Positions 1 through 64,000 of a stretch of 64,000 nucleotides of DNA are shown one piece after another (position 1 is the stretch's first letter; every line of letters starts with the position of its first letter). This DNA is from Halorussus vallis. Lineage in GTDB: Archaea; Halobacteriota; Halobacteria; Halobacteriales; Haladaptataceae. The position numbers were made by a program, and so were the translations under genes. The notes under the pieces are model-generated. The model saw only the letters and a program-made list of their open reading frames with translations. It was not told the origin of the DNA and made no database searches. Location of the stretch: the NCBI RefSeq assembly GCF_024138165.1, contig NZ_CP100000.1, positions 558,001-622,000 of the forward strand. Reading direction: 5' to 3'.

Positions 1-384
1 CTCATCCCGCGCTTCCAGATGGTCGGGGCCGCCGTCGCCACCGGCGTCGGCTACGGGTCGATGCTGGCCTTCCACGTCGCGAGCGCCCGGCGGCTCGGTT
101 TCGACCCGCTGGTCGACCTCCGAATCGGTCGCGTCGCGCTGACCGCGGCGGTGGCCGCCGTCCCCATCTTCGGGGCGAACGCGCTGATAGACCGGCCCCT
201 GGTGGCGCTGGCGGTCGTGCCGCCGCTCGGCTTCCTGGTCTACGTCGCGGCCGCGGTTCGGACCAGCGCAATCGACGCCGCCGAACTGTCGGAACTGGGG
301 ACCGCGCTCCCGATTCCGGTCCCCGCCGCGGTGACCTCGTTCGCCGCCGACGTCTCGCCCGGCGAGGAGCGTGGTGGCGAGTGA
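1..384 (+). CDS. Polysaccharide flippase, C-terminal end (partial)
   Basis: The reading frame is open from the first base and ends at a TGA, so only the last 127 residues of a longer gene are visible. They form three to four hydrophobic segments. The opening LIPRFQMVGAAVAT resembles the late helices of oligosaccharide flippases of the PST/MATE-like family, which move lipid-linked glycans across the membrane. The tail after about residue 95 is soluble and acidic. The next gene on the same strand is a large membrane protein of GT-C character, which fits an envelope-glycan locus. With most of the protein missing, another multi-pass transporter cannot be excluded. Confidence 0.5.
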   Translation, partial: LIPRFQMVGAAVATGVGYGSMLAFHVASARRLGFDPLVDLRIGRVALTAAVAAVPIFGANALIDRPLVALAVVPPLGFLVYVAAAVRTSAIDAAELSELGTALPIPVPAAVTSFAADVSPGEERGGE

Positions 385-512
385 CCCGGACCGAGTTCGA
401 CGACGAGCGGGGCCGTAATTCGACGTTGGTGTCGCTCCGGCGAGGACTATCCCGAGGTAACGGGCGGATAACAAAAACCCCTCTCGGCGTATTCGGGCGT
501 GAGAGAGACGTA

Positions 513-530
513 CGCCGTAATTGTACGGCG
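513..530. promoter_or_regulatory. Inverted repeat upstream of GT-C-like gene
   Basis: A perfect 7-bp inverted repeat (CGCCGTA - ATTG - TACGGCG) lies 44-61 bp before the start codon at 574, in the only AT-leaning part of the 190-bp gap. It could be an operator or part of the promoter. A purine-rich GGAGGG at 564-569 could serve as ribosome binding site. No regulator can be named. Confidence 0.35.
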
Positions 531-573
531 GACTTTCGCGACGGGGGACTCACAATGACACACGGAGGGATTC

Positions 574-2598
574 ATGGGCAGTAGTAGCGAGAGCGGAGCG
601 TTGCGCAACCGACTGACCGACACACGCCTCGACGTGCTGGCGGCTGTCGCCGGACTGCTGGTGGCGGCGCTGCTGTTTCCGATGCGGTTCCTGGCGTCCC
701 AGATATACGTCGAGACGATTCCGCTGGTGGTCGGCGGAGCCTGCGTGCTCTACCTCGCCACCACCCGGACCGTCAACGCGCTGGGCGACGAAACCGAGAC
801 GACGGCGAGCGCACCGGGTGAGTTGGGCCTGCCGACGCTCTCGGCGAACTTCGCGCGGGTCGCGCCCGGCATCGTCTTCGCCGGCGTCGGCGTGCTGGCC
901 GCGCTCGCCGCCCAGCAGGGCGGCCGGACGCCGGCGTTCCTGGTCGGGTCGGGCGTCGTCGGCACCGTCCTGTTGCTCGAAATCGCGCTCGCGCCGGAGG
1001 AGGACCTCGACGCGCACATCGTGTTCGCCCAGATACTCGCGCTGGCGTTCGTCGTCCGGTTCACGGCGTTGTACCTGACCCCGGGACTCGTCGGCATCGA
1101 CAGTTGGTCGCACCTCTACCAGTACGTCGACGCCATCCTCGACCAGCGGTCGCTTGCGGCCATCTCCGAGTACAAGTACTACGCCGCACCGCTGTACCAC
1201 CTCCTGGTCGCGACCACCGTCGCGGTGCTCGACGTGTCGCTCCGTCAGGGGCTGTTCCTCTCGCTCGGCGTGCTGGTCCCGCTGTCGACGCTGTTCGTCT
1301 ACGCGACCGCCCGGTTCCTCGTGCCGGTCCGGTGGGCGCTGTTCGGTGCGGCGTTCTTCGCCATCTCCGACCAGTTCGTGCGCTGGAGCATCCACATCAT
1401 CCCGACGAGCATGGGGCTGTTCTTCTTCGCCGCCATCGTCTACTGCGTGACCCGGATGTTCTACACCGACTCGCGCCGGGCCAACCTCGCCCTGCTCCTG
1501 GCGTTCAGCGCCGCGTCCATCCTCACCCACCAGGTGTCGTCGTTCATCATGCTGGTGTTCATCGGCGCGGGCGTGCTCGCCCAATTTTTCGTCCGACTGT
1601 CGGCCGCCACCGAACGGGACCTGTTCAGGGCGCGGGACGCCGAGCGGGTCGACCTGCTCGGAGTGCTCGCGTTCGACCTGGGCTTCCTCGTGATCATGTG
1701 GTCGGTAACGCCCTACGGCAACACCTCGTTCCTCCGGACCATCCTCGCGTGGCTCTGGGAGAACCTGCAGAGTTCGGCGGGCTTCATGAACCTCGCCGGG
1801 CCGTCCTCCGGCGGCGGTGGCGGGGGCGGCGCCGCCGCGGCCGGCGCGACGTTCCTCGGCCAGGTCGCGAACTACCTCGACGCGGGGGGTATCCTCCTGC
1901 TGATGTTCGTCACGGTCGTCGGGAGCCTCGTCGCGCTCCGTCAGAGCGAGGCCCGCCAGCGCGCCTACACCTTCGTCGGCGCCATCGTGTTCATGCTGTT
2001 CTTCTCGTTCGGCCTGCCGCTGTTCGGCATCCGGACGTTCCTGCCCGGTCGGTGGTTCGCGTTCCTCTACGTGCTGATGGCCGTGGTCGGCGCCGTCGGA
2101 CTCGGCTACCTGGCCCGGAGCCTCCCCCGGGAGGCGGCGGTCGCCGTCGTCGTCATCTTCGCGCTCGTGTTCCCGACCGTGATGATGACCTCCATCAACG
2201 GGACCCGCGACAACCCGGTCATCGAGAGCGAGCGGACCCGCTACGCCTACGACCAGTCGGAACTGGCGGCGGTCTACTCCATCGCCCAGATCAGGCCGAC
2301 GCCCGAGGAACCGCTCCGCACCGACCACCCCTATAGGACGGTGTTCAACCGGACGAACGCCCATCCCTCTCGGATGCTCCAGATGAACGAGCAGGGGGTC
2401 CCGACCGGGTCGGCCGACGTGGCCGTCTACCGGCGCTACCAGTCCTACGGCGGCGCGCGCTTCGAGATGCCGAGCGGCTACAGCCCCATCAAGCATCTGA
2501 AACCGTCGCAGGTGTGCGGCCCGCAGACGAGTCGGGTCTACACCAACGGCGACGTGCGGATGTGCGTCTCGCCCGACGAGACGGGCAGGTCGGGCTAA
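574..2598 (+). CDS. Large multi-pass membrane protein, GT-C glycosyltransferase-like
   Basis: A 674-residue protein with roughly a dozen hydrophobic segments. After the fifth or sixth segment comes an extracytoplasmic-looking loop with GIDSWSH and a following aromatic/tyrosine stretch (EYKYYAAPLYH). That layout, an acidic motif in the first large loop followed by many helices, is typical of GT-C enzymes that use lipid-linked sugars, such as dolichyl-phosphate-mannose mannosyltransferases. A low-complexity Gly/Ala run near residue 410-425 separates two membrane blocks, and the last 110 residues are a soluble domain. Neighbours (flippase end upstream, DUF1616 protein downstream) suggest cell-surface glycosylation. 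The exact family is not recognised and the function is inferred from topology only. Confidence 0.5.
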   Translation: MGSSSESGALRNRLTDTRLDVLAAVAGLLVAALLFPMRFLASQIYVETIPLVVGGACVLYLATTRTVNALGDETETTASAPGELGLPTLSANFARVAPGIVFAGVGVLAALAAQQGGRTPAFLVGSGVVGTVLLLEIALAPEEDLDAHIVFAQILALAFVVRFTALYLTPGLVGIDSWSHLYQYVDAILDQRSLAAISEYKYYAAPLYHLLVATTVAVLDVSLRQGLFLSLGVLVPLSTLFVYATARFLVPVRWALFGAAFFAISDQFVRWSIHIIPTSMGLFFFAAIVYCVTRMFYTDSRRANLALLLAFSAASILTHQVSSFIMLVFIGAGVLAQFFVRLSAATERDLFRARDAERVDLLGVLAFDLGFLVIMWSVTPYGNTSFLRTILAWLWENLQSSAGFMNLAGPSSGGGGGGGAAAAGATFLGQVANYLDAGGILLLMFVTVVGSLVALRQSEARQRAYTFVGAIVFMLFFSFGLPLFGIRTFLPGRWFAFLYVLMAVVGAVGLGYLARSLPREAAVAVVVIFALVFPTVMMTSINGTRDNPVIESERTRYAYDQSELAAVYSIAQIRPTPEEPLRTDHPYRTVFNRTNAHPSRMLQMNEQGVPTGSADVAVYRRYQSYGGARFEMPSGYSPIKHLKPSQVCGPQTSRVYTNGDVRMCVSPDETGRSG

Positions 2599-2902
2599 CG
2601 GCGGTCGGTCGGTCCGACCGACGGCCTCCGGTCGGAACTCGATACCCGGAGGGCGCTCGATTCCGACGACTCGACGCCTCGGATTCCGACGCGAGGGACC
2701 GTCTTCACTTCCGACGCTGAAACCGCCATCACTCCCGGCGCCGGGGACCGTCTCGCGTGCACCACGGCGCCTGCCCCGAGCGCCCCCACCGCGCTCCCCG
2801 CAAGAAACGGAGCCGTCCACCCCGGCATCGTCCGCGGGGCCAGGCCGCCGCCTTCGGACGCGGACGCCGAAGCCCCGGTGGGATGCGGTGGCGGTCCGCC
2901 CG
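2599..2902. other. Intergenic gap, no convincing gene
   Basis: A 304-bp convergent gap. Directly after the plus-strand stop there is a GC-rich inverted repeat (2604-2622). A minus-strand reading frame at 2595-2828 would give a 77-residue peptide beginning MPGWTAPFLAGSAVGAL, but it has no TATA box, runs through the inverted repeat and has arginine-rich, shadow-like composition, so I do not call it. Confidence 0.4.
2604..2622 (+). terminator. GC-rich hairpin after membrane protein gene
   Basis: GTCGGTCGG and CCGACCGAC face each other across a single base, six bases after the stop codon at 2598. There is no T-tract behind it, so termination is a guess; it may equally be a chance palindrome of a GGTC-rich stretch. 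Confidence 0.3.
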
Positions 2903-3376
2903 TCAGTCCTCGCTTCGGTCGACGGTGACGACCGACCGGAGGCGCTCCGGGCGCCGCTCGAACTGCCAGTCGCGTTCGGCTTCGGCGGCGTCGTCGCCGC
3001 CCGCGGCGACGGCGGCCTTCACTCCGTAGTTGGCGGCTCCCTCCGCGTGACCGTCCACGTGGGCGGTCGCGGCGGCGTGCCCCGCGGCGCGGGCGGCCTC
3101 CCGGGCCGCGGTTCGGTCGGTTTCGCGGGCCGCCGCGTGGGCGGCGAGAGCCGCCTCGCGCGCTTCGCCCATCGTCACCTCGCCTCGCGCCCAGGCGCGC
3201 GCCGCCTCGACGGCCTTCCGAGGCCGGTCGTCGTCCGGGCGCGCCTCCTCGAAGTGCGCCAGGACGTGCTCGGCGCAGTCGGCGGCCCAGCGCGCCAGGG
3301 ACCGGTGAGTCTCCTCGTCGACGCTGTTGTGTCCGTCCCACCCGGGTCCCATCTCCCAGCGTACTGCCGAAGCCAT
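2903..3376 (-). CDS. Imm-5-like putative immunity protein
   Basis: A 157-residue alanine-rich helical protein. The pattern around residues 25-70 (RWAADCAEHVL, then RPDDDRPRKAVEAARAWARGE) matches the family annotated as 'putative immunity protein' with an Imm-5-like domain, predicted to neutralise polymorphic toxins in bacteria. The start at 3376 is chosen because a TATA-like CTTATATTTT (minus strand) sits about 24 bp upstream, the usual leaderless spacing; a longer in-frame version would begin upstream of that promoter. No toxin gene is next to it, so it is an orphan and may have another role. Family assignment is from remembered motif likeness. Confidence 0.6.
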   Translation of the reverse strand: MASAVRWEMGPGWDGHNSVDEETHRSLARWAADCAEHVLAHFEEARPDDDRPRKAVEAARAWARGEVTMGEAREAALAAHAAARETDRTAAREAARAAGHAAATAHVDGHAEGAANYGVKAAVAAGGDDAAEAERDWQFERRPERLRSVVTVDRSED

Positions 3377-3429
3377 ACTCGGAGGTAGGGCGCCGAAAAT
3401 ATAAGAACCGTGACTGATGGTGTTACGAG

Positions 3430-3443
3430 CGTACCGCGGTACG
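3430..3443. promoter_or_regulatory. 14-bp perfect palindrome upstream of Imm-5-like gene
   Basis: CGTACCGCGGTACG is a perfect palindrome located about 54-67 bp before the Imm-5-like start and 25-45 bp upstream of its TATA box. The position is compatible with a regulator site, but a chance GC palindrome cannot be excluded. Confidence 0.3.
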
Positions 3444-3563
3444 TCTCTCGCACGCGAATGGATTACCGAGTGCACACGGCGGCGGTCGGAAACGTCCGGC
3501 GAGCGGACTCCGACGGTACCGGACGGTTCAGAACCTCGGCTCCGGAAGGCGCGCCCGTCGACG

Positions 3564-4652
3564 CTATCCGCTCGAATTCGTCGCGGTCACGTTCGGCGCG
3601 GTTCCGTTCGAACTCGAAGCCGTCGTCGTTCCGCTCGTCGTCGCGTTCGCGCCGCCGAACTGGAGTTCCGTCATCCGGTAGGCCGACGCCGCGTTCGGAT
3701 TTTCGGGGAGCGACCCGCGGTAGAGGAGCACGCGGAGTCGGAGGTTCTCCGTGCTCGCGTTCGTCGGCGGGACCCGAACCCGGACGCGCTCGTTCCCTCC
3801 GGGTTCGAGCGTCGCCGAGAACCGCTTCACCCGGCGCTGTTCGACCACCCGGTTCCCGTCGACGCGCTGGAGTTCGACCACGCCGACGTAGTCGGTCGGC
3901 CGACTCTCTCGGTTCTCGAAGCCGACGACGAACGGCGTCGGCTCCGACGCCGAGAGCGCCGGGTAGTCGTCGGCGACGTAGGTTCCGTTCTGGTTCTGGC
4001 TGAGGACGTACAGTTCCGTGAACTGCGCGCCGGGCTTGGGCACCGTGACGGCGTAACCGACGCCGACCGCCGCGACCAGCACGCCGAGCACGAGCGCGAC
4101 GGTGGCGAGACGGTGGTCGCCCGACCTGCCCAGCAGCGGCGAGGCGGCGGGTCGGAGCGAGGGGTCGAAGCGCTCGTCGGCCGGCAGTCGCAGGCGCCGG
4201 ACAGCCGCGACGACCGCCGCGACGACCGTGAACCCGCCGACCGCCGCGACCAGCGGTGCGGCCCGAACGCCGAACGGCGTGAAGTTCAGGACGAGCGCGA
4301 GCATCGGCGTGACGATGGCGCTCACACCGAACGCGAGCGTCACCCGTTCGAGCGTGTCCACGCCCTTCCGGTCTCGGAACCGGAACCGCGGCGCGATCGG
4401 TTCGCCCTCCTCGTCGACCGACTCGACGGCCGGTTCGTCGTTCGGGAACAGCGCGGAGACGACCGCGTAGCCCGGCAGGAACAGCAGGAAGGCGAGTCCG
4501 AGTGCCAGGACCGCGAGCCGACCCGCGACGGCGACCGGCGACGCGCCGGACGGGGTCGTCAGCACCGACCCGGGTTGCGTGCCGAGCACCGCCACGCCCG
4601 CCAGCGCGGTCAGCGCGACCACCGCGACGAGGTCTCTCGGGACGCGGCTCAT
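3564..4652 (-). CDS. DUF1616 family membrane protein
   Basis: Read from MSRVPRDLVAV, the protein has 362 residues. Four hydrophobic segments occupy roughly the first 220 residues, with an acidic cytoplasmic loop that includes RFRFRDRKGVDTLERVTLAFG, a stretch characteristic of DUF1616 proteins. The C-terminal 150 residues are a beta-rich domain with several N-x-S/T sites and a serine/threonine tail, presumably outside the cell. DUF1616 proteins are often found near haloarchaeal glycosylation and envelope genes, which fits the upstream genes here, but their biochemical role is unknown. An in-frame ATG at 4745 would add 31 polar residues; the later start is preferred because it opens directly into a transmembrane helix. 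Confidence 0.65.
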   Translation of the reverse strand: MSRVPRDLVAVVALTALAGVAVLGTQPGSVLTTPSGASPVAVAGRLAVLALGLAFLLFLPGYAVVSALFPNDEPAVESVDEEGEPIAPRFRFRDRKGVDTLERVTLAFGVSAIVTPMLALVLNFTPFGVRAAPLVAAVGGFTVVAAVVAAVRRLRLPADERFDPSLRPAASPLLGRSGDHRLATVALVLGVLVAAVGVGYAVTVPKPGAQFTELYVLSQNQNGTYVADDYPALSASEPTPFVVGFENRESRPTDYVGVVELQRVDGNRVVEQRRVKRFSATLEPGGNERVRVRVPPTNASTENLRLRVLLYRGSLPENPNAASAYRMTELQFGGANATTSGTTTASSSNGTAPNVTATNSSG

Positions 4653-4996
4653 GGTCGCGCCCGTAAGTTCGTCGGCGGCGCAGTCGTCCGGCGTCGGCTT
4701 CGACTCCGCGGTCGAGTTCGGCTTCGGGGTCGGCGCCGCTCGCACCGCCTTCGTTCGCGTCCGCTACCGGTCGTGTCGTTCGGGGAGCCCATTGTCGGAC
4801 GGACGAACGTCGCCGTCGCCCTTTGTTATGAGCGGATTTCCGGCGTGCGGTGCCGAACCGCCGCCGAGTCGCGGTCGTGGCCGCGTTGGAACCGGTCGGT
4901 CGGTAAGCACGGGCTAACCCCGCTGCGTTCGGAGGTAGCACGCCCGCTGGCTCGATATCCGAAGAGCGAAGGCCCGGGCGAGCCACGTTCCGGACG

Positions 4997-5488
4997 ATGT
5001 CGGAATCCGCGACGCTGATGGACTCCTACACGGAGATGACGGAGCTACTGCTTCCCAACGACACCAACAACCTCGGGCGGGCGCTCGGGGGTGCGGTGCT
5101 CCACTGGATGGACATCTGCGGCGCCATCGCCGCGATGCGCTTTTCGAACCAGCAGTGCGTCACGGCGTCGATGGACCACGTCGACTTCATCAGCCCCATC
5201 GACCTCGGCGAGGTCGCCGTCGTCGAGGCGTTCGTCTTCGACACCGGCCGGACTAGCATCGAGGTGAAGGTCGACGTGCGCGCCGAGGATCCCCGGGAGG
5301 GCGAGGAGCGCAAGACCACCACCTCCTTCTTCACGTTCGTCGCGCTGGACGACGAAGGAAAGCCCACGCCGGTTCCGGACCTGACCTGCCCGACCGACAA
5401 CCAGCAGGCGCTCCGGGAGGCCGCACGAAACCAGCGCCGCGAACAGTTGTCGGCGGTGGCCGAGAAGATCGAGCGAAACGAGGACTGA
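4997..5488 (+). CDS. Acyl-CoA thioesterase, hotdog fold
   Basis: A 163-residue protein with the hotdog thioesterase layout: TELLLPNDTNNLGRALGG near the N-terminus (the N-x-x-G-x-x-x-GG helix entry that holds the catalytic Asp/Asn in the YciA/BFIT group), WMDICGAIAAMR on the central helix, then SMDHVDFISPI on the following strand. It should hydrolyse acyl-CoA to free acid and CoA in the cytoplasm. The last 35 residues are charged and probably helical. It is monocistronic, convergent with the secreted DUF4397 gene, and the physiological substrate cannot be read from sequence. Confidence 0.85.
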   Translation: MSESATLMDSYTEMTELLLPNDTNNLGRALGGAVLHWMDICGAIAAMRFSNQQCVTASMDHVDFISPIDLGEVAVVEAFVFDTGRTSIEVKVDVRAEDPREGEERKTTTSFFTFVALDDEGKPTPVPDLTCPTDNQQALREAARNQRREQLSAVAEKIERNED

Positions 5489-5523
5489 CCGAACTGGGCG
5501 CAGAGCGCGTCTCGACGCCGTCG

Positions 5524-6441
5524 TCAGGCCGCAGTCGTCGTCTCGTTCGCTTCGGCCTCGGTCGTGGCCTCGACGGCGCGGGCGGTCGTCTCGGCCGTCG
5601 TCTCCGGCGCGAGTTCGGGGTTGCTCGTCGCGTCTACCGCGGTGATGACTCTGAACGACTCGTTGGCGGGCGCGTTCTCGGGCGAGACGTACCCCGCGGC
5701 GAACGCCGTGTAGGCCGTCCGATTCTCGAACGAGACCTTCACGGTTTCGACGACGGTGCCGTTGTCGCCCTGGGTCGCCCGCCGGACGTCGAGCGTGTAG
5801 ACGCCCGCGGGGACGGTCACGTAGTCGGTGACGTTCCCGAAGGTGGCGTTGTCGTACAGCACCCGACCGGTCCGGTTGACCGTCACGTCGACCGGGCCGG
5901 CGTCGGGCGACAGGTGGACGAGTCGGACAGAGGCGTTACCGCCGCCGGGAATCTGCGGGTCCTCGGTGAGCGCGATGGGCCGGAACCGCTCGGTGGCGTT
6001 CTGGGCTATCTCGCCCGCCGCCGCGATGGTGTAGTTGGTTCCCGCTTCGAGGTTGAGTTCCTCTTGGAAGACGACCCGACTCGTATCGTTGGCCACCCGA
6101 ATCGTGATCCGTCGCTCGCCCGCCGGGAACGCCCGGTACTCGGTCACGTCCCCGAGTTCGAGGTCCCGCTCGACGGTCCGGTTGTCGACCAGCACGTCGA
6201 CCGCGGGGGCGTCGGGCGACAGGTGCGCGAACCGGACGCGGGCCTGACCGCCCTCCTGGACCTGCGCGGTGGTGGTTTCCTGGGCCGTCGTGGTTCCCTG
6301 GACTGCCGTGGTCCCCTGGACCGCCGTGGCGGCCGGGTTCTGCGCGACCGTCGGCGACGACCCGCCGAGGGCGAGGCCGGCGGCGACGACCGCGACGAGG
6401 CTCACGGACGCCACGCGTGCGAGTGTCTGACGTTCGACCAT
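5524..6441 (-). CDS. Secreted DUF4397 protein with two repeats
   Basis: A 305-residue precursor. Residues 1-32 form a signal peptide (short basic start, hydrophobic core, then alanine-rich cleavage region). After a Thr/Gln/Val low-complexity linker there are two DUF4397 repeats, each opening with a V-R-hydrophobic-H-LSPDA signature (RFAHLSPDAPAVDV near residue 69 and RLVHLSPDAGPVDV near 175). The end is again Thr/Ala/Glu rich with possible glycosylation sites. DUF4397 domains occur in surface and secreted archaeal and bacterial proteins and are thought to be binding modules. A TATA-like CTTTATCG lies about 30 bp upstream, supporting this start. Confidence 0.8.
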   Translation of the reverse strand: MVERQTLARVASVSLVAVVAAGLALGGSSPTVAQNPAATAVQGTTAVQGTTTAQETTTAQVQEGGQARVRFAHLSPDAPAVDVLVDNRTVERDLELGDVTEYRAFPAGERRITIRVANDTSRVVFQEELNLEAGTNYTIAAAGEIAQNATERFRPIALTEDPQIPGGGNASVRLVHLSPDAGPVDVTVNRTGRVLYDNATFGNVTDYVTVPAGVYTLDVRRATQGDNGTVVETVKVSFENRTAYTAFAAGYVSPENAPANESFRVITAVDATSNPELAPETTAETTARAVEATTEAEANETTTAA

Positions 6442-6606
6442 GCGCCGCGTGATGCGAGCGACGAATCGATAAAGCGCACGGACTCTTCAGGACGGTAATC
6501 GCAGTTTCGGGTCGGCAGTCGAGGGTTACCGCCCGCCGCCGGTCAGCCTCATCTCGGGGGCGCACGCTTCGAACTTGCCATCACACTCTTTCTCGTCCGT
6601 GCGCTA

Positions 6607-6924
6607 GTGGCCCCGATATCTGAGAGTAAGGGTGTCGTCATCGCGGCCCTGTTCGCCAACGGCACTATCGCGGTGCTGAAGTTCGTCGCGTTTCTGCTGA
6701 CGGGGAGCGCGGCGATGCTCTCGGAAGCCTACCACTCGGTGTCGGACACCGGCAACTAGGTATTCCTGCTCGTCGGCATCTGGTACGGCAACAAGGAGGC
6801 CGACCGGAGCCACCCGTTCGGACACGGCAAGGCCCAGTTCTTCTACAGTTTCCTCGTGAGCGTGCTGCTGTTCGGCATCGCGGGGTACGCGAGCGTCAGA
6901 GAGGGGTACAACGGCAGTCGCTGA
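6607..6924 (+). pseudogene. Cation diffusion facilitator remnant with internal stop
   Basis: Reading from a GTG at 6607 gives the first two transmembrane helices of a CDF zinc/cobalt/manganese efflux protein: a helix ending LTGSAAMLSEAYHSVSDTGN, then a stop (TAG at 6757-6759), then in the same frame VFLLVGIWYGNKEAD, HPFGHGKAQFFYSFLVS and GIAGYASVREGYN before TGA at 6922. In intact CDF proteins the position of the stop is normally glutamine (CAG), so one C-to-T change explains it. The HPFGHG and SEAYHSVSDT metal-site motifs are intact. The remaining four helices and cytoplasmic domain are absent. The gene is therefore both interrupted and truncated at its 3' end. Confidence 0.85.
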
Positions 6925-7053
6925 CAGAAAGGTGCCGCCGAGTCCGCACGCCGCGAGGTCCTAACTCCTCGCACCTCTCGACGAGCGGCGACGCCTCGCC
7001 CGGGTCCGGCGGTCCGGGAACGCTTATCGGGCCTCCGGTCGTAGCGTGGCGAC

Positions 7054-7548
7054 ATGGCGCTCGACGTTGCGGTTCCGGACCCGCCGGAGTTGAACCCCGG
7101 CATCGACGCACAGGACTACGACGACGTCGAAGTGGCGGGCGACACCGACTACCGCCGCGAGGAGTTGGAGGAGTTCCTCCGGGACGGCGCGTGGGACGAG
7201 GCGTTCGGCCAGTGGGCCGAGCACACCGACCTCGACGAGCGGGAGTTCGAAACCGCCGTCGACCTCGGGTTGTTCCGGGAGTACGACTTCTTCTGGGACG
7301 ACTTCGCGGACCGCGTGGGCTACCACGCTCCGGGCATCCCCGAGGACTGGAAGGAGCGCGACTACCACGAGAATCTGGACTCCTGGAACGCGGTTTCGTC
7401 GATAAACGCCTCGATGACCGAACTCGGTCAGGTCGTCTGCGACGTGCTCGAAACCGACTACGTCGACTGGGAGGCCGAGTACGAGGCGCCCGACGACCTG
7501 CCGAACTTCGAGGACCGGGTGCCCGAGGACACCGACCCGGACTCGTGA
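7054..7548 (+). CDS. Conserved-looking acidic haloarchaeal protein, unknown function
   Basis: A 164-residue strongly acidic soluble protein (many Asp/Glu/Trp/Tyr) with no signal peptide or membrane segment. Distinct stretches include EFLRDGAWDEAFGQWAE (about residues 42-58) and the aromatic FFWDDFADRVGYHAPGIP. A TATA-like GCTTATC at 7022-7028 is about 29 bp upstream of the ATG, matching a leaderless transcript, so this is very likely a real gene. I do not recognise the family. It lies between the CDF pseudogene and the convergent binding-protein gene. Confidence 0.6.
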   Translation: MALDVAVPDPPELNPGIDAQDYDDVEVAGDTDYRREELEEFLRDGAWDEAFGQWAEHTDLDEREFETAVDLGLFREYDFFWDDFADRVGYHAPGIPEDWKERDYHENLDSWNAVSSINASMTELGQVVCDVLETDYVDWEAEYEAPDDLPNFEDRVPEDTDPDS

Positions 7549-7662
7549 GTCGGCGAATCGGGGCGCCGAGCATCTCCCCCCGCACACGATTTTTGCGGTA
7601 GTCCGCCGGACGAGGGTCGGTCCCGCGGGCGGAAGTCAGCTTCCGCGGATGGACGCCGCATT

Positions 7663-8502
7663 CTATAGTTCGAGGGCCTTCGGATACGCCTCGGGGACGC
7701 CGAACCCGGCCTCCCGCAGGGTCGCCCCGGCGTTCGCCAGGTTCTCCACCCAGCGCTCGCCGCGGTCGGTCGGACCGACCGCGGCGTAGCGAATCGGCGC
7801 GCCCCTGACGGTGCGCTCGGGGAGTTCGACGCTCGCGGCGGCGTAGCGGTCCTCGAACGCGGGGTTCGAGAAGTCGATTTCGTCCGGGAGTTCGAGGTAC
7901 GGCAGGTCGTGTTCGACCGCCATGTTCCGGTAGGCGAACGCGGCGTCGATGCCGCCGGCTTCGAGCGTCCGGAGGAGCGCAGTCTCGGGGAACAGCTTCG
8001 TCCGCGCGAGCGCCGCCGCGGCGTCGACGCCGTCGGCGAGGCGGAGCGCCATCACCGTCCGGTAGCCCAGCGGGTCGCGGGCCGGGTCGGTCCGGCCCAC
8101 CGCGAGCGAGTCGTCGCCGACCACCGCCCGCCAGTCGGCCTTCTCCGAGACGGGCGAGTCGCGGCGATGGGCGACCACGAGCGCGTTCGTGGCGAAGCAG
8201 GTCGCTCGCTCGGCGAGACCCTCGAACAGCCGAGGGTCCGCGAGCGCGACGGCGTCGGGGTCGCGCAGGCCGTCTTCGAGCAGGCGGCGGCAGGCGACGC
8301 TCCCGTGGGCCTCGACGGTCGCGGTTCCGACCTTTTTGGCGACCGACTGGAGGCTCCCGGCGACGAGGACCGACGCCGGTTCGGCGGCGGAGTCGCCCGA
8401 CTCGCGCCGCTCGGAGCGGCGCGAACCGGCGAGAAGGGACCCGAACCCGCCGACGGCGACGACGCCGGCGGTGCGGCGGAGGAGCGAGCGACGCGTTGGC
8501 AC
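7663..8502 (-). CDS. Tat-exported molybdate/tungstate-type substrate-binding protein (orphan)
   Basis: A 279-residue protein starting at GTG with a twin-arginine-like signal (TRRSLLRRTAGVVAVGG). The mature part is a type II periplasmic-binding-protein fold of the ModA/WtpA group: LVAGSLQSVAKKV near the mature N-terminus, ATNALVVAHRRDSP in the middle, GRTDPARDPLGYRT as the ligand-loop stretch, and IDAAFAYRNMAVEH late. Such proteins capture molybdate or tungstate for an ABC importer. No permease or ATPase gene is adjacent on either side, so it must work with distant partners or has been separated from them. A 7-bp palindrome upstream may control it. Confidence 0.75.
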   Translation of the reverse strand: MPTRRSLLRRTAGVVAVGGFGSLLAGSRRSERRESGDSAAEPASVLVAGSLQSVAKKVGTATVEAHGSVACRRLLEDGLRDPDAVALADPRLFEGLAERATCFATNALVVAHRRDSPVSEKADWRAVVGDDSLAVGRTDPARDPLGYRTVMALRLADGVDAAAALARTKLFPETALLRTLEAGGIDAAFAYRNMAVEHDLPYLELPDEIDFSNPAFEDRYAAASVELPERTVRGAPIRYAAVGPTDRGERWVENLANAGATLREAGFGVPEAYPKALEL

Positions 8503-8538
8503 GACCGTAACGATAACAGTATTCGTGAAAACGGTATC

Positions 8539-8556
8539 GTAACTGGTTTCAGTTAC
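8539..8556. promoter_or_regulatory. Perfect inverted repeat upstream of binding-protein gene
   Basis: GTAACTG and CAGTTAC flank a GTTT spacer, 37-54 bp before the GTG start at 8502. A second imperfect pair (ACGATA at 8510-8515 and TATCGT at 8535-8540) lies between this palindrome and the gene. The region is the most AT-rich part of the gap, so an operator overlapping the promoter is plausible, perhaps for a metal or oxyanion regulator. This is inference only. Confidence 0.4.
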
Positions 8557-8698
8557 ATTTCGGGAATCGGCGGTCGGCGGTTCGACTCATCCGACGGCGG
8601 CGATTCGACTCCTCGGTCGTCTCTCGCGCGGTCCGGCGGCTCTCCGCGGACCGTCGCCGTCGAGCGAGACGACGCCCGCCCGATTTCGCTTCCTCCGT

Positions 8699-9028
8699 CT
8701 ACTCGTCCAGTTCGTCCAACTGGACCGATTCCTCGACGATGAGCGTCGGACCCTCGTCCATGTTCACGAACTTCGCGGCGTCGGCCTGGACCTCCCGGCC
8801 GATCTCGGACTCGAAGGCCTCGCCGATGGCCGCGGTGTCGTCGAAGTACAGTTCGAGCATCCCGTCGTAGCCCGCCTTCTCGGGGTCCTTCGGCACCGAG
8901 GTGACGTACTTCCGCAGGCCGGGCAACTGCTCGGCGAGTTCGGCGTGGTCGCCCTGCCAGTACTCGACGAACTCCTCGTGGGTCCAGTCGTCCTTCCGGA
9001 CGAGTAAGTCGACCAGTTTGACCGCCAT
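8699..9028 (-). CDS. EthD-domain protein
   Basis: A 109-residue protein with the ferredoxin-like EthD layout: VKLVDLLVRKDDWTHEEFVEYW at the start, HAELAEQLPGLRKYV in the middle and DGMLELYFDDTAAIGEAF before a final strand. EthD proteins are small dimeric alpha-beta barrel proteins, some associated with ether degradation gene sets and many of unknown role. No catabolic oxygenase is nearby. The C-terminus is acidic, as expected in a halophile. It lies upstream of, and in the same direction as, the orphan binding-protein gene, with a 196-bp gap that contains separate promoter-like sequence. Confidence 0.8.
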   Translation of the reverse strand: MAVKLVDLLVRKDDWTHEEFVEYWQGDHAELAEQLPGLRKYVTSVPKDPEKAGYDGMLELYFDDTAAIGEAFESEIGREVQADAAKFVNMDEGPTLIVEESVQLDELDE

Positions 9029-9085
9029 GCGGAAAGCCGCGACCGGAGCCGACTTCGCTCTGTCGGTCCTGACGTCGGTCGCGGG

Positions 9086-9790
9086 CTATTCGGTGGTTTC
9101 GGTCGTCCCGGTCGTCGTCGCGCCGGTCGTCTCCCCAGTCGTCCCAGTCGTCGTCTCGGCGGGTCGCTCGTACTGGCCGACGTAGCGCGCCCTCGCGATG
9201 GCGTTCGAGACGGCGGCGTCGACGACCCGCCGGTACTCCGCGCCGGGTTCGAGGTCCAGCGGCGATTCGAGCGCGTACAGCGTGAAGAGGTACGTGTGGC
9301 GGTCGTCGCCCTGCGGCGGACACGGCCCGATGTAGCCGAGTTCGCCCGCCCCGTTCGACCCCTGGACCGCACCGCCGAGGTCGTCTATCGTCTCGGTCTT
9401 CGGGACGTTCGCCGGAATCTCGCGGACGTCGGCCGGAACGTTCCACAGGAGCCAGTGGACGAACGGGGGGCCCGGCGCGTCCGGGTCGGCCATCACCAGC
9501 GCGTACGCCCGGGTCCCCTCCGGCGGGTTCGAGATGGTAAGCCGCGGCGAGACGTTCCGCCCCTCGCAGGTGAACCGGGTCGGAATCCGTCGCCCGTTCT
9601 CCCACGCCGGCGCGGTTATCGAGAACTCCCCGCCCGCGGCCGTCGTCGTTTGCTCGCCGCCCGCGGTGGTCGTCGTCTGTCCTTCGGTCGTGGTTTCTTG
9701 CCCGTCGCGGCTCCCACTCGCCGCCGTCGCCGCCGTCCCCCCTATCGTCGCCGTCGCCGCGGCCGAGCGCAGAAGCGTGCGTCTGCGCAT
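9086..9790 (-). CDS. Secreted YbhB/YbcL (PEBP, Raf kinase inhibitor-like) protein
   Basis: Read from the ATG at 9790, the product has 234 residues with an N-terminal export signal (MRRRTLLRSAAATATIGG, double arginine, Tat-like). After a Thr/Gly/Gln linker comes a PEBP domain with its conserved pieces: FTCEGRNVSPRLTISNPPEG, ALVMADPDAP, FVHWLLWNVPA and YIGPCPPQGDDRHTYLFTLYAL. YbhB/YbcL proteins bind phosphorylated or lipid-like ligands; their prokaryotic role is unclear. The tail is a Thr/Gly-rich low-complexity stretch that could be glycosylated. A longer in-frame start at 9901 is rejected because it would bury the signal peptide behind 37 residues. Confidence 0.85.
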   Translation of the reverse strand: MRRRTLLRSAAATATIGGTAATAASGSRDGQETTTEGQTTTTAGGEQTTTAAGGEFSITAPAWENGRRIPTRFTCEGRNVSPRLTISNPPEGTRAYALVMADPDAPGPPFVHWLLWNVPADVREIPANVPKTETIDDLGGAVQGSNGAGELGYIGPCPPQGDDRHTYLFTLYALESPLDLEPGAEYRRVVDAAVSNAIARARYVGQYERPAETTTGTTGETTGATTTGTTETTE

Positions 9791-9952
9791 CGCACACAGA
9801 TTCGCCGGGGATTCCCAAAAGGGTAGGCATCCGACACGAACTCGACACGTCCGGACGAGCGCGGCGAGTCCGAGGGCCGACCGCGCGACGACACTCGGCA
9901 AACGATGAGTCGGTAGTCCAGTTTAAGTACTCGCGTGCCCTCGGTTCGCACG

Positions 9953-10117
9953 ATGGCCGAACTGACGCCTCCGGAGGAGCGACAGTGTCTGCGATGCGGT
10001 CGAACGGACGTCTGGGACGACGACGCGACCAACTGGACGATAGCGGACGACGCCGGCGACCCCCACTGCATCCACGAGTGGGACATCAACGGCACCTACG
10101 TCCCGATTCGGGACTGA
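9953..10117 (+). CDS. HEWD family small protein
   Basis: A 54-residue protein with one CxxC (CLRCG, residues 12-16) and the signature CIHEWDINGTYVPI near the C-terminus that gives the haloarchaeal HEWD family its name. The two N-terminal cysteines plus the later Cys-Ile-His could bind zinc. The start at 9953 is preferred over an upstream in-frame ATG at 9935 because a TATA-like GTTTAAGTAC is centred about 27 bp before it. Function is unknown; it is monocistronic and precedes the DUF255 gene by 100 bp. Confidence 0.8.
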   Translation: MAELTPPEERQCLRCGRTDVWDDDATNWTIADDAGDPHCIHEWDINGTYVPIRD

Positions 10118-10217
10118 CCGCCGTCCGGACTCCGGGACCGGAGTTCCGGAACTTTCACCGCGCCGAGCGACTGCCGAAAGCCCCGCCTTTACCTGCGGGC
10201 AACCCCTCTGTCGACCC

Positions 10218-12323
10218 ATGACCGACCCGACCGCGCGAAATCGGCTCGACGAGGAGGAGAGCCCGTACCTCCGCCAGCACGCGGACAACCCAGTCGACTG
10301 GCAGCCGTGGGACGACGAGGCGCTCGCGGCGGCCGAGGAGCGCGACGTCCCCATCTTCCTGTCGGTGGGCTACTCGGCGTGCCACTGGTGTCACGTCATG
10401 GAAGAGGAGAGCTTCGAGGCCGAGGACGTCGCCGCGACGCTGAACGAGAACTTCGTCCCCGTCAAGGTCGACCGTGAGGAGCGCCCGGACCTCGACAGCA
10501 TCTACCAGACTATCTGCCAGGCCGTGACCGGTCGGGGCGGGTGGCCGCTGTCGGTCTGGCTCACGCCCGACGGCCGACCGTTCTACGTCGGGACGTACTT
10601 CCCCAGGGAGGCCAGGCGCAACATGCCCGGATTCCTGGACCTGATCGAGAACATCGCCGAGTCGTGGGCGAGCGAGGAGGACCGCCGGGAGATGGAGCGG
10701 CGGGCCGACCAGTGGACCGACGCCATCGAGGGCGAACTCGAATCGGTGCCCGACCCCGGCGAGACGCCGGGCGACGACCTCGTCGAGTCGGCCGCCGACG
10801 CGGCGCTCCGGAGCGCCGACCGCGAGCACGGCGGCTTCGGCACCGGCCAGAAGTTCCCGCAGGCCGGCCGCGTCCACCTCCTCCTGCGCGCGTACGACCG
10901 GTCGGGTCGCGAGGAGTACCGCGATGTCGCCGTCGAAGCCCTCTCGGCGATGGCCGAGGGCGGCCTGTTCGACCACGTCGGCGGCGGATTCCACCGTTAC
11001 ACGGTCGACCGCGAGTGGGTCGTCCCCCACTTCGAGAAGATGCTGTACGACAACGCCGAGATTCCGCGCGCGATGCTCGCGGGCTATCAGGTCGCGGGCG
11101 ACGAGCGCTTCGCCGAGGCCGCCCGCCGGACATTCGAGTTCGTCGAGCGCGAGATGACCCACCCCGACGGGGGATTCTACAGCACGCTCGACGCCCAGAG
11201 CGAGGGCGAGGAGGGCAAGTTCTACGTCTGGACGCCCGCGGAAATCCGCGAGGCGGTCGACGACGAACGCGCGGCCGACCTCTTCTGCGACCGCTTCGGG
11301 GTCACCGAGTCGGGCAACTTCGAGGGCAAGACCGTCCTCACCATCGCCGAGTCGGTCGAATCGCTCGCCGAGGAGTACGACCTGAGCGAATCGGACGTGC
11401 GCGAACAAATCGAGGCGGCCCGCAAGCAGGTGTTCGAGGCTCACGCCGAGCGCGTGCGCCCACGGCGCGACGAGAAGGTGCTCGCCGGGTGGAACGGCCT
11501 GATGATCTCGGCGCTCGCGGAGGGCGCGCTGGTACTCGACGACGACCGCTACGCCGAGGCGGCGACTGACGCGCTCGAATTCGTCCGGGAGAGACTCTGG
11601 AACGACTCCGAGGAGCGACTGTTCCGGCGGTTCAAGGACGACGACGTCGCCATCGAGGGCTACCTCGAAGACTACGCCTTCCTCGCGCGCGGCGCGCTGA
11701 ACTGCTACGAGGCGACCGGCGACGTCTCCCACCTCGCGTTCGCGCTTGACCTCGCCCGGGCCGTCGAAGCGCAGTTCTGGGACGCCGAGGACGCGACCAT
11801 CTACTTCACGCCCGGGCGCGGCGAGGAACTGGTCGCCCGCCCGCAGGAACCCCACGACCAGTCGACCCCGTCGAGTCTGGGGGTGGCGGTCGACGCGCTG
11901 CTCGAACTCGACTACTTCACCGACCACGACCGCTTCGAGGAGATAGCCGAACAGGTGCTCCGGACCCGCGGCCAGCAGATAGAGTCGAACCCACTCCAGC
12001 ACGCCTCGCTCGCGCTCGCGGCCGACCGCTACGCGGAGGGGTCACTGGAGATCACCGCGGTCGCGGACGAACTCCCCGACTCGTGGCGCGCGGAACTCGC
12101 CACGCGCTACCTGCCGACGCGTCTGCTGGCGCGTCGGCCGCCCGCCGAGGACGAACTGGCGGCGTGGCTGGACGAACTCGAACTCGACGAGGCGCCGCCG
12201 ATATGGGCCGACCGCGACCAGCGAGACGGCGAACCGACCGCCTACGTCTGCCGGAACTTCGCCTGTTCGCCGCCGAACGCCGACCTCGCCGACGCGCTCG
12301 ATTGGGCCGACGAGTCGGCCTGA
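10218..12323 (+). CDS. DUF255 thioredoxin-domain protein (YyaL / SPATA20 family)
   Basis: A 701-residue protein, the normal length for this family. Residues about 10-170 are a thioredoxin-like DUF255 domain with the active-site style GYSACHWCHVM (C55, C58), VKVDREERPD and GGWPLSVWLTPDG. The remainder is an alpha/alpha-barrel of the N-acylglucosamine-epimerase type, including FDHVGGGFHRY and VPHFEKMLYDN. The family is widespread in archaea and bacteria and is named after human SPATA20, but the reaction is not established. The protein is cytosolic. Its stop codon abuts the stop of the convergent GbsR-like regulator. Confidence 0.9.
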   Translation: MTDPTARNRLDEEESPYLRQHADNPVDWQPWDDEALAAAEERDVPIFLSVGYSACHWCHVMEEESFEAEDVAATLNENFVPVKVDREERPDLDSIYQTICQAVTGRGGWPLSVWLTPDGRPFYVGTYFPREARRNMPGFLDLIENIAESWASEEDRREMERRADQWTDAIEGELESVPDPGETPGDDLVESAADAALRSADREHGGFGTGQKFPQAGRVHLLLRAYDRSGREEYRDVAVEALSAMAEGGLFDHVGGGFHRYTVDREWVVPHFEKMLYDNAEIPRAMLAGYQVAGDERFAEAARRTFEFVEREMTHPDGGFYSTLDAQSEGEEGKFYVWTPAEIREAVDDERAADLFCDRFGVTESGNFEGKTVLTIAESVESLAEEYDLSESDVREQIEAARKQVFEAHAERVRPRRDEKVLAGWNGLMISALAEGALVLDDDRYAEAATDALEFVRERLWNDSEERLFRRFKDDDVAIEGYLEDYAFLARGALNCYEATGDVSHLAFALDLARAVEAQFWDAEDATIYFTPGRGEELVARPQEPHDQSTPSSLGVAVDALLELDYFTDHDRFEEIAEQVLRTRGQQIESNPLQHASLALAADRYAEGSLEITAVADELPDSWRAELATRYLPTRLLARRPPAEDELAAWLDELELDEAPPIWADRDQRDGEPTAYVCRNFACSPPNADLADALDWADESA

Positions 12324-12947
12324 CTACGCCCTCTCGTCGTCTCTCCGGTCGTCGCCTTTCTCTCCGGATTCGCCGGTCAACTGCCCGACGAGCGACCGGA
12401 GTCGCTCCAGCGGGAGTCGGGTGAGGAAGTCCAGCGTGCGCTCGCCCCGGTCGTACATCCGCTTCAGTCGCCGGACGCGGCGCAGGTCGCGCCGCGCCCG
12501 GTCGGTGTCCGGAGCGGCTTCCAGCAGGTCCTCGGCCTCCGTCAGCGCCCGACCCATGATCTGGAGTTCGCGCCTGGCCTGCTGGCGCAGGAGTTCCTGG
12601 AAGATCCGCCAGAAGTCGCGCTCGGCCTCGAAGAAGACGCGCTTGCCCTCGCCGGGTTTCGTCCGGCGGTGGACCACGTGGAGGCGTTCGAGCGTCCCCA
12701 TCGCGTTGCTCACGGTCGACTTGGCGTAGCCACTCTCCTCGACCAGTTCGTCGAGCGACAGCGCGCCGTCGGCGAAGTAGAGCACGCCGTACAGTCGGCC
12801 GTAGCTCCGATTCAGTCCGTACACTTCCGCCGACCGCTCCATCGCCTCGACGACTCGCTCTCTCGCCTCGTCGGACGTGCTCGTCGTTTCGTCGGCGACT
12901 TCCGTCCCGCCGTCGTTCGCACTCTCGGCCGAACCGTCCTCGCTCAC
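12324..12947 (-). CDS. GbsR/MarR-family transcriptional regulator
   Basis: A 207-residue DNA-binding protein from a GTG start. Residues about 30-110 contain the winged helix typical of GbsR-type regulators: VYGLNRSYGRLYGVLYF, SLDELVEESGYAKSTVSNAM as recognition helix, then LHVVHRRTKPGEGKRVFFEAE as wing. The C-terminal half is helical and charged, probably for dimerisation. It is transcribed divergently from a three-gene ABC transporter operon, the usual arrangement for a local repressor that also controls itself. The shared 88-bp spacer contains GAATTC- and GAATATTC-type palindromes. Confidence 0.85.
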   Translation of the reverse strand: MSEDGSAESANDGGTEVADETTSTSDEARERVVEAMERSAEVYGLNRSYGRLYGVLYFADGALSLDELVEESGYAKSTVSNAMGTLERLHVVHRRTKPGEGKRVFFEAERDFWRIFQELLRQQARRELQIMGRALTEAEDLLEAAPDTDRARRDLRRVRRLKRMYDRGERTLDFLTRLPLERLRSLVGQLTGESGEKGDDRRDDERA

Positions 12948-13035
12948 GCTCGACCCTCCGTCTTCGTTCGGGGTCGTTCCATACGAATTCTCGGCGGGGA
13001 AAGCATTAAATCGTTGTGTTCAGAATATTCGGTAA
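12948..13035. promoter_or_regulatory. Divergent promoter region with palindromes
   Basis: Two TATA-like elements face opposite directions: CCATACG (about 33 bp before the regulator) and ATTAAAT at about 13005-13011 (about 27 bp before the ABC operon). GAATTC at 12985-12990 and the perfect GAATATTC at 13023-13030, six bases before the ATG at 13036, are similar in sequence and both followed by TCGG, which suggests paired operator half-sites for the GbsR-like regulator. Confidence 0.45.
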
Positions 13036-13821
13036 ATGCAGAATTTAGGAAATCGTCGGCGGCAGACCGAGGCGAACACCGCGTCCCCGAACGACGCGAC
13101 ACTGCCGGACGGCGTCGTCCTGCGCGCCGCAGGTGTCGAGAAACGCTACGGCTCCCGACTGCCGTTTCGGCGGTCGGTCGAGGTGCTGACGGGGGCCAAC
13201 CTCACGCTCGTGGCGGGCGAGATCGTCGGCGTCGTCGGAGAGAACGGGAGCGGAAAGTCCACGCTGATGAAGATTCTCGTCGGCGCACTCGACGCCGATT
13301 CGGGGAGCGTGACCCGCCGCGGAACGGTCGGCTGGTGCCCGCAGGACCCGTTGCTGTACGACCGACTCACCGTGGACGAGACGTTCCGACTGTTCGGGTC
13401 GGCGTACGGACTTCCGCCCGACGAAATCGAGCGCGCGGCGTCCCGCCTCGCCGACCGACTCGACTTCGAGTCCTACCGGGACTACCGAGTCGAGAACCTG
13501 AGCGGCGGCAACCGCCAGAAGGTGAACCTCGGCGTCTCGCTGCTCCACGACCCCGACGTACTCTTCCTGGACGAACCGTACACCGGCTTCGACTGGGAGA
13601 CGTACCTCTCGTTCTGGGACCTGACCGAGGAACTGGTCGAGCGCGGCACCGGTATCTGCGTCATCTCCCACCTCATCAACGAGCGCGAGCGCTTCGACCG
13701 CATCTGCGAACTCCGCGACGGGAAACTGTACGAACAGCGCGCGGACCAAGTGGGAGACGACGGTGGGGATGTCGCGGTGGCGGACCCGGCGGACGGGGAG
13801 GGAGTCGATGGAAGCGCGTAA
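13036..13821 (+). CDS. ABC transporter ATP-binding protein
   Basis: A 261-residue ABC ATPase. Walker A is GENGSGKST (residues 68-76), the Q-loop is in WCPQDPLLYD, the signature is LSGGNRQ (155-161) and Walker B is DVLFLDEP (174-181) followed by a switch His in CVISHL. It energises the two membrane proteins encoded directly downstream, with which it overlaps by 14 bp. The fold and gene order resemble ABC-2 type exporters controlled by GbsR-like repressors in haloarchaea. Substrate is unknown; drug, lipid or copper-type export are all possible. Confidence 0.92.
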   Translation: MQNLGNRRRQTEANTASPNDATLPDGVVLRAAGVEKRYGSRLPFRRSVEVLTGANLTLVAGEIVGVVGENGSGKSTLMKILVGALDADSGSVTRRGTVGWCPQDPLLYDRLTVDETFRLFGSAYGLPPDEIERAASRLADRLDFESYRDYRVENLSGGNRQKVNLGVSLLHDPDVLFLDEPYTGFDWETYLSFWDLTEELVERGTGICVISHLINERERFDRICELRDGKLYEQRADQVGDDGGDVAVADPADGEGVDGSA

Positions 13822-14569
13822 GCTCTCGACCGGCGTGCGGGCGGGAACGCGGTCGTTCTTGCGGGAACCGCTGAACGTCGTCCTGCTCGTCGTGCTCCCG
13901 CTGGTCGCCATCGAAGTGTACGGGCAAGCGATGGCGTCGTTTCCGCAGATGCCATTCATGGAGGCGACGGCCGCGACGACCGGGCGAATCAGCGGCGCGC
14001 TGTTCGCCACCGCGTTCCTCGCGGGGTTGCTGGGGCTGTTCCAGGTCATCAGCGCCCGCGAGGCCGACCGGCGACTCCTCGTCTGTGGCTTCTCGCGACC
14101 GACTCTGCTAGCGAGCAGGCTCGTGACCATCCTCGCGGTGGTCGCGGTGGTCGCCGGCCTCGCCGCCGTCGCGCTGACGGCCAGCGTCCAGACGGCGCGA
14201 CCGCTCGTCGCCTTCGGCGTCCTCGCGGCCGCCGGCGTGACCTACAGCCTGGTCGGCGTGCTGATGGGTTCGCTCGTCCCGCGCGAACTCGAAGGCTCAC
14301 TCGTCCTCGTCTTCCTCGCCGACGTGGACGACTTCCTCTCCAGCGGGATGCTCGACGCCGACGTGGCGCTCGCGAAGGCCTTCCCGCTCTACCACCCGCA
14401 CCATCTGCTCCGGTCGGCGGTGCTCGACGGGTCGGTGTCCGCGGACCACGCGCTCTGGACGGGCGTCTACGTCGCCACGCTACTCGTCCTCGCACTGGTC
14501 GCGTACCTGCGGGCGACCGGAGGCGTGGCGGGCGGGGCGACGAGTTCGACGGGAGGGTCGGACCGATGA
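13808..14569 (+). CDS. ABC-2 type permease subunit
   Basis: From the ATG at 13808 (inside the end of the ATPase gene) the protein has 253 residues with about six hydrophobic segments, including FLREPLNVVLLVVLPLVAIEVYG and LFATAFLAGLLGLFQVISAREADRRL. The layout, with an early cytoplasmic helix ending in FLREP and a conserved loop of the EADRRLLVCGFSRP type between helices 2 and 3, is that of ABC-2 permeases. It forms a translationally coupled trio with the ATPase before it and the second permease after it (ATGA overlap). Confidence 0.85.
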   Translation: MEARKLSTGVRAGTRSFLREPLNVVLLVVLPLVAIEVYGQAMASFPQMPFMEATAATTGRISGALFATAFLAGLLGLFQVISAREADRRLLVCGFSRPTLLASRLVTILAVVAVVAGLAAVALTASVQTARPLVAFGVLAAAGVTYSLVGVLMGSLVPRELEGSLVLVFLADVDDFLSSGMLDADVALAKAFPLYHPHHLLRSAVLDGSVSADHALWTGVYVATLLVLALVAYLRATGGVAGGATSSTGGSDR

Positions 14570-15333
14570 ATCGCGGCGCGAACGCGGCGAGTCGGCGGCC
14601 GAGGGCCTCCCGCGTCGCCACCGCACTGACGATGGGCGTCCGCGAATACGTCCGCACGCCCGTACTCGTGGTGTTGCTCGCGGTGCTCCCCGTCTACTTC
14701 ATCGGCGTCGTCGGTTACGTTACGCCGGACGTCGCGGTCCCGATAGCGGTCGCCGACCGGACGGTCCGAGTCGGCATGGCCGAGATGTACGCGACGCTGG
14801 CCGCGCCGCTGACGGGTGCGCTCGTCGGCGGCATCGCGGGCCTGTTCGTGATGCAGGCGACCCGGCAGGCCGACGCCCGTCTCGTGCTCGCGGGCTACCG
14901 GCCGACCGAGGTCGTGACCGCCAGGGTCGGCGTCCTCGCCGGGGTCTGTCTGGCGCTCACCGGCGTCTCTCTCGGCGTCCTGTCGTGGACCGCCGCGCCG
15001 GACCGACTCGCGTGGTTCGGGGCCGCGACGCTGCTCGCGGCGCTCACCTACGCGTTGGTCGGCGCGCTGGTCGGGACGCTCCTCGGGCGACTCGCGGGCG
15101 TCTACGCGATGCTGTTCGCCCCGACGCTCGACGTGTTCCTCTTCCAGAACCCGACCGCGACGGACGCGTCGGCCCGGGCGGCGTGGCTGCCTGCCCACTA
15201 CGCCGTCGCCGCCGCGATGGACGCCGCCTTCGGTTCGGGGTTCGACGCGACCCCGCTCCTGGAGGGACTAGGATACCTCGGAATCGTCGCCGCGATAGCC
15301 GCGGCGGCGTTCTACCGCTCCGTGAAGGCGTAG
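14566..15333 (+). CDS. ABC-2 type permease subunit, paralogue
   Basis: A 255-residue six-helix protein whose start codon overlaps the previous stop (ATGA). It is visibly related to the preceding permease: both have an N-terminal cytoplasmic helix (GVREYVRTPVLVVLLAVLPVYF here), a loop with QADARLVLAGYRPTEVV between helices 2 and 3, and a late LPAHYAVAAAMDAAF stretch parallel to FPLYHPHHLLRSAVL. The two likely form a heterodimeric channel with the ATPase. It is the last gene of the operon. Confidence 0.85.
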   Translation: MNRGANAASRRPRASRVATALTMGVREYVRTPVLVVLLAVLPVYFIGVVGYVTPDVAVPIAVADRTVRVGMAEMYATLAAPLTGALVGGIAGLFVMQATRQADARLVLAGYRPTEVVTARVGVLAGVCLALTGVSLGVLSWTAAPDRLAWFGAATLLAALTYALVGALVGTLLGRLAGVYAMLFAPTLDVFLFQNPTATDASARAAWLPAHYAVAAAMDAAFGSGFDATPLLEGLGYLGIVAAIAAAAFYRSVKA

Positions 15334-15339
15334 GACGCG

Positions 15340-15474
15340 TCTGAACCGGAGCGTCCGTCGAGAACCGACAGAACTACCGGTGTAGCTTCCGTGCGGACGG
15401 GGCTTTCGAGGTGGTTCTCCTCACGCTCGTTGCACTGTTCCCCTACGGGTAGGCTACAGAACCTGCGGTTCAGA
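15340..15474. repeat. Segment bounded by 9-bp inverted repeats, possible decayed element
   Basis: TCTGAACCG at 15340-15348 and its exact complement CGGTTCAGA at 15466-15474 enclose 117 bp in the gap between the permease operon and the thioredoxin gene. Read on the minus strand, the interior gives an open stretch including HLESPVRTEATPVV, which has some resemblance to the variable C-terminal tails of haloarchaeal IS200/IS605 TnpB proteins. No target duplication is seen. This could be a tiny remnant of an insertion sequence; evidence is weak. Confidence 0.3.
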
Positions 15475-15534
15475 ACAAATGGACGGACACTCCCCGAAAC
15501 GTCATGCGAACAGAGGAAAATTCTCTCTGCCGTC

Positions 15535-15912
15535 TCAGGCCATCACGTCGGCTTCGAGCAACTTCGCGGCCACGTATTCGGCGGCCGGTTGGTCCTCGCT
15601 CTCCTCGAAGCGGAACATCTCCTCGCCGGATTCCTCGCGTTCGACCACGATGGTCGGGATGAGCGTCACGTCGTACTCGTCGGTGAGTTCGCCCTCCTTG
15701 TTCTCGTCGACCTCGTAGACCTTCATCTCCTCGTCGGGGACGCCCGCGGCGTCGAGCGCCGCGAAGAAGTCGGGCAGCACGTCGTGGCAGTCGCCGCACC
15801 AGTCGGCGCCCCAGACGCGGTAGGTGACCTCGCCGACGGCCGACTCGATTACCTCGACCGTCTCGCTGTGCGCGCCGGCGTCCCACTCGGGACTCGGTTC
15901 GGTCGTTTCCAT
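15535..15912 (-). CDS. Thioredoxin-family protein
   Basis: A 125-residue thioredoxin fold. The active site is WGADWCGDCHDV (C39-G-D-C42), followed by the long helix, then YEVDENKEGELTDEYDVTLIPTIVV, which supplies the cis-proline (IPT). CGDC rather than CGPC is common in thioredoxins that act as glutaredoxin-like reductants, and the family is often annotated as TlpA/thioredoxin. It acts in the cytosol. The start at 15912 begins directly before the domain. It is divergent from the cysteine synthase gene, with 171 bp between them. Confidence 0.88.
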   Translation of the reverse strand: METTEPSPEWDAGAHSETVEVIESAVGEVTYRVWGADWCGDCHDVLPDFFAALDAAGVPDEEMKVYEVDENKEGELTDEYDVTLIPTIVVEREESGEEMFRFEESEDQPAAEYVAAKLLEADVMA

Positions 15913-16083
15913 GCGCGGGGTTTGTCGCCGGACGGATAAAGTCTCGCGGGTCCCGGCGACGTTCGCCCGCCGGGACGACGGGGGCGTCGATTTCCGGACG
16001 TCGGTCGGCCGACCCGCCCCGGTAGCGACACCTTTTGCCGCAGGCCGGTATTCGTTTAAACGCGCATTGCATACCGAGAACCA

Positions 16084-17061
16084 ATGGAAGACTCCATCCT
16101 CGACGCCGTGGGGTCGCCGCTGGTCCGGGTCTCCTCCCCCGAAGGCGCGACCGTCGCGGCGAAGGTCGAGGCGTTCAACCCCGGCGGGTCGGCCAAGGAC
16201 CGCCCGGCGATGGAGATGATAGCCGCGGCCGAGCGCGAGGGGACCGTCGAACCCGGCGACCACTTGGTCGAACCGACCAGCGGGAACACCGGCATCGGCC
16301 TCGCGGTGGCCGCCGCCGCGCGGGGGTACGACCTCACCATCGTGATGCCCGCCTCGAAGTCGCCCGAGCGCCGCCAACTGCTGAAGGCCTACGGCGCGGA
16401 CGTCGAACTCGTCGACGGCGACATGACCGACGCCCGCGAGCGCGCCGACGAACTCGCCGCGGAGACGGGCGCGGTCCAGATGGGCCAGTTCGAGAACTCC
16501 GCCAACGCCCAGGCTCACTACCGGACGACCGCCGAGGAGATCCTCGAACAGGTCGAGGGTCGGGAGATCGACGCGTTCGTCGCGGGCGTCGGCACCGGCG
16601 GCACCATCACCGGCACCGCCGCGCGCCTGCTGGAGGAGTTCCCCGACATGGAGGTCGTGGCGATCGAACCCGAGCGAAACGCGGTGCTCTCGACCGGCGA
16701 GGCCGGCGAGGACGACTATCAGGGCATGGGTCCGGGCTTCGTCAGCGACCTGCTCGACACCGACCTCATCACCAGCGTCGAGACGGTGGCGCTGGAGGAC
16801 GCCGAGGCGGAGGCCCGGCGACTCGCCCGCGAGGAGGGCATCCTCGTCGGCCAGTCCAGCGGCGCGGCGTCGGTCGCCGCCCGACGAGTCGCCGAGCGAC
16901 TCGCCCGCCCCGACCTCGACTGCCCCGAGGTGCCCGACGAGTTGGGGAAACTCGCGGCCTCGGACGGGGGGAGCCTGGACGGCTACGACGACTGCCCGCT
17001 CGTGGTGACGGTGTTCCCCGACAGCGGCGAGCGCTACCTCTCGACCGGGATGTTCGACTGA
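16084..17061 (+). CDS. cysK: Cysteine synthase (PLP-dependent)
   Basis: A 325-residue fold-type II PLP enzyme. The PLP lysine lies in NPGGSAKDRPA (K38), the substrate loop is PTSGNTG (64-70), the phosphate-binding loop is GVGTGGTITG (168-177), and VGQSSGAAS near 258 positions the pyridine nitrogen. It should make cysteine from O-acetylserine or O-phosphoserine and sulfide. It begins 27 bp after a TATA-like GTTTAAAC, so the mRNA is probably leaderless. About 40 residues of acidic insertion near the C-terminus (DELGKLAASDGGSLDGYDD) may be a halophilic addition. Cystathionine beta-synthase-type activity is a less likely alternative. Confidence 0.9.
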   Translation: MEDSILDAVGSPLVRVSSPEGATVAAKVEAFNPGGSAKDRPAMEMIAAAEREGTVEPGDHLVEPTSGNTGIGLAVAAAARGYDLTIVMPASKSPERRQLLKAYGADVELVDGDMTDARERADELAAETGAVQMGQFENSANAQAHYRTTAEEILEQVEGREIDAFVAGVGTGGTITGTAARLLEEFPDMEVVAIEPERNAVLSTGEAGEDDYQGMGPGFVSDLLDTDLITSVETVALEDAEAEARRLAREEGILVGQSSGAASVAARRVAERLARPDLDCPEVPDELGKLAASDGGSLDGYDDCPLVVTVFPDSGERYLSTGMFD

Positions 17062-17076
17062 GCGCGCGCTACCGAC

Positions 17077-17089
17077 CGTTTTTCTCTCG
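17077..17089 (+). terminator. T-tract after cysteine synthase
   Basis: GACCGTTTTTCTC follows the cysK stop by about 16 bp. Archaeal transcription commonly ends at T-rich runs without a strong hairpin, so this is a plausible terminator before the convergent copper-protein gene. Confidence 0.4.
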
Positions 17090-17144
17090 CTACCGAACCT
17101 TCTATCCCGTCGTAAAAAGCGAACGTTGAGTCCTTCTCACGGAC

Positions 17145-17930
17145 CTACGACTGCAACCGCTTGCTCTCGGGGTCGAGGTCGCTCCACGAGACGCTTCTGG
17201 CGTCGACGATACCCTCGGGGTCGAGCGCCGCGTCCGCCAGCACCGTCGCGGCGGTCTGGAATGGCGGACGCGGTTCGCCGTGTTTCGGCGGGTCGGTCGA
17301 AACCGGTTCGGCGCCGGGGCCGGTGGCCTCGCCGACGACGGCGCGGAACGCCATCCCGAACGGCTCGTGGGGCGCACAGTAGAGGTCGTAGACGCCCGGG
17401 GCGTCGAAGCGGTAGAGCCAGTAGGTGCCGCCGCCGAGGACCGGCGACGAGACGGCCGGCACCCCGTCGGGGACGCGCTGGGTCCGTCCCAACTGCGGGT
17501 GGTAGGCGGTGACGGTGTGGTCGGGCGTCGCCATCGTGAACTGCACCACGTCTTCGGGTTCCACGAAGAGGCCGGCGGGTTCGAAGTAGAACTCCGGCGT
17601 CGGCGCTCCTTCCCGGGGACCGATGAGCAGTTGGACCTCGTGGTCGGGTTCGACGGGCGGGGTCGCGTCGGCCGACCGACCCACGAATCCGAACTGCGGG
17701 TCGAGCGCCGCCGAGGAGTCGGTCGTCACTCCCTGGGCCTCGGTCGTCTCGGTCCCGGTCGTCCCTGCGCCGGTCGTCGTCGCGTCTTCGTTCTCGGGGG
17801 TGTCGGCCCGGCCAGTACACCCGGCGAGCGAGGCGGCCGTCCCCGCGCCGACGGCGGCCAGCATCGCGCGGCGCGAGACGGGGGAGTCGGAAGCGGGGTC
17901 GGAGGGTCCGTCGTGTGTCCTCGGAGACAT
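17145..17930 (-). CDS. Halocyanin-like blue copper (plastocyanin/azurin family) lipoprotein
   Basis: A 261-residue precursor: twin arginine at 20-21, hydrophobic core, and a lipobox LAGC with C38 as the likely lipidated residue, so it is Tat-exported and membrane-anchored. A Thr/Gly/Glu linker runs to about residue 75. The cupredoxin domain shows type-1 copper ligands: a His in DHTV (H138), then CAPHEPFGM giving C185, H188 and M193. It probably carries electrons outside the membrane. A TATA-like AGTATTGC/ATATAC region lies about 25 bp upstream of this start. Unusually for halocyanins there is a 60-residue C-terminal extension (TDPPKHGEPRPPF onwards) of unknown role. Confidence 0.85.
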   Translation of the reverse strand: MSPRTHDGPSDPASDSPVSRRAMLAAVGAGTAASLAGCTGRADTPENEDATTTGAGTTGTETTEAQGVTTDSSAALDPQFGFVGRSADATPPVEPDHEVQLLIGPREGAPTPEFYFEPAGLFVEPEDVVQFTMATPDHTVTAYHPQLGRTQRVPDGVPAVSSPVLGGGTYWLYRFDAPGVYDLYCAPHEPFGMAFRAVVGEATGPGAEPVSTDPPKHGEPRPPFQTAATVLADAALDPEGIVDARSVSWSDLDPESKRLQS

Positions 17931-18031
17931 GCGGCCAGTATCGCGGAGGCCGAGATATACGTTAGTATTGCTGACTCCGATTTCCGGCACCGCCGCCGTG
18001 ATACCACTGCTCACGGCAGATTTCGGCGTCG

Positions 18032-18877
18032 TCACCCGGCGAGGAACGTCTCGACCGAAGCGAGGAACGCCTCGGGACGCTCCCGGGGCGGCAGGTGACC
18101 GCAGTTCTCCAGCACTTCGACCTCCGCGTCGGGCGCCTCCGCGCCGGCACTCACCGCCCACGAGACGGGCACGAGTCTGTCCGCCTCGCCGTGGACGAAC
18201 AGCGTCGGCACGGCGAGTTCCGCGAGGCGGTCGGCGTAGTTCGTCTCGAGGCCGTCGAAACCGACCTCCGCGCGCTGGAACGCCGTCCACGCGCTCCCGG
18301 CGTTCGGTCGTCGGACTTCGGTCCACGCGTCGTCGACGAGTTCGTCCGTCAGGTTCCCGTTCGCGACGAGGTTGCGGAGTGCGAGTTCCGTGAGGTCGCG
18401 GCTGTGAGCCATCGAGTCCCAGATTCCGCCCGCGAACACCGGCATTCGGACGAACATCGCGCCCAGCGACCCGCCGGGCGAGGACCCGCCGAGGCCGTAA
18501 CTGGCGACGAGGACGAGTCGCTCGACGCGCTCCGGGAAATCGAGCGCGAACCCCAGCGCCGCGCCGCCGCCCATCGAGATGCCGACGAGGCGGACCGAAT
18601 CGAGTTCGAGCGCGTCGAGGAACCGCCGGAGGACCGAGACGTAGTACCGAATCGTGGGCGTCTCCTCCGGCGGGTCGCTGGCGCCGTACCCCGGCCAGTC
18701 GAGCGCGTACACCGCGAAGTCGTCCGCGAGCGCCGGAATCGTCTCGCGCCACGAGAGGGTCGCCGCGTCGAGTCCGCCGCCGTGGAGCAGGACGACCGGC
18801 GGGTCGGCCGGGTCCCCGGCGAGGCGATAGCGAACTGCCAATCCATCGAGTTCGACTTCGCGTTCCGTTCCGAGCAC
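18032..18877 (-). CDS. Alpha/beta hydrolase
   Basis: Taken from a GTG at 18877, the protein has 281 residues, the usual size. The oxyanion loop is LLHGGG (30-35), the nucleophile elbow is GISMGG (S101), the acid is D233 in HGEADRLVP and the base is H261 in NCGHLPP. A cap region sits between residues about 130 and 215. The triad is serine-type, so esterase, C-C hydrolase or lactonase activity is possible; substrate unknown. The reading frame is open far upstream, but the earlier part is arginine-rich and lacks domain character, which is why the GTG is preferred. Confidence 0.8.
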   Translation of the reverse strand: MLGTEREVELDGLAVRYRLAGDPADPPVVLLHGGGLDAATLSWRETIPALADDFAVYALDWPGYGASDPPEETPTIRYYVSVLRRFLDALELDSVRLVGISMGGGAALGFALDFPERVERLVLVASYGLGGSSPGGSLGAMFVRMPVFAGGIWDSMAHSRDLTELALRNLVANGNLTDELVDDAWTEVRRPNAGSAWTAFQRAEVGFDGLETNYADRLAELAVPTLFVHGEADRLVPVSWAVSAGAEAPDAEVEVLENCGHLPPRERPEAFLASVETFLAG

Positions 18878-19001
18878 AACCGTACCACGGGCCCGTCCGA
18901 CTTGACTACACGGGCGAGCGCCCGACGGCGTCTCACGAGTTTCCGACCACCGGAAGCTTCTTGTACTCGCTCGATTCGTGGTAGTCGGTGTCTCCCCCAC
19001 G

Positions 19002-19319
19002 ATGATAGTCTGGCAGACCGCCAAGCGGTGGAAGTACAAGGGACGGACCTGCGAGATACAGCGGTCGAGCGTCGGCGACGCCCAGTTCCGCGGCCTCGTC
19101 CGGGTCGAGACGGGGATTCCCGACCGGGCGCTGTCGGCCTCGCCGGTCGACGGTGTCCGGTCGAAGCGCCGGCCGAAACGCCACGCGCCGGGCGAGTACC
19201 GGACGTGGGTCTACTTCGCGTGGTCGGGCGCCGAGTCGGAGCGGTCCGACGACGGGGTCCCGACGCTCCGGAGTCGGGTGAACAACCTCGCCGAGCACAT
19301 GGCGAAAGCGGAACTCTGA
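19002..19319 (+). CDS. Small basic hypothetical protein
   Basis: A 105-residue protein starting MIVWQTAKRWKYKGRTCEIQR, with a WVYFAWSG stretch in the second half and a hydrophilic helical end. Unlike its neighbours it is basic. A GTG at 18978 in the same frame is an alternative start. I do not recognise the family, but the strand-like first half that mixes aromatic and charged residues reads like a genuine domain. It is divergent from the hydrolase and convergent with the next gene. Confidence 0.5.
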   Translation: MIVWQTAKRWKYKGRTCEIQRSSVGDAQFRGLVRVETGIPDRALSASPVDGVRSKRRPKRHAPGEYRTWVYFAWSGAESERSDDGVPTLRSRVNNLAEHMAKAEL

Positions 19320-19404
19320 GCCGACCGGGTGCTGTCGGCGTTCTGCGGCACACGGGGTGGCGCGCGCTCGCCCGGTGGACCGACAGAGAAGCGTAGGAAG
19401 GAAA

Positions 19405-19878
19405 TCAGCCGCCGAACTCGGACTCGGTCACGCGCACGACGACGGTGTCCGCGACGTCCCGGAGGTCGTACTCCGGAATCTCGCCGTCGCGGCGGGTCAG
19501 GTACATCGGTTCGACAAGGTGGCCGAGGCCCCGGACCTCGTCGGGTTCGGTCAGACCGTACACCTTCAGGTACTCGTCGGTTTCCTCGGGGGCTATCTCG
19601 CCGTCGCGCACCTCTCTGGCGAGCTTTCGGGAGAGCCACTCGGTTTCGCTGACGCTGGGTTCCAACACGAGCGCGTCGTCGACGAACCGCACGAGGTACC
19701 AGTTCAGGTCGTTCAACAGCGCCACCGCCGAGCCGAGGCTGATGGTGTCGACGGCGAGGCAGTTTTCGAACGGCTCGCCGAGTTCGTAGGTCGAGAGCGC
19801 CTCGCGGGCGGTCTCCCGCGAGAGCAGTTCGGTCCGGAGTTCGACCTCTTCGGAGCCGACGAGACAGACCCGGGTCAC
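19405..19878 (-). CDS. DUF5804-like haloarchaeal protein
   Basis: A 157-residue soluble protein from a GTG start. The opening MTRVCLVGSEEVELRTELLSRETAREALSTYEL-type block (the first 30 residues) and the later LNDLNWYLVRFVDDALVLEPS, then LKVYGL and PEYDLRDVADTVVVRVTE, match my memory of the haloarchaeal DUF5804 family. Function unknown. Codon use is like its neighbours and there is no signal peptide. Confidence 0.6.
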   Translation of the reverse strand: MTRVCLVGSEEVELRTELLSRETAREALSTYELGEPFENCLAVDTISLGSAVALLNDLNWYLVRFVDDALVLEPSVSETEWLSRKLAREVRDGEIAPEETDEYLKVYGLTEPDEVRGLGHLVEPMYLTRRDGEIPEYDLRDVADTVVVRVTESEFGG

Positions 19879-19928
19879 GTCGAAACGAAGGGACGGTCGC
19901 CGTAAAGCGATTTCGCTTCGGAACGCTC

Positions 19929-20498
19929 TCAGCCGTCGGCTCGGCCCCCGAGCGGGCCAATCTGCCCCCGAATCTCGCCCGTCGGGTGGGCGGTCGTGTG
20001 GACGTTGACGTAGACGTTCGCCGCCCGCATCTGCTCGCGGAGGTCCGACACGTCGGTCAGCGGCCAGATCATCTCCTCGTCGGTCAGCGCGCCGGACGCG
20101 AGCAGTCCGGTCTTCGTCACCGGCTCTTCCGCGGGACCGAACAGGTAGGCGACGACGTTGCCGTTCAGGTCCGGCGGTCCCTTGTGGACGTGCGACTCCT
20201 GGACGTTCTCGATGTCCGCGACGAACAGCCAGTACTCGACTTCGCGCAGGTCCGGCGCGACGCGGAACGCCGCGACGCCGGCGGCGTCGGTTTCGACGGG
20301 CGGAAGTTGGTTCTCCCCCGAGAGTCGGGCGACGAACAGTTCACCCGGCGCTTCGAGGTCGATTCCGTCGAACTCCCCTGCCGCTGTAAGGCCAAGTTCG
20401 GCTTCTCGCGCCGCGGTCGGGTCGGCCGCCGCCGACCCGACCGCGGCGCTTCCGAGCAGTGCGAGGACGCGCCGCCGCGAGACGTACTTCATCGCCAT
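19929..20498 (-). CDS. Secreted CHRD-domain protein
   Basis: A 189-residue precursor with a Tat-type signal (SRRRVLALLGSAAVGSAAA). The mature part is a single CHRD domain, shown by FVARLSGENQLPPVETDAAG, the central VQESHVHKGPP, and the final VNVHTTAHPTGEIRGQI. CHRD domains, first defined in chordin, occur in many secreted prokaryotic proteins of unknown role. Two ATGs (20498 and 20492) are possible starts; a TATA-like GGTTATCC about 30 bp upstream favours the first. Confidence 0.85.
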   Translation of the reverse strand: MAMKYVSRRRVLALLGSAAVGSAAADPTAAREAELGLTAAGEFDGIDLEAPGELFVARLSGENQLPPVETDAAGVAAFRVAPDLREVEYWLFVADIENVQESHVHKGPPDLNGNVVAYLFGPAEEPVTKTGLLASGALTDEEMIWPLTDVSDLREQMRAANVYVNVHTTAHPTGEIRGQIGPLGGRADG

Positions 20499-20571
20499 TC
20501 CCCCGAACAGAGGGGCGACAAGCACCGGGATAACCGTTTCGCCGGTCGGGGCGCTCCGGGGCGTCGCGTCG

Positions 20572-21768
20572 TCAGATTTCGACGAACTCGGCGTTCTCGG
20601 CCGCTTCCCGGGCCAACTCGAAGAGGTCGTCGGGTTCGGCGCGTTCGACCAGTTCGAGCGTGGCGTTCGTTTCGGGGTAGTCGGGCGCGATGCGGTTACA
20701 GCCGGCGGGAATCGTCGAGTCGTGGAAGGTGTCGATTCGCCGAGCGCGCTCGACGATGTCGTGTTTGTCCATCGTCAACAGCGGGCGGTGGATAGGGAGG
20801 TCGGTCGCCCGACTCGTCACCCCGAGGTTCCGTGCGGTCTGGGAGGACTTCTGGCCGATGGCCTCGCCGGTGACGATGCCGTGGGCGTCGTTCGCCTCGG
20901 CGACGTGCTCGGCGACGCGGTACATGAATCGGCGGTAGGCGAGCATCCGCGCGGGACCGACCTCGTCGGCGAGGCGTTCCATCGCCTCGCCGGCCGGCAC
21001 CCGCCAGACGCCCATCTCGTAGTTCGGCGCGTAGTCGGCGAGTCGGCGGACCGTCTCCATCGCGCGCGCCTCGTGGTCGGGGCCGCCGTAGTCGCCCAAT
21101 TCGAGGTAGACGGGGACGACCGGCGCGCCGCGTTTCATGACCTCCCAGGCCGCGACCGGCGAGTCGATGCCGCCGCTGACCAGCGCGACGACCGCCGTCT
21201 GGGTGCCGAGCGGCAGGCCGCCAGGCCCGTCGCGCTTCTCGGTGAAGACGAACGCGTCCGACTCGCGGCACTCGACGGAGAAGGTCGTGTCGGGGTCCGA
21301 GAGGTCCACCTCGGGGTCTTCGAGTTCGTCGTAGACGGCCGCGCCGCCCTCGCGTTCGAGGTCCTCGCTCGTGAACGGGTGAACGTCGGCCGTGCCCGCC
21401 CGGCGCGCCCGCACCGCGAAGGTGTCGCCGACTTCGGCGTCGGACTCCGGGGACTGGAGGTGGCGGGCGGTCCGCGCCAGCGCGTCCACGATGGGTTCCT
21501 TCTCGGCGGGGACGACGACCGCGGGGCTGGCCGACCGGACGCCGAAGGCGTCCGCGGCGGCGTCGGTCGCTTCGTCGACGGTGTCGGCGTCGGCGTGGAT
21601 CAGGATGCGCGACCAGCGCCGCTCGACCCCGGCGCCGATTCCCCGGTCCTCCAGCAGGGCCTCGACGTTCCGCCGAAGCCGGCGCTCCATCTCGGCCTGC
21701 ACCTTGCCGCTCTTGACGCCCACGTCGGCGTGCCGGACGAGGACGGTGTCGGCTTCGGGCGGTATCAT
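20572..21768 (-). CDS. thiI: tRNA 4-thiouridine synthase ThiI, without rhodanese domain
   Basis: A 398-residue protein. An N-terminal ferredoxin-like plus THUMP region (about 1-175) binds tRNA; the PP-loop ATP pyrophosphatase follows with VSGGIDSP (198-204), and a conserved cysteine is at C357 in PAGCNRIAP. The enzyme adenylates U8 of tRNA and inserts sulfur; ThiI also feeds thiamine synthesis in some organisms. The C-terminal rhodanese domain of E. coli ThiI is missing, as usual in archaea, so sulfur must come by another route. The start at 21768 is backed by a TATA-like GTTTATCC about 24 bp upstream. Confidence 0.9.
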   Translation of the reverse strand: MIPPEADTVLVRHADVGVKSGKVQAEMERRLRRNVEALLEDRGIGAGVERRWSRILIHADADTVDEATDAAADAFGVRSASPAVVVPAEKEPIVDALARTARHLQSPESDAEVGDTFAVRARRAGTADVHPFTSEDLEREGGAAVYDELEDPEVDLSDPDTTFSVECRESDAFVFTEKRDGPGGLPLGTQTAVVALVSGGIDSPVAAWEVMKRGAPVVPVYLELGDYGGPDHEARAMETVRRLADYAPNYEMGVWRVPAGEAMERLADEVGPARMLAYRRFMYRVAEHVAEANDAHGIVTGEAIGQKSSQTARNLGVTSRATDLPIHRPLLTMDKHDIVERARRIDTFHDSTIPAGCNRIAPDYPETNATLELVERAEPDDLFELAREAAENAEFVEI

Positions 21769-21987
21769 GGGCGGGAGTAGCGGGTATGCGGATAAACGGG
21801 CTTCGGTTGCGAGACGCGCCGAGCGAAAGCGAGGCGCGTCTCGAAGAAGCGAGCGGGGAGGAGCGAAGCGACGACCCGCGAACAGTGAGTAGGGAGACGC
21901 GCACGAGGGCGAAGCCCGAGTGCGGGCCTCCAAAAATCGACCGACGAAGCCGAACCGCCGAAAACGGACGGGCGCCGAGAAGACCGC
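21769..21987. other. Intergenic spacer with repeat-like AGCGA/CGAAGC tracts
   Basis: 219 bp between ThiI and SAM synthetase genes. The first 35 bp hold the thiI promoter. The rest is rich in short GAGCGA, CGAAGC and GCGAGG words, with a small hairpin around GAGGGCGAAGCCCG-type sequence, a texture often seen in haloarchaeal intergenic repeats. No gene is visible. Confidence 0.4.
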
Positions 21988-23199
21988 TTAGAACGTCGCG
22001 AGTTCGCCGTCGATGACGCGCGAGGTGATGGAGGTCACGTCGGCGAGTTCGCGGTCGACGATGGCGACGATGTCGTCTTCTATCTCCGACAGCAGGACGC
22101 CGTCCTCGGTGACGACCGCGACGTCGGCGACGTGGGGTTCGTCGATGGGGCGGCCGATCTGAGAAAGGATTCGGACCCGCAGGTCGCGGATGCCGTCGAC
22201 CTCGTCGACGACCGTCTCGGCGATGTGGGTGCCCAGCAGGTTGTAGATCTTGCCGATGTGGTTGACGGGGTTCTTGCCGGAACTCGCCTCCATCGACATC
22301 GAGCGGTTCGGCGTGATGAGGCCGTTCGAGCGGTTGCCCCGGCCGACAGAGCCGTCGTCGCCCATCTCGGCGCTGGTGCCGGTCGTCGTGAGGTAGATGT
22401 CCGCCTCGCTGTCGCCCTCGCCGTCGGCGGTGTTGACGTAGACGGTGACCTCGCGGTCGGTGTACTCCTCGGCGACGCCGCGGACGAACTCCCGGACGGC
22501 CTCGACCTCCGAGTCGTAGGCGTCGCGGTCGACGATGAACCGGTCGATCATGGCGGCCGCGACGGTGATGTCTATCCGGTCGCCCTCGCGCTTGCCCATG
22601 ATCTTCACGTCGGGACCGAGCGCGGGGTGGTCCTCGGCGAACTCGGTGTTCAATCGGCGTTCGGTCTCGTAGACGATGCGCTCGGTTTCGGTCAGCGGGG
22701 CGTGGCCCACGCCGAAACTGGTGTCGTTAGCCTTCGGGACGGTCTTGCCCTCCTCGCCGAAGACCTCCTTCAGGTCGCCGCTCCCTTCCCCGAGTTTTGC
22801 GTCGACCACCACGTCGGTCCCGAACTCCAGTTCGGGAATCTCCTCGGCGAGGTACTCGCGGGCGGCTTCGAGCGCGATGGTGTCGGTCGGGATGGAGACG
22901 CCCTCGTACTCCTTGGTGGCGCGGCCGACGATGAGGATGTAGATGGGTTCGATGACCTCGCCGCCGCCGAACTGCGGGTCGGCGCGGCCGGCGACCAGTT
23001 GCGTCTCGTCGGTGTTGAAGTGGAGGACCTTCCCGACGCGGTCGAGGTACGCGCGAGCCAGCGCCCGCGCGACGCTCTCGGCGACGCCGTCGCATATCGA
23101 GTCGGGGTGGCCGACCCCCTTTCGCTCGACGATCTCGATCTCCTGGTCCTCGACCGCGTGTCGGTCGATGGGTTCGACTTCGATGTTCCGCTCGGTCAT
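21988..23199 (-). CDS. mat: S-adenosylmethionine synthetase, archaeal type
   Basis: A 403-residue archaeal methionine adenosyltransferase, the expected length. Recognisable blocks are [18 protein letters not shown] (residues about 25-42), [20 protein letters not shown] (about 60-79), [12 protein letters not shown], and [14 protein letters not shown] with [17 protein letters not shown] near residue 290-320. It makes SAM from methionine and ATP with release of tri- then pyrophosphate. It is monocistronic; a TATA-like GTTATAGAA lies about 27-33 bp upstream. Confidence 0.95.
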
Positions 23200-23254
23200 T
23201 AGTCATTCGTCTGGGGGCTGTATTTCTATAACTTGCGGAAACGACGGGACCCCT

Positions 23255-23279
23255 TCGCGATAACCTTCGGTTATCGCGA
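23255..23279. promoter_or_regulatory. 11-bp perfect hairpin between CYTH gene and mat promoter
   Basis: TCGCGATAACC and GGTTATCGCGA face each other across TTC. The repeat lies 56-80 bp upstream of the mat start and 32-56 bp after the CYTH gene stop. It could be a terminator for the CYTH gene, a regulator site for mat, or both. There is no T-tract, so the regulatory reading is slightly preferred. Confidence 0.45.
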
Positions 23280-23310
23280 GAGGTGGCAACGTTTGCCAAT
23301 GCGGAGTCGA

Positions 23311-23907
23311 TTACGGGCCTTTGGAGTCGCTATCGCCGACATCGCTGGCGTCGGCGTCGATTCCGGAGTCGGCCGCGAGGAGGAGTCCGAGATAGGAGGT
23401 CCGGACCTGGTCGTCGGGGTCGAGGTCGAGGTCGCGCAGGACCGCGAACGCCCCCCGGCGCGCGGCGTCGATCTCCCCTTCCTCGGCGTCGACTTCGACC
23501 TCCACGAACTCCCCCAGTCCGTCTACTGCGTCGAGCGTGACCACGTAGCCGTCGAGCGCGAACCGCTCGCGCTCCTTGCGGACCGTCGCTGCCGCCTCGA
23601 ACCCCAGGGCGGCGAGGATGTCGCGGGTCGCCTCGGCGTCGCCGACCGCGGTTTCTATCTCCCGGCGGGTCTTCGACTCGGCTTCGACCAGCGGCCCCTT
23701 GTAGGTGAGTTCGGTCGTCGGCTCGCCGCCTTCGGTCGTCTCCCGGCGGACGCGCAGCGCCTCGTCGGAGGCCGCGAAGTCGCGGTGGGGCGCGTCGTAG
23801 TAGGTGTCCTCCTGGGTCACGCGGTCGACGGGGTCGGCGCCGCGGTCGGCGAGGCGGTCGCGGACGGCGCCGTGGTCGGCGGGAACCTTCACTTCGACCT
23901 CGTACAT
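23311..23907 (-). CDS. cyaB: CYTH-domain protein (class IV adenylate cyclase-like)
   Basis: A 198-residue CYTH protein. The hallmark ExExK motif is EVEVK at residues 3-7, followed by the strand motifs DTYYDAPHRDF, ALRVRRE, ELTYKGP and the late FALDGYVVTLDAVDGLGEFVEVEV. CYTH enzymes hydrolyse or cyclise triphosphorylated substrates (thiamine triphosphate, inorganic triphosphate, ATP); archaeal CyaB-like proteins have usually been annotated as class IV cyclases, but triphosphatase activity is at least as likely. The last 20 residues are an acidic tail. Divergent from the RNase J gene. Confidence 0.85.
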   Translation of the reverse strand: MYEVEVKVPADHGAVRDRLADRGADPVDRVTQEDTYYDAPHRDFAASDEALRVRRETTEGGEPTTELTYKGPLVEAESKTRREIETAVGDAEATRDILAALGFEAAATVRKERERFALDGYVVTLDAVDGLGEFVEVEVDAEEGEIDAARRGAFAVLRDLDLDPDDQVRTSYLGLLLAADSGIDADASDVGDSDSKGP

Positions 23908-24260
23908 GTTCGTTTGCGGGGTTGGTCGGCCCGGGTTTTCGCGGTTGCGCTTTCGCGACGAGTTCGGCGACCGTTGTAATCGTAATGAACTCCGCGCCCG
24001 CGCGTAAGCGGGGTGCGTCGAACCCCGGCTTTCTCGGGGACGGCGGCCGGGTCGAGCGGTCCTTTCGGTCACCGGGCACATCCGGCAGTTTTTATTACCC
24101 GGACGCGTAAACCCTGCATAGACCGATACCTCGCGGGTTCGTGGCCTCGCCATCGCCGGCCCCCGCCGACGGCCGCAAGACGCCGCGGTCGGGGTCCGAC
24201 GCCGCGAGGAGGTTTGCGTGCATACAGTGCCACGGAAGTGGCTTTGCATACGGTGAAACT
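23908..24260. promoter_or_regulatory. 353-bp divergent gap holding a long RNase J leader candidate
   Basis: A clear TATA-like TTTTTATTA sits at about 24088-24097, which would start transcription near 24120 and leave a leader of about 140 nt before the RNase J start at 24261, unusual in a mostly leaderless genome. Just before the start are direct repeats GCATACAGTG (24220-24229) and GCATACGGTG (24246-24255), enclosing a GCCAC-GGAA-GTGGC hairpin at about 24229-24242. An extended reading frame from 24141 runs through it but has no domain. Leader autoregulation by the nuclease is an inference. Confidence 0.4.
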
Positions 24261-25613
24261 ATGGAAATCGAAATTGCAACCATCGGCGGTTACGAAGAAG
24301 TCGGACGGCAGTGTACTGCCGTTCGCGCGGGCGAGGACGTTGTCATATTCGACATGGGGCTGAACCTCTCGAAGGTACTGCTCCACGACAACGTCGAGAC
24401 CGAGAAACTGCACAGTCTGGACCTCATCGACATGGGGGCGATTCCGGACGACCGCGTAATGAGCGACCTCGAAGGCGACGTGCAGGCCATCGTCCCGACT
24501 CACGGTCACCTCGACCACATCGGCGCCATCTCGAAACTGGCCCACCGGTACAACGCGCCGGTCGTCGCCACGCCCTTCACCATCGAACTGGTCAAACAGC
24601 AGATACAGGGCGAGCAGAAGTTCGGCGTCGAGAACGACCTGATAAAGATGGACCCCGGCGAGACGATGTCCATCGGCGACTCCGGCCAGGTCGAACTGGA
24701 GTTCGTCAACGTCACCCACTCCATCATCGACGCCATCAACCCGGTGCTCCACACGCCCGAGGGCGCGGTCGTCTACGGCCTCGACAAGCGCATGGACCAC
24801 ACGCCCGTGCTGGGCGACCCCATCGACATGAAGCGGTTCCGCGAGATCGGCCGCGAGGGCGAGGGCGTCCTGGCGTACATCGAAGACTGCACCAACGCGG
24901 GCCGGAAGGGCCGCACCCCCAGCGAGGCGGTGGCTCGGCGCCACCTCAAGGACGTGATGACCTCCATCGAGGACTACGACGGCGGCATCGTGGCGACGAC
25001 GTTCTCCAGCCACATCGCCCGCGTCAAGAGCCTCGTCGAGTTCGCCCACGACATCGGGCGCGAACCGGTGTTGCTCGGCCGGTCGATGGAGAAGTACTCC
25101 GGCACCGCCGAGCGACTGAACTTCGTCGACTTCCCCGAGAACATGGGGATGTTCGGCCACCGCAAGTCGGTCGACCGGACCTTCAAGCGCATCATGAAGG
25201 AGGGCAAGGAGAACTACCTGCCCATCGTCACCGGCCATCAGGGCGAACCCCGCGCGATGCTCACCCGGATGGGCCGCGGCGAGACGCCGTACGAACTCGA
25301 CAACGGCGACAAGGTCCTCTTCTCGGCGCGGGTGATTCCGGAGCCGACCAACGAGGGCCAGCGCTACCAGTCCGAGCGCCTCCTCAAGATGCAGGGCGCC
25401 CGCATCTACGACGACATCCACGTCTCGGGCCACCTCCGCGAGGAGGGCCACTACCAGATGCTCGACGCGCTCCAGCCCCAGAACGTCATCCCGGCTCACC
25501 AGGACATGAAGGGCTTCGCGCCCTACGTCGACCTGTGTGAGAACATGGGCTACCAACTGGGTCGGGATCTGCACGTGACCCGAAACGGCAATCTCATCCA
25601 ACTCGTCGAGTAA
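24261..25613 (+). CDS. rnj: Archaeal RNase J (beta-CASP 5'-3' exoribonuclease)
   Basis: A 450-residue metallo-beta-lactamase/beta-CASP nuclease. The zinc motif is HGHLDH (81-86), preceded by FDMGLNL; the beta-CASP region includes [24 protein letters not shown] and [13 protein letters not shown], then [14 protein letters not shown] and [10 protein letters not shown]. It should degrade RNA from monophosphorylated 5' ends in the cytoplasm. The start [15 protein letters not shown] begins exactly at the domain. It precedes the prenyl synthase gene with a 1-bp gap, the conserved archaeal order in which isoprenoid genes, RNase J and GluRS are neighbours. Confidence 0.93.
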
Positions 25614-25614
25614 C

Positions 25615-26670
25615 ATGACCGACGCGAGCGCCGAGACACTGGAAGAACGGGTGTTAGGGGCGGTCGAACAGCGACGCGAACTCGTCAACGACGCCATCGA
25701 AGACGACCTCCCGGTGGTCGAACCCGAACGGCTCTACGAGGCCGCGCGCTACATCCTCGACGCCGGCGGGAAGCGACTCCGCCCGACCGTGCTGTTGCTC
25801 GTCGCCGAGGCGCTCGCGGAGGAGGAGTTCGACTCGGCCGACTATCGCGAATTTCCCGACCTCTCGGGAAACGCCGTCGACGTGATGGCCGCCGCGGTCA
25901 GCATCGAGGTCATCCAGTCGTTCACGCTCATCCACGACGACATCATGGACGACGACGACCTGCGCCGCGGGGTCCCGGCGGTCCACCGGGCCTACGACAC
26001 CGAGACGGCCATCCTGGCGGGTGACACCCTCTACTCGAAGGCGTTCGAGATCATGGTCGAAACCGAGGCCCCCGCCGACCGCGTGGTCGAGGCGATGGAC
26101 GTGCTGGCGACGACCTGCACCAACATCTGCGAGGGTCAGGCGCTCGACGTCGCCTTCGAGGAGCGCGAGGGCGTGCTCCCCGACGAGTACCTCGAGATGA
26201 TAGAGCACAAGACTGCGGTGCTGTACGGCGCGTCGGCGACCATCCCGGCCATCCTGTTGGGCGCCGACGACGAAACCGTCGAACAGCTCTACCAGTACGG
26301 CATCGATGTGGGTCGCGCCTTCCAGATTCAGGACGACGTGCTCGACCTGACGGTGCCCAGCGAGCAACTCGGCAAGCAGCGCGGCAGCGACCTCGTCGAG
26401 AACAAACAGACCATCATCACGCTCCACGCCCGCGAACAGGGCGTGGACGTCGATTCGCTGGTCGAAACCGACGACGTCGACGCCGTCACCGAGGCCGAAA
26501 TCGAGGAGGCCCTGGAGGCGCTCGAAGCGGCCGGGAGCATCGACTACGCCAAGGAGAAGGCCCAGGAACTGGTCACGCGCGGCAAGGACCGCCTGACAGT
26601 GCTGCCGGACAACCAGGCCCGGGACCTCCTCGAAGGCATCGCCGACTACCTCGTCGAGCGCGGCCACTGA
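25615..26670 (+). CDS. idsA: Polyprenyl (geranylgeranyl/farnesyl) diphosphate synthase
   Basis: A 351-residue trans-prenyltransferase. The first aspartate-rich motif is DDIMD (108-112), the second DDVLD (240-244), and GGKRLRP (51-57) binds isopentenyl diphosphate. A phenylalanine (F103) five residues before the first motif is consistent with archaeal enzymes that make C15-C20 chains for ether lipids. Its ATG follows the RNase J stop by one base, so the two genes are co-transcribed. Confidence 0.93.
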   Translation: MTDASAETLEERVLGAVEQRRELVNDAIEDDLPVVEPERLYEAARYILDAGGKRLRPTVLLLVAEALAEEEFDSADYREFPDLSGNAVDVMAAAVSIEVIQSFTLIHDDIMDDDDLRRGVPAVHRAYDTETAILAGDTLYSKAFEIMVETEAPADRVVEAMDVLATTCTNICEGQALDVAFEEREGVLPDEYLEMIEHKTAVLYGASATIPAILLGADDETVEQLYQYGIDVGRAFQIQDDVLDLTVPSEQLGKQRGSDLVENKQTIITLHAREQGVDVDSLVETDDVDAVTEAEIEEALEALEAAGSIDYAKEKAQELVTRGKDRLTVLPDNQARDLLEGIADYLVERGH

Positions 26671-26794
26671 ACGACTGCCGGCCGAATCTTCGCCGCGGCG
26701 TTCCTTGATGAAGCGGCGTTTTCTCGCGATCGGCGACGCTTCGCGTCGCGAGGCGTCGTCGGTCGATTTACGAAAAGAAAGAGCGTCAGCGGGG

Positions 26795-27199
26795 CTATAC
26801 GTCGGACAGTTCCTTGTAGTGGGTGTGTTCGAGGTACTCCTCTAGCGTCGGCTGTCGCCAGTAGCGGACGGTACCGCTCCGTTCGTCGTAGTCGACGATG
26901 TCGGCCGCGGCGATCCGCGGAAGGTGGGTTTCGCGGAGCGAGTCCGCGACGTCGGCGTGGAAGGCCTCGGTCAGTTTCGCATCGTCGGCCTGGGCCTCCA
27001 TCATCGCCACCTTGTCCGCCAGCGTCTCGACGTCGGCGAGACCGTCTTCGGCGCTCGTGAGCGCGTACAGCGCGTAGCGCCGTCGCTTCTCGGAGAGGAG
27101 GTCGAACAGCACGTCGAACGAGGGGGTAGTCACGGCTCTACCGCATTGGAGGGCGTGTCGCCCCTCGCTCGAACCCTTTCGGACCGGATCGTCGCTCAT
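26795..27199 (-). CDS. DUF7344-like winged-helix regulator
   Basis: A 134-residue protein whose core FDVLFDLLSEKRRRYALYAL (residues about 28-47) is the opening helix pair of the haloarchaeal DUF7344 HTH family, followed by DVETLADKVAMME, DVADSLRETHLPRIAAADIVDYDERSGTVRYW, the standard winged-helix end. Probably a DNA-binding regulator. The first 23 residues are variable; a GTG in TTPSF context would be an alternative start. A T-rich element about 25-30 bp upstream may be its promoter. It is inserted, with the Bat-like gene, between two genes that are adjacent in many archaea. Confidence 0.7.
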   Translation of the reverse strand: MSDDPVRKGSSEGRHALQCGRAVTTPSFDVLFDLLSEKRRRYALYALTSAEDGLADVETLADKVAMMEAQADDAKLTEAFHADVADSLRETHLPRIAAADIVDYDERSGTVRYWRQPTLEEYLEHTHYKELSDV

Positions 27200-27230
27200 T
27201 GTTGCCGGTGACCTCCATCGTCTTTTTTCG

Positions 27231-27279
27231 CTACCAGGGTCAACAAACCTATACCTTAATAGCTAGGTACCCTCGGTAG
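27231..27279. promoter_or_regulatory. Near-perfect inverted repeat around an AT-rich promoter
   Basis: CTACCAGGGT (27231-27240) and ACCCTCGGTAG (27269-27279) are complementary apart from one extra base, and enclose CCTTAAT (a TATA-like element at about 27254-27260). CTACC recurs at 27291. The arrangement suggests a regulator site over a promoter firing to the right, toward the micro-ORF, or shared with the minus-strand DUF7344-like gene. Confidence 0.4.
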
Positions 27280-27287
27280 AGAGTGTC

Positions 27288-27359
27288 ATGCTACCAATAA
27301 CAAGCGTCTCAGCGGTCGCGTCGACGGCACTTTCGTTCGTTGTTCCCAGGCGGGCATAA
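27288..27359 (+). CDS. Possible 23-residue leaderless micro-ORF
   Basis: ATG at 27288 opens a frame of 23 codons ending TAA, giving a hydrophobic peptide (MLPITSVSAVASTALSFVVP, then RRA). A TATA-like CCTTAAT is centred about 30 bp upstream, the normal leaderless spacing, and nothing else on this strand follows for kilobases. Either a microprotein or the 5' end of a small RNA would explain the promoter. Coding is unproven. Confidence 0.3.
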   Translation: MLPITSVSAVASTALSFVVPRRA

Positions 27360-27459
27360 AGGGTCGGCGCCCGGCGCGGCCGGTTCGGACCGCGGTGACA
27401 GACTCGTGACCGTCACCGCGCTCGGACGACCCGCGTCGCGGGTCGTCCGAGTGCGGAGC

Positions 27460-29514
27460 TCACCGGTCGAACAGCGTGCCGAGGAGTTTGCGCTGGGCGG
27501 CCCGCAGGTGCTGGTGGAGCGTCGGCGAACTGATGTCGAGCGAGTCGGCGATCTCCTCGGCCGTGCTCCCGCGCGGGTAGCCGTAGTAGCCGGCGTAGTA
27601 CGCCGCCCGGAGCGCGGTCTGTTGCTTCTCGGTCAACTCCTCGGTCATCGACCGGTCGTAGTCCTGCGCGGTTCGGTCGAGGCTCTCGACCACGCGCTTG
27701 CCGACCAGTTCCGCGGTGGGGTACGCCGCCCGGAAGTTCTCCACGATGGCCCGGACGTCGGCGTCGGGCGGCGCTTTCGCGACGATTCGGGTCACGCCCT
27801 CGTCGACGACCGCGGTTTCGACGATGGTACCGAGGTCGACCAGCCGGTTGACCCCGGAGTCGGCGAACACCACTTCGATGAGTCCCGAATCGCCGTCGCT
27901 CTCGACCACGCGGTGTTCCTCGATGTCGGGGTCGTCGCCGACGAGGCTCACCATCGCCTCCGGCGGAGCCCCTTCGATGGAGATGTAGTGGAGCAGTCGG
28001 TCCTCCGAAACCGGGACGGTGCCGTCGAGTTCGAGCCGACACTCCAGTTCCTCACTCACCGTCCTGGTGAGCGTCTCGGCTCCCTCGTCGCGAAACTCCA
28101 GCTCTATCGACGTGTCGGAGAACAGCAGTTGGCGGTTCTTCACCGCGTTGATGGCGAACGCGACGATCTCCCCGAGCGTCTCCAGCGCGACGCGCTCGCG
28201 GCCGTCGAAGGCGTCGGGGCGCATCCCGCTGACGCCGAGCACGCCGTAGTTCGTCTGGCCGTACGTGAGCGGGACCACCACCGCCGAAACCATCCCCACG
28301 TCGACCAGTAGCTCGCGCTCGTGTTCGGAGAGGAACGAACACGTCCGCACGTCGGAGATGACCAGCGACTCGTTCGTGCGGATGACGCGGTCGATGGACT
28401 CGTTCGCGCCGTCCTTGTCGGTGGTCACGTCGACGATGTGCTCGAAGCGCTCGCGCTCGACGCCGGCGACGGCGTCGACGCGGAGTCCCTCCTCGTCGGA
28501 CCACGGCGTGCCGGCCCACGCGAAGTTGTAGAACTCGGAGTTGGCCAGCCCCTCACAGACCGTCCGCTCTATCTCCTCGCGGGTGGCTGACTCGACGAGC
28601 GACTGGAGGATGTCGTTGACGAGTCCGTTGACGCGGTTGAGCGTCTCCAGTTGCTCGTGGCTCGCCGCGAGTTCGCGCTCGTTCTCGCGGCGCTCGGTCA
28701 CGTCGCGGGCGACCCAGACCACGGCACCGCGGCCGTCTATCGGTTCGCTCAGCGGCGCGGTCCGACTCTCGAACCACCGCGAACCGGACTCCGTCTCCAG
28801 TTGATACTCCATCGTCTCGACGCGGCCGGTCGCGAGCGTCCGCCGGAGGAGGGCGAGGAACTCGTCGGCCTGGTCGTCGTCGAACGCGTCGTGGAGGGTC
28901 CGGCCGACCAACTGCTCCTGTCCGACCGTCTCGAGGTCGTCGGTTCCGGGACCCGACAGCACCTCCAGGTAGCGGCCGGTTTCGTCGATGATGAACGCCG
29001 GGTCCGGGAACGCGTTGGTCAGTTCGCGCATCTGCTCGCCGGGCAGTCCCGCCTCGGTTTCGACGCTGGCGGTCGCGGCGACCCGGGAGACTCGCCGGCG
29101 GAACTCCTCGTCGTCGGCCCCCTTGGTGAGGTAGTCGTCGACGCCGCGCCTGACGGCCTCGCTCGCGACCTCCTCGTTCCCCTCGCTCGTGTAGACGACG
29201 AACGGGAGGTTCGGGTGGTCCTCCCGCACCGATTCCAGCAGCGCGATGCCGTCGGAGTCGGCGAGCGCGTACTCGCTGACGACGCAGTCGACCGACCGGT
29301 CGACCGCGTCGAGGTACTCGCGCGCGGCCGCCGCGGTTCGAACCGTCTCGACCGCGAAGCCGTGGTGGTTGGCCAGCGCCGACGGCGGGGAGTCGTCGAC
29401 GTAGAGGACCCGAACCGAGGTGGTGTCGGCGGTGTGGCTGTGCACGTTCTCGGACGAGTTATTCGCACGAACGCACGTAATTCTCTCGGTCGTCTCGTCG
29501 GACGAACCGGGCAC
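27460..29514 (-). CDS. Bat-like sensor-regulator: receiver-like, PAS, GAF, HTH_10
   Basis: A 684-residue cytosolic protein. Residues about 34-150 are a response-regulator receiver fold (VLYVDD 37-41, YTS 108-110, LTKG with K131), but the phospho-acceptor position reads VVSEYAL, with E81 in place of Asp. Then a PAS domain (about 165-285), a GAF domain (about 300-460), a bacterio-opsin-activator type linker domain, and a C-terminal HTH_10 (ALRAAYYAGYYGYPRGSTAEEIADSL.. region, about 635-680). Such proteins sense redox, light or ligand and regulate transcription in haloarchaea. GTG starts at 29514 or 29445 are both possible; the second removes only a disordered N-terminus. Confidence 0.85.
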   Translation of the reverse strand: MPGSSDETTERITCVRANNSSENVHSHTADTTSVRVLYVDDSPPSALANHHGFAVETVRTAAAAREYLDAVDRSVDCVVSEYALADSDGIALLESVREDHPNLPFVVYTSEGNEEVASEAVRRGVDDYLTKGADDEEFRRRVSRVAATASVETEAGLPGEQMRELTNAFPDPAFIIDETGRYLEVLSGPGTDDLETVGQEQLVGRTLHDAFDDDQADEFLALLRRTLATGRVETMEYQLETESGSRWFESRTAPLSEPIDGRGAVVWVARDVTERRENERELAASHEQLETLNRVNGLVNDILQSLVESATREEIERTVCEGLANSEFYNFAWAGTPWSDEEGLRVDAVAGVERERFEHIVDVTTDKDGANESIDRVIRTNESLVISDVRTCSFLSEHERELLVDVGMVSAVVVPLTYGQTNYGVLGVSGMRPDAFDGRERVALETLGEIVAFAINAVKNRQLLFSDTSIELEFRDEGAETLTRTVSEELECRLELDGTVPVSEDRLLHYISIEGAPPEAMVSLVGDDPDIEEHRVVESDGDSGLIEVVFADSGVNRLVDLGTIVETAVVDEGVTRIVAKAPPDADVRAIVENFRAAYPTAELVGKRVVESLDRTAQDYDRSMTEELTEKQQTALRAAYYAGYYGYPRGSTAEEIADSLDISSPTLHQHLRAAQRKLLGTLFDR

Positions 29515-29567
29515 CCCGCCGAGCGAATCCGGTTTAGTTTTCCCGAGGAGCGCCGAACGACCCGGTA

Positions 29568-31289
29568 ATGGACGACCAACTGCGCGAGCGAATCGAGACG
29601 GAGGCCGAGATTCACGCCCTCGTGAACGCGGTCAAACACGAGAGCGACGCCGACGTGGGCGCGGTGATGGGGCCGCTGATGGGCGAGAACCCCAACTTCC
29701 GCCAGCACGGCGACGAGATCCCGGGCATCATCGGGCCGGTCGTCGCGCGGGTCAACGACCTCGACGTCGAGGAGCGCCGCGAGCGACTGATCGAACTCGA
29801 CCCCGAGTGGGTCGAGGAACTCGAGAGCGAGGACGAGGAGGACGACACGGTGCTGCCCGACCTGCCGAACGCCGAGGAGTACGACGAGATTCGGATGCGC
29901 TGTGCGCCCAACCCCAACGGGCCGTGGCACATGGGCCACGCCCGAATGCCCGCGGTCATCGGCACCTACGCCGAGGAGTACGACGGCGAGTTCATCGTCC
30001 GGTTCGACGACACCGACCCCGAGACGAAGCGACCCCTGCTGTGGGCCTACGACGAGATTCTGGAGGAGGTCGAGTACCTCGGCTTCGAACCCGCCGAGGT
30101 GCTCCGGGCCAGCGACCGCCTCGATGTCTACTACGACCACGCCCGGGACCTCGTCGAGAAGGGAGGAGCCTACACCTGCTCGTGTTCCGGCGAGGCGTTC
30201 TCCGAACTGAAGAACTCCGGGGAGGCCTGCCCGCACCGCGACAAGGACCCCGAAACCACGATGGCGGAGTTCGAGGCCATGATCGACGGCGAGTACGAGT
30301 CGGGCGAGATGGTGCTCCGGGTCAAGACCGACATCGAGCACAAGAACCCCGCCCTGCGCGACTGGGTGGGCTTTCGCATCATCGACACGCCCCATCCCCG
30401 CGAGGAGGCCGAGGACTACCGGTGCTGGCCGATGCTCGACTTCCAGTCGGGCGTCGACGACCACCTCACCGGCGTCACCCACATCATCCGCGGCATCGAC
30501 CTCCAGGACTCGGCGAAGCGCCAGCAGTTCGTCTACGACTACTTCGGCTGGGAGTACCCCGAGGTCATCCACTGGGGCCACGTCCAGGTCGACGAGTACG
30601 ACGTGAAGATGTCGACCTCGACCATCCGCGAACTCATCGAGGCGGGCGACCTCGACGGCTGGGACGACCCGCGAGCGCCCACCCTGCCGAGCGTCCAGCG
30701 CCGGGGCATCCGCGGGGAGGCCATCGTCGACGCGATGGTCGAACTCGGCACCTCGACCAGCAACGTCGACCTGGCGATGAGTTCGGTCTACTCGAACAAC
30801 CGCGAACTGATCGACGACGAGGCCAACCGGTACTTCCTCGTGCGCGAACCTCACGAGGACTTCACCGTCACCGGCGACGCCCCCGAGTCCGGTCACCCGC
30901 CGCTCCACCCCGAACACGAGGACCGCGGCACCCGCGACATCGACGCGGGCAACCGCGTCCGCCTCGAAGACGACGACGTCCCACCGGAGGGCGAGCGTGT
31001 CTGGCTCAAGGGATACGGCTGTTTCCGCAGAGAGGACGACGAACTCGAATACGTCGGCGACGACATCGCCGCGGTCCGCGAGGAGGGCGTCGACGTGGTC
31101 CAGTGGGTGCCCGCCGACACCGCCGTCCTCACCCGGATGCGGACGGTCGGCGGCGACGTGATGGGCTACGCCGAACCCGGCTTCGCCGACCTCGACCCGG
31201 ACACGATGGTCCAGTTCGAGCGCGTCGGCTTCGCGCGGGTGGACCGTCACGAGGACGACGAGAGCGTGGCCTACTTCGCCCACGAGTAA
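29568..31289 (+). CDS. gltX: Glutamyl-tRNA synthetase
   Basis: A 573-residue archaeal-type GluRS. An N-terminal acidic/helical extension (1-100) precedes the class I core: the HIGH motif is HMGH (121-124) in PNPNGPWHMGHARMPAV, and the KMSKS motif appears as VKMSTSTIREL. FDDTDPETKRP and DYRCWPMLDFQS are also typical. C-terminal beta-barrel anticodon-binding domains complete the protein. It charges tRNA-Glu and, lacking an obvious GlnRS partner here, may be non-discriminating for tRNA-Gln. A TATA-like GGTTTAGTTT lies about 30 bp upstream. Confidence 0.95.
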   Translation: MDDQLRERIETEAEIHALVNAVKHESDADVGAVMGPLMGENPNFRQHGDEIPGIIGPVVARVNDLDVEERRERLIELDPEWVEELESEDEEDDTVLPDLPNAEEYDEIRMRCAPNPNGPWHMGHARMPAVIGTYAEEYDGEFIVRFDDTDPETKRPLLWAYDEILEEVEYLGFEPAEVLRASDRLDVYYDHARDLVEKGGAYTCSCSGEAFSELKNSGEACPHRDKDPETTMAEFEAMIDGEYESGEMVLRVKTDIEHKNPALRDWVGFRIIDTPHPREEAEDYRCWPMLDFQSGVDDHLTGVTHIIRGIDLQDSAKRQQFVYDYFGWEYPEVIHWGHVQVDEYDVKMSTSTIRELIEAGDLDGWDDPRAPTLPSVQRRGIRGEAIVDAMVELGTSTSNVDLAMSSVYSNNRELIDDEANRYFLVREPHEDFTVTGDAPESGHPPLHPEHEDRGTRDIDAGNRVRLEDDDVPPEGERVWLKGYGCFRREDDELEYVGDDIAAVREEGVDVVQWVPADTAVLTRMRTVGGDVMGYAEPGFADLDPDTMVQFERVGFARVDRHEDDESVAYFAHE

Positions 31290-31322
31290 TTTCGGTTCCG
31301 GGTTCGGAAAGCGAAAAATACT

Positions 31323-31349
31323 CGTCGCCGACGCGAGGAGTCGGCGACG
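31323..31349. promoter_or_regulatory. 10-bp perfect inverted repeat abutting lipoprotein start codon
   Basis: CGTCGCCGAC and GTCGGCGACG flank a 7-bp loop and end one base before the ATG at 31350. A TATA-like AAAATACTC lies just upstream (about 31313-31321), so the repeat covers the region where transcription should begin. It is well placed for an operator, or could form a 5' hairpin in the mRNA. Confidence 0.4.
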
Positions 31350-31841
31350 ATGTCCGCGCGAATCGCCCGGCCGGGTCCCCTCGTCCTCGCTCTCCTCGCC
31401 GCGCTCGCCGTCCTCGCCGGCTGTTCCGCGTTCGCGCCCCCGGACGACGCCGACGCGTCGGCGTCGTCCGGAAGTCCGGTCCTGCGGGACGTTCGCGTCG
31501 ACAACTACGATAACGCCTCCCACACCGTCAGCGTCCTGGTCGTGCGAAACGACAGCGTGGTCTTCTGGACCACCCGACGAATCGGGAGCAAGCGCCAGAA
31601 CGCCTCGGTCGGGACGGTGGTCGACGGGGCGACGGTCGACCCGCCGGAAATCGCCAAGTCCACCGAGCGGTTCACCGTATTCGTCCAACTCGACGACCGA
31701 ACGAGCGGCGTCAGGTACTCGACGAGGGGGAAATCGCTCTCGTCGTGCTACAGCGTCCGGTTCGCGATTCGGGACGGGCGACTCTCGCCGGGAATCGGCC
31801 ACTGGAACGACGCCGGCGAGCACTGCGCCGACTCGGCGTGA
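31350..31841 (+). CDS. Predicted lipoprotein, unknown function
   Basis: A 163-residue protein with a Sec-type lipoprotein signal: basic start, hydrophobic core LVLALLAALAVLAGC with C25 as lipidation site. A short Asp/Ala/Ser linker (encoded by a 32-bp perfect palindrome) leads to an all-beta looking domain starting VLRDVRVDNYDNASHTVSVLVVRND, with NASHTV typical of small immunoglobulin-like haloarchaeal surface domains. Two cysteines (in SSCYSV and GEHCAD) could form a disulfide. No family recognised. It follows gltX by 60 bp but has its own TATA box. Confidence 0.65.
   Translation: MSARIARPGPLVLALLAALAVLAGCSAFAPPDDADASASSGSPVLRDVRVDNYDNASHTVSVLVVRNDSVVFWTTRRIGSKRQNASVGTVVDGATVDPPEIAKSTERFTVFVQLDDRTSGVRYSTRGKSLSSCYSVRFAIRDGRLSPGIGHWNDAGEHCADSA
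31440..31471. repeat. 32-bp perfect palindrome inside lipoprotein gene
   Basis: CCGGACGACGCCGACG is followed directly by its exact reverse complement, with no spacer. It encodes the linker just after the lipidated cysteine (PDDADASASSG). Such a long perfect palindrome in coding sequence is unlikely by chance and could form a cruciform or an mRNA hairpin early in the gene. Confidence 0.8.
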
Positions 31842-31872
31842 CCACGGTCGGAGCGACCCCGTCCTGACGCCG

Positions 31873-32796
31873 CTACTCCTGCCCGCTCAGGAACGCCTCT
31901 ACCTCGGGAACCATCTCGGGACCCCGCTCTTCCTGGACGAAGTGTCCTGCCTCGGGGAACTCGACCGTCTCCGCGTCCGGGAACAGCGCCTGCCACCGTC
32001 CGAGCGCCTCCCGCCCGAACAGCGGGCGCTTCATCCCCCAGCAGAGCAGGGCCGGTTTGCCCGCGACCCGACGCCGGCGGTCCCAGAGGTCGGCGAGCCA
32101 CGACGTCGAACCCACGAGTTCCCTGGGGAACACCCACGCCCCGGTCCTGTCGTCGGGGTCCCGGAGCGGTTCGCGGTAGTGGCGGTGTATCTCGGGCGTC
32201 AGCCGCGACCGGTCGCCGAAGCCCAGCGGCATCACCCGGTCGACGATGAGATTGTAGCGCCGGTCGAGGTGCCGCGCGGGCCGACTGCCCGCCAGGCCGC
32301 TGAACAACCGGACGTGCATCGCGTCGTCGAGCGGCCACATCGCGGTGTTCATCACGACGAACGACCGGACGTTCTCGGGGTGCTTCGTGGCGTAGTCCAT
32401 CCCCGTCGGGCCGCCCCAGTCCTGGGCGAACAGCGTCAGGTCCTCGAGGCCGAGTTCCTCGACGAACCGTTCGACCACCCTCGCGTGGTCGGCCGGTCGG
32501 TACGACCAGAGCCGAGGTTTGTCCGAGAGGCCGAACCCCAGGAAGTCGGGTGCGATACACCGGTAGTCGTCCGAGAGGCCGCGTATCAGGTGTCGGTAGA
32601 CGAACGACCACGTCGGATTGCCGTGGAGCATGAGCAGCGGACGACCCTCTCCCTCGTCGACGTAGTGGACGCGCCCGGGTTCGAGGTCGACGTACCTGGA
32701 CTCGAACGGGTACTTCTCGCGGTCTATCCAGTCGGGCGCGCCACCCGGCCCGTCCCGCGTTTGCGACGCTCTCTCGCTCGTCTGGTTGTCGTTCAA
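31873..32796 (-). CDS. Haloalkane dehalogenase-like alpha/beta hydrolase
   Basis: A 307-residue hydrolase. It has the haloalkane-dehalogenase pentad: HGNPTW with N60 as halide-stabilising Asn, AQDWGGPTG with nucleophile D126 and halide Trp W127, and EAGHFVQEE with H285 as base. FLGFGLSDKP is the usual substrate-entry strand. The aspartate nucleophile distinguishes it from serine esterases. It could cleave carbon-halogen bonds; related haloacetate dehalogenases and epoxide hydrolases share parts of this pattern. The start is a TTG preceded by purine-rich sequence, with a TATA-like CTTTATTCG about 42 bp upstream; no better start was found. Confidence 0.8.
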   Translation of the reverse strand: MNDNQTSERASQTRDGPGGAPDWIDREKYPFESRYVDLEPGRVHYVDEGEGRPLLMLHGNPTWSFVYRHLIRGLSDDYRCIAPDFLGFGLSDKPRLWSYRPADHARVVERFVEELGLEDLTLFAQDWGGPTGMDYATKHPENVRSFVVMNTAMWPLDDAMHVRLFSGLAGSRPARHLDRRYNLIVDRVMPLGFGDRSRLTPEIHRHYREPLRDPDDRTGAWVFPRELVGSTSWLADLWDRRRRVAGKPALLCWGMKRPLFGREALGRWQALFPDAETVEFPEAGHFVQEERGPEMVPEVEAFLSGQE

Positions 32797-32889
32797 CTGT
32801 ATTCCCCCACTCCCCCCGGGTTCGAGACGGACGCGAATAAAGACTCGCGTGGTCGCCGACCGCCCCGCGCTCGGTCCGTCTCACCGCCG

Positions 32890-33051
32890 TCAGGGCCACT
32901 CGGCGTCGGCGTCCTCCAGCGGATCGGCCACCACGCCGTCCCGCCGGGCGAGCGTCCGGGCGTGGGCGGGGCACACATCGCGATTGTCGGCCCACGGGAC
33001 GTGGAGTCTGACGGCGGCGACGGCCGAACAGCCCTCCTCGGCGCACTCCAT
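32890..33051 (-). CDS. 53-residue cysteine-containing mini-protein
   Basis: MECAEEGCSAVAAVRLHVPW opens a 53-residue protein with C3, C8, a later C-x-x-H (CPAH) and an acidic end, a pattern that could hold one zinc ion. A palindromic TATA-like GACAGTATTTGTC is centred about 29 bp upstream of the ATG at 33051, which is the reason to prefer it over a longer frame beginning at 33153. Similar one-zinc mini-proteins are common in haloarchaea. Function unknown. Confidence 0.55.
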   Translation of the reverse strand: MECAEEGCSAVAAVRLHVPWADNRDVCPAHARTLARRDGVVADPLEDADAEWP

Positions 33052-33260
33052 GGCCGACCGTACGGGACGACCCGACAAATACTGTCGGCCGCAGTCCAAG
33101 GTCGGTCGAGTTTTGTCGGGTCCGTTCAGGTCCAATCCGAGGCTCCGAAACATGGGTAAGAAGTCGAACGAAGTCCGGAATTCTCGGATTCGTTCGAGTC
33201 ACTTAAACAGCAGACATAATCAGGCCCGCAACTGACGGCGTCGGAACGTCTACGTCCCGT

Positions 33261-33545
33261 ATGGGCGAGGACGGCGACTTCCTCGACGACGACTCGACGT
33301 TCACGTACGATGTCGGCGACGGGGAACCGGTAGACGTCGGAGTCGTCCGGGCCGTCGCCAGTATCCGCGACTGCAAACCCACAGAACTCCCGCCGTTACA
33401 CGACAGCGTCGACCCCGACGCGCTCGACGCGCTGTTTCCTTCTTGGCGGAGCAACCGGTCCACCGCCGAGAGCTACGTCACCTTCGACTACTGCGGGTAC
33501 AGGGTCACCGCCACGACCGCGGGTCGAATCTACGTCGAGGAGTGA
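33261..33545 (+). CDS. Stand-alone HalOD1 output-domain protein
   Basis: A 94-residue acidic protein matching the haloarchaeal output domain HalOD1: VGVVRAVASIRDCKPTELPPLHDSVDPDALDALF followed by VTFDYCGYRVTATTAGRIYVEE as the final beta hairpin. HalOD1 usually hangs on response regulators; stand-alone copies are frequent in haloarchaea and are presumed to take part in signalling by protein contact. A close relative follows 94 bp downstream. Confidence 0.8.
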   Translation: MGEDGDFLDDDSTFTYDVGDGEPVDVGVVRAVASIRDCKPTELPPLHDSVDPDALDALFPSWRSNRSTAESYVTFDYCGYRVTATTAGRIYVEE

Positions 33546-33639
33546 CGCCACGCCGAGCGACTCGGCGCCCTTTCCCCGGGCGATTTCGACCCCCTAACTG
33601 AAACCCCTGACCGATAAGCCCGAGCGACGAGGGAGGTGG

Positions 33640-33948
33640 ATGAACAATCGTCCACAAATGAGGGACCCGGAAATCGCGCTCTCCGAGAGGGTAGACCGGA
33701 GGTACGACGTTTCGGACGAGGAGCCGTTGAGTTGCGCCATCGCCACCGCCGTGGGAAACGCGAGCGACCAGGACCCGACCGACCTCGAACCGCTCGGCGA
33801 CTACGTGAACGTGAACGCCCTGAACCAACTCTTCGACGGCGCTGCGGAGTCGAACCGCCGAACCGGCGGTCACGTCGCGTTTCGATACGGCGACCGGGAG
33901 GTCCTCGTCACCGACGACGGCGTGGTGCTGGTCGCGGGTTCGGAGTAG
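33640..33948 (+). CDS. Second stand-alone HalOD1 output-domain protein
   Basis: A 102-residue paralogue of the preceding gene. Shared positions include LSCAIATAVGNASDQDPTDLEPL against VRAVASIRDCKPTELPPL, VNVNALNQLF against VDPDALDALF, and VAFRYGDREVLVTDDGVVLV against VTFDYCGYRVTATTAGRIYV. The tandem pair probably arose by duplication. It ends 25 bp from the convergent tmcA gene. Confidence 0.8.
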   Translation: MNNRPQMRDPEIALSERVDRRYDVSDEEPLSCAIATAVGNASDQDPTDLEPLGDYVNVNALNQLFDGAAESNRRTGGHVAFRYGDREVLVTDDGVVLVAGSE

Positions 33949-33972
33949 TTCGAGAGGACAATCGGAGGAAAC

Positions 33973-36489
33973 TCACTCGTAGCGGCGCTTCTCGGCCGCG
34001 GCCGCTTCGTCGCCGTAGCGGTCAACCAGCGGCTTCAGCGCGTCGCCGAGCGCCCGCATGCACTGGCCCGGCGAGTGGAATCCGAGTTCGTCAGCCACCT
34101 CCCGCCACTCGCGGGCCTGCAACACCTTCCGGACGAGCAAACGCTCCTCGCGGGCCGAGAGCGCGTCCCTCGGGTCCGTCGCGGCCGCCGAGTCCGACGC
34201 CGCGGCGTCGGACTCGGCAACTGGCGTCTCTTCGGATTCGCTGGCCGGCGTTTCCTCGGATTCGGCCGACCCGACCGGGTCCACGAAGTGCTTCAGCACG
34301 ACCCGCCGGAAGGGCCGGGGCGTGGCGTCGAACAGCCCCGGGCCGTAGGCGCTGGCGGCGACCGCCCGCCAGTCCCACGCCGAGAGGTCGAGGGCGACCG
34401 GCGCGTCCACCGTCCGGAGGAGCGCCCGGACCACGTCGGGGTTGGCGTCGTCGAGCGGGTCGGTGAGCATCGAAACGACCCGGGAGGCGAACCACTCGGC
34501 GTGGCGCTCGCGCAGGTCCCGGCCCGCCTCGCTCAGGGGGTCGAGCATGAGCGCGGAGTACTCGCCGCTGGCTTCGTTGCGCGTGGTCGATAGCTGGACC
34601 GACCGGTAGCCGTTCCGGTGCCAGAACCGCAGGAGGTCGGGCGTCGCTCCGAACCCGGTGCCGAGCCAGTCGAGGTCGTCTTCGAACTCCGCGCGGATCT
34701 CGGCGAGCAGTCGCGAGCCGAGTCCCCGCGAGCGCACTGCGTGGTGGACCGCGATGCGCATCACCCGCAGGCCGGCGGGGACGCCGGCCGCCTCGTCGCG
34801 GAGCTGGGAGACGAGCACGTCCGGGAGCATGTTGCCCCGGATGCGGCCGCCGTCGTAGGTTTCCCGGCGGAGTTCCTCGGAGAGGTTCCCCTCGTGGGCC
34901 AACAGCGCGACGGCGACGACGTGTCCGCCGCTGTCGGGTGAGTCGCCGTCGCCACCGTCGTCGACCAGCGCCCGGACTTCGAGGTTCGGCGCGTCGAGCA
35001 GGCGCGCGAGGTCGTCGGGTTCGGTCCGGTAGTGGGCGAGCACGAGCAGGCCGAACGCCTCCCGGAGGCGGGTTTCGTCGGCCAGCAACGCCTCGGGGGA
35101 GAGCGCCCGGTACGTCGCGGTTTCGGGGTCGGCGTCGCGAATCGCGGCCTCGACGGGGGGACGGGCGTCGAGGAGCAGGGCCCGGAAGGCCCACACCTCG
35201 ACGGGGTCGCCCGCGGCGTAGCGTATGGGTTCGTCGAGACGAGTTTCGGTCACCTCGTGGCCGCTCTCGGCGAGGCGGTCGCGGAACCGCACCGAGAACC
35301 CGCGGCCCGCGCCTTCGTAGCCGTGGACCGTGGTCGCGAACGCGACGCGGTCGGCCGCGAGGAACCGTTCGAGCAGGCCGACCGAGAGCGCCGCGGCCTC
35401 GTCGACCAGGACTACGTCGGGGGCGTCCGGCGAGGAAGCGTCCCCCACGCCCGTGCTCGCATTCGCACTCGCGGCGACCGACCCGTCGACCGCCTCGGCG
35501 GCCGCGGTCGGCTTGGCGTAGCGGATTCGGCCGCCGCGGGCGGCCGAATCCGCGTCGTTGCGTCGAGGTCCGGAAACCCGAATCTCGCGCGGCGGGTCGC
35601 GGTCGGTTTCGAACTCCCGCCCCAGCGATTCGAGGAGCGCGGCCGCCCGGACGAACACCTCGCGGGCGCTCCGGTACTCGGGCGCGGTCACCAGCACGTC
35701 GGCGCCCTCCGCCGTGAGCGCGCCAGCGGCGATGCCGGCGGCCGAGGACTTCCCCCGCCCGCGGTCGGCCTCGGCGACCACGGCGCGTTTTTCGTCTGTC
35801 CCGCGCTCGTCGCTCGCCCGGAGCGCTTCGAGCGCCCGCACGACCGACATCTGGTCGGCGGTGAGACAGGCGTCGTAGGCGGCGTCGGGGAACCCGTGGT
35901 CGGCGGGCGATTCCGGCGGTTCGGTCGCCAGTCGCGGCGCGGGGTGGGTCAGTCCGTCGCGCTCGATTCGGGCGGTGAACTCGTCGGTATCGCCCGAGGG
36001 ACGTACCTCGGCGATAGCGACGCCGGGATGTTCGCGAAGCGTCTCGACGAACCGCGCCCGGAAGCGCCCGGTCACGTCGTCGAGGTCGGCGGGCGGCACC
36101 GCCAGCGTCCGGTCGAAGGCGGTCCGTCGCTCGGGGAACTCCGCAAGCGACGGGACCAGGAGGACGAACAGGCCGCCGCCGTCGACCGCGCCGACGACCC
36201 GGCCGACCGCGTTGGGCCGGAAGTCGGCGTGGGCGTCGAGCACCACGCACTCGCGGGTCGTCCCGAGGAGTTCGGCGGCGTGCTTCGGACCGACCCGCTC
36301 GCAGCCGAGCCGTCCCGTCCCGACGAGCGTGGTAGCCTCGCGGTCGATTTCGGCGGCGTCGAGCGCCGCGTCGGCCGCCCCGTAGCAGGCGTCGCGCTCG
36401 CCGGCGAGGACCAGCAGGCGCCGCTCGTTCGCGGCCCGGGCCTCCTCGCGGAGGGCCGACGCGACCCGCGCGAGCGAACGTGTCGTCAT
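33973..36489 (-). CDS. tmcA: tRNA(Met) cytidine acetyltransferase
   Basis: An 838-residue TmcA/Nat10-type RNA acetyltransferase. An N-terminal region resembling DUF1726 is followed by a helicase-like ATPase (EADRGRGKSSAAG with Walker A K247; DVVLVDEAAALSVGLLERF as Walker B) and a GNAT acetyltransferase domain (RIAVHHAVRSRGLGSRLL, FWHRNGYRSVQLS). It forms N4-acetylcytidine in tRNA or rRNA using acetyl-CoA and ATP. Near residue 755-785 there is a low-complexity acidic insertion with a repeated ESEETP unit, likely a halophilic linker. The frame is open far upstream, but homology starts at MTTRSLARVASALREEA. Confidence 0.92.
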   Translation of the reverse strand: MTTRSLARVASALREEARAANERRLLVLAGERDACYGAADAALDAAEIDREATTLVGTGRLGCERVGPKHAAELLGTTRECVVLDAHADFRPNAVGRVVGAVDGGGLFVLLVPSLAEFPERRTAFDRTLAVPPADLDDVTGRFRARFVETLREHPGVAIAEVRPSGDTDEFTARIERDGLTHPAPRLATEPPESPADHGFPDAAYDACLTADQMSVVRALEALRASDERGTDEKRAVVAEADRGRGKSSAAGIAAGALTAEGADVLVTAPEYRSAREVFVRAAALLESLGREFETDRDPPREIRVSGPRRNDADSAARGGRIRYAKPTAAAEAVDGSVAASANASTGVGDASSPDAPDVVLVDEAAALSVGLLERFLAADRVAFATTVHGYEGAGRGFSVRFRDRLAESGHEVTETRLDEPIRYAAGDPVEVWAFRALLLDARPPVEAAIRDADPETATYRALSPEALLADETRLREAFGLLVLAHYRTEPDDLARLLDAPNLEVRALVDDGGDGDSPDSGGHVVAVALLAHEGNLSEELRRETYDGGRIRGNMLPDVLVSQLRDEAAGVPAGLRVMRIAVHHAVRSRGLGSRLLAEIRAEFEDDLDWLGTGFGATPDLLRFWHRNGYRSVQLSTTRNEASGEYSALMLDPLSEAGRDLRERHAEWFASRVVSMLTDPLDDANPDVVRALLRTVDAPVALDLSAWDWRAVAASAYGPGLFDATPRPFRRVVLKHFVDPVGSAESEETPASESEETPVAESDAAASDSAAATDPRDALSAREERLLVRKVLQAREWREVADELGFHSPGQCMRALGDALKPLVDRYGDEAAAAEKRRYE

Positions 36490-36867
36490 GGCCGAGGGTT
36501 GTTCCGAGGCGGGTATGGGTGTTGCGACTCCTGCGTGACTTCTCCGATGCAACCGGTTCGCATCGTTACCCAAATACGGTCGACACCTGTCAGAACGTCT
36601 GCTTGCGAACAGCGACAATCGCTCCAAGACTCGTCGTCCGAATCTACCGCGTATCCACGATAGCCGTGACCGCCACTCGCACGACGCAACTGAGTACCGC
36701 ACCGCAACCGCGAACCACACGCCTCCCCAGCCGATTCGCTCACTCCCTGCGGTCACTCGCTCATCCCTCGCGGTGGTTGCGGTGTGGTACTCATATGGAG
36801 AATGCGAGTAGCGCTCGCGGGCCGTTCGTACGGAAACGGCTTTCTCGCCCGACCCCCACCGGACGGT
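36490..36867. other. 378-bp divergent gap with dispersed-repeat copy A
   Basis: Between tmcA and the GNAT gene. The part nearest tmcA has no recognisable gene. From about 36662 to 36800 it carries a copy (minus orientation) of an intergenic repeat that recurs at about 60232-60410. No coding sequence or RNA gene is recognised. Confidence 0.6.
36662..36800 (-). repeat. Dispersed intergenic repeat, copy A
   Basis: Read on the minus strand it contains CGCGAGGGATGAGCGAGTG, then a core at 36715-36737 whose 23 bases are identical to 60272-60294 (it reads ...CGGCTGGGGAGGCGTGTGG), then a CGTCGTGCGAGTGGCGGTC box (36668-36686) that matches 60380-60398 with one mismatch. Two copies this similar in non-coding DNA 23 kb apart indicate a repeat family. 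Confidence 0.75.
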
Positions 36868-37410
36868 ATGCCCGGACCGGTCTACCTCTCCGGCGAGCGC
36901 GTCGAACTCCGAGTCACCGAGCGCGAGGACGTCGAATTCATCCAGCGCGCCCGGAACGACCCCGAGGTTCGAACCGCACTGACCCGCGTGACGCCGGAGA
37001 CGCGCGAGCAGACCGAAGAGTCCTACGAGACGTACATCGCTCCGGACAACGGAGACGCCAGTTTCATCGTGTGTCTGAAAGACGGCTCGGAGCCGATCGG
37101 AGGGACGAGCATCTTCCGAACCGAACACGACCACGGCGAACTCGGCTACTGGCTCCTCCCGGAGGCGCAGGGCAACGGGTACGCCACCGAGGCGGCGACG
37201 CTGGTACTCGACTACGCCTTCGAGACGCGCGGACTTCACCGCGTCTACGCGCGCATCGTCGACTTCAACGAGGCGTCGCGGGCGCTGGCGGAGCGACTCG
37301 GATTCCGCGAGGAGGGTCGCTTGCGCGAACACGTCTTCCTGAACGGGGCGTACCGTGACACGGTGCTGTACGGACTGCTCCGCGTGGAGTGGGACGGAGC
37401 GGGAACGTAG
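36868..37410 (+). CDS. GNAT N-acetyltransferase, RimJ/RimL type
   Basis: A 180-residue GNAT protein. Family motifs are LSGERVELRVTEREDVEFI at the N-terminus, ELGYWLLPEAQGNGYATEAATLVLDYAF (acetyl-CoA loop Q-G-x-G-Y-A) in the middle, and RIVDFNEASRALAERLGFREEGRLREH with the usual N-x-A-S. It likely acetylates an N-terminal or side-chain amine; the substrate is unknown. The start at 36868 opens directly into the domain, and the earlier in-frame ATG lies in the repeat. Confidence 0.88.
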   Translation: MPGPVYLSGERVELRVTEREDVEFIQRARNDPEVRTALTRVTPETREQTEESYETYIAPDNGDASFIVCLKDGSEPIGGTSIFRTEHDHGELGYWLLPEAQGNGYATEAATLVLDYAFETRGLHRVYARIVDFNEASRALAERLGFREEGRLREHVFLNGAYRDTVLYGLLRVEWDGAGT

Positions 37411-37463
37411 AACGGGCCGAGACGCCTTGCGTTCTATTCGCACGCCGTACGGCCATTTGAAAG

Positions 37464-37474
37464 CGTTTTTAAGG
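37464..37474 (+). promoter_or_regulatory. TATA box of the rpl7ae operon
   Basis: CGTTTTTAAGG is the only strong TATA-like element before rpl7ae. It predicts transcription start near 37495-37500, hence a leader of about 90 nt, in contrast to the mostly leaderless genes of this window. Confidence 0.6.
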
Positions 37475-37507
37475 GGGGAAGAACAACCAGATGGTACGAC
37501 CTGCGCG

Positions 37508-37562
37508 CGGTTGATGATGCTCCTAGCCGCACAGGATACGCCCGGCAGGGGAGCCTGAGCCG
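37508..37562 (+). promoter_or_regulatory. Kink-turn candidate in the L7Ae mRNA leader
   Basis: In the untranslated leader of the gene for the kink-turn-binding protein L7Ae, TGATGA (37512-37517, box C-like) stands opposite CTGA (37555-37558, box D). They are held between two stems: CGGT (37508-37511) with GCCG (37559-37562), including one G-U pair, and GCTCC (37519-37523) with GGAGC (37550-37554). This is the C/D-type kink-turn layout. Work on archaeal L7Ae has reported such motifs in its own leader acting as translational feedback, so autoregulation is likely here. Confidence 0.65.
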
Positions 37563-37570
37563 ACGTGCAG

Positions 37571-37578
37571 GGAGGTGA
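37571..37578 (+). promoter_or_regulatory. Shine-Dalgarno of rpl7ae
   Basis: GGAGGTGA lies seven bases before the ATG at 37586 and is close to a perfect match to the anti-Shine-Dalgarno. It fixes the start codon against the in-frame GTG at 37565 and, being just after the kink-turn, could be occluded when L7Ae binds. Confidence 0.7.
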
Positions 37579-37585
37579 ACAACCT

Positions 37586-37948
37586 ATGCCAGTATACGTA
37601 AACTTCGACGTCCCAGCCGACCTCCAGGACCGCGCCGTCGAGGCGCTCGAGGTCGCCCGAGACACAGGTAGCGTAAAGAAAGGAACCAACGAGACGACCA
37701 AGGCGGTCGAGCGCGGCAACGCCGACCTCATCTACATCGCCGAGGACGTCCAGCCCGAGGAGATCGTCATGCACCTCCCCGAGCTGGCCGACGAGAAGGG
37801 CATCCCCTTCATCTTCGTCGAAACCCAGGACGACGTCGGGCACGCCGCCGGCCTCGAAGTCGGCAGCGCCGCCGCGGCGGTCGTCGACGCCGGCGAGGCC
37901 GAAGACGACATCGAAGACATCGCCCAGAAGGTCGAGGACCTTCGGTGA
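37586..37948 (+). CDS. rpl7ae: Ribosomal protein L7Ae
   Basis: A 120-residue L7Ae/L30e/Gadd45-family protein, standard length. The RNA-contact block is [17 protein letters not shown] (about residues 32-48), followed by [22 protein letters not shown] and the final [15 protein letters not shown]. In archaea it is part of the 50S subunit and also the kink-turn binder in C/D and H/ACA snoRNPs and RNase P. First gene of the rpl7ae-rps28e-rpl24e-ndk operon; its leader is described separately. Confidence 0.96.
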
Positions 37949-37956
37949 GCTGAACC

Positions 37957-38184
37957 ATGAGCGCAGAAGAGACCGAAGAAGAGGGCTCCACGCCCGCCGA
38001 AGTGATCGAGATCGTCGGCAAGACGGGGATGCACGGCGAGGCCATGCAGGTCAAGTGCCGCATCCGCGAGGGCGAGAACCAGGGCCGGATCATCACCCGG
38101 AACTGCCTCGGCCCGGTCCGCGAGGGCGACGTACTCCAGCTCCGCGAGACCGCCCGCGAAGCCGACTCCATCGGAGGACAGTAA
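37957..38184 (+). CDS. rps28e: Ribosomal protein S28e
   Basis: A 75-residue small-subunit protein. [22 protein letters not shown], then [22 protein letters not shown] and the ending [13 protein letters not shown]-type tail are diagnostic of S28e. It lies 8 bp after rpl7ae in the conserved operon. Confidence 0.96.
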
Positions 38185-38187
38185 CCA

Positions 38188-38385
38188 ATGCCCCAGACGA
38201 GAGAGTGTGACTACTGCGGCGCCGACATCGAGCCCGGCACGGGCACGATGTTCGTCCGCACGGACGGCACCACGATTCACTACTGTTCGGCAAAGTGCGA
38301 GAAGAACGCCGACCTCGGCCGCGAACCCCGCGACCTCGAGTGGACCGAGGAAGGCGGTGCGAACGAAGGCGAGGCCCAGCAGTGA
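38188..38385 (+). CDS. rpl24e: Ribosomal protein L24e
   Basis: A 65-residue zinc-binding protein of the 50S subunit. The treble-clef zinc site is C7-x2-C10 (RECDYCG) with C33-x3-C37 (HYCSAKC). The C-terminus is acidic, as in other haloarchaeal L24e proteins. Its stop codon overlaps the GTG start of ndk. Confidence 0.95.
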
Positions 38386-38846
38386 GCGACGAAGAGCGCA
38401 CCTTCGTGATGGTCAAGCCCGACGGCGTCCAGCGCGGCCTCATCGGCGAGATCGTCTCGCGATTCGAGGACCGCGGCCTGAAGCTCGTCGCCGGGAAGTT
38501 CATGCAGATCGACCAGGAACTCGCCCACGAACACTACGGCGAGCACGAGGGCAAGCCGTTCTTCGAGGGCCTCGTGGACTTCATCACGTCGGGTCCCGTC
38601 TTCGCGATGGTCTGGGAGGGCCAGGACGCGACCCGTCAGGTCCGCACCATGATGGGCGAGACCGACCCCGCCGAGTCGGCGCCCGGTACCATCCGCGGCG
38701 ACTTCGGACTCGACCTGGGCCGGAACGTCATCCACGGTTCGGACCACGAGGACGAGGGCGCCAACGAGCGCGAGATCGACCTGTTCTTCGACGAGGACGA
38801 ACTGGTCGACTACGAGCGCGTCGACGAGACGTGGCTCTACGAGTGA
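38382..38846 (+). CDS. ndk: Nucleoside diphosphate kinase
   Basis: A 154-residue [22 protein letters not shown] forms the N-terminal strand, and the catalytic histidine is H118 in RNVIHGSD. It transfers the gamma-phosphate between nucleoside triphosphates and diphosphates. It begins at a GTG that shares bases with the rpl24e stop (GTGA), so it is translationally coupled to the ribosomal operon. Confidence 0.95.
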
Positions 38847-38851
38847 ACTAG

Positions 38852-38874
38852 TCGGTTTTCGATTTCGTTTTTCG
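38852..38874 (+). terminator. T-rich terminator after ndk
   Basis: The sequence CGGTTTTCGATTTCGTTTTT begins about six bases after the ndk stop. Three T-runs in a GC-rich genome, at the end of a ribosomal operon and before an independent gene, fit the archaeal poly-T termination signal. Confidence 0.55.
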
Positions 38875-38894
38875 CGGACTCGGTTCGGACAGCG

Positions 38895-39605
38895 GTGGCT
38901 CCGCTCTCGGTCGCCGTCACGTCTTTTTCCGGCGACGACGAAGCGTCGTGCCTGCACGTCACCGCGCACCGAAGCTTCGGCGAACGGTACCCGGAGAACA
39001 CCGTCTGCGCCGCCTGGGAGGCGTCCGACCACGCCGACGCCGTGGAGGTCGACGTCCGGCGGTGCGGGTCGGGCGAACTCGTCGCCTCCCACTGGGACCA
39101 CGTCGGATTCGTCACCGACGGCGAGGGAGACATCGACGAACTGTCGGCGGCGGAACTCGCCGCGCTCGACGTCGGGGATTCGAGCTACGGGATTCCGCCG
39201 GTGACGGACGTGCTCGACGCGATTCCGCCCGAAGTCGGTGTCGTCCTCGACCTGAAGGAGCGCGGCGTCGCGGCGGACGTGGTGAACCTCGCCCGGCGCG
39301 TCCCGAACGACACTGTCGTCGCCTCGTTCCATCCCGACCCGCTCTGGCGGACCCGAATGTTCGACGAGTCGATTCCGGTGGCGTACAACTTCGACCTCCG
39401 TCCGGACTCGAACTTCGAAACCGCGGCCGCGCTCGACTGCGAGTACGCCTTCCCCCACTGGACGCTGTGCCTGGCGACCGACGTGGTCGAGCGCGCCCAC
39501 GACGCCGGTATGGCGGTACACGCGTGGCCGGTCGGGTCGCGGATGCTCGCGCGGGCGCTGAGTCGGGGCGGCGTCGACGGTGTGGTTGCAACCGAACCGC
39601 TGTGA
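38895..39605 (+). CDS. Glycerophosphodiester phosphodiesterase
   Basis: A 236-residue GDPD-type TIM barrel from a GTG start. The N-terminal catalytic strand is VTAHRSFGERYPENT (His-Arg of the active site), followed by AVEVDVRRCGSGELVASHW with the metal-binding Glu/Asp and second His, and the later VVLDLKE. The end DAGMAVHAWPVGSRM and GVDGVVATEPL is usual for the family. It should hydrolyse glycerophosphodiesters to sn-glycerol-3-phosphate (or the archaeal sn-1 form) and an alcohol. No signal peptide, so intracellular. Confidence 0.88.
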   Translation: MAPLSVAVTSFSGDDEASCLHVTAHRSFGERYPENTVCAAWEASDHADAVEVDVRRCGSGELVASHWDHVGFVTDGEGDIDELSAAELAALDVGDSSYGIPPVTDVLDAIPPEVGVVLDLKERGVAADVVNLARRVPNDTVVASFHPDPLWRTRMFDESIPVAYNFDLRPDSNFETAAALDCEYAFPHWTLCLATDVVERAHDAGMAVHAWPVGSRMLARALSRGGVDGVVATEPL

Positions 39606-39817
39606 ACGCTCCGCGGTGGCGCCGTTCCGAACGGACGGACGGTCCCATCCGTCCGGAGACGAGCGACAAAGCCGAGGGTGGCGAGAGCGACGGTACCGCG
39701 AACTCGACGTAATCGCCCGTTGTCGCGCACTCCATCCGCGGAACGCCGGCGTTTCGCACGCGAATCGGTCGATACCGGCGGCGAACGCGGGTCGTACCTC
39801 GCGGAACCGGAGTGAAC

Positions 39818-39842
39818 GGACGGCGCACTTTTCCCGCCGTCC
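39818..39842. promoter_or_regulatory. 8-bp inverted repeat upstream of TGRF-repeat gene
   Basis: GGACGGCG and CGCCGTCC flank a T-rich centre (CACTTTTCC) 17-41 bp before the ATG at 39859. The T-rich centre could serve as a weak TATA box, with the arms as operator halves. Confidence 0.35.
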
Positions 39843-39858
39843 GGGGTACGAAGGGCAG

Positions 39859-40476
39859 ATGAGCCGACGATACACCGCGGGCGGGGACCGGACCCCGCGA
39901 AATGACCGGGCGCGACGCCAGCGACGCAACTCCGCGACGGGTCGATTCGCTTCCGAGAACGACCAGCGCAGTGAGCGACGACGGCGGCACGGAAGCGACC
40001 GCACGCGGTCCCAAGGCGCTCCGAAGACGGAGCGAACTCGCGACGCCTCGCGGTCGGAGCGTCGCCGCGACACGTCCCGGTCGAGGCGGGCGCGACGCCA
40101 GCGACGCGACCCCGCGACGGGGCGGTTCGTCGCCGAACAGCCGGAATCGGAGAGCGGTCGACGCTATCAGTCTCAGCACTCTCGCTACCTGCGGCAGCGC
40201 GACCCTCGGACCGGCCAATTCGCCGCGAGGAGCCAGCGCCCCACCGGTCGAGCGAGGGCCGACCGGGAACCGACCGACCGAGGAGTCGGGTCGACTCACC
40301 ACCCGAGTCCGTCGGCCACTGCAGACCAACAGGGTCGACCCGACCAACGGGGGACCGGACAACAGCAACCCGACCAGCAGGGTCGGGACGACCAGCGGCC
40401 GACTCAGCGCCGGTACGGTCGGCGGCGCGAACGGCGACACCGCCAGCATCGACCCCCGAGCGAGCCGCGCCACTAA
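39859..40476 (+). CDS. Basic RxxDPxTGRF-repeat protein, disordered
   Basis: A 205-residue, strongly basic protein, opposite to the acidic norm of this genome. It has three copies of a short motif: RQRRNSATGRFASEN (from residue 27), RQRRDPATGRFVAEQ (about 91) and RQRDPRTGQFAAR (about 118). The first two are near-identical at DNA level with mostly synonymous third-base changes; the third is conserved only as protein, which supports this reading frame over others. The tail is Gln/Gly/Arg-rich. There are no membrane segments or cysteines. It may bind DNA, RNA or acidic proteins. Function unknown; existence likely but not certain. Confidence 0.6.
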   Translation: MSRRYTAGGDRTPRNDRARRQRRNSATGRFASENDQRSERRRRHGSDRTRSQGAPKTERTRDASRSERRRDTSRSRRARRQRRDPATGRFVAEQPESESGRRYQSQHSRYLRQRDPRTGQFAARSQRPTGRARADREPTDRGVGSTHHPSPSATADQQGRPDQRGTGQQQPDQQGRDDQRPTQRRYGRRRERRHRQHRPPSEPRH

Positions 40477-40507
40477 CCATTTAGCCGAAAACGTCGAACC
40501 CGCGGCC

Positions 40508-41014
40508 ATGGGGGAGAACGAAGACGACGTCTCGTGGCCGTCGCACGCGAGCCGCGTCCTGCTCGCGTACCTCAAGAACGGCGAGGAGGGCCTCTCGAAC
40601 GTGGCGGAGGACATCCACGGACGCACTCACGACCGGCCGGGGGAGAAGTTCGGCAAGAAGGAGGCGCTGTACCTGCCCCAGTCGCCGGTGCCGCCGAACC
40701 TGTGGCGCGAGTCCTGCGGCCGGTGTCGGTTCTGGCGCGAGGGGAGTCCCGGCGAGGGCGGCCGGTGCCACGTCGTCGGGAAGAAGGGCGACCGTTTCGG
40801 CGGCGAGCACATCCACCCACGCGGGTGGTGCAAACTCTGGGTCCCGCCGGAGGGCGAACCCGCGTTCGCGTGGCTGTTCGAGCAGTTGAACCCGACCGGC
40901 GCCGACCTCGTCCGCGGCGAGTACCACCGCCACCCGAACGAGGAAGCCGACCAGCAGACCATCGACGAGGCCGTCGAGGGGGTGTCGGCCGAGAGCGAGT
41001 CGGAGGCCGACTGA
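40508..41014 (+). CDS. Four-cysteine protein, HiPIP-like
   Basis: A 168-residue cytosolic protein. The central part reads RESCGRCRFWREG, GGRCHVVGKKG, and IHPRGWCKLWVPP: four cysteines spaced C-x2-C-x14-C-x20-C with a terminal I-x3-G-W-C-x2-W, close to the pattern of high-potential iron-sulfur proteins, which hold a [4Fe-4S] cluster. The spacing before the last cysteine is longer than in classical HiPIPs and no export signal is present. An N-terminal helical segment (HASRVLLAYLKNGEEGL) and acidic C-terminus flank it. A TATA-like CATTTAGCC lies about 28 bp upstream, giving it its own promoter. Zinc binding is the main alternative. Confidence 0.6.
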   Translation: MGENEDDVSWPSHASRVLLAYLKNGEEGLSNVAEDIHGRTHDRPGEKFGKKEALYLPQSPVPPNLWRESCGRCRFWREGSPGEGGRCHVVGKKGDRFGGEHIHPRGWCKLWVPPEGEPAFAWLFEQLNPTGADLVRGEYHRHPNEEADQQTIDEAVEGVSAESESEAD

Positions 41015-41133
41015 GAACCGGCAAACGACCACGGCCGAGCGCCCGAAACCGACCCCAACCGAACGCACGCGAACCGATTCCGACCGAGCGCCCGGCGATG
41101 GCGTGCCATCGCCGGGCGCTCCTCGTCGAGTGG

Positions 41134-41694
41134 CTACCCGTCGAGGGGACGCTCGGTGCCGCGGACGCTGTCGACGATGGCGTCGCCGTCGTCGCGCTCG
41201 GCGAGCCAGAACAGCTTGTAGGCGTCGGCGACCCGCCCGAACTCGATTTCGGGCACGTCGGAGAGAATCGAGGTCCGGAACGTCCACTCGAACGCCGCCG
41301 TCCGGGCCTTCTCGTCGGCCTGCTCGGGCGACAGCTCCGAGGGGAGCACCAGCGCGTCCTCGACCGTCCGAACCTCGGTTTCGGGGAAAGCGTCGGCCCG
41401 CATCGGGAGCCGACGCGAGCAGTCGACGCTGACGATGTAGCGGTCGCGTCGCGGACTCATGAAGGGTCGGGCGACCTCGACCTCGGCCTCGTACGTCCGG
41501 TAGGGGTAGGCGACGGCGCCGACCCGGCCGTCGGCCGCGACCGCCTGTCGCGGAACCGACGGCGGGATGACCGGGAGTCCGACCTCGTCGCGGCGCTCGC
41601 CGGCGGGCCGCTCGTCGGTTTCGTCGGCTCCGTCGTTCTGGTCGGCCCTCTCGCTCCGGTCGGCCGCCGAGTCGGCCGCGCGGTCAGCGCTCAT
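41134..41694 (-). CDS. Hypothetical protein in symporter operon
   Basis: A 186-residue soluble protein whose ATG overlaps the end of the symporter gene by 11 bp, so it is almost surely co-expressed. The first 35 residues are acidic and disordered; the rest is a globular domain with VGAVAYPYRTYEAEVEVARPFMSPRRDRYIVSVDCSRRLPMRAD and a later FEWTFRTSILSDVPEIEFG. No family is recognised. Codon use matches neighbours. It could be a cytosolic regulator or partner of the transporter. Confidence 0.65.
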   Translation of the reverse strand: MSADRAADSAADRSERADQNDGADETDERPAGERRDEVGLPVIPPSVPRQAVAADGRVGAVAYPYRTYEAEVEVARPFMSPRRDRYIVSVDCSRRLPMRADAFPETEVRTVEDALVLPSELSPEQADEKARTAAFEWTFRTSILSDVPEIEFGRVADAYKLFWLAERDDGDAIVDSVRGTERPLDG

Positions 41695-43426
41695 CGTCGC
41701 TCCAGTAGCCCGACGCGGCGACGTGGCCGCGGATGTTGTCGGCCTCGGTGACGACCTTCGGCGAGGTGTCCGAGTCGGTGCCTCCGTCCGTGGCGTAGTC
41801 GGACGATTCGCCGCCGTCGGACCGGAGGTCCGACGAGGCTCGCCGACCGTCGGTCGGCTCACCGCCGTCGGCGGCCACTGCCGACAGCGGCTTGTCGAAC
41901 ACCTCGAAGTCCTCGTCGACGCCGGTCGGCGGCCGGGTGACCAGCGAGACGCCGACCAGCGTGAGCGACGACACGATGAACGCCGGGAAGAGGCCGTACA
42001 CCGTCACGAGGCCGTACCAGAACTCGGCCGACTCGGGCGGCATCAGGCCGACCCAGCCGAGCACGGTCGGCAGTTGGGTCCAGAGGACCATCGTGGACGC
42101 CCCGACTATCATGCTGGCGACCGACCCCTCGGCGGTGACCCGCTTCCACCACAGCGTCGCGATGACCGTCGGGCCGATGGCCGCGCCGAGGCCGCCCCAC
42201 GCGTAGTCGAGCACCAGCGTGTAGATGGGCGTGTTCTTGGCGAGGTAGGCGAACGCGACGCTCGCGGTGCCCAGCGCGAAGGTGACGTACCGCGAGTACC
42301 GGACCAGTTCCGCCTCGGTCGCGTCGCGGTCGAGGAACCCGTGGTAGACGTCCTCGACGATGGCGCTGGTGGCGACGAGGAGTTGGGAGTCGGCGCTCGA
42401 CATCATCGCGGCCAGCGCCGCCGCCAGCACGACGCCGGCGAGGACGCCGGGCAGCAGATCGAGGGTGAGCATCGGCATCACCGCGTCCGGGTTCGTGATG
42501 GCGCCTTCGCCGAACATGGCGAGGGCGTACAGGCCGACCAGCGCCGCGCCGATGTACGCCGCGAACATGAACAGTTGGGCGACCAGCGCGGCGAGTCGCA
42601 CGTTCTTCACCCGGTCGATGCCCATGAACCGCACCATGATGTGGGGGTTGCCCGGCACGCCCAGACCGATGGCGGCGTAGCTGATGATGCCGAAGACCGC
42701 GGCCCATCCGGCCGCTCCGGCGGTGATGCTGGTCAGACTCCCCTCGCCGACCCGCGCGAGTTCGTCGAACGGCAGGCCCATGCTGGTGAACGCGATGACC
42801 GGCAGCGCGATGAACGACATCAGGATGATGGCCCCCTGGAAGTAGTCGGACCACGCGACGGCGAAGTAGCCGCCGAGGAACGTGTAGCCGATGACGATGA
42901 CGCCGCCGACCACGATGCCGACCCAGGGTTCGATGCCGGTCAGAATCCGGAGCAGGGTGCCGGCCGCCACGATCTGGGCGCCGACGTAGCCGCCCTCGAA
43001 CAGCATCAGGACGACCGCCGAGACGCCCTTGACGTAGCCGGTGTCGTCGTCGAGTCGGGTCTCGAAGAACGTCGGGAGCGTGACCGACCGGACGATTTCG
43101 GTGTACTTCCGGAGTCGCTTCGCGATACCCGCCCACGCCAGCAGGTCGGCCGGAATCATGCCCAGGCCGTTCAGGAACGCCATGATGCCGGTGCCGTAGG
43201 CGTTCGCGGGTACGCCCAGCGTGAGCCAGCCGCTCATCTCGGAGGCGCGCTCGGAGAAGCCGGTGACGACCGGGCCGATCTGGCGGCCGCCGATGACGTA
43301 GTCGCCGACCGAGTCCATGAACCGCGCCGAGTAGAGGCCGATGCCCAGCAGGACGAGGAGGTAGAGCGCGAAGGTGCCGAGCACCCAGACGCCGGCCTCG
43401 CCCGCGATGCCGCCGCTACCTTGCAT
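41684..43426 (-). CDS. Sodium:solute symporter, PutP-like
   Basis: A 580-residue SSS-family transporter with about 13 membrane segments. FSERASEMSGWLTLGVPANAYGTG matches helix 2 of PutP (sodium site), GLGVPGNPHIMVRFMGI the conserved PutP loop, and MMSSADSQLLVATSAIVEDVY the helix with the second sodium-site serine/threonine region. Sodium-driven uptake of proline or a related solute is likely. The last 80 residues are an acidic cytoplasmic tail. It sits between a 47-residue membrane protein (overlapping its start) and a soluble protein (overlapping its end). Confidence 0.88.
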   Translation of the reverse strand: MQGSGGIAGEAGVWVLGTFALYLLVLLGIGLYSARFMDSVGDYVIGGRQIGPVVTGFSERASEMSGWLTLGVPANAYGTGIMAFLNGLGMIPADLLAWAGIAKRLRKYTEIVRSVTLPTFFETRLDDDTGYVKGVSAVVLMLFEGGYVGAQIVAAGTLLRILTGIEPWVGIVVGGVIVIGYTFLGGYFAVAWSDYFQGAIILMSFIALPVIAFTSMGLPFDELARVGEGSLTSITAGAAGWAAVFGIISYAAIGLGVPGNPHIMVRFMGIDRVKNVRLAALVAQLFMFAAYIGAALVGLYALAMFGEGAITNPDAVMPMLTLDLLPGVLAGVVLAAALAAMMSSADSQLLVATSAIVEDVYHGFLDRDATEAELVRYSRYVTFALGTASVAFAYLAKNTPIYTLVLDYAWGGLGAAIGPTVIATLWWKRVTAEGSVASMIVGASTMVLWTQLPTVLGWVGLMPPESAEFWYGLVTVYGLFPAFIVSSLTLVGVSLVTRPPTGVDEDFEVFDKPLSAVAADGGEPTDGRRASSDLRSDGGESSDYATDGGTDSDTSPKVVTEADNIRGHVAASGYWSDDER

Positions 43427-43559
43427 ACTCGCCCTCCTCGAAGCGCTCGCGGAGTTCGCGTTCGCGGCGTCCCTCCCAGACGTAGTACACTACCAACATC
43501 ACGAAGAACACCGCGTACGGTCCGAACAGACCCAGCCAATCGAGAGTACTCATTGCCAT
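43416..43559 (-). CDS. Symporter small accessory membrane protein
   Basis: A 47-residue protein (MAMSTLDWLGLFGPYAVFF, then VMLVVYYVWEGRRERELRERFEEGEYAR). One transmembrane helix is followed by a charged amphipathic helix. Its stop overlaps the symporter start by 11 bases. Very small upstream partners are known for several SSS transporters. A TATA-like TAAATAAT about 30 bp upstream favours the ATG at 43559; ATGs at 43574 and 43553 are alternatives. Confidence 0.75.
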   Translation of the reverse strand: MAMSTLDWLGLFGPYAVFFVMLVVYYVWEGRRERELRERFEEGEYAR

Positions 43560-43699
43560 GTCCACTGCTAGCATACTCGAATCGAGATTATTTACGTTTC
43601 GGTGCCCCGTGATTTCGAGCGCCGGCCGACACCGACAACCCGGAACAACTCACGACGCGTGGAACAGTCGTTTTATGTGAGAACCCCTACGGGTCGTCC

Positions 43700-46090
43700 A
43701 TGGATATCGATACCACTCGACGGGCGCTCGTCGCCGCTATCGTCGGCGGCGGGGCCGTCGGTGGCTCGCTCTCGCCGGTCCGGGGCTACCTCCAGCGGTT
43801 CGCGCCGTTCTCGGGAACCGCGTGGCGCGACGCGACCGACGAGACGAACCGCCGGGTCGAGAGCCCCTACGGCGAGGCGACGGTCCGGTACGACGACTAC
43901 GGTACGCCCCACGTCGAAGCGGGCGACGAGGCCGCCCTCTACTTCGCGGTCGGTTACGTCCAGGCGGCCGACCGGCTGTTCCAGATGGACCTCCAGCGCC
44001 GGGTCATGCGCGGGCGACTCTCGGAGGTTGTGGGCGAGGCCACGCTCGACTCCGACGAGTTCCACGCGAAGATGGACTTCGTCGGCGCGGCCGAGGCCAA
44101 CCTCGAACTGTTCGACGGCGACGCGACCGCCGACGCCATCGACTGCTTCGTCGACGGGGTCAACGCCTGCATCGACCGGGAGGCGCTTCCGGTCGAGTTC
44201 GGCCTGCTGGAGTACGACCCCGACCCGTGGACCGCCGCCGACACGATGCTCATGGAAACCCAGATCTCGTGGGGGCTGACCGGGAACTTCGGGACGCTCC
44301 GGCGGGAACTGCTGGCCGAGAAGTTCGACGAGTCGACCGTCTCGGAACTGTACCCCGCCCGACTCGACCACGACGCGCCCATCATCCGCGACGGTGGTGG
44401 GGCGAGTCCGAGCGCGGCCGCCGGGACCGTCTCGCCGTCCGGCGAGTTCGGCGGCGCGTCCGGCGACCGAGAGTTCCTCGACTGGCTCTCGCGGTTCGAG
44501 TCGCCGCCCGGAATCGGGTCGAATAGCTGGGTCGTCTCGGGCGAGCACACCGACAGCGGCAAGCCCATCGTCGCGAACGACCCGCACCTCACCCTGATGG
44601 CCCCGCCGGTCTGGTACGAGATGAACCTCCGGACCGACGACCTGAGCGTCCGCGGCGTGACGTTCCCGGGCGTGCCGTTCGTCGTCATCGGCGAGAACGA
44701 CCGTGGGGCATGGGGGTTCACCAACGCCGGCGCCGACGTCATCGACTTCTACCGGTACGAAACCCGCGCCGACGGGAGCGAGTACCGCTACCGGGGCGAG
44801 TGGCGGGAGTTCGACACCGAGGAGCGAACCGTCGGGGTCTCCGGCGGGGAGGACCGCACGGTCACCGTGAAGAAGACCGTCCACGGTCCGGTAATTGAGC
44901 GCCACGGCCGGCAGGTCGGCGTCTCGTGGACCGGCCACACGGCCACAGAGACGTCCAGGGCCATCCACGAGTACAGCAGGGCCGGCGGCGTGGACGACTT
45001 CCTGGCGGCCACCCGGAAGATGGACTTGCCGACCCAGAACGTCGTCTACGCCGACCGCGCGGGCAACACGCTCTACTACGTCACCGGCCGGATTCCCCGG
45101 CGCACGATAGACGGCGAGGAGGTGTGGGGCGCGCGGGTCTTCGACGGGTCGTCGGGTGAGGCCGAGTGGGAGGGCTTCGAACCGTTCGGCGTCTCCTCCT
45201 GGGAGGGGTTCGTCCCCTTCGAGGAGAAGCCCCACGTGAAGAACCCGGACTACCTCGGCACCGCCAACCAGCGCATCGTCGACGACCCGGCCCACTACAT
45301 CGGCGAGCGCTACAGCCAGCCCTACCGGGGCCAGCGGCTCTACGAACTGCTCGACCGGCGGGCCGCGTCCGGAAAACCGATGACCCCGCAGTTCATGCGC
45401 CGCCTCCAGCGCGACGCGTACTCGAAGCGCGCCGAGCAGGTGACGCCGCTGCTCGTCGCCGCGGCCGACGGTCACGAGGGCCTTGCCGATGCTGTAGCTA
45501 CGCTTCGCGACTGGGACTATCGGATGGTCCGAGACTCGCGGGCCGCGCTGGTGTTCGCGACGTGGTTCGACCGCTACCGCGAGGCGGTGTTCGGCGACGA
45601 GTTCGAGAGCAAGGGGCTGGGCGAGGAGTACTACCCGAGCGACTGGGTGCTCGCGCGCCTCGACGCCGACAGCCGATGGTTCGGCGACGAGGGCCGCGAC
45701 ACGGTGATGGTCCGCGCGCTCCGGGAAACCCTCGGCGAACTCGACGACGGTGCGACCTACGGCGACGTCAACACCACCGCGGCGATCACCCACCCGCTCG
45801 ACCAGTCGTTCCTCAACTACCGCGCGCTCCCGACCGATGGCTCTCCCTACACCCTGAACAACTACCGCGAGGAGTCGGCGGTCGGCAGTAGCTGGCGGAT
45901 GATCTCGCCGATGGACGCCGACGCGGACTCGGCGTGCGTCCTCCCGGGGGGCAACTCCGGGGAGTACTTCTCCGAACACTACGCCGACCAGCTTCGGATG
46001 TGGGCCGACGGCGAGTACAAGCCGATGCGCCGGGAGGTATCGGGCGAAACCGCGACTCGCTTCGAGGAGACGGGCGGTGAGGGCCGATGA
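43700..46090 (+). CDS. Penicillin acylase family hydrolase, exported
   Basis: A 796-residue Ntn-hydrolase precursor. RRALVAAIVGGGAVGG near the start is an export or anchor segment. The alpha-chain part (about 45-272) includes GTPHVEAGDEAALYFAVGYVQAADRLFQMDLQRR. Autocleavage should expose S274 in GIGSNSW as the beta-chain nucleophile, followed by NDPHL and YEMNLR. HGPVIERHG and the late LPGGNSGEYFSEHYADQ are also typical. The enzyme cleaves amides; natural targets may be acyl-homoserine lactones or cyclic lipopeptides rather than penicillin. A TATA-like GTTTTATG is about 28 bp upstream. The next gene overlaps by 4 bp. Confidence 0.9.
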   Translation: MDIDTTRRALVAAIVGGGAVGGSLSPVRGYLQRFAPFSGTAWRDATDETNRRVESPYGEATVRYDDYGTPHVEAGDEAALYFAVGYVQAADRLFQMDLQRRVMRGRLSEVVGEATLDSDEFHAKMDFVGAAEANLELFDGDATADAIDCFVDGVNACIDREALPVEFGLLEYDPDPWTAADTMLMETQISWGLTGNFGTLRRELLAEKFDESTVSELYPARLDHDAPIIRDGGGASPSAAAGTVSPSGEFGGASGDREFLDWLSRFESPPGIGSNSWVVSGEHTDSGKPIVANDPHLTLMAPPVWYEMNLRTDDLSVRGVTFPGVPFVVIGENDRGAWGFTNAGADVIDFYRYETRADGSEYRYRGEWREFDTEERTVGVSGGEDRTVTVKKTVHGPVIERHGRQVGVSWTGHTATETSRAIHEYSRAGGVDDFLAATRKMDLPTQNVVYADRAGNTLYYVTGRIPRRTIDGEEVWGARVFDGSSGEAEWEGFEPFGVSSWEGFVPFEEKPHVKNPDYLGTANQRIVDDPAHYIGERYSQPYRGQRLYELLDRRAASGKPMTPQFMRRLQRDAYSKRAEQVTPLLVAAADGHEGLADAVATLRDWDYRMVRDSRAALVFATWFDRYREAVFGDEFESKGLGEEYYPSDWVLARLDADSRWFGDEGRDTVMVRALRETLGELDDGATYGDVNTTAAITHPLDQSFLNYRALPTDGSPYTLNNYREESAVGSSWRMISPMDADADSACVLPGGNSGEYFSEHYADQLRMWADGEYKPMRREVSGETATRFEETGGEGR

Positions 46091-46494
46091 GCCGACTGGA
46101 TGCCCGCCGACCGGCGACCCCCGAGAACGGCGACGGCGGGCGGGACAGGAGCGGTAGCGCCCTCTTGGCCGCTCTCGCGGAGATTCGGTCGGACGCGCGA
46201 GCGCGCTGGAGCGCGCTCGCGCTCGGGGCCATCGTCGGCCTCGCGGTCGCGTGGGTCCACTGGTTCGGCTTCCTGCTGGGCGGCGCGCTCGTCGGACTCG
46301 TGTCGAAGGACGGAAAGCGCGCGGTCCTCGCGGGCGTCGCCTTCGGACTCCTCGCGTGGCTCTGCTTCGTCGGCCTACTCGCGTCCCACGGCGCACTGGT
46401 CGAGTACGCCGCGATGGGGCGGGTGCTATACGTCAGTGCCGCGATTCCAGTCGTCGCGTCGACGCTCGGGTCGCTCGTCCGCGGGGTCGTCTGA
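46087..46494 (+). CDS. Small membrane protein coupled to penicillin acylase gene
   Basis: A 135-residue protein with a 35-residue hydrophilic start and three to four hydrophobic helices (ALALGAIVGLAVAWVHWFGFLLGGALVGLV, AVLAGVAFGLLAWLCFVGLL, VLYVSAAIPVVASTLGSLV). Its ATG overlaps the previous stop (ATGA), so translation is coupled. No family recognised. Similar small proteins follow penicillin acylase genes in other haloarchaea as far as I recall, which would suggest a shared membrane role. Confidence 0.7.
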   Translation: MSRLDARRPATPENGDGGRDRSGSALLAALAEIRSDARARWSALALGAIVGLAVAWVHWFGFLLGGALVGLVSKDGKRAVLAGVAFGLLAWLCFVGLLASHGALVEYAAMGRVLYVSAAIPVVASTLGSLVRGVV

Positions 46495-46607
46495 CCGAAA
46501 CCACATCTGCCCGTGCCCCACTCGAGGGCGCGTGGACGAGTACCGCGAGGACGCGCCGTTCGACCTCTCGCTGACGTTCTCGCTCCGGGCGACGAAGGAC
46601 GGGGACG

Positions 46608-47588
46608 TCAGTCCTCGGCGTCGATCCGAGGGTAGAGCAGTACGAACCCGACGTCCTGAAGGAAGTTCGCGACGACGCCGAGTACCACCGGGAACAGCGA
46701 CACGCCGAGCATCAGCGGCAGGTCGTGACCGCCGCGCATCGCCGCGAGGGTCAGCGACCCGAACCCGGGGACGTTGGCGACCGCTTCGAGGACGACGACC
46801 GCCAGCAGCACCGCGCCCAACAGGTCGACGAAGAACAGCGACAGCACCGAAACCATCGCGTTCCGGAAGATGTGTCGACCCACTCGCCAGACGCCCGACC
46901 CCTTCATCCGGGCCGTCTTGACGAACTTCGCCGACGCGTACTCGCCGAGCACCGTCCGGGAGTGGCGCAACTGGATGCCGAACAGGTACAGTCCCATGAC
47001 GACCGCCGGATAGACCGCGGCCTGGAGGTTCGCCGGTGCCAGCGGACCGGCCGAGGCGACGTAGGCGACCTCGTCGCCCGTCGCGACGTAGTACGATGGG
47101 AGGACCCACCACTTCAGCACGTAAGCGAACAGGAACATCGGGATGCTCACGGCGACGTAGGAGACGCCGTCGGTCAGTCGGTGGAGTCGAGTGCCTTCGG
47201 CGGCCACCGTGTAGAGTCGCGTCGCGGTGCCCGCGACCACCGCGAAGACCAGCGCCGGGACGAAGTACACCAGCGTGAACGCGAGGCGGTCTGCCACCAG
47301 CGCCGACACGGGTGCGTTTTCGCTGAACGACCGGCCGAGGTCGAACGTCGCGACGCCGACCAACCAGTCGGCGTACCGCCGGAGTACGGGCGCGTCCTGG
47401 TTCGTCGCGGCGAGGTAGGTGTTCACCGCCTCCGTCGAGTTCCGCCCGCTCATGGCCGCCGCGCGGGCGACCCGGATTTTCATCGGGTCGGTCGTGGTTT
47501 CGATCACCGCGAACGCGACCGTGAGAACGACCCAGACCGTCAGGACCATGCCGGCGAGACGGTAGCAGACGAACGTTCGTCGACTCAC
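46608..47588 (-). CDS. ABC permease, dipeptide/oligopeptide type (DppB-like)
   Basis: A 326-residue permease from a GTG start with six membrane segments. It has the DppB/GsiC layout: LAGMVLTVWVVLTVAFAVIE as first helix, a large extracytoplasmic loop with YADWLVGVATFDLGRSFSENAPV, and the ATPase-contact EAA loop YASAKFVKTARMKGSGVWRVGRHIFRNA. It should pair with a DppC-like subunit, and one is encoded divergently 243 bp away. No binding protein or ATPase gene is nearby, so the transporter is split or incomplete. Confidence 0.88.
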   Translation of the reverse strand: MSRRTFVCYRLAGMVLTVWVVLTVAFAVIETTTDPMKIRVARAAAMSGRNSTEAVNTYLAATNQDAPVLRRYADWLVGVATFDLGRSFSENAPVSALVADRLAFTLVYFVPALVFAVVAGTATRLYTVAAEGTRLHRLTDGVSYVAVSIPMFLFAYVLKWWVLPSYYVATGDEVAYVASAGPLAPANLQAAVYPAVVMGLYLFGIQLRHSRTVLGEYASAKFVKTARMKGSGVWRVGRHIFRNAMVSVLSLFFVDLLGAVLLAVVVLEAVANVPGFGSLTLAAMRGGHDLPLMLGVSLFPVVLGVVANFLQDVGFVLLYPRIDAED

Positions 47589-47786
47589 GTCGTCGACCTC
47601 CTGAACTGCGTTCCGCGAAACGGCGCGAGGCAGGCGACCGCGAACCCCGCGTAGCGATGACTCGCTGGGGGGCGAAGTCTCCGACTACGGCCGAACGACC
47701 GCTGTGAGGCCGAGTCGACGACCCCTGCCGGAGGTGACCGGGCGACTGGTATCAGCACACGTTCCCCGTCTGTATGGTCAACGAAA

Positions 47787-47798
47787 ATAAATATTTAT
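47787..47798. promoter_or_regulatory. Palindromic TATA element between divergent permeases
   Basis: ATAAATATTTAT is a perfect 12-bp palindrome in the most AT-rich spot of the gap, about 34-45 bp before the DppC-like start at 47832. It can act as a TATA box in either direction; toward the DppB-like gene the leader would be about 170 nt. Confidence 0.45.
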
Positions 47799-47831
47799 GT
47801 TCGGCGAGCGACCGTTCTCCGATACTCCCAG

Positions 47832-49001
47832 ATGGGTCCCCCTCCCGATACCAGCGCCGAATCGTTCGCGAACGTCGACTGGGACGCCGTCGACGGGGCC
47901 GCACACCGGGTCCGGTGGAACGTCCGCCTGTTCGTCGTCGGTTTCGGCCTCCTCGCGGCCGGCTACTGCTACGAGCGACTCGGGTTCGGTCGAATCCCGC
48001 TCGGCGTCGACCCGTCCTGGCTCGACTGGCTCACGGCCGCGTCGCTGCTCGCGGTCGTCGCGTTCCTCGCGGTTCCGCTCGTCCGGAATCGACGAACGAC
48101 GCGGCGGTACTGGTCGCGGCTCCGGACGAGTCGAGTCGGCGTCGCGAGCCTCCTGTACGTCCTGGCGTTCCTGACGGTCGGTCTCGTCGGCCCGCTCGTG
48201 GTTTCCCAGCCGAAGCTCCACCTCCTGCACTCCTATCAGCCCCCGGTCGGAGTCTCGGTCGACGCCGAGTCCGTCACGAGTTGCCTTGGTCGCGTGACCG
48301 ACGGGCGCTGCCACGGCACGTGGCGCTACCCCCTGGGGACGACGTACACGGGCAAGGACGTCGTCCCGTTCGTCGTCTTCGGGACGCGGACGGCGCTACA
48401 GGTCGCTCTCGTCTCCGCGACGCTGCTCGTGCCGACCGGGGTCGCGGTCGGCCTCGTCGCCGCGTACGCCGGCGACCGCACCGACGCGGTACTGATGCGT
48501 CTCGCGGAGGTCCTCCAGACGGTGCCGACCATCCTCGTCTACTTCGTGATGCGTCCGTGGGTCAGCGACCACCGACTGTTGCTGATGGTCGGGGTGTTCG
48601 GACTGGCGAACTGGGGCGGCCTGGCCAGACTGGTCCGGAACGAGGCGCTCGAACTCCGAGAATCGCTGTACGTACGGGCCGCGGAAGGCGTCGGCGCGGG
48701 TCGGTACGCCGTCGTTCGGAGACACCTGCTGCCGAACGTCTCGGGAGCGGTGCTCACGAACGCGACGCTTCAGATACCGATGCTGATTCTCACCGAGGCG
48801 TCGCTGTCGTTTCTGGAGTTGGGCGATTCGTCCGTCCACTCGTGGGGACAGACCGTCGCGTTCGGAATTCGCGACCTGGGGGTCTACCCGGCGTGGTGGG
48901 TCACGGTCTTCCCGGCCGTGCTGTTGATAGCGACGGTGCTGGCGTTCAACGTCCTGGGAGACGCGCTGGAAACCACCCTCGACCCTAAAAACCGGCGCTG
49001 A
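47832..49001 (+). CDS. ABC permease, dipeptide/oligopeptide type (DppC-like)
   Basis: A 389-residue permease, longer than the usual 300, because two extra N-terminal hydrophobic segments (about 30-80) precede the canonical core. The core has LGTTYTGKDVVPFVVFGTRTALQVALV, the EAA loop YVRAAEGVGAGRYAVVRRHLLPN, and LTEASLSFLELGDSSVHSWGQ, which is the classical DppC ending where peptides' transporters read G-x-G-x-x-x-P-x-x-x-W-G. Divergent from the DppB-like gene. Substrate unknown. Confidence 0.88.
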   Translation: MGPPPDTSAESFANVDWDAVDGAAHRVRWNVRLFVVGFGLLAAGYCYERLGFGRIPLGVDPSWLDWLTAASLLAVVAFLAVPLVRNRRTTRRYWSRLRTSRVGVASLLYVLAFLTVGLVGPLVVSQPKLHLLHSYQPPVGVSVDAESVTSCLGRVTDGRCHGTWRYPLGTTYTGKDVVPFVVFGTRTALQVALVSATLLVPTGVAVGLVAAYAGDRTDAVLMRLAEVLQTVPTILVYFVMRPWVSDHRLLLMVGVFGLANWGGLARLVRNEALELRESLYVRAAEGVGAGRYAVVRRHLLPNVSGAVLTNATLQIPMLILTEASLSFLELGDSSVHSWGQTVAFGIRDLGVYPAWWVTVFPAVLLIATVLAFNVLGDALETTLDPKNRR

Positions 49002-49090
49002 CCGCCGCCCTACCGACGTCCGGTTTCGGTGGCCTGGCAGGCGGTCGACGCTCGGGACTCGGTCACCCGCCCGCGGTTCGGACGAGCCGT

Positions 49091-50158
49091 TCAGTCGTCG
49101 GCGGGCGCGGCCGCCCGCTCGACGTCGATTTCGCCGGCGTCGAGTTCCTGCTCGACTTCGCGGGCCGCGGTGACGAGATTGGCCATCTTCTGGTAGGCCA
49201 CCTCGCGCGGGAGGAGCTTCAGCCCGCAGTCGGGGCTGACGGTCAACTGCTCGGGCGGGACGACTTCCAGGCCCTTCTGGATGTTCTCCTTGATCTCGGC
49301 GACCGACTCGACCTCCGCGACGTGGGCGTCGACCACGCCGAGCGCGAGGTCCGCGGTGAACTCGGGCTCTTTGAACACGTCGAGCTGGTCGTAGTCGCCG
49401 TTGGCGAGTTCGAGGTCGAACTCGTCGACCGGGAAATCCAGAATCTCGGGGTAGATGCGCGAGTAGTCGCCGTAACAGACGTGGAGGCCGATTCGGACGT
49501 CCTCGGGGATGCCCTCGACGATGCGCTCCAGGCAATTGCCGACGATGGCGTGGTCGTCCGGCGTCGTCGCGAGCGCCGGTTCGTCGATCTGGATGTAGCG
49601 CGCGCCGGCGTCGACCAGTTTCTCGACCTCCTCGTTGACGAGGTCGGCGAGCGCGTGGGAGAGTTCCTCGTCGTCCTCGTAGGCCTCGTTGAACGACCAG
49701 TTGGCCAGCGTGTACGGACCGGTGATAGGCACCTTGACCGGTTTGTCGGTGACGCTCGCGGTGAACTCGTACTCGTCGACGAGCCACGTCTCGTCGTACT
49801 CGACCTCGGAGACGACCGACGGCTTGTCGAAGGTGTTGTGACCCCACACCTTCACGGGGCCGTTGAACTCGTAGCCCTCGATGCGGTGGGCGAAGAACTC
49901 CACCATCTCGTTGCGGCGCATCTCGCCGTCGACGACCGCGTCGAGGCCGGCGCGCTCGTGTTCGTCGGTGATGAGTCGCGCGGCGTCGTCTTTGGCCTCC
50001 TCCCAGGCGTCGTCGTCGAAGTCCGCTTCGGGGTCCTCGTGGAGGTCGCGGGCGCGGTCGACCCACTTGGGCTTGGGGTAGCTGCCGACGACGGTCGTCA
50101 GCAGGAAGTGCTCGTTCGGGTGGTTTTCGGGTCGGAACTGGTCTCGGTTGTTGCTCAT
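49091..50158 (-). CDS. metE: Methionine synthase, cobalamin-independent, catalytic barrel
   Basis: A 355-residue single-barrel MetE-type methyltransferase, matching the C-terminal half of bacterial MetE. Zinc ligands are visible: H226 and C228 in LHVCYGD, E250 in FDLELANGD and C311 in SPDCGLKLL. TTVVGSYPKP and YIQIDEPALA are also signature pieces. It moves a methyl group to homocysteine; in archaea the donor may be a methylated corrinoid or pterin rather than methyl-tetrahydrofolate polyglutamate. Its ATG overlaps the stop of the preceding half-gene by 4 bp. Confidence 0.92.
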   Translation of the reverse strand: MSNNRDQFRPENHPNEHFLLTTVVGSYPKPKWVDRARDLHEDPEADFDDDAWEEAKDDAARLITDEHERAGLDAVVDGEMRRNEMVEFFAHRIEGYEFNGPVKVWGHNTFDKPSVVSEVEYDETWLVDEYEFTASVTDKPVKVPITGPYTLANWSFNEAYEDDEELSHALADLVNEEVEKLVDAGARYIQIDEPALATTPDDHAIVGNCLERIVEGIPEDVRIGLHVCYGDYSRIYPEILDFPVDEFDLELANGDYDQLDVFKEPEFTADLALGVVDAHVAEVESVAEIKENIQKGLEVVPPEQLTVSPDCGLKLLPREVAYQKMANLVTAAREVEQELDAGEIDVERAAAPADD

Positions 50159-51162
50159 GCTTTCACCTCCGCGATCTCGGTCGCTTCGCCCAGCGCGGCG
50201 AGTTTCTCCTCGAACGTCGAGTACGGCAGGTAGAACAGCTCGGTGTTCGGGGTCAGATACACCGTCTCGAAGTCGGCCGCGGGGGTGTTCTCTTCGAGCC
50301 AGTCGGCCCGCTCGGCGATGGCCTCCGGCTCTTCGACCAGCGTGTTCTGGCCGTCGACGACGCCCGCCGCGATGGAGTCCTTCGTGCCGTACTCGTTGAT
50401 GTTGTAGAGGTTGTCCTCGTGGTTCGTCACGAAGTCGTAACCCACGGCGTCGAAGTCGGCGTCCAGGAGGTGGGCGTGGACCTTCTCCTCCAGCGCGCCC
50501 CAGTAGGTCTGGACGACGACGTCGGTGTCCGCGTCGGCCGCGCCGGCGACGGCGTCCACGGCCTCGCTGGCGCGCTCGTCCTCGCCCTCCGCGGGCGAGT
50601 TCACGACGAGCGAGGGTTCGAGGAGGGTCAGCGTCTCGACCTCGGGGAACGCCTCGACTTCGCCGGCGAGGAAGTCTGCGACCGCGGCGAGGAAGTCGTC
50701 TTCGTCGCCGTAGTACTCGTCGGTGGCGAGGTCGGCCAGCGAGTAGGGACCGGGGACGACCGCCTGGAGTTCGCCGGCGTCGGCGAACTCGCTCGCGGCT
50801 TCGAGGTCGGCGGCGACGTCGCCGTCGAAGGTGAGTTCGTCGGTCACGACGGGGTCGCGGTAAAAGTTGTTGTTGTCGTAGTACCGGACGATACCGCGGG
50901 TTTCGACGCTGTCGTGGACCGCGAGCGGGTGGGCGAGCATGTCGTCCCAGCGGAGCTGTCCCTCCACGACCCGGTCGAGTCCGGCGTTCTGTTGTCGGTC
51001 GATTACCTCCTCGCGGGCGCGGTCGTAGACCGCCAGCACGTCTTCGCCCTCGTCGCCGTCGACGAGGTCGTGTTTCTGGTGGCCCTTGAGGTCCGCGAGG
51101 TCGTCTTTCGCCCAGTCCGGGAGCGGATACACCCCGGCCGTGGTCGAGACTCGCTCTGTCAT
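50155..51162 (-). CDS. MetE-related barrel lacking zinc ligands (N-half equivalent)
   Basis: A 335-residue protein of the same superfamily as the downstream gene: LDRVVEGQLRWDDM aligns with LDAVVDGEMRRNEM, VPGPYSLADLATDEYYGD with ITGPYTLANWSFNEAYED, and LLEPSLVVN with IDEPALATT. At the zinc positions it has VQTYWGAL instead of HVCYG and LTPNTELFYLP instead of SPDCGLKLLP, so it cannot bind the catalytic zinc. It corresponds to the N-terminal barrel of fused MetE and probably supports methyl-donor binding. Coupled to metE by an ATGA overlap. Confidence 0.85.
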   Translation of the reverse strand: MTERVSTTAGVYPLPDWAKDDLADLKGHQKHDLVDGDEGEDVLAVYDRAREEVIDRQQNAGLDRVVEGQLRWDDMLAHPLAVHDSVETRGIVRYYDNNNFYRDPVVTDELTFDGDVAADLEAASEFADAGELQAVVPGPYSLADLATDEYYGDEDDFLAAVADFLAGEVEAFPEVETLTLLEPSLVVNSPAEGEDERASEAVDAVAGAADADTDVVVQTYWGALEEKVHAHLLDADFDAVGYDFVTNHEDNLYNINEYGTKDSIAAGVVDGQNTLVEEPEAIAERADWLEENTPAADFETVYLTPNTELFYLPYSTFEEKLAALGEATEIAEVKA

Positions 51163-51195
51163 CGTATCCCGTCGTACGGAATGACGGTGCTTAAT

Positions 51196-51214
51196 ATTTT
51201 CCTCTCCGGAAAAT
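51196..51214. promoter_or_regulatory. Inverted repeat over the metE operon promoter
   Basis: ATTTTCC and GGAAAAT flank TCTCC, 34-52 bp before the ATG at 51162. The left arm merges with the TATA-like AATATTAAG (minus strand) and the right arm lies in the TFB-recognition position. This is where a methionine-responsive regulator would be expected to bind. Confidence 0.5.
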
Positions 51215-51331
51215 AACCACCGAGCATAGTCAAGGGTTAACACGGACCACCGGACGCGGTCCCGGGGCGAGTAACTTGGAACGAGTCGAACACGGCATCC
51301 TTTTCCCGTTAGTATCCGGACGTATCCCTCG

Positions 51332-51880
51332 ATGAAGGAAGTTCCTCCCGCCCTCGTCGTCGCGTTCCTCCTCGGCGCCGCCGTCGGCGGCGCGCTCGGA
51401 CCCGGTTCCGCCGCGCTCTCGCGCTCGCCGACCGATTCGAACCCCGGTCCGAACCCCGATTCGCCGCCGCTCTCGTTGTGGTCCGCCGGACCGGACTGCG
51501 CGTCGGGCAATACCACCCCGAATGCCGGATGGGTCCACGACGTGGCGGTCGGCGAGTCGTTCGCGGTGACGCTGAACGCCACCGTCGTCCACGACCGGAA
51601 CCGGACCGTCGAACCGGACGTGAGCCGAACGGGGCCGCGGGCCTACCGCATCGACTTCCGGACGGTGCCCGTCGAGAACCGGTCCGCGAAGGAGAAGAGG
51701 CTCCTCGACCGCTGTCGGCTCGCCGAGACGGAAATCGGACTGGCGACGAGTCTCCCGACCAACTACTCGCGGTTCGAGGTCGCGGTGAACGGCCGGACGA
51801 TACGGACCGTGGAGTACGACGGGACGACCGCCGACCTCCACCGACTCCCGAACCCGATAAACGCGACCGCCGCGGCGTGA
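51332..51880 (+). CDS. Membrane-anchored or secreted hypothetical protein
   Basis: A 182-residue protein with an N-terminal hydrophobic segment (PALVVAFLLGAAVGGALG, residues 6-23) acting as signal or anchor. The outer part has two cysteines (GPDCASG and LDRCRLAE), several N-x-T/S sites and a beta-type second half (YSRFEVAVNGRTIRTVEYDGTT). No family recognised. It is divergent from the metE operon and convergent with hemK2. Confidence 0.6.
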   Translation: MKEVPPALVVAFLLGAAVGGALGPGSAALSRSPTDSNPGPNPDSPPLSLWSAGPDCASGNTTPNAGWVHDVAVGESFAVTLNATVVHDRNRTVEPDVSRTGPRAYRIDFRTVPVENRSAKEKRLLDRCRLAETEIGLATSLPTNYSRFEVAVNGRTIRTVEYDGTTADLHRLPNPINATAAA

Positions 51881-51893
51881 CCCCGCCGCGGTC

Positions 51894-52532
51894 TCAGCGG
51901 ACGAGTTTCAGCACCGACAGCGTCTCGAAGGGGAACGACTCGTCGCGCAGCGCCACCGCCGAGAAACCGGCGTCGGCCGCGAGTTCGACGACTTCCTCGA
52001 CGCCCGCGAGACTGCTCACCAGCAGGTAGACCGCGCCGTCGGGCGCGAGCACGCGCCCGACGGCCGCCAGAAAGGGTTCGACCACCTCGCGGCCGGACTC
52101 GCCGCCTGAGAGCGCGACCTCCATCCAGTCGTCCTGCTCGGCTTCGGGGTCGGTCGGCAGGTACGGCGGGTTGAACAGGACGGCGTCGAAGGCGCCGTCG
52201 GCGAACGCCGAGAGGAGGTCGGCACGGACGACTTCGACGCCGCGTTCGCGCGCCTGCGCGCAGGCGTGAGGGTTGAGGTCGGAGCCGACGACCCGCGCGC
52301 CGGTCTTCTCGGCCACGTACGCTGCGACGTAGCCCGACCCCGTGCCGACTTCGAGGACGAGTGGGCGTCCCGCGCGACCGTCGCCGGCGACGGTCGCGCG
52401 GGCGTCGTTCGACGGGCCGTCTTCCGCACCTCCCCGGAGGTCGGCCGCGGCCGCCTCCGCCAGCAGGTGCGAGTCCTCGGCCGGCTGATACACCTCGGTT
52501 TCGACGCCCCGGCGCTCGGCGAGGTCGGTCAC
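51894..52532 (-). CDS. HemK2-type protein glutamine methyltransferase
   Basis: A 212-residue class I SAM methyltransferase from a GTG start overlapping the MscS stop. YQPAEDSHLL (15-24) is the HemK2/Mtq2 hallmark, EVGTGSG (61-67) binds SAM, and NPPY (121-124) is the glutamine/amine-methylating motif. The usual target is the GGQ glutamine of the archaeal release factor aRF1. About 20 acidic residues inserted at 33-53 lengthen it compared with other archaea. Confidence 0.88.
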   Translation of the reverse strand: MTDLAERRGVETEVYQPAEDSHLLAEAAAADLRGGAEDGPSNDARATVAGDGRAGRPLVLEVGTGSGYVAAYVAEKTGARVVGSDLNPHACAQARERGVEVVRADLLSAFADGAFDAVLFNPPYLPTDPEAEQDDWMEVALSGGESGREVVEPFLAAVGRVLAPDGAVYLLVSSLAGVEEVVELAADAGFSAVALRDESFPFETLSVLKLVR

Positions 52533-53719
52533 TGCTCGCCCTCCTCGGCGGTCGCGGTCCGCTCACTTTCGCTGTCGGCGCGTTCGCCGCCGTTCGGCGC
52601 GACCGTCTCGGCCGCGACCGGTTCGCCGGAAAGCCGGAGGCCACCGGACTCTTCGCGGCCGGTGAGTTCGCGCTGGGGGTACGGAATCTTGATGCCCGCC
52701 TCGTCGAACGCCCGCTTGACCTCCTCGATCATCGCGGTGCGCGCCCGCCACTGGCGGCGCGCGCTCGGCTTGTCTATCCACGCCCGCAGCAACAGGACCA
52801 CAGAGGAGTCGCCGAACTGCTGGAGGACGACCTGCGGCGTCGGCACCGTCAGCACCTCGTCCATCTCCTTCATCGTGTCGGCGGCGAGGTCGGCGGCCGC
52901 CCGGACGTCGGTGTCGTAGTCGACGCCGACCTCGACGCCGATTCGCAGACGGCCCTTCCGACTCTTGTTGACGATCTTCTCGCCGCTCACGATGTCGTTG
53001 GGGATCATCACGTACTCGCCGTCGAACGTCTGGATGCGGGTGTTGACGATGGAGATGTCGGTGACGATGCCCTCCGACTCGGCTATCTCGACCCAGTCGC
53101 CGATCTCGAACGGCCGGGAGAACATCAGCACGAAGCCGGCGAGCAGGGCGCCGAGCGTCTGGCGGGCCGCCATACCGACGACGATGCCGAGGAACCCGGC
53201 GCCGACTATCAGCCCGCTGAGGTCGACGTTCCACATCCCGAGGATGGCCGCCACCGCGGCGACGTAGACGCCGAGTTGGGAGACGCGGTAGACGATCTCG
53301 CTCTGGTGTCTCGTGATGGCCTCGTGGCTGTCGGTGAACCGCTCGATGGCCCGTTTGACGAAGCCGCTGACGACGTACGCGGCCGCCAGTAGCGACAGCG
53401 CCAGAAGAATCTTGAAGCCGTTGCCGACGGTCGCGCCGATCTGGTCGAGCGCCTGGGTCGCATTGTCGACGAGTCCCCACAGCACGAGAATCGCCACGGT
53501 GGCGCCGAGCGCGATGACGCCGACGACGGCGGTCAGCACGACGTCGGCGACGTGGTGGGGCAGTCGGTCGCGGAACTTCGAGCGCAGGTACCGGACCGAG
53601 TAGAGGCCGGCCGCGACCGCGAGGAGGATGCCGGCGGTCACCGCCGTCTGGACCTCCGGCTGGTTGGCGAACTGGCGAAGCCGGTCGATGACGGCGAGGA
53701 TGCCGAGGGCGGAGGTCAC
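52529..53719 (-). CDS. mscS: Mechanosensitive ion channel, MscS family
   Basis: A 396-residue MscS-like channel from a GTG start. Three or four N-terminal membrane segments precede the pore helix and beta domain: SQLGVYVAAVAAILGMWNVDLSGLIVGAGFLGIVVGMAARQTLGALLAGF region (about 170-215), then FEIGDWVEI and GIVTDISIVNTRIQTFDGEYVMIPN, the conserved MscS beta-domain, and a C-terminal alpha/beta cytoplasmic domain. It should release solutes on osmotic down-shock. It sits between ksgA (13 bp) and hemK2 (4-bp overlap). Confidence 0.92.
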   Translation of the reverse strand: MTSALGILAVIDRLRQFANQPEVQTAVTAGILLAVAAGLYSVRYLRSKFRDRLPHHVADVVLTAVVGVIALGATVAILVLWGLVDNATQALDQIGATVGNGFKILLALSLLAAAYVVSGFVKRAIERFTDSHEAITRHQSEIVYRVSQLGVYVAAVAAILGMWNVDLSGLIVGAGFLGIVVGMAARQTLGALLAGFVLMFSRPFEIGDWVEIAESEGIVTDISIVNTRIQTFDGEYVMIPNDIVSGEKIVNKSRKGRLRIGVEVGVDYDTDVRAAADLAADTMKEMDEVLTVPTPQVVLQQFGDSSVVLLLRAWIDKPSARRQWRARTAMIEEVKRAFDEAGIKIPYPQRELTGREESGGLRLSGEPVAAETVAPNGGERADSESERTATAEEGEQ

Positions 53720-53732
53720 GGCGCGTCACCCC

Positions 53733-54722
53733 TCACGTCGTCTCACCCGCCTCCCGGGGCCGGTCGACGCCGTACTCGGCGGCGACTTCGGCGAGCGCCG
53801 CGAACGTCTTCGGCGGAATCTCGCCCGCGCGGCGACCCAGCACGTCGGGGTCGAGGTCGGTTTCGCCCGCCGCGATGGCGTCCACGACGGCGTCGGCGTC
53901 GTCCAGCCCCGAGATGTGGGGCGTGTTTCGGATGGCGTTGCGAAGCGTCTTGCGGCGCTGGGTGAACAGCGCCTTCACGAACCGCAGGAAGAACGCCTCG
54001 TCGTCGACCTCGTAGTCGGGGTCGCGGGGCGTCGTCCGGACGACGGCGCTCTGGACCCGCGGCGCGGGCGAGAACGCCTCCTTCGGCACCGGTTCGACCA
54101 CCTCCACGTCGGCGTAGTGCTGGGCGGTCACCGACAGCCGACCGTAGTCGTCCGAGCCGGCCTCGGCGGCCATCCGGTCGGCGAACTCCTTCTGGAACAT
54201 CAGCACGAGCGGCTTCTTCTTCGGCAGGAGGCGGAACGCGATCTCGCTGGAGACGCCGTAGGGGAGATTCGAGATGCACGCCGAGAAGTCCGGGAGGTCG
54301 ACCGAGAGGGCGTCGCCCTCCACGACGGTGAGTCGCCCGGCGTCGATCTCCTCGCGGAACTCCTCGCGCAGGTGGGCGGCGAGGTCCGGGTCGCGTTCGA
54401 CGACGGTCACCTCGTCTGCGACCGCGAGGAGTCGGTCGGTCAGCGCGCCCGGTCCGGCCCCGATTTCCAGGACGTGCGCGAACGGCGAGGACGCGTCCTC
54501 GCCGTTCGCGTCGCGGTCGCCGTCGCCCTCGCTCCCGCGCTCGCCGTCGCCGGTTTCGCCGCTCACGTCGGCGTCGAACACCTCGGCGTACCCCGGAATC
54601 CGGTCGAGCACGCGGTCGTCGACGAGAAAGTGCTGGTCGCGGTCGGTGTCGGCGCGGACGCCCGCGCGTCGGATGAGCGCGTCGGGGTCGCGCGGCGTCG
54701 GCGCTTCGGGCGAATCGGTCAT
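53733..54722 (-). CDS. ksgA: 16S rRNA dimethyladenosine transferase
   Basis: A 329-residue KsgA/Dim1 enzyme. DQHFLVDD opens the domain, EIGAGPGALT (86-95) binds SAM, VVERDPDLA follows, and NLPY (152-155) is the catalytic N-L-P-Y that dimethylates two adjacent adenines near the 3' end of 16S rRNA. FSPAPRVQSAVV and QRRKTLRNAI are in the C-terminal domain. Residues 50-79 are an acidic Gly/Asp/Glu insertion not found in non-halophiles. The start is set at MTDSPEAP, 12 residues after a less likely earlier ATG. Confidence 0.93.
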   Translation of the reverse strand: MTDSPEAPTPRDPDALIRRAGVRADTDRDQHFLVDDRVLDRIPGYAEVFDADVSGETGDGERGSEGDGDRDANGEDASSPFAHVLEIGAGPGALTDRLLAVADEVTVVERDPDLAAHLREEFREEIDAGRLTVVEGDALSVDLPDFSACISNLPYGVSSEIAFRLLPKKKPLVLMFQKEFADRMAAEAGSDDYGRLSVTAQHYADVEVVEPVPKEAFSPAPRVQSAVVRTTPRDPDYEVDDEAFFLRFVKALFTQRRKTLRNAIRNTPHISGLDDADAVVDAIAAGETDLDPDVLGRRAGEIPPKTFAALAEVAAEYGVDRPREAGETT

Positions 54723-54776
54723 CGACTGCGAGTAGCGACCGGAGGTGCGTAAAGCCACCGAGTCGGGTACTGCCGG

Positions 54777-55355
54777 CTACTGCTCGGCGCGCCGGGCGAA
54801 CGTCCGGTACTTCAGGTCGTCGGCCCGGATTTCCTCGACGATGCGCTCGATGAGGACCTCCTTCGGGTTGTGGAGCCCGGACACCCGGTCTTCGAGGTCC
54901 TCGAAGCTCTCGTAGGGCTTGCGCTTTCGTTCCTCCAGGATGTTGTTCCGGAGCTTCTTGCCGATGCCGGGGAGAAGATTCAACTGGTGGAGCCGGAGCG
55001 TGATGGGCTGGGCGTCGTTGTAGAAGTCGACGAACCGCCGCTCGTCGCTCTCGACGATGTCCCGCACGGCGTGTTCGAGTTCCGAGTGGCTCGCCCGCGA
55101 GAGGTCCTCGTAGTCGAGTTCCTGCAACCGCGAGACGATGTCGTTCGAGCGGTCGGCGTCGATGCGGTCGCCGACGCCGACGCTCACGTCCTCCTTGAGC
55201 GTGACCTCGAACAGCCGAAAGTCCTCCACTCCGACCGCCTGCGCGAGCGGCGGCTTCTGGTACTGTGGCCTGTCGTCGTCGGGGTGGCCGTGCGGGAGAT
55301 AGTCGAGCACGACCGCCGGCACCCGCTCGTCACCGTCGTCGTTCCCTTCGCTCAT
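54777..55355 (-). CDS. DUF655 family helix-hairpin-helix protein
   Basis: A 192-residue protein. The N-terminal half is an OB-like region (AVVLDYLPHGHPDD, then GVEDFRLFEVTLKEDVSVGVGDRI) and the C-terminal half has a helix-hairpin-helix (LNLLPGIGKKLRNNILEERKRKPYESF). DUF655 proteins regularly accompany rpoF and ksgA in archaea and are assumed to bind nucleic acid. It has its own promoter: a TATA-like CTTTAAGTATT centred about 26 bp upstream. Confidence 0.92.
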   Translation of the reverse strand: MSEGNDDGDERVPAVVLDYLPHGHPDDDRPQYQKPPLAQAVGVEDFRLFEVTLKEDVSVGVGDRIDADRSNDIVSRLQELDYEDLSRASHSELEHAVRDIVESDERRFVDFYNDAQPITLRLHQLNLLPGIGKKLRNNILEERKRKPYESFEDLEDRVSGLHNPKEVLIERIVEEIRADDLKYRTFARRAEQ

Positions 55356-55368
55356 TGGCGAGAAATAC

Positions 55369-55394
55369 GGCGACGAAATACTTAAAGAGTCGCC
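55369..55394. promoter_or_regulatory. Inverted repeat flanking the DUF655-ksgA TATA box
   Basis: GGCGAC (55369-55374) and GTCGCC (55389-55394) bracket the TATA element of the DUF655 gene exactly. The symmetry around the promoter suggests an operator or a chance hairpin; the promoter itself, inside a ribosomal-protein operon, is well supported. Confidence 0.4.
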
Positions 55395-55398
55395 CAGG

Positions 55399-55755
55399 TT
55401 ACTCGTACTTCGCCACGACGTTCAGGATGTCGTCCAGTTCGTCGCCCGAGAGGGTGTAGCGCTCCTGAGCGTACACCGCGCGGAGTTCGTCGCGGTCCTT
55501 CGGCAGGAGGTCGGCGATCTTGTAGGCCGTCGCCTCGTCGACCTTCTCCAACTCTTGCAGTTCCGTGACGAGTTCGCGCGACTCCTCGGGGTCGAGCACC
55601 GCGAAGCGGTTGACGTGCTCGATGGCGCGAGCGAGTTCGTAGCGCATCTCGCGGTCCTCGTCGAGGGCGCGCTCCTGTTCGACCTCCGCCAGCAGCTCCT
55701 TGGCCTCCGCGGTGGTCAGGTACTCCTCGTCGAGCTTCTCCTTGAAGATGGTCAT
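55399..55755 (-). CDS. rpoF: RNA polymerase subunit Rpo4 (RpoF, Rpb4)
   Basis: A 118-residue Rpb4/F subunit. EYLTTAEAKELLAEVEQER and RFAVLDPEESRELVTELQELEKVDEATAYKIADLLP are family-typical, with the HRDC-like end DELRAVYAQERYTLSGDEL. It forms the stalk of archaeal RNA polymerase with Rpo7. One base separates its ATG from the rpl21e stop. Confidence 0.94.
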   Translation of the reverse strand: MTIFKEKLDEEYLTTAEAKELLAEVEQERALDEDREMRYELARAIEHVNRFAVLDPEESRELVTELQELEKVDEATAYKIADLLPKDRDELRAVYAQERYTLSGDELDDILNVVAKYE

Positions 55756-55756
55756 G

Positions 55757-56047
55757 CTACTGCTGGGCCTTCAGGTGGGCGGGCGTGACGATGAGGGTCT
55801 TGCGCTTGCCGCGGTCGCTGATGGAGACCTTGTACGCCGCGCCCTGCTTGCCCTCCACTTCGCCGGTCTGGCCGTTGAAGCGGGGGTGGAAGCGGCCCTT
55901 CTCGACGCTCGGGTCGATCTTGAGGTGGACCTTCTGGCCCTCCTCGAACTGCTGGACGGCGCGCTGGGGCGGAGAGGTACCGCTCTCCCGCGGGTCGTTC
56001 GAGAGCTTGTTGCGGGTGCTGTGGTAGGGTCCGTTCGAACTCGGCAT
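55757..56047 (-). CDS. rpl21e: Ribosomal protein L21e
   Basis: A 96-residue large-subunit protein. MPSSNGPYHSTRNKLSNDPRE opens it and VHLKIDPSVEKGRFHPRFNGQTGEV is the conserved core. The ATG at 56047 is preferred over upstream in-frame codons because the homology begins here; a TATA-like TTTATAAC centred near 56090 gives a short leader with GAGGGA as possible ribosome binding site. First gene of the rpl21e-rpoF-DUF655-ksgA-mscS-hemK2 series. Confidence 0.95.
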   Translation of the reverse strand: MPSSNGPYHSTRNKLSNDPRESGTSPPQRAVQQFEEGQKVHLKIDPSVEKGRFHPRFNGQTGEVEGKQGAAYKVSISDRGKRKTLIVTPAHLKAQQ

Positions 56048-56247
56048 AGTCGTACGTCCCTCTTGTCCTGTCTCCGTTATAAAAGACACGTTCCGCGCTT
56101 CTCGGAAGCCGAGAGCCGCCGGTCTCGGCCGGACGGGGGTCGACGGTCGGGGCGGCGCGCGCCCCAGTCGGACGACCTCGACCCGCATTTAAGCGGCCTG
56201 CTCCGTCTGCCATCAGTCCTTTCCGGCCGACTCCCCTGTGTTCGAAC

Positions 56248-56808
56248 ATGGTCGACGTACTCGGTCACCTGGGAATGGCACTGATCTGGCTCGCGCCGGC
56301 GTGGTACTTCCTCGACCGGCCGAAGACGGCGGCCACGTTCGTCGGACTGAGCTTCTGGTTCGGGATGTTACCGGACGTGGACCTCTACCTCTCGAACTGG
56401 TTCGCCGGCATCCACCACCACGGCGTGGTCCACACGATACTGGCGGTCGCGATATTCGCAGTGGTGCTGGGACCGATGCTGGGTTGGGTGTTCAAGAAGA
56501 TAGGCGAGAGCTCGGACTGGTTCTCCGAGCGGGCGACCGATAGCGCGTACTCCATCGGCGTCATCGCCATCCTCGTCGCGGGGCTCTCGCACCTGTTCGC
56601 CGACATGCTGTCGGCCCCCGACGTCGCCCAGCCCATCGAGCCGTTCTGGCCGCTGTACAACGGTCAGATCGTGCTGATGGACGTGGTGTGGTACAAGTCG
56701 TTCTGGGCCACGTGGGGGCTGTTCCTCGCCGGCCTGGCGATCAACGCCGGCCTGTGGTACTGGAAGGACGCGAACACGGATTCACGGACCTCGACGCCCT
56801 CGGCGTGA
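56248..56808 (+). CDS. DUF457 (YdjM-like) membrane-bound metal-dependent hydrolase
   Basis: A 186-residue integral membrane protein with four to five helices. The metal-binding signature of the DUF457/YdjM family is present: GHLGMALI near the start, GMLPDVDLYLS, HHHGVVHTI, and GLSHLFADML. The catalytic His and Asp residues are all kept. Substrate is unknown; members are called inner-membrane metal-dependent hydrolases. It is monocistronic, with a TATA-like CATTTAAGC about 58 bp upstream. Confidence 0.88.
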   Translation: MVDVLGHLGMALIWLAPAWYFLDRPKTAATFVGLSFWFGMLPDVDLYLSNWFAGIHHHGVVHTILAVAIFAVVLGPMLGWVFKKIGESSDWFSERATDSAYSIGVIAILVAGLSHLFADMLSAPDVAQPIEPFWPLYNGQIVLMDVVWYKSFWATWGLFLAGLAINAGLWYWKDANTDSRTSTPSA

Positions 56809-56958
56809 CGTTGCAGGGCGGGGCGTTGACGTGTCGTAGTGAGGAAGACCGTCGCCGAGACGGTTTTCGACGGACGGTGACGACCGCCGGCGCGCGGCGG
56901 TCGTCACCGTCATCGGTTCGTCATCGCCGCCGACGAGACGCCGGCAACGATGACGAAC

Positions 56959-57942
56959 TCACCACCGCTGGTGGACGTGCTCGCGGACGTACTCGTCGTA
57001 CACTTCTTCGACGCCGGCGTGTCGGTCGTCCGAGAGCGGGTCGAGCGCCGAAGCCGCGACGTTCTGACGGACGTGCTCGGGGCTCGTCGACCCCGGAATC
57101 ACGGTACTCACCGCGTCGAAGTCCAGAATCCACCGGAGCGCGAACTGCGCCATCGTGGCGTCTTCGGGCGCGTACTCACGCAGGGCGTCGACGGCCTCCA
57201 GCCCGGTTTCGAAGGGTACGCCGGCGAACGTCTCGCCCACGTCGAACGCCTCGCCCTCGCGGTTGAAGTTCCGGTGGTCGTCCTCGGGGAACTCGGCGTC
57301 GGCGTCGATGTTCCCGGTCAGAAGTCCCGACGCGAGCGGCACGCGCACGATGACGCCGACGTCGCGCTCGGCCGCCCGGTCGAAGAACAGTTCCGCGGGG
57401 CGCTGGCGGAACGGGTTGAAGATTATCTGGACCGACTCGACGCCGGGGTACTCGACGGCCTTCAGCCCCTCCTCGACCCGCTCGACGCTGACGCCGTAGT
57501 GGTCTATCCTCCCCGCATCTCGGAGGTCGGCCAGCGCCTCGAACGTCTCGGGCCGGTAGTAGACGTCGGTCGGCGGGCAGTGGAGTTGGACGAGGTCGAG
57601 CGCGTCCGTCTTGAGGTTCTCGCGGCTCCGGTCGACGAACCGCTCCAGATTCTCGCGGTCGTACCGCTCGGCTTCGTGGGGGTCGAGGCGGCGACCCGCC
57701 TTCGTCGCGACCACGGGGTCCTCGTCGCGTTCGGCGAGGACTTCGGCGATGAGCCGCTCGCTCCGGCCGTCGCCGTACACGTCGGCGGTGTCGAGGAAGT
57801 TCACACCCGCGTCGAGGGCGGCCTCGATGGCTCGCTTGCCCTCCTCCTCCGAGACGTCGCCCCAGTCGCCGCCGACCTCCCAGGTGCCGAGGCCGACTTC
57901 CGTCACGTCGTAGCCCGTCGAGCCGAGTTCGCGCTTCTCCAT
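56959..57942 (-). CDS. Aldo/keto reductase
   Basis: A 327-residue AKR barrel. The catalytic tetrad can be placed: Asp in FLDTADVYGDGRSE with the Tyr of VYG, Lys in VVATKAGRR, and His in LVQLHCPP. The NADPH-binding end PGSTSPEHVRQN is typical. It reduces aldehydes or ketones; substrate unknown. Divergent from the cystathionine enzyme with a 319-bp gap. Confidence 0.9.
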   Translation of the reverse strand: MEKRELGSTGYDVTEVGLGTWEVGGDWGDVSEEEGKRAIEAALDAGVNFLDTADVYGDGRSERLIAEVLAERDEDPVVATKAGRRLDPHEAERYDRENLERFVDRSRENLKTDALDLVQLHCPPTDVYYRPETFEALADLRDAGRIDHYGVSVERVEEGLKAVEYPGVESVQIIFNPFRQRPAELFFDRAAERDVGVIVRVPLASGLLTGNIDADAEFPEDDHRNFNREGEAFDVGETFAGVPFETGLEAVDALREYAPEDATMAQFALRWILDFDAVSTVIPGSTSPEHVRQNVAASALDPLSDDRHAGVEEVYDEYVREHVHQRW

Positions 57943-58261
57943 ACCCGTGGCTCGCGGGGCGGCCCTTTCGGCCTTGCTCTCGGAGCGTCGTTTGCCGGAA
58001 TCGGAACGGGGAGATCGACTGGGAGTCCGTGTTCGCGGACGACGACGTCAGAACAGCGGAGGAAAGGCGAAGGGATGTCGAGTCAGTGGGAGAACAGCGG
58101 CGATTCGAGGAGACGCCGAGACGGAGCGTTAGCTATCACCGGCGCAAATGATTCGTGTCGGCGGCGGTCTAACAGCCTGCGTCGAACGTCGACTCCGATG
58201 TCGTCGAAGTGTAGCGTCCGAAAGGGCAAGAGTGACCTACGGCCCGTCCGTCTGCTCGGAC
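57943..58261. other. 319-bp divergent gap, no gene seen
   Basis: No convincing coding sequence or RNA. A weak AT-leaning patch (GCGTTAGCTATCACC, about 58117-58131) is the best promoter-like spot for the downstream cystathionine enzyme, but no standard TATA box is found at leaderless spacing. The reading frame of that enzyme stays open upstream to 58148 without domain content. Confidence 0.4.
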
Positions 58262-59437
58262 ATGACCGAGAACGACGAGAACTCGGAGTTCCGCTTCGAG
58301 ACGCGCTCAATCCACGCCGGCCAGGAACCCGACGAGGAAACCGGCGCGCTGATGACGCCGATTCACGCCAACTCCACGTACGTCCAGGACGCTCCCGGCG
58401 ACCACCGCGGCTACGAGTACTCCCGGACGGGCAACCCCACGCGGACCGACCTGGAGGCCAACGTGGCCAGCCTCGAAGGCGGCGAGTACAGTCGGGCGTT
58501 CTCCAGCGGGATGGGCGCGATAAACACCGTGCTGAACCTGCTCGAATCCGGCGACCACGTGGTCGCCAGCGAGGACGTCTACGGCGGCACCCACCGCATC
58601 TTCACCCAGGTGTACGACAAGTACGACCTCGAGTTCGACTTCGTGGACATGACCGACCTCGAGGAAACCGCGGCCGCGATGCGACCCGAGACGGAACTGG
58701 TGTGGGTCGAGACGCCGACGAACCCCCTGCTCAACATCGTCGACATCGAGGCCACCGCCGACGTCGCCCACGACGGCGACGCGCTCTGCGTGGTCGACAA
58801 CACCTTCGCGACGCCGTACCTCCAGCGACCCCTTGACCTCGGCGCCGACGCGGTGGCCCACTCGCTGACGAAGTACATGGGCGGCCACTCCGACGTGGTA
58901 GGCGGCGCGCTGGTGACGAACGACTCCGACCTCGACGAGGAGTTCGGCTTCTACCAGAACAGCGTCGGCGCGACACCCGGCCCCCACGAGTGTTTCCTCG
59001 TGCTCCGCGGGACGAAGACCCTGCCCGTGCGGATGGACCGCCACTGCGAGAACGCCAGCGAACTCGCCGATTGGCTCGACGCCCACGAGGCGGTCGACCG
59101 GGTCTACTACCCCGGCCTCGAATCCCACCCGGGCCACGACCTCGCGGCCGAGCAGATGGACGACTTCGGCGGGATGGTCAGCTTCGAACTCGACGCCTCG
59201 CTGGAGGAGGCCGCCGACGCGGTGTCCAACACCGAGGTGTTCGCGCTCGCCGAGAGCCTCGGCGGCGTCGAGAGCCTCATCGAACAGCCGGCGACGATGA
59301 CCCACGCCGCGATTCCCAAAGAAGAGCGGGAGGCCGCTGGGCTGACCGACGGCCTGATTCGCGCGAGCGTCGGCATCGAGAACGTCGAGGACCTGAAGGC
59401 GGACCTGGAGCAGGCCATCGAGCGGTCGGGCCGATAG
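58262..59437 (+). CDS. Cystathionine gamma-synthase/lyase (PLP)
   Basis: A 391-residue Cys/Met-metabolism PLP enzyme. ETRSIHAGQEPDEETGA opens it; YEYSRTGNPTRTDLE, AFSSGMGAI, VWVETPTNPLLNIVDI and VVDNTFATPYLQRPL follow, and the PLP lysine is in HSLTKYMGGHSDVVGG. It may act as cystathionine gamma-synthase (transsulfuration), gamma-lyase or O-acetylhomoserine sulfhydrylase; sequence alone does not separate these. The start at 58262 begins the recognisable protein. Confidence 0.9.
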   Translation: MTENDENSEFRFETRSIHAGQEPDEETGALMTPIHANSTYVQDAPGDHRGYEYSRTGNPTRTDLEANVASLEGGEYSRAFSSGMGAINTVLNLLESGDHVVASEDVYGGTHRIFTQVYDKYDLEFDFVDMTDLEETAAAMRPETELVWVETPTNPLLNIVDIEATADVAHDGDALCVVDNTFATPYLQRPLDLGADAVAHSLTKYMGGHSDVVGGALVTNDSDLDEEFGFYQNSVGATPGPHECFLVLRGTKTLPVRMDRHCENASELADWLDAHEAVDRVYYPGLESHPGHDLAAEQMDDFGGMVSFELDASLEEAADAVSNTEVFALAESLGGVESLIEQPATMTHAAIPKEEREAAGLTDGLIRASVGIENVEDLKADLEQAIERSGR

Positions 59438-59514
59438 CGGGCGACTCCGTTTCCCGGCGCAGGTGACGCGAGTGTTACCTTAGACCTATTGAGTCCCGGC
59501 GACTAGGACCGGCC

Positions 59515-60144
59515 ATGAGTAACGAACGCCGAAGCGCCGAGGACTTCGAAGTCACCGCCGAACACCCCGACAGCGCATTCCACACCACCGGCACCGACCA
59601 CATCACGCTCATCGGTTCGAACACCGAGGACACCATCGCGTTCTACCGCGACATCCTGGGGATGCCGCTGGTGCTCCGCCAGCCGAACCTCGACGACCCG
59701 AGTTCGACCCACCTGTTCTTCGACACGGGCGACGGCCGCATCATCACGTTCTTCGTGAGCGACGACCGCCAGTCCCACCGCGGCCCCCAGCGCGCGGGCG
59801 TAGGCGCGGTCCACCATCTCTCGTTCAGCATCGACGCCGAGGACTTCGTCGAAATCCGCGAGGCTCTGGACGAGCAGTGGCGCGGGTACAACGAGTTCGA
59901 CCGCGGCATCTTCCACTCGCTGTACACCCAGGACCACAACGGCCTGGTCATCGAACTGTCGGTCGACAAGTTCGACATCCCCGACGACCGCCGCGGCGAG
60001 GTGCTGGCGACCGCCCAGCGACTCCGCGTGGAGGACGGCGTCGACTTCGCCGAGGAGCGCCACCTCGAACAGGCCCTCGAAGAACTCGGCATCGACGCCG
60101 AGAAGCACGAACTGCCCGACGCGCCGACCGGTTCGGGCGTGTAA
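59515..60144 (+). CDS. VOC-family (glyoxalase-like) protein
   Basis: A 209-residue protein with paired beta-alpha-beta-beta-beta modules of the vicinal oxygen chelate fold. Metal-ligand positions are suggested by TDHITLIGSN, THLFFDTG, VHHLSFSID and DHNGLVIELS (His, His, Glu). Roles in this superfamily include isomerases, dioxygenases and resistance proteins. The C-terminal 45 residues are acidic and helical. Monocistronic, 77 bp after the cystathionine gene. Confidence 0.8.
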   Translation: MSNERRSAEDFEVTAEHPDSAFHTTGTDHITLIGSNTEDTIAFYRDILGMPLVLRQPNLDDPSSTHLFFDTGDGRIITFFVSDDRQSHRGPQRAGVGAVHHLSFSIDAEDFVEIREALDEQWRGYNEFDRGIFHSLYTQDHNGLVIELSVDKFDIPDDRRGEVLATAQRLRVEDGVDFAEERHLEQALEELGIDAEKHELPDAPTGSGV

Positions 60145-60500
60145 GGACGACCTCCGGGAATCGCTCTCTCGATTTTCAGAACCGGCGCGCGCTGGCGCGG
60201 CCCCAAACCGCGGGGCCGCGCCTTCTTCGCGCGAGGGATGACTGAACGAGTGCCGCAGGCACGAGCGAAGGAATCGGCTGGGGAGGCGTGTGGCCTGCGG
60301 GTGCGGTGGCGGTTCGGATTCTCATTTGTACCGTGTGAGTAGCGGTCCGCATTGCGGTCGCAGTTCGATTACCATTTTCGTCGTGCGAGTAGCGGTCGCT
60401 GTGCGATTTCCGTCGTCCAGAAGTATCTCCAAAGGTGCTTCCGCTACAACCGTAGAACCGACCCGAAAAACCGCGAACCGCCACGAACCGCGAAAAACGC
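60145..60500. other. 356-bp gap with dispersed-repeat copy B
   Basis: The gap between the VOC gene and the EF-1beta gene (convergent). It first holds a GC hairpin around GCGCGGCCCC/GGGGCCGCGC (about 60195-60222), which may terminate both transcripts, then copy B of the intergenic repeat to about 60410, then a stretch without recognisable content. No gene seen. Confidence 0.6.
60232..60410 (+). repeat. Dispersed intergenic repeat, copy B, with internal tandem
   Basis: The 23-base core at 60272-60294 is identical to copy A (36715-36737, opposite strand). After it come two related units of about 50 bp: TACCGTGTGAGTAGCGGTCC at 60329-60348 and TCGTCGTGCGAGTAGCGGTC at 60379-60398. No open reading frame of family character is present, so a non-coding repeat or small RNA is the better guess. 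Confidence 0.75.
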
Positions 60501-60767
60501 TTAAATCCGACCGACGTTCTGCACTTCGACGCTCTCGACGCCTTCGACGTTCGAGAAGTTCTCCTCGACCGCTTCGGTGCCGCCCGTGTCGTCGGGGACG
60601 ATGACGGTCGGCAGGAGCGCGACCAGGCCGAACGCGACGTCGTCGCGCTCGAAACCGTTGATCTTCGCGCCCTCCGGGAGCGACTCTTCGAGTCGGTCCT
60701 GGAGTTCGTCGAGGTCGATCTCGGGGCTCTGCGGCATGACCTTGATCTTGGCGGCGACTTTTCCCAT
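60501..60767 (-). CDS. ef1b: Translation elongation factor 1-beta
   Basis: An 88-residue archaeal EF-1beta, the nucleotide-exchange factor for EF-1alpha. [23 protein letters not shown] and [24 protein letters not shown] followed by [15 protein letters not shown] are diagnostic. The start MGKVAAK is two bases after the stop of the zinc-finger gene, so they form one transcript. Confidence 0.95.
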
Positions 60768-60769
60768 GA

Positions 60770-60949
60770 TTACGGTCCCATGAATCCGCAGTCGGGGCAC
60801 TCGTAGAGGTTGCTCTGCTTGCGGCACTTCGCGCAGCGGTAGATCTGCTGGCCGCAGTCCGGACACTTGAAGGACGCGGCGTTCGTGCCGGAGATGTTGA
60901 TCCCACAGGAGACGCATCGGCGCGCCTGCCTCTGTTCGGATTGGCTCAT
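60770..60949 (-). CDS. 59-residue zinc-finger protein, HVO_2753-like
   Basis: A 59-residue protein with four knuckles: CVSCG (12-16), CPDCG (29-33), CAKC (39-42) and CPDCG (51-55), enough to bind two zinc ions. The sequence [17 protein letters not shown] and [17 protein letters not shown] matches my memory of Haloferax HVO_2753, a small zinc-finger protein encoded directly before EF-1beta and reported to affect biofilm formation and swarming. Gene order here is the same. Coordinates were obtained by translating the minus strand directly. Confidence 0.92.
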
Positions 60950-61158
60950 ACCTCTTCTTTCCCGCGCGCGACTTTAAACCGTTTCGAAAGGTGACTCGGG
61001 GGTCGCCGCGCCGACCCCGAGTCGGTTCGAGGCCGCCCGAACGCGTCGGTCCGCCGCCCTCCAGCGGTTCCCGTCGCATTTCGCCGGGGTTTCTTCACCG
61101 CGCTCGCTCACGGGTCGGAAACGTGATTCTTAAGGGGCGAACGGGCGACGTTCTGGGT

Positions 61159-62130
61159 ATGAGTGAAGAACAAGAGGCCGAAGTAGCCGACGAAGAGACC
61201 GAGGAAGCCGAAGATGAGGCCAATGACGGGCTTCAGAGCGGAGATTTCGTCCGTCTGGACTACACCGCGCGCACGGTGGAGGACGGCAACATCGTCGACA
61301 CGACCGACCCCGAGGTCGCCGAGGAGGAGGGCCTCGACGAGGAGGGTCGCGAGTTCGAACCGCGCGTCATCGTGCTCGGACAGGGTCACATCTTCCAGAG
61401 CGTCGAGGACGACATCATCGGCGGCGAGGTCGGCGACTCCGACACCGTCACCATCCCGGCCGAGGAAGCCTTCGGCGAGTACAACCAGGAGGAGGTCCGC
61501 ACCGTGAGCGCCGACAAGCTTCCGGAAGATGAGCGCTACCCCGGCGCGCACGTCAACGTCGACGGTGAGCACGGTCACGTCGAAACCATCATCGGCGGCC
61601 GCGCCCGCGTCGACTTCAACCACCCGCTGGCCGGCGAGGACATCGAGTACGACTACGAGGTCGAAGGCGTCGTCGAGGACCCCGAGGAGCAGGCGAAGGG
61701 CCTCATCTCGATGTACCTCGACGCCGACCTCGAGATGTGGATTCAGACCGACGAGGTCGAAGAGGAGACGGTCGTCGAGTCCGACGAGGACGACGAAGAC
61801 GGCGAACCGGAGACCGAAACCGAGACGGTCGAGAAGGAGACGCTCTACATCGAGAGCACGCCTCAGCTGGCGATGAACCAGCAGTGGATGTTCCAGAAGC
61901 AGCAGATCGCCCAGCAGGTCATGGACCAGCTCGACCTCGACCGCGTCATCGTCCAGGAGACCATCGAGGGCGGCGGCATGCCCGGCATGGGCGGCATGAT
62001 GGGCGGAATGGGCGGCGGCGACGTCGACCTCGAAGAGGCGCTCGAAGACGCCGACATCGACGAGGACGAGATCGTCGAGGAACTCGAAGCCGAAGGCGAG
62101 GGTGAGGACGCCGAGGAAACCGAGGAGTAA
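61159..62130 (+). CDS. FKBP-type peptidyl-prolyl cis-trans isomerase (SlyD-like)
   Basis: A 323-residue protein. An acidic N-terminus is followed by the FKBP domain (GDFVRLDYTARTVEDGNIVDTT, then FEPRVIVLGQGHIFQSVEDDIIGGEVGD) with a SlyD-like insert-in-flap domain (PEDERYPGAHVNVDGEHGHV, then ARVDFNHPLAGEDIEYDYEV). The C-terminal third has a helical part (QQWMFQKQQIAQQVMDQLDLD), a Met/Gly run (PGMGGMMGGMGGG) and an acidic end. It should act as folding chaperone and prolyl isomerase in the cytosol. A TATA-like ATTCTTAAGG is about 27 bp upstream. Confidence 0.92.
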   Translation: MSEEQEAEVADEETEEAEDEANDGLQSGDFVRLDYTARTVEDGNIVDTTDPEVAEEEGLDEEGREFEPRVIVLGQGHIFQSVEDDIIGGEVGDSDTVTIPAEEAFGEYNQEEVRTVSADKLPEDERYPGAHVNVDGEHGHVETIIGGRARVDFNHPLAGEDIEYDYEVEGVVEDPEEQAKGLISMYLDADLEMWIQTDEVEEETVVESDEDDEDGEPETETETVEKETLYIESTPQLAMNQQWMFQKQQIAQQVMDQLDLDRVIVQETIEGGGMPGMGGMMGGMGGGDVDLEEALEDADIDEDEIVEELEAEGEGEDAEETEE

Positions 62131-62258
62131 GTCTCCGCGAGGCCGTCGCGCCGAACCGACCGCGATCCCGATTCCGATTCGAATTTTTCGCGTCCGCCGC
62201 TTTCGAGCGACTTCTCCGCTTTCCGAACTGCTTTCTCTCCCGGCGACGACGAGCGCGC

Positions 62259-62984
62259 ATGCAGAAACCGGAAACCAGGCTCTTTCACCTCCACTACAAC
62301 GTCCCCGACCCGTCGGCCGCCGGGCGAGCGTTAGCCGACGAGGGAATCCCGCTCCGGCGACGGTTCGGCCGCGTCCGGGACGAGTCGGTCGCGCTCGCCC
62401 CGGGCGACCCCGAACCCGAGGGTTTCCGCTTTCGCCTCCGGACCCACCAGCGCGGGTACGTGAACATCACGCTCGCGCCGGGGCGCAGACCGCGGTTCGA
62501 CCACCTGGGGCTCTGCACGCGAGCGTTCGACGAGGTGCTGGCGCGCGCCGAGCGAGCGGGATGGCCGGTTCGCGACCCGGACGGGCGGCGGCCGTTCGTG
62601 ACGACGCCGTGGGGGTTCCGGGTCGAACTCCACCGCGACGGGAGCGACGTCGAGTCGTCGCTGGGCGACTGGGACGACGCGCACCTCGACAAGGTGACCG
62701 CGGTCGTTCCGAACCCCGAAGCCGTCCGGGACGGGTTTGCGGACGTCTTCGGACGCGTTCCGGGACTCGTCGTTCGGGGCGCGGACCACCTCGGGGAAAT
62801 CGGCGAAACTCGGCGGCGGGGAACAAGTGCGACGGAGCGTGACGAACGAACCGGGGACGCGCGGCCGTCGGCCGCGGTGCCACGGTTCAGGGTCGCCGGC
62901 CGCGCGTTCGACGGCGGCGGCCCGAACGCGGAAACCGACGAGGGGCGAACGATAGACGCCGAGGCGATAGTCGGCGAGCACTGA
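62259..62984 (+). CDS. VOC/glyoxalase-like protein
   Basis: A 241-residue protein. The first 130 residues resemble a VOC module: LFHLHYNVPDPSAAGRALADEGI, FDHLGLCTRAFDEVLARAERAGW and FVTTPWGFRVELHRDG, with His and Glu at plausible metal positions. A second, weaker module may follow (HLDKVTAVVPNPEAVRDGF), interrupted by a disordered arginine/threonine-rich stretch near 185-205. The end (GGPNAETDEGRTIDAEAIVGEH) is acidic. Function unknown. Confidence 0.65.
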   Translation: MQKPETRLFHLHYNVPDPSAAGRALADEGIPLRRRFGRVRDESVALAPGDPEPEGFRFRLRTHQRGYVNITLAPGRRPRFDHLGLCTRAFDEVLARAERAGWPVRDPDGRRPFVTTPWGFRVELHRDGSDVESSLGDWDDAHLDKVTAVVPNPEAVRDGFADVFGRVPGLVVRGADHLGEIGETRRRGTSATERDERTGDARPSAAVPRFRVAGRAFDGGGPNAETDEGRTIDAEAIVGEH

Positions 62985-63458
62985 CGGAATCGGTCGGCGG
63001 TGAGCTGCGGTCGAACCGCGAACTTTGCGATCCGTGAAAAACCGTCGAGCGACCGGAACGGCGTACGGCGTGGAGGGCCGAAACGGGACCGTCGGACGGA
63101 ACGTGGGGAGGGCCGAAACGACTTCGGGGGAGGACTCGGCGCGGTGCGCCGACCGCCAGCACAGCGGTCGGCGCGCCGCGGGCCGAAGATCAGCGGGATG
63201 TCAGAGGCGGAACCGGGGCAGTGCCATGCGTGACCCGGTTCCGTTTCGGGAGGAGGTTGATTCCAACCTCCACTTGTTCGTACCCCGGGAGGTGTATTCA
63301 GTACTATCAAGTTAGCGTCTGAACTATCAGAACAATCGATAGTATCAATACTATCTGTACTATCCGAAGCCGGACCTTTTTGCACGCGCGACTGAGAGAG
63401 GGGAGAACGAGGGGACGCGAAACCGAGAACGCTGACGGCAGGCCGCGGGCGACGACGG
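62985..63458. other. 474-bp gap with AT-rich repeat cluster
   Basis: The longest gene-free stretch. The left 250 bp has short open frames but no protein character. GGAGGTTG-ATTC-CAACCTCC (about 63252-63271) is a perfect 8-bp hairpin. At 63301-63364 there is an AT-rich cluster of ACTATC motifs. The rest, up to the end of the HFX_2341-type gene, has nothing recognised. Confidence 0.55.
63301..63364. repeat. Cluster of ACTATC motifs with inverted repeat
   Basis: ACTATC occurs at 63303, 63323, 63350 and 63359 and inverted (GATAGT) at 63338. GATAGTAT (63338-63345) and ATACTATC (63348-63355) form a perfect 8-bp inverted repeat with a 2-bp spacer; GTACTATC begins and ends the cluster. In a GC-rich genome this AT-rich patch stands out. 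It lies downstream of the minus-strand regulator gene and has no obvious target gene. Confidence 0.7.
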
Positions 63459-64000
63459 CTACCGGAGTTTGTGCCGGAACGCGTGCAGGGCGTCCTCGCC
63501 GGTGTCGGTCAGCGTCACCTGCTTGCGCCGCCCCACGTCCTCGACGGAGATGTACTGGTCTTCCAACAGCGGTTCGACGACGTTGGCGTTCAGCAGCGCG
63601 AACTTCGCCTTGTCGTTCGCCGGGTCGTTGTCGGCGACGAACGAGAGGCCGACCTCCTCGGCGTGGTCGATGATGTCCTTCTTCTTGACCGTGTAGGCGT
63701 CGGTGTTCGCTTCGGCGAGGTAGGCCATCACCGCGACCTGGTCGGTCGTGGGCGCTTCGATGGGGTAGGACGGAAGCACCTCGTCGTCGGCGTAGCCGTA
63801 GCTCTGGCGCTCCCGGCGGTCGGCGTAGGGGTAACCCTCCGGGTGGACGTAGTAGGCCGTCGCGTCGGTGCACATGCACGCGATGGCCGCGCCGACGGCC
63901 GACAGTTTCGTCCCGCTGGAGACGTTGACCCGCACGATGTCGTCTTCGTGTTCGGCGGTCAGGGTCGTCACCACGCCGAGCACGTCGTAGATGTCCATCA
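63459..64000 (-). CDS. HFX_2341-type transcriptional regulator (5' end beyond window)
   Basis: The frame runs to the window edge; the last Met at 63998 is probably internal because relatives have a further N-terminal part of a Rossmann/CARF-like domain. The visible part contains VYDVLGVVTTLTAEHEDD-like sequence, VNVSSGTKLSAVGAAIACMCTDATAYYVHPEGYP (ligand-fold core), then a winged helix (SYPIEAPTTDQVAVMAYLAEANTDAYTVKKKDIIDHA) and a terminal KQVTLTDTGEDALHAFRHKL. This matches the haloarchaeal HFX_2341/DUF6293 family of regulators with a CARF-like sensor. Ligand unknown; no CRISPR genes are in the window. Confidence 0.75.
   Translation of the reverse strand, partial: MDIYDVLGVVTTLTAEHEDDIVRVNVSSGTKLSAVGAAIACMCTDATAYYVHPEGYPYADRRERQSYGYADDEVLPSYPIEAPTTDQVAVMAYLAEANTDAYTVKKKDIIDHAEEVGLSFVADNDPANDKAKFALLNANVVEPLLEDQYISVEDVGRRKQVTLTDTGEDALHAFRHKLR

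Follow-up and report, generated by a model that had tools for sequence, protein, structure and literature searches.

High-potential iron-sulfur proteins (HiPIPs) are generally understood as exported carriers. A small gene in a 64,000-nucleotide stretch of the Halorussus vallis genome (contig NZ_CP100000.1, positions 558,001 to 622,000; hereafter the window) raises the question of whether a protein of this kind may also work inside an archaeal cell and, if so, with which partner.

Coding status and motif of the gene

The open reading frame runs from an ATG at position 40508 to a stop at 41014 and specifies an acidic product of 168 amino acids (pI ~5.1). Overlapping spurious ORFs are numerous in the region, which would fit a chance ORF in GC-rich DNA. 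The GC content by codon position (0.708/0.470/0.940) nevertheless argues against this and is like that of the GDPD, SSF-transporter and penicillin-amidase genes nearby. Extended upstream in the same frame (39902-40507), the profile flattens to 0.66/0.72/0.76. Comparison with the copy in a congener (genome G408) gave a dN of 0.139 and a dS of 0.552 over 151 codons (dN/dS ~0.25). As controls, we used alternative frames over 94-97 codons of the N-terminal stretch. Both remaining forward frames had dN near or above dS (0.230/0.245 and 0.287/0.135), and dN exceeded dS in two antisense frames. A third antisense frame had dN below dS (0.194/0.379), which counts against the coding test, yet this frame contains stops in both genomes. 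Given the third-position GC of 0.94 and the dN/dS ratio against the congener, the ORF is a real gene. The chance-ORF reading is already refuted by the existence of homologues in other genera and is further opposed by a Pfam match, and we give it practically no weight.

The ~41 nt preceding the ATG are similar and of equal length in G408 when compared by eye. They include a promoter-like box whose TTTA lies 25-28 nt 5' of the ATG and, 3' of the gene, an inverted repeat has the form of a terminator; both functions are suggested by sequence (Table 1). The gap between the GDPD gene and the HiPIP-like gene measures ~0.85 kb in H. vallis (window 39605-40465) and only ~0.1 kb in G408. Within this gap lies a frame rich in arginine (39859-40476, 57 R of 205), in which the pattern R-[ND]-[SP]-x-T-G-[RQ]-F recurs three times; we set this frame aside as a partner gene, its codon-position signal not being clear.

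Table 1. Positions in the window of the HiPIP-like gene, its parts and its flanking elements
Feature	Position	Strand	Basis
TTTA-containing box, promoter-like	40478..40487	+	common to G408, by eye; function inferred
HiPIP-like protein gene	40508..41014	+	translation, codon-position GC, dN/dS, Pfam PF01355, relatives
N-terminal conserved helical segment, residues 13-42	40544..40633	+	family alignment, predicted helix
HiPIP-like core, residues 47-111	40646..40840	+	Pfam 68-112, hhalign 41-113, viral-contig domain alignment
Cys70 codon, inferred cluster ligand 1	40715..40717	+	invariant in 5/5 family rows
Cys73 codon, inferred ligand 2	40724..40726	+	invariant in 5/5 family rows
Cys87 codon, inferred ligand 3	40766..40768	+	invariant in 5/5 family rows
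Cys108 codon, inferred ligand 4	40829..40831	+	invariant in 5/5 family rows
C-terminal conserved segment, residues 113-140, PPEGEPAFAWLFEQLNPTGADLVRGEYH, family-specific	40844..40927	+	family alignment
Perfect 17-nt inverted repeat, 2-nt loop, terminator-like	41086..41121	.	3' of gene; function inferred

The first-pass annotation of this DNA had described a four-cysteine pattern, C-x2-C...C...I-x3-G-W-C-x2-W, and the pattern is present as described. The cysteines are arranged as C70-x2-C73-x13-C87-x20-C108, with I102-x3-G106-W107-C108-x2-W111 around the last of them. Searched as C-x2-C...C...[LIVM]-x3-G-[YW]-C-x2-[FYW] in the open stretches of all six frames, it has a single occurrence in the window and none in 30 first-order Markov copies. 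The core is marked by K47-x2-K50-x4-Y55, C70, C73, C87, G106-W107-C108 and W111; its aromatic residues include Y55 before the first cysteine, F75 and W76 after the second and W107 before the fourth. All four cysteines and Y55 are invariant in the five family sequences.

Relation to the HiPIP superfamily

The Pfam HIPIP profile (PF01355) matches the window protein at 24.1 bits, only narrowly over the curated cut-off of 22, with residues 68-112 aligned to profile positions 29-66 of 66. When family members were scanned as domains, all five matched at E up to 1, scores over the cut-off being seen for the window protein and for P0004 (24.3). The earlier annotation had proposed HMM-HMM comparison as a check on the resemblance, and we aligned a profile of the five family sequences with one of 27 haloarchaeal HiPIP domains, hand-picked from 37 over-cut-off PF01355 loci with the window's own gene excluded. 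In hhalign this yielded a probability of 93.6 and a score of 44.9 over residues 41-113, in a register that aligns the tyrosine and all four cysteines. The best of 100 shuffles with the cysteines held fixed scored 29.6 and the best of 100 core-only shuffles scored 23.5, so that the profile similarity reaches beyond the cysteines. In a 13-row alignment that includes ten domains from viral contigs, K47, K50, Y55, V90, I102, P104 and W107 are invariant or nearly so (at least 90%), and the window segment K-F-G-K-K-E-A-L-Y aligns with viral-contig segments such as K-A-S-K-Q-E-A-S-Y. The larger size of the window core relative to the viral-contig domains results from insertions of ~5 to 8 residues.

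HiPIPs ranked first in sequence searches of the PDB but weakly, with E values of 0.24 to 1.2 (0.26 and 0.61 in a second search, where the unrelated FUS came next at 1.2), and the NCBIfam and PHROGs collections gave no match for the window protein. The strict HiPIP signature, taken here in the PROSITE form C-x(6,9)-[LIVM]-x(3)-G-[YW]-C-x(2)-[FYW], is broken by the C87-x14-I102 spacing, while its right-hand half fits. Structure prediction with AlphaFold gave a mean pLDDT of 37.7 and low core confidence from a 3-row alignment and a mean of 54.6 from the 13-row alignment, in which ten-residue blocks reach 37-55 over residues 51-120. The N-terminal helical segment proposed earlier is borne out as a probable helix at residues 13-42, with blocks at 63-81 over residues 11-50; this segment lies outside the haloarchaeal and viral HiPIP domains aligned here. 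A Foldseek search with the weak 13-row model returned no PDB match, a null result that the quality of the model makes little informative. Altogether, HiPIP homology is supported at the level of sequence, through the over-cut-off Pfam score, the profile-profile alignment and the K-x2-K-x4-Y and W-C elements common to the viral-contig domains. Because the C87-x14-I102 spacing falls outside the strict signature and no confident model was obtained, the window protein appears to be a divergent, elongated HiPIP-domain protein rather than a classical HiPIP.

Iro of Acidithiobacillus and PioC of Rhodopseudomonas resemble the window protein in their four cysteine ligands and aromatic residues, the key residues of Iro being four Cys, Tyr14, Phe30 and Tyr48, according to PMC10654088. 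That paper places both proteins in iron-oxidation chains and PioC in the periplasm. The spacing of Iro is C-x2-C-x8-C-x12-C, as against C-x2-C-x13-C-x20-C in the window protein.

The first-pass annotation had presented an unexported archaeal version with an N-terminal helical segment as new ground. That an archaeal HiPIP as such would be new is not supported: of 391 class genomes, 84 have PF01355 matches (H. vallis included), and a plasmid-borne relative of 60% identity, described below, is already annotated as a HiPIP. The profile also matched in Haloferax volcanii, one among 14 controls, and in 6 of the 28 genomes of the family; within the genus (18 genomes) it matched in the window's own alone. 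What is unusual is the existence of a rare HiPIP-type family without a visible signal peptide, not the archaeal occurrence. Like the window protein, the haloarchaeal PF01355 HiPIPs have four cysteines, the tyrosine (in most rows) and W/Y-C at the last ligand (27/27 rows). They differ in carrying an RR...A/S-G-C leader of the Tat-lipoprotein type, seen by eye at all 21 plus-strand loci other than the window's own, and in a C3-C4 spacing of 12 instead of 20, and their aligned domains have neither the N-terminal helix nor the C-terminal tail. A second, sub-cut-off PF01355 match in the H. vallis genome (L012, 16.9 bits) looks, by eye, like a cysteine protein of a different type. Among the class genomes, three loci (L013, L029, L037) carry a twin-arginine-type leader followed by a HiPIP domain fused to a NosL domain (PF05573), which hints at a connection with copper or denitrification enzymes. 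Four others (L031, L040, L041, L042) carry tandem HiPIP domains, the first with C-C-A-N-C (by eye; two stretches confirmed for L041).

We also found 14 HiPIP-like loci on IMG/VR viral contigs (L076-L089, including L081:3507-5153 and L082:2817-5441), ten of which were aligned, the four omitted being near-identical to rows used. These proteins share C-x2-C...C...W-C with the window protein and, in most cases, K-x2-K-x4-Y, and the small ones likewise have no visible signal peptide; they are unlike it in their minimal size and their C3-C4 spacing of 12. In one viral-contig frame a phage portal protein (PF06381, phrog_146) carries the motif at its C-terminal end, and in another frame the motif precedes a DUF2213 part. 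Across eight viral-contig frames, PF01355 scored over its cut-off in two and under it in one, with no match at E 0.01 in the portal and DUF2213 frames.

Family relatives, export and gene loss

Relatives that align along most of the protein are few, with three lineages in these searches. Those outside the genus are on the Halobaculum salinum plasmid NZ_CP058580 and in the metagenome-assembled genome QS_1_68_20, whose DNA is the same as that of G411 in the order search. The H. salinum protein, WP_179270771, is annotated as a high-potential iron-sulfur protein; it is ~60% identical to the window protein over 136 residues, has all four cysteines and, similarly, no visible signal peptide. The order search retrieved 4 of 392 genomes (H. 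vallis itself, G000, with G408, G405 and G411), and the class search 3 of 391 with the window protein and 1 of 391 with the family profile. In the profile searches of class and order, for which genomes were drawn evenly from the larger group, 9 candidates per genome were scored out of some 20 to 55 in the genomes listed. Weak class-search matches in G183 and G269 were unsupported by four family queries at E 0.01. Scanning of genome contigs gave 33 pattern matches and no relatives with the window protein alone and two loci with the family profile; of these, L055 (Phycisphaerae) was discarded because the match is short and runs antisense to a different gene, which by eye is an initiation-factor-3-like frame. 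Viral contigs yielded no relatives with either query, and none were found in phage records.

The first-pass annotation had also called the protein unexported, and here the sequence agrees. Neither a signal peptide nor a membrane segment is visible: on the Kyte-Doolittle scale, no 19-mer that begins within the first 60 residues averages more than 0.06. The N-terminus is not hydrophobic, and no export signal like that of a classical exported HiPIP can be seen in it. By eye, no signal peptide is visible in P0004 or in the stand-alone protein at L054. We consider the window protein to be soluble and probably cytosolic.

Among the 18 genomes of the genus, covered as part of the family search of 28, the gene is intact in H. 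vallis, broken in two and reduced to a remnant in one; the other 14 gave no hit at E 0.001. The G408 copy is frameshifted and the G405 copy has no 5' half and is also frameshifted, both shifts falling in the codons just before the fourth cysteine; G402 retains a 15-residue remnant. The orthologous GDPD locus could be located in nine congeners (L058-L066), and a trace of the gene was seen at three of them (L059 in G408, L061 in G405, L062 in G402). By eye, small deletions in two congeners (L051, ~7660-7680, minus strand; L052, ~8530-8550) lie at the same GC-rich palindromic spot before the fourth Cys codon. This shared spot reflects either a mutation hot spot or a sequencing artefact, and the G408 frameshift may be real or a sequencing error.

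As the gene is intact in 1 of 18 genus genomes only, its function is dispensable. The two frameshifts, the 5' truncation, the remnant and the 14 genomes without a match would all be expected if the gene were decaying and had no present function in this organism. Against this, the window copy is intact, its coding frame is constrained relative to G408 and the stretch before its start is common to both genomes. We regard decay as possible but doubtful; it is also compatible with the role that we favour below.

A dehydrogenase-type neighbour in two relatives and the proposed role

In both relatives outside the genus, the end of the gene and the beginning of the next one overlap, by 11 nt in H. 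salinum and 14 nt in QS_1_68_20; the window gene has no such overlap. The next gene encodes a second HiPIP-like domain followed by a propeller of the glucose/sorbosone-dehydrogenase type (GSDH; PF07995 at 109 bits in H. salinum). The two fusion proteins are 64% identical to each other, are 54% (H. salinum) and 48% (QS_1_68_20) identical to an enzyme of the H. vallis genome itself (L074) over some 400 residues, and have no visible signal peptide. Their best PDB matches, determined for the H. salinum protein, are hedgehog-interacting protein (E 7.6e-30), followed by soluble quinoprotein glucose dehydrogenase (E 8.6e-16). With the NCBIfam PQQ-enzyme model, whose cut-off is 434.55, the H. salinum protein reaches 84.5 bits and that of QS_1_68_20 68.6. 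The GSDH-type class of the fusions is therefore likely from their sequences, but their activity is putative, because hedgehog-interacting protein ranks first in the PDB and the PQQ score is far under the cut-off. On the plasmid, the 60-78 kb region around the H. salinum module also contains a second PQQ-type dehydrogenase, a plastocyanin/azurin family protein, a Rieske protein, formate dehydrogenase and nitrate and nitrite reductases.

The fused HiPIP-like domain keeps the four cysteines and has A-G-C at the last one, as opposed to W-C or Y-C in HiPIPs; the whole fused H. salinum protein has no PF01355 match at E up to 1. The absence of the aromatic residue before the fourth cysteine, together with the core insertions and the low AlphaFold confidence in the core, would be in keeping with a HiPIP-derived docking domain in which the cysteines form a structural metal site, holding zinc or a redox-inert cluster, without electron transfer. 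The stand-alone proteins, however, retain the Tyr, Phe/Trp and W-C positions that are tied to HiPIP stability and electron transfer in PMC10654088, and both outside relatives adjoin a dehydrogenase-type gene. We judge a purely structural site to be unlikely.

The two-gene HiPIP-like/GSDH module was encountered in H. salinum and QS_1_68_20, not in H. vallis. The neighbours tested in the window, which include NDK, an acetyltransferase, GDPD, an SSF transporter and a penicillin amidase, show no GSDH. A fused HiPIP-GSDH enzyme was not found in the H. vallis genome, where the family profile has one match. Three GSDH matches exist (L073, L074, L075), all far from the HiPIP-like gene; by eye L074 has a twin-arginine-type leader, L075 one of the same type at ~residues 60-85 of its frame and L073 a lipoprotein-type leader. 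Given this distance and these export-type leaders, no direct partner is apparent. That no oxidoreductase family occurs among the neighbours tested, that no signal peptide is visible and that extra conserved segments flank the core could also point to a cytosolic sensor of redox state or oxygen that is based on a HiPIP-like domain and uses the N-terminal helix and C-terminal tail for output. Pfam at E up to 10 gave no DNA-binding or signalling domain, though, and in the outside relatives the adjacent gene encodes an enzyme, which makes a sensor rather improbable.

The reading we prefer, with a probability of roughly 60%, is that the window protein is a cytosolic one-electron carrier of the HiPIP superfamily that stems from a dehydrogenase module and has been orphaned in H. 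vallis. In this reading the four cysteines would bind a single [4Fe-4S] cluster, with Tyr55, Phe75/Trp76, Trp107 and Trp111 as its shield, and the cluster would carry one electron at a time at positive potential (3+/2+); the potentials of known HiPIPs span about +50 to +500 mV (PMC7462912). Docking of the partner probably takes place on the family-specific N-terminal helix and C-terminal tail. In the two other haloarchaea that partner would be the product of the overlapping gene, with its HiPIP-like domain and quinoprotein-type propeller. Electrons from the substrate may move through the dehydrogenase and its fused HiPIP-like domain to the free HiPIP-like protein, which would act as mobile carrier. 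We describe the window protein as orphaned because the fused enzyme was not found in this organism, where the carrier may use another donor or be in slow loss. In our analysis the conserved neighbour and the fusion are the strongest argument for redox work; the strongest arguments against it are the missing partner here and the gene loss in congeners. It is tempting to speculate, as a tentative extension of the carrier reading, that haloarchaea have a cytosolic high-potential chain in which a sugar dehydrogenase of the quinoprotein type, equipped with a HiPIP-like domain, passes electrons to a free elongated carrier, and that the window protein is a surviving carrier rewired to another donor.

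Among the matches listed for open-licence literature on HiPIPs (in haloarchaea including Haloferax, the archaeal cytoplasm, fusions with PQQ dehydrogenases and phages) and on PQQ glucose dehydrogenase in haloarchaea, titles and abstract openings mention no cytosolic HiPIP-dehydrogenase module. The wider weight of the finding is limited by the rarity of the family. A cytosolic chain of the kind outlined above, if real, would have a HiPIP working within the cell instead of in its envelope. A conserved family that has no visible signal peptide and is paired with, and fused to, a quinoprotein-type dehydrogenase offers a concrete test of a high-potential [4Fe-4S] carrier at work inside the cell, and it suggests what might accept the electrons of a sugar dehydrogenase that is not exported.
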